Shown one piece after another: positions 1 to 32,015 of a DNA stretch of 32,015 nucleotides. A program made the translations under genes and the position numbers. The stretch is taken from the NCBI GenBank assembly GCA_949288455.1, contig CASEKF010000030.1, positions 1 to 32,015 on the forward strand, written 5' to 3'. Position 1 is the first letter of the stretch, and every line of letters starts with the position of its first letter. The notes below the pieces were generated by a model, which was not told the DNA's origin, did not search any database, and worked only from the letters and a program-made list of their open reading frames with translations. The stretch comes from an uncultured bacterium. GTDB lineage: Bacteria > Vulcanimicrobiota > CADAWZ01.

Positions 1-225
1 AAGAAAAAGAAGCGAGAGACAGAATAAAAAACGAACTGGAAAAAGAAGAAAAAGAAGCGAGAGACAGAATAAAAAACGAACTGGAAAAAGAAGAAAAAGA
101 AGCGAGAGACAGAATAAAAAGCGAACTGGAAAAAGAAGAAAAAGAAGCGAGAGACAGAATAAAAAGCGAACTGAAAAAAGAAGAAAAAGAAGCGAGAGAC
201 AAAATAAAAAGCGAACTGGAAAAAG
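1..225 (+). repeat. 45-bp coding tandem repeat, five units
   Basis: Units start at 1, 46, 91, 136 and 181 and differ by only a few bases (for example AAC/AGC and AGA/AAA codons). The period is exactly 15 codons, so the frame is kept. The array continues off the left edge. Confidence 0.95.
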
Positions 226-1208
226 AAGAACGAATAAGCGAAGAAGAGCAGGATAAATGCGGCGAAGAAGAACGAATAAGCGAAGAAGAGCAGGATAAAT
301 GCGGCGAAGAAGAACGAATAAGCGAAGAGGAGCAGGATAAATGCGGCGAAGAAGAACGAATAAGCGAAGAGGAGCAAGATAAATACGGCGAAGAAGAACG
401 AATAAGCGAAGAGGAGCAAGATAAATACGGCGAAGAAGAACGAATAAGCGAAGAGGAACAAGACTTAACAGAATACTCGTTTGCCGCTTTCAATCAAAAT
501 TTAGAAGCGACCCAAAAAGACGCTTATAAACTTCCTTCTGATTTTATAGGGACATCTGAAGCCTTCATAGTAGAAATACAAGACGACTCCATGGCTGATT
601 ATGGCATTTATCAAAAAGATCTTGCGGTAATTGAATATAACGACGCTCCTTCCAACGGATCTATAGTTTTCGCCATAGTAAATCATAAAGCTATTCTAAG
701 AAGTATAAATAGAGTTAATACGTTCATATCTCTATCTGCAGGACGCGACTCTCAGCCTTTGAAAACTGATATAAACAATATTAATATTATTGGAACTTTA
801 AAATTTATCTTTAGAACTCAATATTCTAATGAACCGGAAGGAAACGCAATATATCCTCTAATATCGTTTAACGGCAACGTTTACAACACGGAAAACGCAT
901 ATTCCCTTCCGGTAAGACTTATAGGGGTTAGAAACGCCTTTCTATATAGAATGACAGACGACTCTATGGCTGATTACGATCTCTTTAAAGACGATATAGC
1001 CATAATAGAAAACACCGAAGATCCAAACGGCGACGAAGTCGTTTTAGCCATATACGACAATGAAATAATAGTTAGAATACTCAAAAAGACAGAAAATTAC
1101 GTAGAATTACATGCAGGTTCCAAGCATATCAAACCTTTAAAAACGACTAGGGAATCGCTTGTTTTTCTTGGCGTTTTGAAAGGTCTGTTAAGAAAAATAA
1201 ACGTATAA
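1..1208 (+). CDS. Repeat-rich protein with two tandem S24 (LexA/UmuD-like) domains, 5'-truncated
   Basis: The frame is open from the left edge (codons begin at base 3) to the TAA at 1206-1208, so the ATG at 591 lies inside the gene and the true start is outside the window. About 401 residues are visible. Residues 1-75 are five 15-residue repeats (EKEARDRIKNELEKE), then about six 14-residue repeats (ERISEEEQDKCGEE), which should form a charged helix or coiled coil. Two peptidase-S24 folds follow, each with a DDSMADY motif matching the Ser-Met of LexA (Ser 196 and Ser 321 in window numbering). Counting 37 residues on, the spacing of LexA Ser119 to Lys156, lands on Arg 233 and Arg 358, so the general-base Lys appears replaced in both copies. 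I infer a non-cleaving or weakly active S24 fold. No DNA-binding domain is visible, but one could lie upstream. The fold is well supported; the function is unknown. Confidence 0.85.
   Translation, partial: EKEARDRIKNELEKEEKEARDRIKNELEKEEKEARDRIKSELEKEEKEARDRIKSELKKEEKEARDKIKSELEKEERISEEEQDKCGEEERISEEEQDKCGEEERISEEEQDKCGEEERISEEEQDKYGEEERISEEEQDKYGEEERISEEEQDLTEYSFAAFNQNLEATQKDAYKLPSDFIGTSEAFIVEIQDDSMADYGIYQKDLAVIEYNDAPSNGSIVFAIVNHKAILRSINRVNTFISLSAGRDSQPLKTDINNINIIGTLKFIFRTQYSNEPEGNAIYPLISFNGNVYNTENAYSLPVRLIGVRNAFLYRMTDDSMADYDLFKDDIAIIENTEDPNGDEVVLAIYDNEIIVRILKKTENYVELHAGSKHIKPLKTTRESLVFLGVLKGLLRKINV
231..470 (+). repeat. 42-bp coding tandem repeat, six units
   Basis: Units start at 231, 273, 315, 357, 399 and 441; the last one diverges near 464. 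The period is 14 codons. Early units encode Cys (TGC) where later ones encode Tyr (TAC), and GAA/GAG and CAG/CAA changes are shared by neighbouring units. This gradient fits stepwise local duplication. The array lies in the same reading frame as the 45-bp repeats and the S24 domains. Confidence 0.95.
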
Positions 1209-1247
1209 ACCGCAACGTTCTTCGTAACTATAACAAAAACAATCGCT

Positions 1248-1291
1248 TTAATTGATTAGCCGCTTGTTTTATCAAGCGGCTAATCAATTAA
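1248..1291. other. Perfect 19-bp hairpin upstream of mtaB
   Basis: The arms TTAATTGATTAGCCGCTTG (1248-1266) and its exact reverse complement (1273-1291) enclose the 6-nt loop TTTTAT. The hairpin lies 40 nt after the S24-gene stop. No T-run follows on either strand, so it is not a textbook intrinsic terminator, although it may still block readthrough or protect a 3' end. It covers the TTG at 1252, which argues against initiation of mtaB there. Confidence 0.8.
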
Positions 1292-1326
1292 CAAAAAGCG
1301 CAAACCATAAGAAAAGAGATGATAAT

Positions 1327-2592
1327 TTGTCTAACCGTTACAGCTTTCAAATAACAACTCTAGGATGTAAGGTCAATCAATACGAATCGGACAAAATGAA
1401 AGAGGAACTTTTCGCTTTAGGATTTCAGGAAGCAAAAAAAAATGAAAAAGCGGATCTTTATATCATAAATACCTGCTCCGTAACGCATATTGCCGATAGA
1501 AAATCGAGGCAACATATAAGAAAAGCTATAAATCAAAATCCGCAGGCAAAAATTATCGCGGCAGGCTGTTCGGCGGAAAACAAAAATTCAGGGATAAATA
1601 AAATAAGCGGAAATATTACGATTATCGGGAATAAAGGTAAAGAACATTTTAAAACTTTAATAACGCAACTTTTTCCGGAATGTACGTCCCATCATATTAT
1701 CACAAATTATCCTCTTTTCAGAAACAGAGCATATTTAAAAACAGGAGACGGATGCCAAAATTTCTGTTCGTACTGCGTAATACCTTATGTAAGAGGCCCG
1801 TTAACAAGCAGGCCGTCTAAGCATATACTTCAAGAAGCGCAGCTGCTGGCCGCTTCAGGCTGCAAAGAAATAATTTTGACTGCGATCCATTTGGGGGCGT
1901 ATGGCTACGGACTACAAGAAAAAACAAATCTCGCCTCGCTTTTAGAGCAACTAGCATGCGTTTTGCCCGGAGTAAGAATAAGGCTAAGTTCCATCGAGCC
2001 TTTAGACTTTTCCGAAAATATTATTAAGGTTATGAAAAAACATGCCAATATATGCAAACATGTTCATCTTTCTCTGCAACATTCATCAAACAAAATACTT
2101 AAAGCTATGAATAGAAATTACACGCAAAACGATTTCAGAAACATCGTCGCAAAGATTAGAGAAATAATCCCTAACATAACTATTACCGCCGATATTATCG
2201 TTGGCTTTCCGGGCGAAACGGAAGAAGATTTCCAAGAATTAAAAAAGTTTACGCAAGAAATAAAATTTTATAAATGCCACGTATTCAAGTTTTCTCCGAG
2301 AAAAGGGACTCCCGCAGCCTCGTATCCCAACCAAACTCCCGAAGACGAAAAACGCAGAAGAAGTTCAGAACTTATTGAACTTAGCTCTGCTTTATCTCTA
2401 AAAACTCATAAAGATATGATAGGAGACAAAGTAGAAGTTCTGGTAGAAAGCCAAACAGGCGAAAATTGCGACGGTTTTACGTCTAACTACGTCAAAGTTA
2501 AATTCAAATCGAATAAAAATCTTCTTAATTCGATTGCGACGATAAAAATAACGGACATACATAGCGAATACGTCATGGGACTAACGGAATAA
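1327..2592 (+). CDS. mtaB: tRNA t6A37 methylthiotransferase MtaB
   Basis: This radical-SAM enzyme adds the 2-methylthio group to N6-threonylcarbamoyladenosine at tRNA position 37 (t6A to ms2t6A). With the start used here it has 421 residues, usual for the family. The N-terminal UPF0004 domain shows its three cysteines (TTLGCKVNQYES, NTCSVT, AAGCSAE). The radical-SAM CxxxCxxC cluster is GCQNFCSYC at residues 143-150, followed by VIPYVRG. The motif after it (ILTAIHLGAYG) is of the MtaB type rather than the MiaB type. The tail fits a TRAM RNA-binding domain. An upstream in-frame TTG at 1252 lies inside the 19-bp hairpin, so TTG 1327 is preferred; it follows a purine-rich AAGAAAAGAG and places the first Cys about 14 residues in, as in known MtaB proteins. 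The Amj-like gene begins 3 nt after the stop. Confidence 0.93.
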   Translation: MSNRYSFQITTLGCKVNQYESDKMKEELFALGFQEAKKNEKADLYIINTCSVTHIADRKSRQHIRKAINQNPQAKIIAAGCSAENKNSGINKISGNITIIGNKGKEHFKTLITQLFPECTSHHIITNYPLFRNRAYLKTGDGCQNFCSYCVIPYVRGPLTSRPSKHILQEAQLLAASGCKEIILTAIHLGAYGYGLQEKTNLASLLEQLACVLPGVRIRLSSIEPLDFSENIIKVMKKHANICKHVHLSLQHSSNKILKAMNRNYTQNDFRNIVAKIREIIPNITITADIIVGFPGETEEDFQELKKFTQEIKFYKCHVFKFSPRKGTPAASYPNQTPEDEKRRRSSELIELSSALSLKTHKDMIGDKVEVLVESQTGENCDGFTSNYVKVKFKSNKNLLNSIATIKITDIHSEYVMGLTE

Positions 2593-2595
2593 ACT

Positions 2596-4242
2596 ATGAT
2601 GGAATATATGGAAATTATCGCCGATTGGCGTTTACTAGCGCTTTTCTTTATATCCGCGCTTATCAGTCTTTTGAGCGGGGCTACAATCGCTACGAGAATC
2701 GCCGCGGTGCAAACGAAAAAAGTAGCCACGGCGTTTGCCGTTTACAACATCTTTTTTATAATAACAAGATTTGCAAATCTTTTTTATCTGCCCTATTTAG
2801 GAATATATGTAGATAAAGCCGAACAAACGAATAATTTTGCGGTATTAGAAGTACAAATACGTTTTATAATTTACGGAGCGGCTCTGGGAGCCTTCTTGGG
2901 ATGGCTGCTACTCCCTACTTTCGTCGAAATTTATAAGCAAGCGATCATGGCCATAGATAAATATAAATCGATGGTCAAAGTCTTATTGCTTACGTTAATT
3001 TATCCAAAAAACTGGCTTAAAGTGATAAAATGCCTAAAAAAACCGTCGTTTATGGGCGCTCGTCTATTAAAATTAGACGCTGTTCCCGCAGGTTTTTTAA
3101 TATTTAACGTATTCGCCACGGCAATATGGACGGTAGGAGCTTTATGCGCGATATATGCCAGCGCTCTTAATCCTGAGTTCAAAAGAACCGCCGTTTTGCT
3201 GTCAGGATTAGTTAATTCAGTAGCGGCGATATTTTTCAGCCTAATCGTCGATCCCAAAGCGTCTTTAATTACGGACAACATCGTAAAAGGAGAGGCTGAA
3301 GCTAAACAAATATACGCAGCTTCGCTGCATCTAATGGCGGGGAACGCGTTAGGATCGCTGTTAGCTCAGCTCGTCTTTATTCCCGGCGCCGCGCTTATAT
3401 CTGAAACCGCATCTATCCTCGGCAATAGCGAAATAGCCGGTAATTTTATTATTTTAGCGATATTTAACGCGATAGTAACGTTAAAATCTTCTACTACTTA
3501 TTCTTCGAAAATATCCGCGGTTATTACTAAACGAGTGGCCACGTCGATAGCAATCTATAATTTTTTCTTTTTATTAACAAGAATCGCTCAGCAAATCTTT
3601 GCTCCGTTTATAGGAACCATGGTTGACGCGGCCGCTCAAACTCAATCGTTATCGTCTCTTGAAGCAAAATTCAGATGGCTGATTTTCGGCTCGTCCGCAG
3701 GAGGTATATTAGGACTTCTTATGCTTGGAAGCTTCGTAGAAATATATAATAAAGCTATCGGAGCTATGACCCGACTAGGCTCGCTCGAAAAACTGGTAAT
3801 AACTTTTATAACGACGCCGTCGGCATGGCTAAAAGCGATCCGCTGTATTCGGCCTCCGACGACGTTTAACGTAAAGTTGAAAGATTTAAAGGATATACCT
3901 AAAAATTTTCTAATCGCAAACGCAATAGTCATATCGTTTCATACGATAGGAGTCATGGCAGCGGCGTACGCAAGCGCGGCCTACCCTGAAGCGAGAGGAG
4001 TAACTCTTCTCTCCTCAGTCATAAACGGAGGAGCCACAATATTGCTAAGTTTGCTGGTAGAGCCTTCGGTAGCGGTTATCACGGACGACGCGATAGACGG
4101 TAAAAGGCCTATTTCCCAAGTATACTCAATGAGCGTATTTTTAGCTATAGGCACAATAATAGGAACTTTTATATCGCAAATAATATTTATTCCCGCCGCC
4201 GAATTTATAAAATTCTGTTCGTCTCTGCTAAGTTTAATATGA
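2596..4242 (+). CDS. Internally duplicated Amj-family (DUF2837) lipid II flippase
   Basis: Amj (B. subtilis YdaH) is an alternative to MurJ that flips the peptidoglycan precursor lipid II across the inner membrane. It has about 270 residues; this protein has 548 and consists of two homologous halves. Residues about 20-265 and 290-545 align throughout: TRIAAVQTKKVATAFAVYN with SKISAVITKRVATSIAIYN, LLPTFVEIYKQAI with MLGSFVEIYNKAI, LIVDPKASLITDNIVKG with LLVEPSVAVITDDAIDG, and LVFIPGAALI with IIFIPAAEFI. Each half has about six hydrophobic segments. The start follows the mtaB stop by 3 nt, with a GGA inside the end of mtaB; ATGs at 2599 and 2608 are alternatives. The stop overlaps an unused ATG of the next gene. 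The family call rests on remembered Amj motifs; the duplication is plain from the sequence. No MurJ is in the window. Confidence 0.82.
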   Translation: MMEYMEIIADWRLLALFFISALISLLSGATIATRIAAVQTKKVATAFAVYNIFFIITRFANLFYLPYLGIYVDKAEQTNNFAVLEVQIRFIIYGAALGAFLGWLLLPTFVEIYKQAIMAIDKYKSMVKVLLLTLIYPKNWLKVIKCLKKPSFMGARLLKLDAVPAGFLIFNVFATAIWTVGALCAIYASALNPEFKRTAVLLSGLVNSVAAIFFSLIVDPKASLITDNIVKGEAEAKQIYAASLHLMAGNALGSLLAQLVFIPGAALISETASILGNSEIAGNFIILAIFNAIVTLKSSTTYSSKISAVITKRVATSIAIYNFFFLLTRIAQQIFAPFIGTMVDAAAQTQSLSSLEAKFRWLIFGSSAGGILGLLMLGSFVEIYNKAIGAMTRLGSLEKLVITFITTPSAWLKAIRCIRPPTTFNVKLKDLKDIPKNFLIANAIVISFHTIGVMAAAYASAAYPEARGVTLLSSVINGGATILLSLLVEPSVAVITDDAIDGKRPISQVYSMSVFLAIGTIIGTFISQIIFIPAAEFIKFCSSLLSLI

Positions 4243-4262
4243 AAAGAAAAGAGGGTTGCATA

Positions 4263-5102
4263 ATGAAATTTTCCTGGTTCCCCGGACATATGAAGAAAGC
4301 TTTAAGACAGATAAACGAACATCTTTCCCTAATAGACGCCGTAATTTTCATATTGGACGCAAGAATACCGAAAAGCTCTTTTAACCCCGAGCTTGAAAAG
4401 ATAATAGGCAAAAAAAAAGCGTTATACGTTATGAACAAAACGGATTTAGCGTCGCCTGCCGTTACTGCGGCTTGGCTAAAAAAATTCAAAAATAACGATA
4501 TGAACGTCGCGGCCGTTTCGTCAAAAAAAACGCAAAATTTTAAAGAGCTTATAAAAATTCTTGAAAATATTAGAGAAGAAGTATATGAAACTAAAACAAA
4601 AAAAAATAGAACGGACAAAACCTTAAGACTTATGGTCATGGGGATTCCAAATTCCGGCAAATCGACAATCATCAATCGTCTGGCCGGAAAAAACGTAGTT
4701 ATGACAGGCAAAAAAGCCGGATTAACAAAGGGACTGCAATGGCTTTCAATCTCGCGGGATATAGAAATTATGGACGCGCCGGGTATTTTTTATCCAAAAT
4801 TGGAAACGGAAGAAGCCGCTTGGCATCTTGCGGCCGTCGGAGCGGCTAAGGAAACGGTCTTTCCCGCGGACGAACTCGCTTTTCATATATTAAAATTTCT
4901 AAGCGAAAGAAACTGCGGCTTTTGCGTCGATATTCCGACTAACAATCCGGAAGAAGCTCTTCATTTCGCAGGATTGAAAAAAAATTTTATCAAAGCTAAA
5001 GGGGCCGTAGATTACGAAAGGACTGCGGCATATATAATTACAAATTTCAGAGAAGGCAACTTCGGGGCGTTTTCTCTTGAATTTCCGCAAAAAGAAGAAT
5101 AA
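4263..5102 (+). CDS. rbgA: Ribosome biogenesis GTPase RbgA (YlqF)
   Basis: This circularly permuted GTPase acts late in assembly of the 50S ribosomal subunit. The permuted order is visible: G4 MNKTDL and a G5-like AAVSSKK come before G1 GIPNSGKST and G3 DAPG. The N-terminus KFSWFPGHMKKALRQI is the family signature, and the C-terminal third fits the RNA-binding domain, ending in GNFGAFSLEFP. The protein has 279 residues, usual for RbgA. ATG 4263 is chosen because AGAGGG lies 7-8 nt upstream and the signature begins there; an in-frame ATG at 4239 would only add KRKEGCI-type residues and overlaps the preceding stop. Probably co-transcribed with mtaB and the Amj-like gene, giving a translation-related cluster. 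Confidence 0.93.
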   Translation: MKFSWFPGHMKKALRQINEHLSLIDAVIFILDARIPKSSFNPELEKIIGKKKALYVMNKTDLASPAVTAAWLKKFKNNDMNVAAVSSKKTQNFKELIKILENIREEVYETKTKKNRTDKTLRLMVMGIPNSGKSTIINRLAGKNVVMTGKKAGLTKGLQWLSISRDIEIMDAPGIFYPKLETEEAAWHLAAVGAAKETVFPADELAFHILKFLSERNCGFCVDIPTNNPEEALHFAGLKKNFIKAKGAVDYERTAAYIITNFREGNFGAFSLEFPQKEE

Positions 5103-5168
5103 ACTATATTGTATAAACGTTAAGAATCGTTAAATTACCTACGCAGAGAGCGTTCTAAGGACAAAAGT

Positions 5169-5780
5169 ATGTTAATGCAAGTAGATCCGGAAAATCCTTT
5201 AAAAAAAGATATAAAAATAGCCGCAGGAATCCTGGAAGACGGAGGGATTATAGCTTATCCTACGGATACGATATACGGCATAGGCTGCAGTATAAATTCA
5301 AAAGACTCCATAGAAAAAATTTATCAAATCAAAAAAATGCCTAAATATAAACAATTAAGTTTTATATGCAAAGATATAAAACAGGCCGCCGAATACGCTC
5401 AAATACAGAATTCCGCCTATAAAATTATGAAACGACTTACTCCGGGCCCTTTTACGTTTATACTGAGTTCTACTAAAGCCGTTCCCAAAATTATGATAAA
5501 CAAACGGCGCGAAGTAGGCATAAGAATAGCTGATAATCCGATATGCAACGCTTTGCTTACGGAATTGGGACATCCTATAATCAACACAAGCGCGACAGTC
5601 GACAAAGACGAATATTTGAGCGATCCGTTCGACATATTTGAAAAATTCGGAAATAACCTGGATCTCGTAATAGACGGAGGAGTTATTTTTTCAGATCCCT
5701 CGACAGTAATAGATCTTACGGGCAATCTTCCTATACTAAAACGCTTGGGCAAAGGCGACGCATCTTCAATTTTAGACTGA
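5169..5780 (+). CDS. YrdC/Sua5 superfamily protein, YciO-like
   Basis: The superfamily includes TsaC/Sua5, which makes threonylcarbamoyl-AMP for t6A37 synthesis in tRNA. The domain is complete at 203 residues: GGIIAYPTDTIYGIGC, KRLTPGPFTFIL, REVGIRIADNP, HPIINTSA, PSTVIDLTG. Two features point to the YciO branch: the opening VDPENPLKKDIKIAAGIL, and KKMPKYKQLSF where TsaC/Sua5 has a KGRPxxxPL motif. YciO proteins are much weaker in the threonylcarbamoyl-AMP assay, so the true TsaC may be elsewhere in the genome. A link to t6A is still suggested by mtaB, which modifies t6A, four genes upstream. AAGGA at 5156-5160 supports ATG 5169 (ATG 5175 is also possible). The stop overlaps the Shine-Dalgarno of the next gene. 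Confidence 0.85.
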   Translation: MLMQVDPENPLKKDIKIAAGILEDGGIIAYPTDTIYGIGCSINSKDSIEKIYQIKKMPKYKQLSFICKDIKQAAEYAQIQNSAYKIMKRLTPGPFTFILSSTKAVPKIMINKRREVGIRIADNPICNALLTELGHPIINTSATVDKDEYLSDPFDIFEKFGNNLDLVIDGGVIFSDPSTVIDLTGNLPILKRLGKGDASSILD

Positions 5781-5792
5781 GGAAATTTATAA

Positions 5793-7406
5793 ATGGAAGT
5801 AAATAGCATAAAAAAAACGGCGGTCTTGTTATGCTTAATCTCAATTTTGGCATGCGCGTCATGCTCAAACGTTCATTCCGGCATGTACGACGGCCTACTG
5901 CCATTTTACTCTAAAAAGGCATGGGAAGAAACTAAAAACGTCAGACCGGACAAAATTACTCAAAAAATAAAAGATCATAAATTTACCAATTCGCACGTTT
6001 ACAATTTTTATATAACAAAATATAAACCTGAAGAAATACGACCGATTAAACTAGCCGTTCAAGAACTAAATCCTCATTATTCTCCGTCTCAAGTTATGGA
6101 CGCCGTATATGAAGTCTTAGCTTATAGATATGTCATATACAAAGAAACAGACTGGCATAAAATAAATAAAAACGTCGAAGTTGCCAAAAGCTATCAATCC
6201 ATGATAAAGCAAGCCGCGAAAAAATACGACGTTCCAACGGCTCTTCTTCTAGCCGTTATAACATGGGAAAACAGCGGAGGAACGTCTAAAATTTCTTACG
6301 CCGACTGCGGCGGTCTTGGACAAATGAGTCAAGGAGCCATAGCTAAAGCGCATGAGTATTCGTCTTCAATATCTAGACGGCTTAAACGGGAAGCGGAAAA
6401 TTTAAAAGGCGAAGAAAAAGCAAAAAAACTGCGGGAAGCATACTTATACGACTCCGACGCGAGACATCGGGAAATTGCCGCCGGTTTGGGGGTTCATGAC
6501 GAACGTCTAGCGCCTTTATGCAATATTGAAGACTCCGCGGCCTTTCTAAAAGTATTGATGAATTCTTTTGACCAAAGAGCAGATTTAACTATATCGGCAT
6601 ATCATAACGGAACTCTTAATAACGACGATCTTTTGAGAGAATTAATGAAAATCGAAAAAATTCCTCATTCAGAATCAATAGAAGCCATCATCAAAGAAAA
6701 CAATATTACGTATCTTTCCCTTTGGCAAAATCAAAAAATAAGAGACATGCTCAACGGATATCTGACTATGGATAAAGAAATAACCACGTCGTTAAATTCG
6801 CATAACGCTTTAGGCGACGAAAGCGACATATATCCATGGAAAGTATTCGGAGGATACGCCGCGTTTCTTGATACGCCGGAAGGCTTAAATGACAAGATAA
6901 AAAAATGCGCGCAGTCTCAAGCGGCTCTCGAAACATCCGGCCTGGAAAGTTTCAACGACTTAAACGAAGTTCTTGCGGCGGTCAAAAAGGGGAAATTAGT
7001 AAAATTGCGGCATAAATCCGGAGGAGAAAAAATAGACATATATATGACGCCCGAACTTGCCGGATTTATAGCTATGCTTCGCGATAAGCTTGCAAAAAAA
7101 ACAGGCTCTGAAAAAGTTACTATTCCTTCTTCGGGTTTCTTAAGCGCAAAATACTTTGAAAAACTCCGCAAAAATTCGGAAAACTTAAAAGGAATAGCTT
7201 TTTATTGTCATTTGAAAAACTTCAAATTTTCAAATGAATTATATTCGATTATAAATCATGCCTGGCTAAACGATAAAATATATATTAGCAAAAGCCAAGA
7301 CACAATATGCGTATGTTTAAATCCAAGATTCGGCCTTGAGTTTTATGAATACGCCGTCAAAAAAAAGATTGTACCAAAAGCTGAAAATCAGGTTTTAAAA
7401 CGATAA
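5793..7406 (+). CDS. Lipoprotein with lytic transglycosylase-like and degenerate M15-like domains
   Basis: The N-terminus (basic IKK, then a hydrophobic stretch ending LACASCS) is a lipoprotein-type signal; which Cys is lipidated is unclear. Residues about 130-290 resemble an SLT lytic transglycosylase: AAKKYDVPTALLLAVITWENSGG carries the expected catalytic Glu (E159), followed by GGLGQMSQGA and AYHNG (residues 269-273, like the AYNAG of the family). A long charged insert separates them. The last 120 residues resemble DUF882/M15 carboxypeptidases (MTPELAGFIAMLRDKL near 418, then SSGFLSAKYFEKLR), but the usual SxHxxGxAxD metal motif reads SENLKGIAFY, so the zinc ligands look lost. I infer a periplasmic cell-wall enzyme with a possible peptide-binding tail. 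GAGG overlapping the previous stop sets the start. The transglycosylase call is moderate; the M15 resemblance is weak. Confidence 0.65.
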   Translation: MEVNSIKKTAVLLCLISILACASCSNVHSGMYDGLLPFYSKKAWEETKNVRPDKITQKIKDHKFTNSHVYNFYITKYKPEEIRPIKLAVQELNPHYSPSQVMDAVYEVLAYRYVIYKETDWHKINKNVEVAKSYQSMIKQAAKKYDVPTALLLAVITWENSGGTSKISYADCGGLGQMSQGAIAKAHEYSSSISRRLKREAENLKGEEKAKKLREAYLYDSDARHREIAAGLGVHDERLAPLCNIEDSAAFLKVLMNSFDQRADLTISAYHNGTLNNDDLLRELMKIEKIPHSESIEAIIKENNITYLSLWQNQKIRDMLNGYLTMDKEITTSLNSHNALGDESDIYPWKVFGGYAAFLDTPEGLNDKIKKCAQSQAALETSGLESFNDLNEVLAAVKKGKLVKLRHKSGGEKIDIYMTPELAGFIAMLRDKLAKKTGSEKVTIPSSGFLSAKYFEKLRKNSENLKGIAFYCHLKNFKFSNELYSIINHAWLNDKIYISKSQDTICVCLNPRFGLEFYEYAVKKKIVPKAENQVLKR

Positions 7407-7409
7407 TGA

Positions 7410-7634
7410 AAGGAATCCCGGCTTAAACTGTATAAATTAACCTTATCTAATATTAACGACAAAAGTAGTATCTTGTCGGTTAATTTAAAAACCGCAGGTT
7501 ATAATAACGGAGAATCCCGCGGCATAAAAGAAAGTTATTATTATCATAGTGCCGAACAACATAAAACGATTAAAATACACGTATATCTTACCGAAGGTTT
7601 AAATGTCAAACTACTTTTTGTCCAAGCCGTTTAA
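7410..7634 (+). pseudogene. Open 74-codon stretch without a normal start
   Basis: After the TAA (7404-7406) and an adjacent TGA (7407-7409), the same frame stays open to TAA 7632-7634. The product looks protein-like and strand-forming, for example HKTIKIHVYLTEGLNVKLL near its end. There is no ATG or GTG in frame; CTG 7428 and TTG 7473 are the only start-like codons. An ATG at 7406, overlapping the previous stop as TAATG, lies in another frame and stops after six codons; a one-base shift would join it to this frame. It may be a decayed small gene, a lost C-terminal extension, a sequencing indel, or chance. Confidence 0.3.
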
Positions 7635-7640
7635 ACGGCT
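7625..7640. promoter_or_regulatory. 16-bp perfect palindrome
   Basis: AGCCGTTTAAACGGCT is perfectly self-complementary with no spacer, 33 bp upstream of the next start codon. It could be an operator for the 7674-11567 gene group. No clear -35/-10 pair was found beside it. Confidence 0.35.
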
Positions 7641-7673
7641 AATAAAAAACAATAACGTCAGCGAGAAATAAAC

Positions 7674-9041
7674 ATGCTTACTCAAATTTCTTTCCTATGG
7701 TATATTGCGTATTTCGGCTTGAATACGGCTCTTTTTCTTATGTTGCAAAGTTACATAAAAAACAACGCGACGCCTCATCCCTTGCTTGCTCTAGCGGGCA
7801 TAATCTGCGCGGCCTTCACGATATATCTCTACCCCAGCTCGGAAAACAGTTCGGACATAATGGCGGACTTTATTGCATACGCGGTATTCGCTCTCATACC
7901 TTTTTCGCAAATAGCAGTTATCTCGACAAAATTTATAACTGAGCTTCTAATCAACAACGACGATTTCGATCCTGACACAAGAAGAAATTATCTAAGCGAA
8001 ATTAAAATTCCGCTAGATAACCTTGTTTCTTCAGGCAAACATCATGAAGCTATAGAATTCCTGCAGGAAAAACAACTTATGTCAAAATTCAAGAAAGATT
8101 ATAGAATTTGTATTGAAATAGCGACTATCGCCATGTCTCCGATAGGAAATTATGAACTGGCTCTGCAAGAATACGGAAAAGTCTTAACTTTAACAAAAAG
8201 AGCGGAAGCTATAGCATACTCTCTTTACAGAATGGCCGACATATATATGATGAAGACGGAAACGAGAAATAAAGCCAAAGAATGTCTGGAGAGACTAAAA
8301 ATCAATTTTCCTAAAAACGAATACGGAAAAAGCGCGGCTCTTAGGCTTCAAATCATGGAAAGAGAAGAATTAGGCCTTATGCCGTTCGACGAGTTCGGGG
8401 AAGCCTACTCTAAATCGGCGGAACAAGCGTCGAATAAACCAGATATAGTTTCTTCGGATCCTCAAGAATACGCGTCTCAAAGAATTTTCGGCTCTCAAGA
8501 CACTTTAGGCTCTATACAGACGCAAAGGAACCAAGTATCAAAAGATTACCAACAACTTCTTCAGGAATCCGCCGCTCAAGCCGGCAAGAATAAAAGCGAA
8601 GAAGATAAAAAACGCGCCTCAGGCGATAATCTTATGGCAGCTTACTCAATCGTCGAGCAAAAGCGTCAGACCACAGCCGAAGCCGGAAGTTATCAGGATC
8701 TTTTAAATCAAAGCTTGCAAAAAACCGCAGGGAAAAGAATGAGAAGCGGCAAAACAGGTCATCTGCCAGACTTGAGGCTGAGAAAAGACGCTCCTCTAAA
8801 AGATTTTTCTAAATCAGACGTTAAGTCGGAAACAGGCAGGCTTACTCCGCCCGCTCCCATTTCCATACCGTCTGACAGCGAAGCGTATCAAATGATGCTG
8901 AGACGCCAAGGCATACAAACTTTAGAACAAAGCGAACAAAGCAGAAACAAACGCCAGGGAAACGTAAATATAACAGAAGACGGCATAACGGGCTTTACTC
9001 GTCTCAAACGGCAACGAAAATCGAACCAAATAACGCGCTAA
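7674..9041 (+). CDS. Membrane-anchored helical-repeat protein with disordered tail
   Basis: I do not recognise a named family. Three hydrophobic segments occupy residues about 5-24, 37-53 and 63-87. Residues about 100-235 are helical and TPR-like: paired helices such as HHEAIEFLQEKQLMSKF, YELALQEYGKVLTLTKRAEA and RNKAKECLERLKINFPKNEYGKSAAL resemble outer-membrane-assembly-type or tol-pal-type TPRs. Residues about 250-455 are rich in Q, S, K and R, probably disordered, and contain QDLLNQSLQ- and YQMMLRRQG-like short helices that may be binding motifs. The soluble part probably faces the cytoplasm. A GCGAGA lies 7-8 nt upstream of the ATG. It precedes the SIS, FlhA-like and rph genes with short gaps, so one transcript is likely. 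A scaffold role is inference. Confidence 0.6.
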   Translation: MLTQISFLWYIAYFGLNTALFLMLQSYIKNNATPHPLLALAGIICAAFTIYLYPSSENSSDIMADFIAYAVFALIPFSQIAVISTKFITELLINNDDFDPDTRRNYLSEIKIPLDNLVSSGKHHEAIEFLQEKQLMSKFKKDYRICIEIATIAMSPIGNYELALQEYGKVLTLTKRAEAIAYSLYRMADIYMMKTETRNKAKECLERLKINFPKNEYGKSAALRLQIMEREELGLMPFDEFGEAYSKSAEQASNKPDIVSSDPQEYASQRIFGSQDTLGSIQTQRNQVSKDYQQLLQESAAQAGKNKSEEDKKRASGDNLMAAYSIVEQKRQTTAEAGSYQDLLNQSLQKTAGKRMRSGKTGHLPDLRLRKDAPLKDFSKSDVKSETGRLTPPAPISIPSDSEAYQMMLRRQGIQTLEQSEQSRNKRQGNVNITEDGITGFTRLKRQRKSNQITR

Positions 9042-9071
9042 TAAAATAAACGAATAAAAAGCGGAGGGAAA

Positions 9072-10142
9072 ATGTTACATCAAAAAGGCGCATTGACGTT
9101 AAACGAAATCTCCACTCAAGGAGAAATATGGAAAAAAACCCTGCAAATAATAGATCAAAAACAGCAGGAAATCATATCTTGGTTCTTAAAAGAAGGTTTT
9201 AACCAGCTTGTATTTATAGGGGCCGGAAGTTCTTTCAACGCGGCCGTAGTGTGTTCGCGCTTTTTTTTAGATTTAACCGGAGTATCCTCTTCCTGCTTTC
9301 CCTCTTCCGAATTGTTCTACGGATTGAGACTTCCTTTTGAAGAAAGAAAGAAAACCTTAGCAGTCTTTTTTTCCAGAAGCGGAGCTTCTTCGGAAACCAT
9401 ATGGGCCATGCAGAAACTTAACAAGCACCCTAACGTTAAAAATCTTCTTATAACCCCTTCGACATCAGGAGAAGCTTGCTCTTACGCCGATAAACTGTTA
9501 ACGTTAGATTTTGCCGCGGAAGAAAGCGCAGTGGAAACGAGAGTTTATACGGCTTCAATTCTAGCCTTCAAATATTTGACGTCTTTCCTTATGAAAAACA
9601 TGACGCTGTATAATGAATTAAGAGCTCTTCCGGACAAATTTCAATTCAAAAAATATCAAACGGAAACTCAAAGAATAACGGCCGTCAAACCGACGAATAT
9701 TTTGGTAATCGGGAACGGCATGTTTTATGGGCATGCAAAAGAAGGAGCCGCTCTAATAACTAAAATGGCGGCTATTCCATCGGTAACCGATTACGCTAAT
9801 CAGATAAGATACGGAGGCGCCGCTCATGCTACTCAGAACACTCTTACCATTATATTTGCAAGCGAGTCCATGAGAAAAGCGGAAGGATTTATAACAGGAG
9901 AATTAGCGGCGACGAAGAGCCATAGATTAATTTTATGCGAAAACGCCGATCAAAGACTTGGAAATTCTGACTTTGTAGTCGAGTTAAAAAGCGGATTATC
10001 AGAACAAGTAAGAGATCTTCTTATGATCACGGTAATTCAAGAACTAGCGTTTTATATGTCCATACAAAAAGCTTATAATGCCGATAAGCCTAAAAACGTT
10101 CCCGCTTGCGTAACCTGGAAAGAACCATATTTTAACAAATAG
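9072..10142 (+). CDS. Double-SIS sugar-phosphate isomerase-like protein
   Basis: SIS domains bind phosphosugars in isomerases such as the C-terminal half of GlmS, AgaS and FrlB. Two copies are present. The first (residues about 30-170) has FIGAGSSFNAA, AVFFSRSGASSET and LITPSTSGEACSYADKLL. The second (about 200-345) has ILVIGNGMFYGHAKEGAAL and LILCENADQRL. The end, DKPKNVPACVTW, matches the DxPRNLxKxVT tail typical of GlmS/AgaS-type isomerases. At 356 residues with no glutaminase domain, it should use ammonia-type or deglycation-type chemistry rather than glutamine, if it is active. GGAGGG 5 nt before the ATG is a strong ribosome site. Exact substrate unknown; an amino sugar phosphate is the best guess. 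Confidence 0.82.
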   Translation: MLHQKGALTLNEISTQGEIWKKTLQIIDQKQQEIISWFLKEGFNQLVFIGAGSSFNAAVVCSRFFLDLTGVSSSCFPSSELFYGLRLPFEERKKTLAVFFSRSGASSETIWAMQKLNKHPNVKNLLITPSTSGEACSYADKLLTLDFAAEESAVETRVYTASILAFKYLTSFLMKNMTLYNELRALPDKFQFKKYQTETQRITAVKPTNILVIGNGMFYGHAKEGAALITKMAAIPSVTDYANQIRYGGAAHATQNTLTIIFASESMRKAEGFITGELAATKSHRLILCENADQRLGNSDFVVELKSGLSEQVRDLLMITVIQELAFYMSIQKAYNADKPKNVPACVTWKEPYFNK

Positions 10143-10160
10143 ACGAAAGAGGCCGAATAA

Positions 10161-11567
10161 ATGAAAAAGAAAAATATGCCGGGAAAGACTGAAGAACAAG
10201 ACGTCCCGATAAAAGTATTTTCTACGGAAAATATGAAAACTGAATTTCTTCCTTGGCTAAAAGGCGAAAGAGGAGCTCAAACTTATATTAAGCTAACAAA
10301 AAAAGGGCAATTCGCTTTGCTGTATGCCGGAGCAGGTTCCGTTCTGCAGGCTGAAATCCAAAAAGCTTTAATAAAGCTGACAAACGACGGTTGGAACGTC
10401 GAAGGAGACGTTCAAATTACGTTTGACGGAGCTCCGGATATACTTTCAGACAGATTGTTGGCAAGACATGAAATTACGATTGAGATAGGAGCCGCTCTAT
10501 TGCCTTTAATAGATCCGATTAACGGCGCTCCTCTTCTGGAACGCCTAAACGCGATCAGAGAGGATTTGGCCCCTTCGCTGGGTTTTATAGTGCCGGGAAT
10601 CAACGTTAAAGATAACATGTTGATGCCTCCTAACGCCTATACGATAAAAGTAAGAGAATCTCCGGTGGCTTCTTTCGAGCTTTACTTAGACAGAATGATA
10701 GCCATAGGTTCCCAGGAAGATCTGCAAAAAATAACAGGATGGTCCGTAACGGAGCCTACTTACAGAATGGCGGCGAAATGGATTGAGACTAAAGACAGGG
10801 CTTCCGCGGAACAAGCGGGATGTCTTGTTCAGGGACCTTTAAACGTAATTTTAACTCATATATCGGACACTATATCAAAAAATGCCAGTAAAATTTTAGG
10901 TCTTCAAGAGACTTATAACCTTCTCGCCGATTTTTCTTCGACGCATCCGGTATTAGTCGAAGAATTTCTAGAAAATATACCTTCTATAAGAAATATAAGA
11001 AAAATCTTTTTATCGCTCCTGGAAGAAAATATTTCTCTTTCAGATTTAATTACTATAATGGAAGTAATAGGAGAACATTCAGACGAACTCAGTTCTACTT
11101 CAAGAATGGTCGACTACGTCAGACAAGCTCTTGCCGCTCAAATATGCTGGAACGCAGTGGACACAGACGGCTATATGCGCGCGATCACGTTCGGCGAAGA
11201 GCTGGAAAACCAGTTGAAACTGCTTGTGACCGACGCTCTCGGAGGCTCTTACATGAGACTTACCGAGGAACAAGAAAACAAACTTATAAAATTAATAAAA
11301 GAAGTTTCGGACAATCTCGAAACTCCTCCGTCAATTATAACGGATCCCGCTCTGAGAACGCATATACGCAGTCTGCTTTCGTCTCATAAAATAGATCTAA
11401 AAGTAATATCCGCCTCGGAAATAATTCCGGAAATCAAAATCGTATTTACCGGAGAAGTAAAAGGAGACGTTATAAGCGAGACAGATAAAATGAAAGCTAA
11501 AAAGAAAAAAGAAGCCGGCATATTTTGGAGTAAAAAAATCAATCAGCCGCAGAAGAGAGACAGTTAA
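10161..11567 (+). CDS. Soluble FlhA-type (FHIPEP family) cytoplasmic domain, no membrane part
   Basis: FlhA and its injectisome relatives are type III export-gate proteins: about eight membrane helices, then a cytoplasmic domain that forms a nine-subunit ring and docks chaperone-substrate complexes. Here only the cytoplasmic part exists. From residue about 100 to 440 it follows that domain in order: IGAALLPLIDPINGAPLLER, AIREDLAPSLGFIVPGINVKDN, NAYTIKVRESPVAS, EPTYRMAAKWI, THISDTISKNASKILGLQET, then SLSDLITIMEVIGEH, DYVRQALAAQI, and ALRTHIRSLL near the end. The first 100 residues are hydrophilic and not recognised, and no membrane segment or FHIPEP motif is present. AAAGAGG precedes the ATG. 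It lies between an SIS gene and rph (2-nt gap), with no other type III secretion gene in the window. Homology is strong; use as a scaffold or docking ring is inference. Confidence 0.85.
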   Translation: MKKKNMPGKTEEQDVPIKVFSTENMKTEFLPWLKGERGAQTYIKLTKKGQFALLYAGAGSVLQAEIQKALIKLTNDGWNVEGDVQITFDGAPDILSDRLLARHEITIEIGAALLPLIDPINGAPLLERLNAIREDLAPSLGFIVPGINVKDNMLMPPNAYTIKVRESPVASFELYLDRMIAIGSQEDLQKITGWSVTEPTYRMAAKWIETKDRASAEQAGCLVQGPLNVILTHISDTISKNASKILGLQETYNLLADFSSTHPVLVEEFLENIPSIRNIRKIFLSLLEENISLSDLITIMEVIGEHSDELSSTSRMVDYVRQALAAQICWNAVDTDGYMRAITFGEELENQLKLLVTDALGGSYMRLTEEQENKLIKLIKEVSDNLETPPSIITDPALRTHIRSLLSSHKIDLKVISASEIIPEIKIVFTGEVKGDVISETDKMKAKKKKEAGIFWSKKINQPQKRDS

Positions 11568-11569
11568 AT

Positions 11570-12325
11570 ATGACTAGAATATCAGGCCGCAATAACGACG
11601 AAGAAAGAGCTATAAAACTAACTCCTAATTTTACTTCATCTGCCGAAGGATGCGTGTTGGCCGAAACCCAAAGAACCAGAGTAATATGTTCCGTGTCCAT
11701 AGAATCCAACGTTCCGTCTTGGATGAAAGGAAGCGGAAAAGGATGGCTGACAGCCGAATATGGAATGCTTCCTAAATGCTCAAAGACCAGAATCTCAAGA
11801 GAAAAACACTTGTCTTCAGGAAGAACTAAAGAAATTCAGCGATTAATAGGAAGATCATTAAGAAGCGCAGTCGATCTTGACAAATTAGGCGAAAAAACAA
11901 TAATTATAGACTGCGACGTCATAGAAGCTGACGGCGGTACTAGGACTACGGCCATCAACGGAGCCATGGCGGCTCTGGCTCTAGCTTTTGTCAATTGGCA
12001 TGAAAAAGGACTTATAAAAACGTCTCCCATATCCGATTTTATAGGCGCAATAAGCGTAGGAATAGTCAAAGGCGAAGTCCTGTCGGATCTCGAATACGCC
12101 GAAGACAGCGAAGCAGAAGTAGATATGAATATCGTTATGAATTCAAAAAGTCAATTTATCGAAGTGCAGGGATGCGCCGAACGTAAGCCTTTTTCCAAAG
12201 AACGGCTCGACGAACTCATAGAACTTGCCAAAAACTCGATAAATCGCGTTATTTCAGTTCAAAAAAGCATATTTTCTACAGAACAAATCGAATGGCTTTT
12301 AGGAAAAACCGACGAGATTCAATAG
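11570..12325 (+). CDS. rph: Ribonuclease PH
   Basis: RNase PH is a phosphate-dependent 3'-to-5' exoribonuclease that trims tRNA 3' ends as a hexameric ring in the cytoplasm. The whole 251-residue family pattern is present: SAEGCVLAETQRTRVIC, SWMKGSGKGWLTAEYGMLP, SSGRTKEIQRLIGRSLRSAV, IDCDVIEADGGTRTTAINGA, and DLEYAEDSEAEVDMN. The GRTxEIQRLIGRSLR stretch carries the conserved Arg residues that bind phosphate, and the DxEVDxN acidic patch the metal site. It starts 2 nt after the stop of the FlhA-like gene, so the two are almost certainly on one transcript. No intrinsic terminator was seen in the 175 nt that follow. Confidence 0.96.
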   Translation: MTRISGRNNDEERAIKLTPNFTSSAEGCVLAETQRTRVICSVSIESNVPSWMKGSGKGWLTAEYGMLPKCSKTRISREKHLSSGRTKEIQRLIGRSLRSAVDLDKLGEKTIIIDCDVIEADGGTRTTAINGAMAALALAFVNWHEKGLIKTSPISDFIGAISVGIVKGEVLSDLEYAEDSEAEVDMNIVMNSKSQFIEVQGCAERKPFSKERLDELIELAKNSINRVISVQKSIFSTEQIEWLLGKTDEIQ

Positions 12326-12454
12326 GCGTTAAGCGTATCACAGGAGAACAAACATTCCGGCAAGCGGATTAAAATTTAATCTAAAAGCTTATGAAACCGC
12401 TGTAACGGCTTATTGAAAGCGACTGCTGAAGGATAAATAAGGCGAATGTCAAAA

Positions 12455-12483
12455 TTGCATTTTATATATTAAATTACTATATA
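12455..12483 (+). promoter_or_regulatory. Candidate sigma70 promoter for the giant TPR gene
   Basis: TTGCAT (12455-12460), a 17-bp spacer, and TATATA (12478-12483). Transcription would start near 12490, giving a leader of about 65 nt to the ATG at 12556 and arguing against the upstream ATG at 12502. Confidence 0.55.
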
Positions 12484-12555
12484 CGGCTAACTGTCTTAAA
12501 AATGTGCCGGCTTACGCCTAACTTTTCAAAACAAGATTTAAACAGAGGTATTCAT

Positions 12556-15500
12556 ATGGCAAAACAAGATGTTACTCCGGAAACGTTCAACGGTAAAGAT
12601 TTGGAAAAAGCGCAAAATCATTATAAAAAAGGCACTGAATATTTAAATAAAAACAATATCGACAAAGCCGAAGAAGAATTCAAAAAAAGCCTTGCCTTAA
12701 ATCCGGATAACTGCCTGGCTCATTATGAATTAGGAACCATATATTCCAGACAAGGCAATACGGATTTGGCTATTAAAGAATGGCAAGAAGCCTTATCAAT
12801 AAACCCGGACTACCATAGAATACATTTCAGTTTAGGTCTAGCCTTTGAAAAAACCGGCATGAAAGCAAAGGCGATAACGGAACTTCAAATAGCTTTAAAT
12901 ATCGTTCAAAATCTCCATGACAGCAAAGGAGAACGGAGAATAAGGCAAGAACTGAACAGACTTCAAAGAGTGGACGATTTTCAAAAAGCGGTAACGGAAG
13001 ATCCCGAAGATTCGGAAGCCAGGCTAAATCTTGGAATAGCTTATTACCGTCAGGGAAAATATGAACTAGCGCAAGAAGAACTGGAAAAAGTAACCGCTAT
13101 AGACTCTGAAAATATGCAGGCCCATTATCATCTAGGCCTTATCGCGTCAAAACTAAAAAAATATGAAGTAGCGATAGACGAACTTACAAAAGCTATGCAT
13201 TTGAATCCGTCTTATGCCCCGATATGCCTGGCTTTAGGTTCCATATATTTCATGAAAAACGAGCTGGAACCTGCTCTTAAACAATTTAAATTGGCAGTGA
13301 GTCTTTCTCCCGACAACGCGGCCTCATACTATAATCTAGGCCGGGTCTACGCGGCTTTAGGCAGGTGGAACGAAACAATAGACGCTTACAAACAATCTAT
13401 AAAAATAGATCCTAACGATCCTTACGCCCATAATAATCTCGGCATAGCTTATCTGAATACTAACGAATTAAGCGCGGCTATAGGAGAATTTACGAGAGCC
13501 ATAGACTTAGATCCAAACGATTCGCAAATCAGGCAATATCTGGGTGTGGCGTACAGTAGAAGCGGACAGCTTTCTAAAGCGATAGAAGAATTCAATATTT
13601 CCATAAGTCTCGACGACAAAAATTCAACGGTTTACTTTGAATTCGGAAAAGTTTGCAATAGACTTGGAGATTCCACCGCGGCAAATCGAGCTTTTCAAAA
13701 AGCGATAGACATAGATCCGGAGATGAGCGACGTTTATATAGAAATGGGGCATTCTCTATCAAGGCTTGGAAAATACGAACAGGCAATTAAAAAATTTCAA
13801 AAGGCTATAACGTATGCTCCTGAAAATAAACGCGTACATACCGAACTTGGAATCGCGTATTTAAAACAGGGCAAAGTAGATTTAGCAAATAATCAATTCC
13901 AACAAGCTATAGAATTCGGAGCTTCAGGACATGTTTATAAGCTTATAGGCGACACATACGAACTTATGGGACGTCTTGAAGAAGCTCTGGAAGCATACAA
14001 AACGGCTCTGGAAACAAATAAAACAAGCCACTTCCTGTATAGATTTTGCGGGTGTCTTTATTCCAAAATGGGAAATAAAGATCTAGCTATACGATACTTA
14101 AGAAGATCCATCTCTATCAAACCTTCGGACATCGCTTTTTTTGAACTTGGCAAAATATACGAACAACAGCAATTATGGTCTCTTGCGGCAGACGCTTATA
14201 ATTCCTGCATAGTCTTAAATCCTTATATTCATGAACCGTATTATAGAAAAGGCATATGCTTAATGAAAACCGGCGAATACGTTCAAGCGATTGAAAGCCT
14301 TTCCAGCGCGGTATCTTTAAATAAAGACAACTGCGAATATTTTTATATAACGGCCATAGCTTATAAGAACGCAGGAGATTTAACAAACGCTGTTTTCTAT
14401 ACGGAAAAAGCGCTGGAAATCAGTCCAAAGAGCATTCAGTACCTGGAAGAACTAGGCAACTTATATTATAGTCTGAAAATGCTGGACAAGTCGATAGAAG
14501 TAACTAAAAAAGCGCTCTCTCTAGCTCCTTCAAATTATATTTTAAATTATACTCTAGGAATTTTATATTTTGAGCAAGGGCAATATCAAATGGCTATCGA
14601 CGAATTTACCATAGCTCTAAAATCAGATGCCAATAACGGTCTTATTTATCATTATATAGGAATCGCATATTCAATATTAGGCAAAAAAAGAGAGGCATTA
14701 GACGCTCTGGGATACGCCGTAGCCATAAATCCGGACAGTTGGATATTCCAAAGAGACTATGCCGACGCAGCCGCAGCTATGGAAATGTATTCGGACGCTA
14801 TTTTCCATTATAAAGAAGCGCTTTCTCATCCGGAATCGGCTCAGGAAGGCGGCAGACTATTATTTCGCTTAGGAAGCTTAATGCTGGATTTAGGCAGATT
14901 TTCCGAGGCTCTGGCCATTTTCAACAGAAGTTTAGAATACGGCTCTAGCGACGAAGTAGAATACTGTTTGGCAACCGCTCTTGGAGAGAACGGAGAATAT
15001 GAGGCCGCAGAAAAAAAATTCAGAAATCTTATGAAATCCGTAGGAGAAACTCCGGAAATTCACTGGAATATCGGAAGATTGCTATTGAAGCAAAATAAAC
15101 TGGAAGAAGCCTCTTTAGAATTTGACAAGGTAATTGAGGAAGATCCGTCCAGAGTAGAAGCTTTGCTCGCTAAAGCTAAATGTTGTTTAGAAATTGGGAA
15201 CTTTGAAGAAATTCTTGATCAAATATCTCATTTTGTACAAAAAGAACCTAATAATTATGAGGCGTTATTAATTTTAGGCGACTTATATTGGAGACAAAAT
15301 AACGTAGATTTAGCTATAGAGCAATATCAGAGAGCATTGATAATAAACGACACAGACGCCGAAATTCTAATAAGAGTCGGAGAAGCTTATCTTAAGAGGG
15401 GAGATTTGGAACTCGCGGCAGGTTCTTTTGAAAAAGCTTTATCGTTAGCTCCAAATCCTGAGCTTTACGTTAAACTAGGAGATTCTTTCCAAAAGAAATC

Positions 15501-16236
15501 TAAATGGGATTTAGCCGCCTCAGCATACAAAAATGCTCTTGCTCTTGATCCCAAATATCCTGAAGCTCTCATTGGTACGGGCGACGCTCTTATGTGGAGA
15601 GGCAAGCTGGACGAAGCCCTTTCATTTTTTAGAGAAGCGGCTTTAGTAGCTCCTGAAATGTCGCTACCATACAGTCATGGAGGACTTGTATATTATCAAA
15701 AAGGTATGCTGAACGAAGCGGTGGCTTCATATGAAAAAGCGGTGGCCGTAAATCCTGCGGACGACGAAAGTTACGCTAAATTAGGAATAATATTTCTACA
15801 AAAACAAAACTATGAGGAAGCGACTGAAAATCTTTCTAAAGCGATAGCGGTAAATCCAAATAACTTTGAGGCGCACAGTCATCTAGGCATAGCTTACGCG
15901 GCTTCGAATAAACTTGAAGAAGCGATAAAAGAATATCAAATCGCTATAAGCATAAATCCTAACGATCACAGAACTTACTTCAACCTTGGAGTAGCGTATA
16001 ATAAAGCGTCGCGGTATGACGAAGTTATAAACGCATATCTAAAAACGTTGGAGCTTGATCCGCTGGATCTATCGGCAATGTTCAATCTTTCTTTAACATA
16101 TAAAAAGAAAAAAATGTATCCGGAATGTAAAAAACAACTTGAAAAAGCCATACAAATAGCAATAAAAACAAATAACGATAAAATGCAAGTAAAAATAAAC
16201 AAAGAACTGGACAAGCTCAAAAATCTTATTAAATAA
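12556..16236 (+). CDS. Giant cytoplasmic TPR-repeat protein
   Basis: Of 1226 residues, nearly all are 34-residue tetratricopeptide repeats, roughly 33-35 by eye, with the usual W/LG..Y...G....A......A....P pattern (for example AHYELGTIYSRQGNTDLAI, AHNNLGIAYLNTNELSAAI, YFNLGVAYNKASRYDEVI). Such arrays form superhelical scaffolds that bind proteins. A short break near residues 125-150 is the main irregularity. There is no signal peptide, membrane segment or catalytic domain. ATG 12556 is chosen because AGAGG lies 7 nt upstream and a promoter ends near 12483; the in-frame ATG 12502 lacks a ribosome site. The last residues are basic and helical. Its neighbours (FlhA-like domain, Zn-knuckle protein, Roadblock protein) suggest it is a hub for other proteins; partners are unknown. 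Confidence 0.9.
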   Translation: MAKQDVTPETFNGKDLEKAQNHYKKGTEYLNKNNIDKAEEEFKKSLALNPDNCLAHYELGTIYSRQGNTDLAIKEWQEALSINPDYHRIHFSLGLAFEKTGMKAKAITELQIALNIVQNLHDSKGERRIRQELNRLQRVDDFQKAVTEDPEDSEARLNLGIAYYRQGKYELAQEELEKVTAIDSENMQAHYHLGLIASKLKKYEVAIDELTKAMHLNPSYAPICLALGSIYFMKNELEPALKQFKLAVSLSPDNAASYYNLGRVYAALGRWNETIDAYKQSIKIDPNDPYAHNNLGIAYLNTNELSAAIGEFTRAIDLDPNDSQIRQYLGVAYSRSGQLSKAIEEFNISISLDDKNSTVYFEFGKVCNRLGDSTAANRAFQKAIDIDPEMSDVYIEMGHSLSRLGKYEQAIKKFQKAITYAPENKRVHTELGIAYLKQGKVDLANNQFQQAIEFGASGHVYKLIGDTYELMGRLEEALEAYKTALETNKTSHFLYRFCGCLYSKMGNKDLAIRYLRRSISIKPSDIAFFELGKIYEQQQLWSLAADAYNSCIVLNPYIHEPYYRKGICLMKTGEYVQAIESLSSAVSLNKDNCEYFYITAIAYKNAGDLTNAVFYTEKALEISPKSIQYLEELGNLYYSLKMLDKSIEVTKKALSLAPSNYILNYTLGILYFEQGQYQMAIDEFTIALKSDANNGLIYHYIGIAYSILGKKREALDALGYAVAINPDSWIFQRDYADAAAAMEMYSDAIFHYKEALSHPESAQEGGRLLFRLGSLMLDLGRFSEALAIFNRSLEYGSSDEVEYCLATALGENGEYEAAEKKFRNLMKSVGETPEIHWNIGRLLLKQNKLEEASLEFDKVIEEDPSRVEALLAKAKCCLEIGNFEEILDQISHFVQKEPNNYEALLILGDLYWRQNNVDLAIEQYQRALIINDTDAEILIRVGEAYLKRGDLELAAGSFEKALSLAPNPELYVKLGDSFQKKSKWDLAASAYKNALALDPKYPEALIGTGDALMWRGKLDEALSFFREAALVAPEMSLPYSHGGLVYYQKGMLNEAVASYEKAVAVNPADDESYAKLGIIFLQKQNYEEATENLSKAIAVNPNNFEAHSHLGIAYAASNKLEEAIKEYQIAISINPNDHRTYFNLGVAYNKASRYDEVINAYLKTLELDPLDLSAMFNLSLTYKKKKMYPECKKQLEKAIQIAIKTNNDKMQVKINKELDKLKNLIK

Positions 16237-16242
16237 ATATTG

Positions 16243-16261
16243 ATGCAAACTACGTTTGCAT
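16243..16261. other. Short perfect hairpin after the TPR gene
   Basis: ATGCAAAC-TAC-GTTTGCAT forms an 8-bp stem with a 3-nt loop, 6 nt after the TPR stop. No T-run follows, so it is a weak terminator at best and could also be an operator. Confidence 0.4.
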
Positions 16262-16350
16262 GACTACTCCTCCTCTAGGCAACAAGGGAATTCATAGACT
16301 AAGAGTTCCATACCTTAAAAAAAATTCAATCAGTTTTAAGAGGTGAATTA

Positions 16351-18693
16351 ATGGAATTTTATAAACAGATATTACCTGTTACAATAGACAGAAAAGAAAG
16401 AAAAAATATTATAAAATCTCTATCAAAAGAATATAGCGCAATTCTCGAAGGAGCGGACGACGTAATAAAAGATAAACTTAACATAGTATGCCTTAATTAT
16501 GCGGCAAACGCCTGGGAATTATTTAAAGATAACGTAAGCGGATGCATCCTCTACATTTTTATACCTCAGCATCATAAACATATAGAAGTCGGGTGTTTTG
16601 CAAACGACGTAAAAGAAAAAAAAATATTTGAAAATTTTAAGTCAAGCGTAAAAAAGACAATAATAGCTCATGGTTACGACGCTGAAAATTTAAGATGGCG
16701 TCAATTTCTGTTTCCTAACGAAAGATTCAACGTAATAGACAGCGACAGCTCGGAAAAATCATTTGGCGGAACTTCAGATTCTACTACCATTGAAGCTCTA
16801 AAAGACAAACAGATAAGAAGTATTCTACGCTTAATAGGTTCGGGCGAAAAATTGATGGATCATATAGCCGAAAACTTTCCTCAAACTGATATATTTTCGA
16901 CTATAGATAAATTTATAAACTTAAACCTTGTCAGCAAAAATTTCTACGTATATTGTCGTAAAACCGGACATCAAATCAGTAGAGTCAAAGATATAGAATC
17001 CATTCAAGACGCCTCGTCAAGAGGAATGCAGTGTCCGTTTTGCGGAAAAACATTTATGGAGGAAAGAATAGAGCAAATATTATCAATAACTGCCGAAGGC
17101 GAAAAATTCGTAAAGAAAAATTACTGGCTGTCTCTGTATGTCGGATATACCTTATTAAATTTAGGCATAGCCCAAGGCAATATATCGATCAGACAAGAAA
17201 ACGATTTATCCAACAGCGATATTTTCGTAAGTCATTTCGGTAAATTGATTTATATAGCGATAAAAGAAAGTCCTCTAGCTTATGAAGACATATATCTATT
17301 CGCGAAAAGAGCGAAGTTTTACGAAGCGGACAAAACAATCCTTATAACCGACTCTAAAACAGACGTAAACTTAAATCTATTCCTAGCTAACATAGCTGAA
17401 GACATCTCTATAATAGACTCCGTAGAACAAACTTCCGACGTTTTGATTGATATATTAGAAAAAATAAAAATCAAAAGCGCATTAGACGCTATTGAACAAT
17501 TCGGTCCGATGACAAATATAAATCTGAAGACCACCATATCGGATTACTTTTTTAAAAATAAACGAGAAGAACTTATCTCTAAACTTGAAGGCACAAACGT
17601 ATATGCCCATACGTCCCTTATAAACGAAGAAGAGAAAGATATGCTTTACATAGAAGACGAAGAAGCTCTTATAGAAGAAGTTATATCAGAAGCTATCTTC
17701 TCGGCTGAAATAGAAGACGAACCTATCGATATGCAAGACGGCGGAGAAACGAACCAAGAAGAGATAAAACAATCGGACGGGGAACAAGCTGAAGAGGACG
17801 AAAAATCAGACGTTTCGGACGAATTGCTAAACGTAGAAGAAGATATAGAAGAAGAGGAAGATTTTCTTATTCCTGAAACGATAAAAGCAGGCTTTCAGTA
17901 TGGAAATGAAATAGAAATCCCGGAACTCTCGGCAAAAGAAAAACATCTAGATGAAATCCAGAATAAAATAGCGGAAGAAATAATCAAAACCGCTGATTCC
18001 GAAGGCGTCGACGCGAGCTACATGACAATGGAAGAAACTATAGCGGAGATGGCAAAAGATGAAATTCAAACTATTATAAGCGACGAATCGGGCTTCGCAA
18101 TCATATCGACTAATACAGACTCTGAAAGTTCCGACTCCATTTCGGCCTACGGTACGGAACTTCTGTACAATCTAAAAAGCGATATGAAAGAACTGTTAAG
18201 TAAAGAAATAGTATCTGTTTTTGCAGACACAGCCGATTTTGCCATATCGCTATATCCTCTAAACGGAGGAATAATTTCATTTAAACGGATTAAAGAAAAC
18301 GAAAATATTCAAGAATTTCCCGCTTCGTCTTCAGTTGAAATACGCAATTCTATAGCCGACAAAATTTTCGACAAACTTAAAAGTATAGAAGCGATCAACG
18401 AACTTATTTTATTTGACGAGAACGGCGACGTTGCTCAAAAAAGAACGGAAGATTTAAAAACCGTAGAGGCAATACAAGCCTTTATAAAGGAATTCTCCTT
18501 GCAAAACCTGGATCTTGCTCAGAGTATGACAGGAGGCAAAACAATACAGCAATTCTGCATATCAACGGAAGACATTATTTATTCTTTCGTATTCTTCAGC
18601 GACGGAAGCGTATTTGTCGCTCTGGTAGACGCTTCCGCAGGCAGAGAAATATGGAATTTAAAAATAATAGAATCAGCCAAGCTTCTTGCATAA
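16351..18693 (+). CDS. Large unrecognised protein: Zn knuckle, nuclease-like fold, Roadblock-like end
   Basis: I do not recognise this 780-residue protein as a named family. Residues about 150-200 look like a helical winged-helix-type segment (IRSILRLIGSGEKLMDHIAE). A zinc-ribbon-like pair follows: YCRKTGH (C202, H207) and CPFCGKTF (C228, C231). Residues about 285-360 read like a PD-(D/E)xK nuclease core: D290 IFVSHFGKLIYIAIKES, then AKRAKFYEADKTILITDS. The acidic residue two before K305 is Ala, so the site looks degenerate. Residues about 420-520 are very acidic (EDEEALIEEV, EEDIEEEEDF) and probably disordered. The last 100 residues (LILFDENGDVAQK to IIESAKLLA) have the alternating pattern of a Roadblock/LC7 fold. 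AAGAGG sets the start. A true Roadblock gene follows 30 nt downstream, supporting a joint role. All domain calls except the Zn knuckle are tentative. Confidence 0.55.
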   Translation: MEFYKQILPVTIDRKERKNIIKSLSKEYSAILEGADDVIKDKLNIVCLNYAANAWELFKDNVSGCILYIFIPQHHKHIEVGCFANDVKEKKIFENFKSSVKKTIIAHGYDAENLRWRQFLFPNERFNVIDSDSSEKSFGGTSDSTTIEALKDKQIRSILRLIGSGEKLMDHIAENFPQTDIFSTIDKFINLNLVSKNFYVYCRKTGHQISRVKDIESIQDASSRGMQCPFCGKTFMEERIEQILSITAEGEKFVKKNYWLSLYVGYTLLNLGIAQGNISIRQENDLSNSDIFVSHFGKLIYIAIKESPLAYEDIYLFAKRAKFYEADKTILITDSKTDVNLNLFLANIAEDISIIDSVEQTSDVLIDILEKIKIKSALDAIEQFGPMTNINLKTTISDYFFKNKREELISKLEGTNVYAHTSLINEEEKDMLYIEDEEALIEEVISEAIFSAEIEDEPIDMQDGGETNQEEIKQSDGEQAEEDEKSDVSDELLNVEEDIEEEEDFLIPETIKAGFQYGNEIEIPELSAKEKHLDEIQNKIAEEIIKTADSEGVDASYMTMEETIAEMAKDEIQTIISDESGFAIISTNTDSESSDSISAYGTELLYNLKSDMKELLSKEIVSVFADTADFAISLYPLNGGIISFKRIKENENIQEFPASSSVEIRNSIADKIFDKLKSIEAINELILFDENGDVAQKRTEDLKTVEAIQAFIKEFSLQNLDLAQSMTGGKTIQQFCISTEDIIYSFVFFSDGSVFVALVDASAGREIWNLKIIESAKLLA

Positions 18694-18723
18694 AATGTAT
18701 TTTTATAAAATACGGAGAGAAAA

Positions 18724-19071
18724 ATGGAGAAAATATTGGAACAACTATCTAAGCTAAGAGGCGCTCAAGGCGCGCTGTTGGTTAGTAAAGACGGGTTATT
18801 AATTTCAGCGATTGGACAGTTCAATAACGATCCGGATTATATAGGCGCATGCGTATGCGAAATGTATTCTTCAATAGACGTAATGACAAACGAAAGATTT
18901 CAATCCAACCACCCAAAAGAGATAACGGTAGAATCTGACAATCACAATACGTTTATAATAGACGTAAACGAAGACGCAATATTGGCGATTATAGCGAATA
19001 GTCAAGCAAATAAAGGTCTGATATTGCAAGAAGGCAAACGAGCTGCGAATGAACTTGCAAAATATATTTAA
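18724..19071 (+). CDS. Roadblock/LC7 domain protein
   Basis: This small 115-residue single-domain protein is of the Roadblock/LC7 (MglB-like) family: GAQGALLVSKDGLLIS starts the first strands, and ITVESDNHNTFIIDVNEDAILAIIA and LILQEGKRAANELAKYI complete the fold. In bacteria these dimeric proteins commonly regulate Ras-like GTPases such as MglA, controlling polarity, motility or other localised processes. No MglA-type GTPase is in the window. GGAGAG lies 7 nt before the ATG. It sits 30 nt after the large protein that itself seems to end in a Roadblock-like fold, so the two could pair as a heterodimer. It ends at a convergent terminator. Confidence 0.82.
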   Translation: MEKILEQLSKLRGAQGALLVSKDGLLISAIGQFNNDPDYIGACVCEMYSSIDVMTNERFQSNHPKEITVESDNHNTFIIDVNEDAILAIIANSQANKGLILQEGKRAANELAKYI

Positions 19072-19090
19072 ACTCTGCCGTTATGTAAAA

Positions 19091-19138
19091 CGCTCAAATA
19101 TCTTGACTCCCTGAATAGACTATCAAGATATTTGAGCG
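19091..19138. terminator. Convergent terminator hairpin
   Basis: CGCTCAAATATCTTGA (19091-19106) pairs perfectly with 19123-19138, with a 16-nt loop. Read on the minus strand the stem is followed by TTTTACATAA, a short T-run, so it best serves the thioesterase transcript; it also lies 19 nt after the Roadblock gene. The thioesterase stop codon lies in one arm. Confidence 0.65.
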
Positions 19139-19518
19139 AAAATTCCTTTTGCGCTTACAAGAAGGATGCCTTCTTTGCTCCTTAATTCCCCCGTGACAAA
19201 ATGGAAATTTTTTTCGGAATGATCATATAAAGCTTTAGCCATGACGGTAGAATTTATTCTTACGGGTTTTCTGAACCGAACTTCCATCCTCGACGTTACG
19301 ACGGGGATTTTTTTTATGTCTATAAGAAAACGCGCCATAATCTCGTCTAAAATTACAGACGCTATACCGCCGTGCATAATTCCCTCATACCCCTGAAAAT
19401 TTTTGCCGGGCGTAAACTCGCAGCAAAAAGCGTTTTCTTCTTCATAAAATTCCAAACGCAGTCCGATCGGATTTTCTTTCCCGCAAGCAAAACACCAATT
19501 ATCATCCTGAAGCCTCAT
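19123..19518 (-). CDS. PaaI/4HBT-type hotdog thioesterase
   Basis: This 131-residue single hotdog domain presumably hydrolyses an acyl-CoA. The signature helix GIMHGGIASVILDEIMAR is present, with HGG and the Asp/Glu of the PaaI group. The opening CFACGKENPIGLRL is typical of one uncharacterised subgroup, and the Cys pair may be structural. The ATG overlaps the coaE stop as ATGA, with GGGAGGA 5 nt upstream, so translation is coupled to coaE, a CoA-biosynthesis gene. Substrate unknown. Confidence 0.88.
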   Translation of the reverse strand: MRLQDDNWCFACGKENPIGLRLEFYEEENAFCCEFTPGKNFQGYEGIMHGGIASVILDEIMARFLIDIKKIPVVTSRMEVRFRKPVRINSTVMAKALYDHSEKNFHFVTGELRSKEGILLVSAKGIFAQIS

Positions 19519-20102
19519 AGATTCCTCCCATGCTTATTTAAGATTCTCAAGATTTGACTGCGCAAATCGTCGTATGATCCGTTATTCAAAATAACTTCGT
19601 CATAAAGAGAAGAGGAAATTTTCTTCTGAGCTTTTATTCTTGTCATTGCTTCTTCGTCTGAAAAACATCCTCTACGCTTCAGTCTATTCTTTCTAACTTC
19701 GACGTCCGCGTCGACAAGACAAATAAGATCCGCCTGAGATTCTAATCCTGAACCTTCCAGCAAAGGCGCTTCAAGAATAATATCGCAATCGGAGAAAGAC
19801 TTAATCCTACTTTCTATTTCTCTTATAATCTTCGGATGAGTTAAAGAGTTTAACTTATCGAGGTTCTCTTTAGACGACATAACTAAATCGGCAAGTTTTT
19901 TTCTGTCAATATCTCCGTCTTCCGACAGAATAGCTTTCCCCCATATTTCTACAAGGCTCCAATATAAAGGCTTGCCCTTCTCCGACAGTTCCGAATATAT
20001 AACATCGGCTGATATTGCCTTGAATCCAAATTCTTGGAAAATTGCGGAAACATACGTTTTACCTGCCGCAATGTACCCTGTAAGCGCAATAATCATTTTC
20101 AA
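19515..20102 (-). CDS. coaE: Dephospho-CoA kinase
   Basis: CoaE phosphorylates dephospho-CoA with ATP in the last step of CoA synthesis, in the cytoplasm. The P-loop is GYIAAGKT, followed by the family marks ISADVIYSEL, LTHPKIIREIESRI and DIILEAPLLEGSGL, then VRKNRLKRRGCFSDEEAMTRI. At 195 residues it is of usual length. The start used is TTG 20102, placed about 9 nt after AAGGAAA; ATG 20096 is two codons further in and is an alternative with a longer gap. It lies 26 nt after the secreted TPR gene and overlaps the thioesterase gene by 4 nt. Confidence 0.94.
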   Translation of the reverse strand: MKMIIALTGYIAAGKTYVSAIFQEFGFKAISADVIYSELSEKGKPLYWSLVEIWGKAILSEDGDIDRKKLADLVMSSKENLDKLNSLTHPKIIREIESRIKSFSDCDIILEAPLLEGSGLESQADLICLVDADVEVRKNRLKRRGCFSDEEAMTRIKAQKKISSSLYDEVILNNGSYDDLRSQILRILNKHGRNL

Positions 20103-20128
20103 AAACCAATTTCCTTTTTCCGTTTGTC

Positions 20129-21067
20129 TTAATCATCCGAATCTGAAGACGAATCGGAAGAATTTGATTTTTCCTCTTGAGTTTCCTCTTCTTTAGAAGG
20201 ATTTTTTGCTCTGTCAAGCATTTTTAAAGCGTAAGGATTTTCAGGATTAATTTTTAAAGCCTGTTCATAAGCTTCTATCGCAAGAGTATAATCTTTCAAA
20301 GAATAGTATATATCGCCTATTCTAACCGGAGCGTAATAACCTTGAGTGAGCCCGTTAGGATCCAGCTCCGCAGCTTTTTTATAGTACTCTAACGCAGTTT
20401 CTGTTTCGCCGCTTTTTTGACATGCGCTGGCATAAAAAAAGTAAGCGTCCGGATATGAAGGATAGATATCTATAATTTCCATAAAATAGCCTTTTGCCGC
20501 TCCGTAATTCTTATCGTCATTCATATATATATCTCCTAATCTTTCAAGAGACATAGAATCGACGGCAGAAAGTTGAACGGCTTTCATAAAATAGCTTCTG
20601 GCCCTGGGCATAAGTCTTTTTTGATAATATATAGTGCCCATTCCATTATACGCCAAAGCCAAATTAGGATCCAGCTTAAGAGCGGTTTGGAACATATTAG
20701 CAGCCTCTTCGAAAACGTCGTCTCTGTCAAGAAGACTTTTACAAAAATATAAAAAACCCAAATAACATTTTATATAAGGATCTTGCGGATTAGACAAAGA
20801 TATTTCTTCATATTCGTTAAGATAATCGTTAATTTTTTTATCTTGCTTAGCGCAATCTACTAAATACATAACGGCAAGAGAATTTCCTCTGTCTTCGTCC
20901 AGAACGCTTTTAAAAACGTCGGCTGCGGCGGAAAAATCACGAGAATAATAAAGACTCAGCCCCTCTTTTATTTTCGAATTTTCCTGAGAAAATACGTATT
21001 CGGAATTAAATGAAAACAACGTAAGTAAAACTACGACTAATAAACACGATTTACAATAAAAACGCAT
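20129..21067 (-). CDS. Secreted or periplasmic TPR protein
   Basis: A signal peptide is clear at the N-terminus (RFYCKS, then LLVVVLLTLFSF, with possible cleavage after VFS). About seven TPRs follow (for example EGLSLYYSRDFSAAADVF, AYNGMGTIYYQKRLMPRA, RIGDIYYSLKDYTLAIEAYEQALKINP), ending in an acidic, Ser/Asp-rich tail that is probably disordered. The start at 21067 is chosen because AAAGGAG lies 5-6 nt upstream and the signal peptide begins there; an in-frame ATG at 21091 lacks these. It follows malG by 69 nt and is 26 nt from coaE. A periplasmic scaffold role is inferred from fold and export only. Confidence 0.85.
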   Translation of the reverse strand: MRFYCKSCLLVVVLLTLFSFNSEYVFSQENSKIKEGLSLYYSRDFSAAADVFKSVLDEDRGNSLAVMYLVDCAKQDKKINDYLNEYEEISLSNPQDPYIKCYLGFLYFCKSLLDRDDVFEEAANMFQTALKLDPNLALAYNGMGTIYYQKRLMPRARSYFMKAVQLSAVDSMSLERLGDIYMNDDKNYGAAKGYFMEIIDIYPSYPDAYFFYASACQKSGETETALEYYKKAAELDPNGLTQGYYAPVRIGDIYYSLKDYTLAIEAYEQALKINPENPYALKMLDRAKNPSKEEETQEEKSNSSDSSSDSDD

Positions 21068-21136
21068 AAAAACTCCTTTCAAAACGGACAATATAATACC
21101 ATGTAAAGATAAAATTCTAAAAACGCAATTAAAATT

Positions 21137-21997
21137 TTAGCCTTTTACCGCTCCTTTAGTCAAGCCTTCTACAAGGAATTTCTGTAAACTCAAGAAAACG
21201 ACCAAAATCGGCAAAGACCCTAAAACGGAAGCCGCGGCAAATTGCGTCCAGTTCATACTGAATTTTCCGCTAATAAAGCCTCTAAGACCGACGGCAAGAG
21301 TATATTGAGAAGAATCTTGCAGAACGATAGAAGGGATCAGAAAATCGTTATAAGAGCCAATGAACGTAAAAATAGCTATAACAGCCATAATCGGCCCCAT
21401 AATAGGCAAAACAATTTTAACGAATGCCTGCCACTTAGTAGCCCCGTCCATGTAGGCGGATTCTTCAAGTTCCTTAGGAACGCTTCCGTCTATATATCCT
21501 TTAATTAACCACATATTAAAAGGGATATTAGCTCCGGTATAAATAAGAATAAGACCGGCCAAATTAAATCCTATAAAACCTCCGGTAGCGACGTCGAACA
21601 CGTTAAGAAGCTTATATAAAGCTACCATAGCCATAGTGGCGGGAAACATTTGAATGATAATCATCATCATAAGCCCCTGTTTTTTCCCAACGAATCTAAA
21701 CCTCGAAAACGCGTATCCGGCTATGCAAGTACACATAAGACAAAATAAAGTGCTGGTTCCGCATACTATAAAACTATTTTTTATCCACAATAAAAAATCA
21801 GATTCGGCAAGCAGCTCGGCATAATTTCCAAAAGACATTTTTGAAAAATCGACGTTCTGCCCGGAAAACATATTGCCAACGTCCTGCAGAGACGCGTTGA
21901 CGATCCAAAAAACAGGCATTAAAACGGCGACGGTAACGCCAACTAAAATCAAATGCGTTATAACGTTGAAAATAGTATCTTTTGTTTTTTTATTCAT
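21137..21997 (-). CDS. malG: MalG-type sugar ABC permease
   Basis: Inner-membrane permease of a carbohydrate importer (type I, CUT1 family). The 286-residue protein has six likely membrane segments, and the cytoplasmic EAA loop that contacts the ATPase reads EELEESAYMDGATKWQAFVK followed by IVLP. The opening (NAS in VNASLQDVGNMF) and the end (VEGLTKGAVKG) match MalG. ATG 21997 follows AGGAGAG by 4-5 nt; the ATG at 22027 upstream lacks this. The gene lies 32 nt after malF. No ATPase gene (malK or msmX) is in this group, so a shared ATPase elsewhere is likely. Symbol given by similarity to MalG; the actual sugar is not proven. Confidence 0.88.
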   Translation of the reverse strand: MNKKTKDTIFNVITHLILVGVTVAVLMPVFWIVNASLQDVGNMFSGQNVDFSKMSFGNYAELLAESDFLLWIKNSFIVCGTSTLFCLMCTCIAGYAFSRFRFVGKKQGLMMMIIIQMFPATMAMVALYKLLNVFDVATGGFIGFNLAGLILIYTGANIPFNMWLIKGYIDGSVPKELEESAYMDGATKWQAFVKIVLPIMGPIMAVIAIFTFIGSYNDFLIPSIVLQDSSQYTLAVGLRGFISGKFSMNWTQFAAASVLGSLPILVVFLSLQKFLVEGLTKGAVKG

Positions 21998-22029
21998 AGA
22001 CTCTCCTATACGCATATACAAAATCAAAA

Positions 22030-23046
22030 CTAATTTTCTTTAAAAGCTCCGGTAGCTTTAAAATTAATCGCGCTCAGACTTCCTATCAAAAGGAATATCA
22101 ATACGGCGTAAGAACAAGCTAAACCATACTGAGAAAGATTAAAAGCAAGCTTATACGTATAGCTTACAAGAATATCGGTAGATCCGGCCTGACTTCCTCC
22201 TACGGCCGGGCCTCCGGCAGTCAGCAAATATATTCCTACGAAATTATTAAAAGAAAAACTGAAACTGGTGATCAGCACCGGAAGCATGGAAGAACGAAGT
22301 TGAGGAAGAGTAATTTTAAAAAACTGAGTAATTTTAGAAGCTCCGTCGAGAGAAGAGGCTTCATATAATTCGGAAGATATTCCCTGAAGAGCTCCTAAAG
22401 ATATCGACATCATATACGGAAAACCTAGCCATAAATTTACGACCAAAACGGCAGTTTTGGCCCAAGGACCGTCCGTAAGCCAAGGAATCATTCCGTTAGC
22501 GGGCATAACGAAAGGCGAAAGACTAAGCCCTAAAAACGAAAAAACGGTATTGAAAATATTGACGAATCCATTGATAAGATTTACTAGAAAAGTTATGCAT
22601 GGAGTAAGAAATGGAATATGAGAAATCATATTATTTATCGAACCGTAATCAGTATTCAGCAATCCGGTCCACATAAGCACGGTTATAAAACTTGGAACCG
22701 CCCAAGGAATAATCAAAAGAGTCCTATAAAAATTACTGCCTTTTAAACCTTTTTTATTAAGGACTAAAGCGAGAGCCAAACCAATGACGAACTGGCCAAA
22801 AACGCTACAAAACGACCATACCAAGGTCCACCAAAAAACGGACAGAAAAGTTTTAACCTCGGCGCTTCCCAAAATTTTCGCGTAATTTTTCAACCCTACG
22901 AAATCATAATGTTCAAAATGAAAAAGACTATAATTAGTAAACGAAAGGACTACGCTGTAAATATTAGGGAAAAGCACTATTAAGAACACGAAAAAAACCG
23001 CCGGAGCTATATAAAAGTAGGGGTAGATATCACATTTTTTATTCAT
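22030..23046 (-). CDS. malF: MalF-type sugar ABC permease
   Basis: The second permease of the importer has 338 residues and several hydrophobic segments starting at YPYFYIAPAVFFVFLIVLFP. The EAA loop reads SSELYEASSLDGASKITQFF then KITLP. A long periplasmic segment with repeated short hydrophobic parts (residues about 135-180, LTPCITFLVNLINGFVNIF) sits between helices, as in larger MalF proteins. GGAG lies about 8 nt before the ATG, inside the end of malE. It should pair with MalG to form the channel. Confidence 0.88.
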   Translation of the reverse strand: MNKKCDIYPYFYIAPAVFFVFLIVLFPNIYSVVLSFTNYSLFHFEHYDFVGLKNYAKILGSAEVKTFLSVFWWTLVWSFCSVFGQFVIGLALALVLNKKGLKGSNFYRTLLIIPWAVPSFITVLMWTGLLNTDYGSINNMISHIPFLTPCITFLVNLINGFVNIFNTVFSFLGLSLSPFVMPANGMIPWLTDGPWAKTAVLVVNLWLGFPYMMSISLGALQGISSELYEASSLDGASKITQFFKITLPQLRSSMLPVLITSFSFSFNNFVGIYLLTAGGPAVGGSQAGSTDILVSYTYKLAFNLSQYGLACSYAVLIFLLIGSLSAINFKATGAFKEN

Positions 23047-23050
23047 AAAT

Positions 23051-24415
23051 TTACTCCATCATGCCTTTCACATCTTTTGTAATTCTTGCCGAAGCTTCCT
23101 TAAGCGATTTTTCCGCAGGTTCCTTGCCTCTAAAAATAAGCTGAACCGACTCCTTCATAGGCTGCCACACCGCGTTCATCTGAGGAATATTAGGCATTGG
23201 AGAGCCTATGGCAGCAGAATCTAAAACTCCTTTTAAAATATCGTTTTCCTCCATAGAAATATCAGCTGCATATGAAAACGAAGAATACCCGCCAACTTTG
23301 CTTTCGCTTTTTAAAACGGGAATATACGCTAATCTCGAATCTTGTTGAGCGTCGTATCTGGACGGAATTCTTCCGCCTTCCATATATATATTAACCTCTC
23401 CTTCCCTGCCGCAAACCTCCTCCATAAATTTTACCGCCATTTCTTTATTAACGGATTTGCTATTGAGATAAATTCCCTGAACTCCGACAAATACCGCCGG
23501 GTTTTTCCCATTGTCAAGTTTAGGAAGAGGGCTAAAGCCATAGTCGATATCTCTCTTTTTATAATCGGCAAGAGCCCAAGGACCGTTAAAGGTAAACAAA
23601 AGCGAATTTTCCATAAATCTGGCGTTCGCAATATCTTTACTCATTCCTTGAGGTATTAATTTATATTTGCGATCTAAATCGCATATAAATTCAACGGCTT
23701 TTACGGCTTCCGGCGAACCTAGCCCGTTATCCTCGGGATCCAAACCTTGAGGAGTATCTTTAAAAATATAAGCTCCATATCCTCCAAAAAAAGCCCAGGT
23801 GAAATAAAAATCTTCAACTTCGTAAAGAAAACCCGTTAATTTTTTGCCTGCGCAAGCTTCATAATTTATATATTCGTCATATTTAGTTCCCCGCAATTCG
23901 CTTAAATTGCCCTGATTAGCATGCTGAGAAATTACGATTAAATCTTCCATGACTTCGGGAGCTTTTTTAATAAACTCCTTATTATATATCAAACCCGCCG
24001 CCTCTATAGAAATAGGCAGACCATAGAGCTTTCCTCCGTAAGAAAGAGCCTTTAAAGGAACGGACAAAAATTCTTTCCGTTTCTCATCAGAAATCTCAAT
24101 TGGAGCGATCAATCCGGCAACCGCAAAATTTCCGACCCAATCATGAGGACCGGTTATAACGTCGGGCCCTTTTCTTACGGGTCCGGCCGTCTGAAATTTA
24201 GGACGCATTTCTTCAAAAGGAACTCTGACTATCCTAACGTTCCAGCCTTCTTTCTCTTTAAAACGCTCCGCGGCGGCTTTAAGAGATTGGGACTCTGTCA
24301 TATCGGTCCATAAAACCAACTCTTTGCCGGAAGACAATCTATCGGAAGAACAGGAAACGATAAAAACAGCAAAAAAACACGCGGCTAAGCAACAAAATAG
24401 TTTTCCGTAATTCAT
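23051..24415 (-). CDS. malE: MalE-like maltose/maltodextrin-binding lipoprotein
   Basis: Solute-binding receptor of the importer, 454 residues. The signal ends in the lipobox FIVSC (Cys 22), so it is membrane-anchored in the periplasm, as in many lineages outside the Proteobacteria. The first domain shows ELVLWTDMTESQSLKAAAERF, GPDVITGPHDWVGNFAVAGLIAPI and YGLPISIEAAGLIYNKE, close to maltose/maltodextrin-binding proteins; NSLLFTFNGPWALADYKK follows further on. GAGGG lies 6-7 nt upstream of the ATG. An extra segment (residues about 150-210, with GKKLTGFLYEVEDFYFTW) matches the MalE family. Substrate call is by similarity. Confidence 0.88.
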   Translation of the reverse strand: MNYGKLFCCLAACFFAVFIVSCSSDRLSSGKELVLWTDMTESQSLKAAAERFKEKEGWNVRIVRVPFEEMRPKFQTAGPVRKGPDVITGPHDWVGNFAVAGLIAPIEISDEKRKEFLSVPLKALSYGGKLYGLPISIEAAGLIYNKEFIKKAPEVMEDLIVISQHANQGNLSELRGTKYDEYINYEACAGKKLTGFLYEVEDFYFTWAFFGGYGAYIFKDTPQGLDPEDNGLGSPEAVKAVEFICDLDRKYKLIPQGMSKDIANARFMENSLLFTFNGPWALADYKKRDIDYGFSPLPKLDNGKNPAVFVGVQGIYLNSKSVNKEMAVKFMEEVCGREGEVNIYMEGGRIPSRYDAQQDSRLAYIPVLKSESKVGGYSSFSYAADISMEENDILKGVLDSAAIGSPMPNIPQMNAVWQPMKESVQLIFRGKEPAEKSLKEASARITKDVKGMME

Positions 24416-24513
24416 TTTGCACCCTCTAGCTTTTTATTTTATAAAAATTATTTTTCTATTTTAAATATATAAACGCCTTCTTAATTAATAAATTAAACTT
24501 AAAAAGAAAAATA

Positions 24514-24542
24514 ATTTTAAAATTAAAAAACGGCTTTAGCAA
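24514..24542 (-). promoter_or_regulatory. Candidate promoter for malE-malF-malG
   Basis: Read on the minus strand, TTGCTA (24537-24542) is followed by a 17-bp spacer and TAAAAT (24514-24519). Transcription would start near 24507, about 90 nt before the malE ATG. The surrounding DNA is extremely AT-rich, so chance matches are likely. Confidence 0.4.
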
Positions 24543-24569
24543 TATCTAAAGAACTTATAAAAATCCGCC

Positions 24570-24586
24570 GCCAAAGTACGCTTGGC
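24570..24586. promoter_or_regulatory. 17-bp operator candidate, copy 1
   Basis: GCCAAAGTACGCTTGGC has 5-bp inverted arms (GCCAA/TTGGC) and overlaps five of the six bases of the galE -35 box. It lies about 28 bp upstream of the candidate malE -35 box. It matches copy 2 upstream of the porin at 14 of 17 positions. Confidence 0.5.
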
Positions 24587-24610
24587 ATTTAAACGGTTCT
24601 GTGATATACT
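24582..24610 (+). promoter_or_regulatory. Strong sigma70 promoter for the epimerase gene
   Basis: TTGGCA (24582-24587), a 17-bp spacer, and TATACT (24605-24610): one mismatch to consensus in each box. The start would be near 24617, leaving a leader of about 112 nt. The rest of the 24416-24728 interval is AT-rich and holds no gene. Confidence 0.75.
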
Positions 24611-24728
24611 GACATTTGACAGTTTATTACGATTCTCATTTTGAACGTTTCAGGTCAGCGATACAAAAAGATAGATAAAACCAAATAATTTTCTATATCT
24701 TTTTTAATTTAAAAAAAGGAGACTCAAA

Positions 24729-25634
24729 ATGGCCATACTAGTTACCGGAGGGGCCGGATTTATAGGTTCTAATATAGCCGACAGACTTATTTCATGCGGT
24801 TACGAAACAGTAATAATAGATAATCTTTCAACCGGAAAAGTTAAAAATATCAATAAAAAAGCAATTTTTTACCGAAGAGACATATGCGAAAATCTCGAAG
24901 ATATTTTTGAAAAGCATAAATTTGAAGCGGTATATCACCTTGCAGCTCAAATAGACGTAAGAAAATCCGTTTCAGACCCTATTTTAGACGCTCAGATAAA
25001 TATTATCGGAGGGATCAATCTTCTCAACGCGATAGTCAAATACCGTTCAGGCAAACTTATATATTCGTCGACCGGAGGAGCAATATACGGAGAGCCAAAA
25101 TATCTGCCTGCCGACGAAAAACATCCGGTAAACCCCATGGCTCCGTATGGAACAAGCAAATACTGTTTGGAAAAATATATAGAATACTTTTCTAAATTAT
25201 ATAATTTGAAATATACTATTTTGAGATATGCTAACGTTTACGGGAACAGACAAGATCCTATGGGAGAAGCCGGAGTAATAGCCATATTTATGGGAAAAAT
25301 AACGCAGGGGAAAACACCCGTAATATTCGGAAACGGGCAACAAACCAGAGATTTCGTTTTCGTAAAAGACGTAGTAGAAGCAAATCTTTTATCGCTAAAC
25401 AGAGGCGAGGGAGAAATTTACAATATAGGAACCGGAAAAGAAACTTCCGTGAACGAAATATACGCTTGTCTAAAAGAACTTATAAATCCGAACGAAAAAG
25501 CCGAATACAGACCGGAACGTCCCGGAGAAGTTTTTCGAATAGCCCTTGATTGTTCCAAGGCAAAAAGAGAACTGCAATGGGAAGCCGCAACTTCGCTTCA
25601 AGACGGCATAAAAGAAACGCTTAAAACATATTAA
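24729..25634 (+). CDS. NAD-dependent UDP-sugar epimerase, GalE-like
   Basis: Extended short-chain dehydrogenase, 301 residues, most like UDP-glucose 4-epimerases of the short GalE type; UDP-glucose/galactose interconversion in the cytoplasm is the likely reaction. GGAGFIGSNIADRLI is the NAD-binding glycine motif, YHLAAQIDVRKS the second conserved stretch, YSSTGGAIYGEP supplies the catalytic Ser/Thr, and YGTSKYCLEKY the Tyr-x3-Lys pair. RYANVYGNRQDP and RDFVFVKDVVEA are family motifs. AAAGGAG lies 8 nt before the ATG. It is transcribed away from the sugar-importer genes and sits upstream of the porin. Other UDP-sugar substrates are possible. Confidence 0.88.
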   Translation: MAILVTGGAGFIGSNIADRLISCGYETVIIDNLSTGKVKNINKKAIFYRRDICENLEDIFEKHKFEAVYHLAAQIDVRKSVSDPILDAQINIIGGINLLNAIVKYRSGKLIYSSTGGAIYGEPKYLPADEKHPVNPMAPYGTSKYCLEKYIEYFSKLYNLKYTILRYANVYGNRQDPMGEAGVIAIFMGKITQGKTPVIFGNGQQTRDFVFVKDVVEANLLSLNRGEGEIYNIGTGKETSVNEIYACLKELINPNEKAEYRPERPGEVFRIALDCSKAKRELQWEAATSLQDGIKETLKTY

Positions 25635-25711
25635 TAATTGAATTTACAAAAATTTAACATAATTTAAAGAAGGATAAAGCAAAAAAAGCAAGAATTTCCA
25701 TGTACTATAAC

Positions 25712-25728
25712 GCCAAAGCGCGTTTGGC
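25712..25728. promoter_or_regulatory. 17-bp operator candidate, copy 2
   Basis: GCCAAAGCGCGTTTGGC has 6-bp inverted arms around GCGCG, 134 bp upstream of the porin ATG, in the 228-bp gap between the epimerase and porin genes. It shares 14 of 17 bases with copy 1. As RNA it could also form a hairpin, and a second small stem (GGCCG/CGGCC) overlaps its right side. No clear porin promoter boxes were identified. Confidence 0.5.
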
Positions 25729-25862
25729 CGTTAAATATCGGCCGATACCGCTCAATTATTTCAAAAGGGATTTAAAATAAAAAAAAGAAAACACGGTCAC
25801 TTTTTTAATTTTTTAAATTCCTCTAAAATAAAGAGCGAATAAAATTTTGGAGGAAAAAAAGA

Positions 25863-28379
25863 ATGAAGAAATTATCAGTTCTTCTGGCGGCAGCGGCAGT
25901 ATTCTGCTTTACGGCTCCGGCCTTTGCCGCTCCAGTTTTTCCTGATGTTCCGGAAGAACATTGGGCGAGAGACGCAGTAGCTAACCTAGCGGCAAGCGGA
26001 CTTGTCGAAGGTTATCCCGACGGCACTTTCAAAGGCGACAGAGCCGCTACCCGCTATGAAATGGCTATGGTAGTAGCAAGATTCCTTGCTAAAAACGATC
26101 AGGAGCATGCCACCTTTGCGACAAAGGCGGAACTCGAAGAGCTCAGACAGCTTGTAAATCAGCTCAAGTCAGAATTAGACGCTCTCGGAGTAAGAGTAAC
26201 CAATCTTGAAGACTCAGTCGCAGATTTGGACAAAAGAGTTACGGAACTTGAAAGAATAACTTTCTACGGCGAATTAGACGCTATATTTACGACTCAAGGT
26301 TTTACCAGCGACAGTCACTTCAGAACATTCAACGGATGGGCTTGGGTTGAAGATGGACAGGCTCCGGAAGCTCTGGCAGGTTCAGTCTCAGGAGCTAATT
26401 TAACTATGGGTCAGCATGGTCTTCTTCCTACTATGGACTACAGAACCGGAAGACCTCTTACCAACGGAACCGGAATATCTGCGGTAGCTAAACTCGGCAT
26501 TAACGCTAAAGTCAGCGACGACATCGACGCAGGTCTCGAATTAGCGGCATACACCGCGGTCGGCGATCCTATAGTCAATTCATTCTACGGAGTACAGCAG
26601 CCCTATATGTCGAACGTTTTCGCAGGTCAGGGCAACTACAACCTTACAATGGCGACAGGAAACGCTCAGTCTCTGCTTACGGCTGTAACTCTCGATAATT
26701 TCTGGGTAAAACACAAACCCACCGGAATCAAATTAACGGTAGGTTCCTTCGGAGAGCTTAATATGGATTCCATTCTCTTCGCGGGACAGCCTAATCCTAA
26801 TATAAACGGCGCCTCTTACATACCCAACTATGGCATAAGAATAAACGGAACGACTCATTTCCTCAGCGATATGGACTGGGAAGTTTTCTATACGTCTCTT
26901 CCTGACGCTAACGCGGCTCCCTCTGTCGACAATAATTACTCGGTAGGACTTACTGAAGGAGACGGATACAATACTTACGCTTACGGTATTGACGTCGGCT
27001 GGAGATTCAAAGGCGGAAACTTCAAGCTCGGTTATTTAAGAGCCATGAACGACGGAACCAACTACACCGGTTTTGGTCTTGGTTACGGTATACTTCAGGG
27101 CGGAATGCAGTGGGTCAGCCCATTAGATTACGGTTATAACAATTGGCTAGGCGGAAATATTCCTCCGGTATTCATGAATCCTGACGGAGCTTCCTTATAT
27201 GGTCCTCAGTCAACCACTAACTGGTCGGCTCATTTCGATTACACTTGGGAAGACAGCAAAATTAAACCCAGATTCTTCGTCGAATATGCGTCCTCAAACT
27301 ACAAACCTAACGATAACTCCGACTTCTCTACTACAGGCGGAGCTCTCAGAGCCGGTTTAGGCGCGACCTTCTTTGACGATACTTTAGACTTAGACATCAC
27401 TTACAAGTCAGTCGAGCCTAACTATGATCCTTTCACTCTGCGTTACCCAGTAAACGTAAATTCGATGTGGAGACTTCCTAATTTCTCATATTATCCTAAT
27501 ATGTATCAGCTCCATGACAGCGACGTTTACACCAACAACAGAGAAGGTTGGGACTTCAAGCTCACTTATCGCTTCAAAGATGACAGAGGTAAAGCATGGG
27601 TCACCTACAAAACTTACGAACAAGTCGAGAATAGCGTATGCGATACCGTAACGTCTCATCCTTCCTTACTCGGCGGTTATTTTGCCGGATATGAGCCCGG
27701 ATTTATAGATTCCATATTTACTCCTCTTGCCGGAAACATCGTAAACATGGATTATCTGTACTATACGGATCTATCTTATCTTAGCAGACCTGTTTCAGTT
27801 ACGAATTTAGACGATACCAAAGGTAAAGTCACAAGTTTTGATATAGGCGTAAACTATAAATTCCAGAATAATCTGGGCGTAGAACTTAGCTACTATAGTC
27901 AGAACTTTAAGAGAGACACCAATCTAAGTATCGGCCAGTTATGGTTCAATCCTGTCACTTGGACTATGACCGACTATGGATTCGGCACAGCTGCGGCTCA
28001 GAACTATATCGATCTCGACGTAAGCGGATTCCATATCGGACTTTCCTATCCTTTCAACGAGAGATTCACCGGTAAAATCGGATATGATCATACCACCATC
28101 AAAGGTCACTATGATCCCGCCGGTATACATGCAGATTATGCATTCTGGACCGGAAGTCACGATTATACCAATATCGATACGACTCAGAGCGTACCTTACA
28201 TAGGATTTGACTATAAGCTCAGCCAGAACACAGAATGGGGGCTTAACCTCCAGTTCTTCTCCACCAGCGACAGCGCGGATATCTATGATAGAGTAACGCC
28301 CAGCACCGGAGAGATCGTTAACAATCCTTATGATTGGAACGGAATCCAGCTCATGACTGAATTCAAAGTCAAATTCTAA
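25863..28379 (+). CDS. SLH-domain outer-membrane porin
   Basis: The 838-residue protein has a signal peptide (KKLSVLLAAAAVFC to AFA, cleavage near residue 22), one SLH domain (VFPDVPEEHWARDAVANLAA, GLVEGYPDGTFKGDRAATRYEMAMVVARFL), a coiled coil (residues about 85-135, LRQLVNQLKSELDALGVRV, then VADLDKRVTELER), and then about 700 residues of aromatic-edged beta-strands ending in Phe (FKVKF), the usual outer-membrane barrel signal. In related organisms the SLH domain binds a cell-wall polymer and the coiled coil spans the periplasm to hold the barrel. GGAGGA 8-9 nt before the ATG, C-rich codon choice unlike its neighbours, and a strong terminator suggest very high expression. Sugar passage is plausible from the neighbouring genes but not shown. 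Confidence 0.9.
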   Translation: MKKLSVLLAAAAVFCFTAPAFAAPVFPDVPEEHWARDAVANLAASGLVEGYPDGTFKGDRAATRYEMAMVVARFLAKNDQEHATFATKAELEELRQLVNQLKSELDALGVRVTNLEDSVADLDKRVTELERITFYGELDAIFTTQGFTSDSHFRTFNGWAWVEDGQAPEALAGSVSGANLTMGQHGLLPTMDYRTGRPLTNGTGISAVAKLGINAKVSDDIDAGLELAAYTAVGDPIVNSFYGVQQPYMSNVFAGQGNYNLTMATGNAQSLLTAVTLDNFWVKHKPTGIKLTVGSFGELNMDSILFAGQPNPNINGASYIPNYGIRINGTTHFLSDMDWEVFYTSLPDANAAPSVDNNYSVGLTEGDGYNTYAYGIDVGWRFKGGNFKLGYLRAMNDGTNYTGFGLGYGILQGGMQWVSPLDYGYNNWLGGNIPPVFMNPDGASLYGPQSTTNWSAHFDYTWEDSKIKPRFFVEYASSNYKPNDNSDFSTTGGALRAGLGATFFDDTLDLDITYKSVEPNYDPFTLRYPVNVNSMWRLPNFSYYPNMYQLHDSDVYTNNREGWDFKLTYRFKDDRGKAWVTYKTYEQVENSVCDTVTSHPSLLGGYFAGYEPGFIDSIFTPLAGNIVNMDYLYYTDLSYLSRPVSVTNLDDTKGKVTSFDIGVNYKFQNNLGVELSYYSQNFKRDTNLSIGQLWFNPVTWTMTDYGFGTAAAQNYIDLDVSGFHIGLSYPFNERFTGKIGYDHTTIKGHYDPAGIHADYAFWTGSHDYTNIDTTQSVPYIGFDYKLSQNTEWGLNLQFFSTSDSADIYDRVTPSTGEIVNNPYDWNGIQLMTEFKVKF

Positions 28380-28394
28380 ACTTAAAGTTTAGCG

Positions 28395-28429
28395 AAAAAA
28401 CTGCGAGCCATATGGCTCGCAGTTTTTTT
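28395..28429 (+). terminator. Intrinsic terminator of the porin gene
   Basis: A perfect stem AAAAAACTGCGAGCC / GGCTCGCAGTTTTTT with loop ATAT ends in seven T residues, 15 nt after the porin stop. With A-runs on the other side it can also work on the minus strand. Confidence 0.95.
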
Positions 28430-28592
28430 ATTTATATACGAAGGACTTATAGATTGTAAGATTCCAACGCCTTGCAAGCCGCATTGATAGGGCCCGTGTC
28501 ATTAATTCATGAGGGATGAGATAGGAATAAGTATAACTTAGAAAATAAATTTTTGACGCTTGTCTCTATGAGAAGAATAATTATCAGTCGCT

Positions 28593-28868
28593 TTATGTCT
28601 GCGAGAGACGACGCGGACATTTTTTCCTTTTCGCGTTCCAGCCAAATTTTATATATTTCTCCTAGCGCGCATTCTCCTAAATCCGGGTAGGCTCTCGATT
28701 GTACCCAGCAAAGCCATAAGCGCTTTTTTTCGTCTTGTCATAGCCCATAAACATTTTAAGACCGGCTGTCCTTTCAATTCCAGGCAACGCATTGTCCGAT
28801 CGCGAAAAGTCTTCGCCTGTTTCCTGACAGCCGCACTACCCCCTTCCATAGCCGTTTGGATTTGTCAT
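28593..28868 (-). pseudogene. Relic small gene interrupted by three TAG codons
   Basis: From an ATG at 28868 with GAGGGAA about 5 nt upstream, a frame runs 92 codons to TAA (28593-28595). It is broken by in-frame TAGs at codons 11, 64 and 69. The uninterrupted middle (codons 12-63) reads protein-like, for example KMFMGYDKTKKSAYGFAGYN. TAG is a normal stop elsewhere in this window (double-SIS, rph and thioesterase genes), so recoding is unlikely and decay is the simple reading. A second open frame overlaps at 28649-28849 (66 residues, very basic), and I cannot be sure which frame was coding. Family not recognised. Confidence 0.3.
28595..28625 (+). terminator. Terminator-like hairpin
   Basis: ATGTCTGCG pairs with CGCGGACAT (one T-G wobble), with an 8-nt loop, followed by TTTTT on the plus strand. 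It could be a second stop for porin readthrough or the end of a small RNA starting after 28430. Confidence 0.5.
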
Positions 28869-29074
28869 TACGCTTCCCTCGCTAATAATAGAATGAATTG
28901 TTCTCTTCAGCGCGCTAGAGTAGCTTATTCAAAAGAATAAAATCCTAACGTTTTTTCACTAAAAATAGAACCGGAAAATCGTATTGGAGTTTATTACAAA
29001 GGGAAGAAAAATAAAGAAAAATCATTAAACAAAAAAATAGACAAGAATATTATATTATGAATCGGATTTATTAT

Positions 29075-29112
29075 AAAAAAAAGTTCTTCCTTTATTGGCG
29101 TAAAGGAAGAAC
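29075..29112 (-). terminator. Intrinsic terminator, minus strand
   Basis: GTTCTTCCTTTA (29083-29094) pairs perfectly with 29101-29112 around a 6-nt loop. On the minus strand it is followed by eight T residues. It is the first good minus-strand terminator after alaS, 206 nt past its stop. Confidence 0.85.
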
Positions 29113-29224
29113 TGAAAAGAAAAGCAAATACTTTAAGCTTATTCTATGAAAACGAAAATATCAAGCTATGCGCGATTATTCCCGTAATAATTTGTAGTTT
29201 TTTGACGTTCTTAAAATTTTTTGA

Positions 29225-29259
29225 AACGAAACGGATGCTTTTGCCGTTCGTTTTTTGCC
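29225..29259 (+). terminator. Terminator-like hairpin, plus strand
   Basis: AACGA(A)ACGG pairs with CCGTTCGTT with one bulged A and a 9-nt loop, running into a run of T residues on the plus strand. No plus-strand gene precedes it closely, so it may end an unannotated short transcript or guard alaS from antisense transcription. Confidence 0.6.
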
Positions 29260-29318
29260 TAATAGTTATGATTTAGTTCAATCTATAAGATTATAAGTCC
29301 CCGCGTTTATAAATAACA

Positions 29319-31979
29319 TTATATTATTTTTAACAAATCCGACTTTATTTTTTCTTTAATATCCTCTAATACTCTATCTATTTTAGAAGCGTCCCTTCCG
29401 CCTCCTTTAGCGAAATCGAAACGTCCTCCGCCTCCGCCGCCAAGTTTTCTACAACATTCCTTAACATAATTGCCCATATTAATTTTATCCTTGCCGGCAA
29501 TATTTTTTGAAGCGAAGCCTACGACGTTTATCGCGTCTGAACATTCTGAAACGAGCGCTCCGACCGCGGAATCTCTGCTTCTTATATCATCTGCCGCAAA
29601 GCCTAAAGACTCGGCTGATAATCCAGAGAGTTTTTTAACGATAAGCGTAATGCTTCCAATTTTTTCGCCAGACTCATACAAACCGCGCGAAAGATCTCCT
29701 AAATCTTTTTTTTCTTCGGCCTGACGCAACTTTTTTAATTCCTTTATTTGAGCGTTTAAAGACTCTACTCTTATAAAAATATCGTCCGAATTACAAGCCA
29801 GCAATTTAGAAAGATTCTTTATAATATTTCTTTCTGCGAAGGCATAACGTAAAACTTTAGAACCGGTCGCCGCCTCTATCCTTCTTACGCCGGCCTCGGA
29901 AGAAGATTCCGAAAGGATTCTAAACGAACCTATATCACCCGTTCTTTTACAATGAGTTCCGCCGCAAAGCTCCTTCGAATAGTTCCCAATATCTATAACT
30001 CTCACTACTTTTGAATATTTTTCTCCAAATAAAGCCGTTGCTCCGTCTTTTTTAGCTTCGTCAAGATCTTTCCAATAAATATTTACCGCTTGATTATCTC
30101 TAATCTTTTCGTTTACGAGAAGTTCCGCTCTATTTAATTCATCCTGAGAAATCTGTTTAGGATGAGAAATATCGAACCTCAAATAATCAGGAGAAACCTC
30201 GGAACCTTTCTGATTGACATGGGCTCCTAAAACTTCTTTTAAAGCCCAGTGAAGCAAATGAGTAGCCGTATGAGCTGCCGATAAAGATTTCCTTCTTAAA
30301 TAATCTACTTCGGCTAAAGCTGTCTCAGGAAGATTCTCTGCGTCTCCTTCTTTCAAAGTCCCGCAATGAATAATAAAATCTCCAAGTTTTTTCGTATCGT
30401 TTACTTCAAATAAGAATCCTTCTCCGGTTATAGTGCCAATATCCCCTATTTGTCCTCCTGACTGAGCGTAAAAAGGAGTAGAATCTAAAACTAAAAATTT
30501 ATTATCCAAAAGTCTTAACGGCTTCACGTTAAATTTAGTGCCGTCACACATGGCATCTTTATCTTCCCAATATCCTTTAAACGCAGTAACAGGCAAATCT
30601 GCGATAAGTTGAGGTTCGAGAAAAAGTTCCTTACTTTCGCTTTTGGAACGTTCCTTATGTTCCAGCTCTGCCTGATTCCAAGCGTTCTCGTCTATAGTCA
30701 TATGTTTCTCGGAAGCCATTTGCAATATCAAATCTTTAGGGAACCCGTCTTGGTGATACAGTCTATAGGCTTCAAAACCATTCAAAACCGAAGAGCCTTT
30801 GCTCTTTTCAACCAACTCGTTAAATCTTACGAGACCTTGCTCTAAAGTTTTTATAAAAAGTTCTTCTTCTTCAAATAATACTTGCGAAATTTTTGCCAAA
30901 TTATCAAAAAGTTCCGGGAAAATATCCGCATATATTTCCGCCACGGCTGAGGAGAGCTTATATAGAAAAGGTTCCTTCATTCCTAATCTTTGCATTCCAA
31001 ATCTTGACGCTCTTCTGGCTAAGCTTCTTAAAACGCTCCCTCTACCTTTTTTATCCGGAACGGCTCCGTCTGCTATTGCGAACGAAAGCGCTTTTATATG
31101 ATCGGCGCAAACCCTCATAGCGACGTCAGTCTCGGATGAAAATCCATATTTAACTCCGGTTATTTCCTCAATTTTATCAAGAAGAGGCGTAAATAAATCG
31201 GTATCGTAATTTGAAAGCTTTCCCTGTAAAACGGCTGTCAATCTTTCGAATCCCATACCTGTATCCACATGGTTTTTAGACAATCTTGAAAGAGTTCGAT
31301 CTTTAGCTCTGTTAAACTGAATAAAAACAAGATTCCATATTTCCATAAAACGATTGCAATCGCCGTTAACTCTACAGATATGATCTTTTTCATGTTTTCT
31401 TTCGCAAGAATCGACTCCAAGATCTATATGTATTTCGCTGCATGGGCCGCAAGGTCCGACATCCCCCATTTCCCAAAAATTCTCTTTTTTGCCGAACGGA
31501 AGAACATGATCTTTGGGAATATCGGTACAATTTCTCCATAACGACGCGGACTCCTCATCCGGAGCGACGCCGTCTTTTTCGTCTCCCTGAAAATAAGTGG
31601 CGTACAATCTATCTTTATCAAGTCCGCATACTTTCGTTAAAAATTCCCAAGCGTAAATTATAGCTTCTTTTTTAAAATAATCGCCGAATGACCAATTGCC
31701 AAGCATTTCAAAAAACGTATGGTGATACGTATCTCGTCCAACCTCTTCTAAATCGTTATGTTTTCCGGATACTCTGAGACATTTCTGAGTATCTGCGGCT
31801 CTTGTAAACTCAGGTTTTTTAGAGCCTAAAAAATAAGGTTTAAATTGATTCATTCCGGCGTTAGTAAAAAGAAGCGTGGGATCACCCGCAGGAATAACAA
31901 GCGAAGAAGGTACTATCGTATGGCCTTTAGAGGCAAAAAAATCTAAGAACGATTTTCTTATCTGCTGTTGCGTTTTCAT
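29319..31979 (-). CDS. alaS: Alanyl-tRNA synthetase
   Basis: AlaRS charges tRNA-Ala and edits mischarged Ser and Gly. At 886 residues it is full length (about 876 in E. coli). Class II catalytic core: RKSFLDFFASKGH, FTNAGMNQFKPYFLG, NDLEEVGRDTYHHTFFEML and GDVGPCGPCSEIH. Editing domain: AAHTATHLLHWAL with H570 and H574, and CGGTHCKRTGDIGSF with the Cys and His zinc ligands. The C-terminal C-Ala domain ends with a glycine-rich GGGGGGRFDFAKGGGRD. A four-Cys/His insert (C in VDSCERKHEKDHICRVNGDC) in the catalytic part is an extra metal-site candidate, seen in some bacterial AlaRS. AGGAG lies 5 nt before the ATG. It stands alone in this window, with a terminator 206 nt downstream. Confidence 0.97.
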   Translation of the reverse strand: MKTQQQIRKSFLDFFASKGHTIVPSSLVIPAGDPTLLFTNAGMNQFKPYFLGSKKPEFTRAADTQKCLRVSGKHNDLEEVGRDTYHHTFFEMLGNWSFGDYFKKEAIIYAWEFLTKVCGLDKDRLYATYFQGDEKDGVAPDEESASLWRNCTDIPKDHVLPFGKKENFWEMGDVGPCGPCSEIHIDLGVDSCERKHEKDHICRVNGDCNRFMEIWNLVFIQFNRAKDRTLSRLSKNHVDTGMGFERLTAVLQGKLSNYDTDLFTPLLDKIEEITGVKYGFSSETDVAMRVCADHIKALSFAIADGAVPDKKGRGSVLRSLARRASRFGMQRLGMKEPFLYKLSSAVAEIYADIFPELFDNLAKISQVLFEEEELFIKTLEQGLVRFNELVEKSKGSSVLNGFEAYRLYHQDGFPKDLILQMASEKHMTIDENAWNQAELEHKERSKSESKELFLEPQLIADLPVTAFKGYWEDKDAMCDGTKFNVKPLRLLDNKFLVLDSTPFYAQSGGQIGDIGTITGEGFLFEVNDTKKLGDFIIHCGTLKEGDAENLPETALAEVDYLRRKSLSAAHTATHLLHWALKEVLGAHVNQKGSEVSPDYLRFDISHPKQISQDELNRAELLVNEKIRDNQAVNIYWKDLDEAKKDGATALFGEKYSKVVRVIDIGNYSKELCGGTHCKRTGDIGSFRILSESSSEAGVRRIEAATGSKVLRYAFAERNIIKNLSKLLACNSDDIFIRVESLNAQIKELKKLRQAEEKKDLGDLSRGLYESGEKIGSITLIVKKLSGLSAESLGFAADDIRSRDSAVGALVSECSDAINVVGFASKNIAGKDKINMGNYVKECCRKLGGGGGGRFDFAKGGGRDASKIDRVLEDIKEKIKSDLLKII

Positions 31980-32015
31980 AAATACTCCTAAAAAATAAAT
32001 GGAAAAATAATAAAA

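Follow-up and report, generated by a model that had tools for sequence, protein, structure and literature searches.

The gene at the start of the window, the 32,015-nucleotide stretch of DNA analysed here, is likely to be a LexA, passed down vertically, in which self-cleavage was lost before the S24 domain was duplicated and which now acts as a regulator unable to cleave itself. LexA is the textbook self-cleaving repressor. From comparison of sequences, the protein encoded here is probably a repressor that DNA damage is unable to inactivate by the normal route.

The window is a whole contig (C30) of a draft genome (G000), and its start falls within a tandem repeat. The last 401 codons of the LexA-like gene encode a charged repeat linker, formed by two tandem repeats that occupy residues 1–155 of the open reading frame, followed by two S24 domains of the LexA type (Table 1). 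Pfam Peptidase_S24 matches this frame twice, with 91.5 bits for the two matches together (E = 3.9e-26; cut-off 23.3 bits), and NCBIfam TIGR00498 gives 87.8 bits (equivalog cut-off 110.95) for the window half alone, with the N-terminal half left out. Elsewhere in the window, the alternate lipid II flippase Amj (PF10997; 2596–4242) has two domains fused in one chain of 548 residues, the Pfam model being 253 positions long, and a protein of 780 residues without a Pfam match (16351–18693) is encoded directly upstream of a Roadblock/LC7 protein (18724–19071).

Table 1. Features of the LexA-like gene and its neighbour (window positions unless another contig is named)
Feature	Position	Strand	Description
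LexA-like gene, C-terminal part	3..1208	+	Open reading frame of 401 aa, 5'-open, no start codon
5' part of LexA-like gene	contig C64, L039:5475-6095		Encodes LexA winged helix, PF01726, 72 bits
Linker repeat A	1..230	+	45-bp unit, 5.1 copies; 15 aa, EEKEARDRIKNELEK type
Linker repeat B	223..457	+	42-bp unit, 5.6 copies; 14 aa, ERISEEEQDKCGEE type
S24 domain 1, pseudoprotease	501..797	+	Pfam PF00717, 49.8 bits; AlphaFold pLDDT ~80-95
Ser, domain 1 (LexA Ser119 position)	588..590	+	TCC; Glu in G002, G003
Arg, domain 1 (LexA Lys156 position)	699..701	+	AGA
S24 domain 2, pseudoprotease	891..1175	+	Pfam PF00717, 47.4 bits; AlphaFold pLDDT ~88-96
Ser, domain 2	963..965	+	TCT; Asp in G002, G003
Arg, domain 2 (LexA Lys156 position)	1074..1076	+	AGA
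mtaB-like tRNA methylthiotransferase gene	1330..2592	+	Same neighbour in G002, G003

Both domains in the window keep the Ser-Met motif and carry an Arg 37 residues after the Ser, exactly as the original prediction had it. The Ser-to-Arg spacing and the flanking strands align without gaps to the LexA proteins of the phylum and to LexA of known structure. A displaced catalytic Lys is excluded by the lack of gaps in this alignment and by the LKK that follows the Arg of domain 2 and is shared with Escherichia coli LexA. Arg occupies the catalytic-Lys position in all six S24 domains of three species, namely that of the window and its sister species G002 and G003, and also in a single-domain relative in a fourth genome, G004; chance and sequencing error are therefore excluded. 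Across this branch Arg is present in 7/7 S24 domains, and in five of these the Ser has given way to Glu, Asp or Ala. No copy of the branch has an Ala-Gly scissile bond at the aligned position, the aligned region reading YSFAAFNQNLEA and YPLISFNGNVYN in the window species and VGKVAAGAPIT in the LexA proteins of the phylum. The domains are nevertheless maintained: between G002 and G003 dN/dS is ∼0.27 for domain 1, ∼0.25 for domain 2 and ∼0.26 overall, and both are under purifying selection. Together these observations lend good support to the proposal of a fold without normal autocleavage.

The accompanying suggestion of altered chemistry is disfavoured, as there is no conserved Ser for the Arg to activate. 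One alternative would have the S24 domains of the window species cleave slowly with Ser and Arg as the pair, for instance at elevated pH, making the protein a slow or stress-tuned self-cleaving repressor. The Ser retained in both domains of this species argues in its favour, as does another S24 regulator, of XRE type, which in these same three genomes has an invariant Ser together with an invariant Arg; for E. coli LexA carrying Arg at position 156, some residual autodigestion at high pH has also been reported. However, the Ala-Gly bond is absent, the Arg is kept where the Ser has become Glu or Asp (sister species) or Ala (G004), and the pKa of Arg lies far above that of the buried Lys that it replaces. 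We consider slow Ser-Arg cleavage very improbable. A point against the preferred reading of a regulator unable to cleave itself is the retention of both Ser residues in the window species. They sit in a heptad, DDSMADY, that is the same in the two domains, which would be surprising for a site without any role. The heptads (582–602 and 957–977) agree at 19/21 bases, and the domains are ∼30% identical outside them; either gene conversion acting locally or a role that has been retained is possible.

Departures from the usual catalytic residues also occur in other S24 proteins of these genomes. The XRE-type regulator (L001:1246-1887 on contig C36 of the window genome, with L053 and L054) has a relative in G042 (L162) with Lys at the catalytic position. 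Small S24/S26-like proteins without a DNA-binding domain (L004:1267-1881 on contig C3 of the window genome, and L060 on C17 of G004) have a degenerate nucleophile, with Gly or Asp in place of Ser.

A DNA-binding domain upstream of the S24 pair had been suggested as something to look for, and a LexA winged helix is indeed encoded where contig C64 of the same genome ends. This contig end matches the repeat at the window start over 198 bp at 98.5% identity, and the open reading frame on C64, which begins MKKQELTDIQKKILEVLKKYIQKNSIPPTIKELCGLCGLTSSSSVHHQL, runs from the winged helix into the same 15-residue repeat. In G002 and G003 the LexA winged helix likewise reaches a contig end (L045, L046) and the tandem S24 domains open another contig (L040, L041), the ends of the two halves matching at ∼90%. 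The repeats of G002 and G003 differ from those of the window species; the gene is broken at the same kind of repeat each time. The mtaB gene lies 3' of the tandem S24 half in 3/3 species; it is evidence of orthology and not part of the system. Since the halves lie on separate contigs in all three species, their join is deduced from the shared repeats, and it is strongly indicated by these sequences that winged helix and tandem S24 domains form one gene. With the contig-end overlap counted once, the protein would be at least ∼540 to 800 residues long, mostly acidic linker, the repeat linker amounting to at least ∼230 residues in the window species and ∼490 in G002. Neither half was found in G001, a fourth genome of the family that is 69% complete. 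The linker repeat has a weak DNA match because a protein on contig C61 of the window genome (L042:3011-4171) has an IPT/TIG-like N-terminal part that is followed by a long (KAKEEQDK)n repeat.

The position of the gene at a contig end within a tandem repeat could also point to an artefact of assembly or sequencing, with a chimeric or erroneous contig end. Two further species with different repeats share the architecture, the mtaB neighbour and the Arg, which refutes an artefact for the tandem S24 part and makes it extremely improbable overall.

The relatives in the phylum indicate how the inherited LexA reached this form. G004, from another family of the same order, encodes a single-S24 relative in which Ser is replaced by Ala and Lys by Arg and which has no Ala-Gly; the same genome has a canonical LexA (Ser, Lys, AAG) adjoining a Y-family polymerase. 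In G012 one LexA has Gly in place of Ser and no Ala-Gly and the second is canonical, and in G005 Ser and Lys are kept and the Ala-Gly site is absent. Most other LexA proteins of the phylum are fully canonical, and nearly all canonical ones keep Ser and Lys. At the level of sequence, this series reads as a graded decay of self-cleavage. In a tree of the DNA-binding domain, the winged helix groups with the degenerate LexA of G004 (96/94), apart from the canonical LexA of that genome. In the S24 tree, whose long branches leave the outer placement unsure, the three domain-1 copies split from the domain-2 copies (92/91), and the duplication is therefore older than the species of this family. Tandem S24 copies were restricted to this family among the 149 genomes of the phylum searched. 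An origin from a phage or plasmid is excluded, with no match among phages, plasmids or viral contigs. The original prediction had taken the same change in two diverged copies as a sign of selection. Arg is indeed present in both, but selection acting twice is not required: because the single-domain relative in G004 already has Arg, one Lys-to-Arg change preceding the duplication would explain all copies and is the simplest account of them.

The predicted structure of the tandem region comprises two confident S24 folds (AlphaFold, 247 residues, mean pLDDT 91.9, pTM 0.86, from 20 alignment rows of which the deep ones spanned domain 2 only). A structure search of the PDB returned matches that were all LexA, UmuD or CI (best E 1.3e-7), with TM-scores up to 0.82 over the LexA C-domain. 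LexA dimerises through a GxxxxxxR strand region near its C-terminus, and the alignment shows that this region is kept in both S24 domains. Such a pTM calls for a fixed arrangement of the two domains relative to each other, which the model predicts with confidence, so that the internal dimer suggested earlier, as a pseudo-dimer of the two copies, is possible, whether or not its contact is the LexA dimer interface.

Several proposals concern what the S24 pair does in a LexA that cannot cleave itself. It may be a preassembled intrachain dimer, one polypeptide then doing the job of a LexA dimer, or it may double the contacts between two chains and so give a very stable repressor. This proposal refines the preferred reading rather than competing with it; the orientation of the domains in the model, which a pTM of 0.86 over 247 residues would need to be defined, and the GxxxxxxR region kept in both copies argue for it. 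A first AlphaFold model from three sequences was poor (pLDDT 48), however, and one winged helix per chain would leave a pseudo-dimer with a single DNA reader, so that we regard it as possible but doubtful. An elaboration that we judge unlikely is a single-chain pseudo-dimer in which the dead S24 pair associates within the chain and the repeat linker allows operator half-sites that lie far apart to be held by one chain or by two chains linked together; this would be a LexA blind to DNA damage, with its release signal acting at the linker or the dead cleft. It is rather unlikely, although also compatible with the preferred reading, that the S24 folds are pseudoprotease receptors, with signal input through the binding of a peptide, partner protein or the linker itself in the dead cleft. 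Purifying selection on both domains despite the lost catalytic residues, and the invariant Arg at the former Lys site, could be explained in this way. A purely structural role fits the purifying selection equally well, however; no partner is known, and the Ser site is variously occupied by Ser, Glu, Asp or Ala.

The genomic context was examined for an SOS response. RecA is encoded in all four genomes of the family, G000 to G003, and a Y-family polymerase (PF00817) in none of them. No second strong LexA-type winged helix was found in G000, G002 or G003, draft genomes that are 97–99% (G000, G002) and 89% (G003) complete, the weaker matches resembling an HrcA-type repressor; as far as these drafts show, the window gene is the only LexA-type DNA-damage repressor of this bacterium. 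The operator search covered one box type, the Gram-positive-type SOS box GAACNNNNGTTC, and one self-derived motif. The box does not occur in front of recA or the lexA-like gene and is not enriched in G000 (20 versus 20 in the control). The motif TTTGSCAAA lies upstream of the lexA-like gene in 3/3 species and is more frequent than its control in both G002 and G003, though not in G000; as a self-operator it is rejected, 18/20 of its palindromic sites in G002 being intragenic, as expected by chance. The two motifs thus yielded no operator or target gene.

The mechanism that we propose for the non-cleaving LexA is as follows. The winged helix would still bind operator DNA, while the S24 domains would serve assembly, by pairing within or between chains, or act as a receptor, and not in proteolysis. 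Repression would be lifted without RecA-triggered self-cleavage, by a route that could be abundance, modification, a partner or cutting of the linker by a host protease, and the lineage would be without a classical SOS switch. The relatives suggest that the cleavage site was lost first, followed by the change of Lys to Arg and the loss of Ser, and then by S24 duplication and growth of the linker.

With LexA the protein shares the order of winged helix and S24 fold, the spacing of the active-site residues and, by structure search, the fold itself; it differs in having two S24 domains, Arg for Lys156, no Ala-Gly and a long repeat linker, and Ser has been lost in the sister species but kept in that of the window. 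A non-cleavable LexA is already known from Synechocystis sp. PCC 6803 (sll1626), in which Ala-Gly has become Gly-Gly and Ser has become Asp, and which is thought to act outside the classical SOS response (PMC3091678, PMC7567884). The protein described here is likewise a LexA orthologue in which the cleavage site and catalytic residues are lost, but that of Synechocystis has a single S24 domain and an ordinary linker, with no loss of the Lys reported (PMC3091678, PMC7567884); the two losses are presumably independent. UmuD and UmuD' share the S24 fold, and UmuD functions as a dimer, but UmuD lacks a DNA-binding domain and its partner, a Y-family polymerase of the UmuC type, is absent from G000–G003. 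IrvR of Streptococcus mutans is likewise a LexA-like regulator uncoupled from RecA (PMC7101444), but it keeps Ser, Lys and Ala-Gly and cleaves itself. The CI-type non-canonical LexA of Bacteroidetes also belongs to the S24 regulators that deviate from the standard LexA (PMC8565304), but with another DNA-binding domain and a working SOS response.

The tandem pseudoprotease form appears to be new; the novelty lies in the S24 domains being arranged in tandem, in the Arg that never varies and in the long linker made of repeats. For annotation, our results carry the warning that a 'LexA' in genomes of this kind cannot be taken to mean that an SOS response exists. An inherited LexA that has lost its scissile bond, its Lys and mostly its Ser, and that is nevertheless under selection with its S24 domain doubled, amounts to a natural experiment on LexA without SOS. 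A single phylum offers a graded series, from intact LexA through forms without a cleavage site, forms that have lost Ser and forms that have lost both Ser and Lys to the tandem protein, which can be used to study the loss of self-cleavage and what takes its place.
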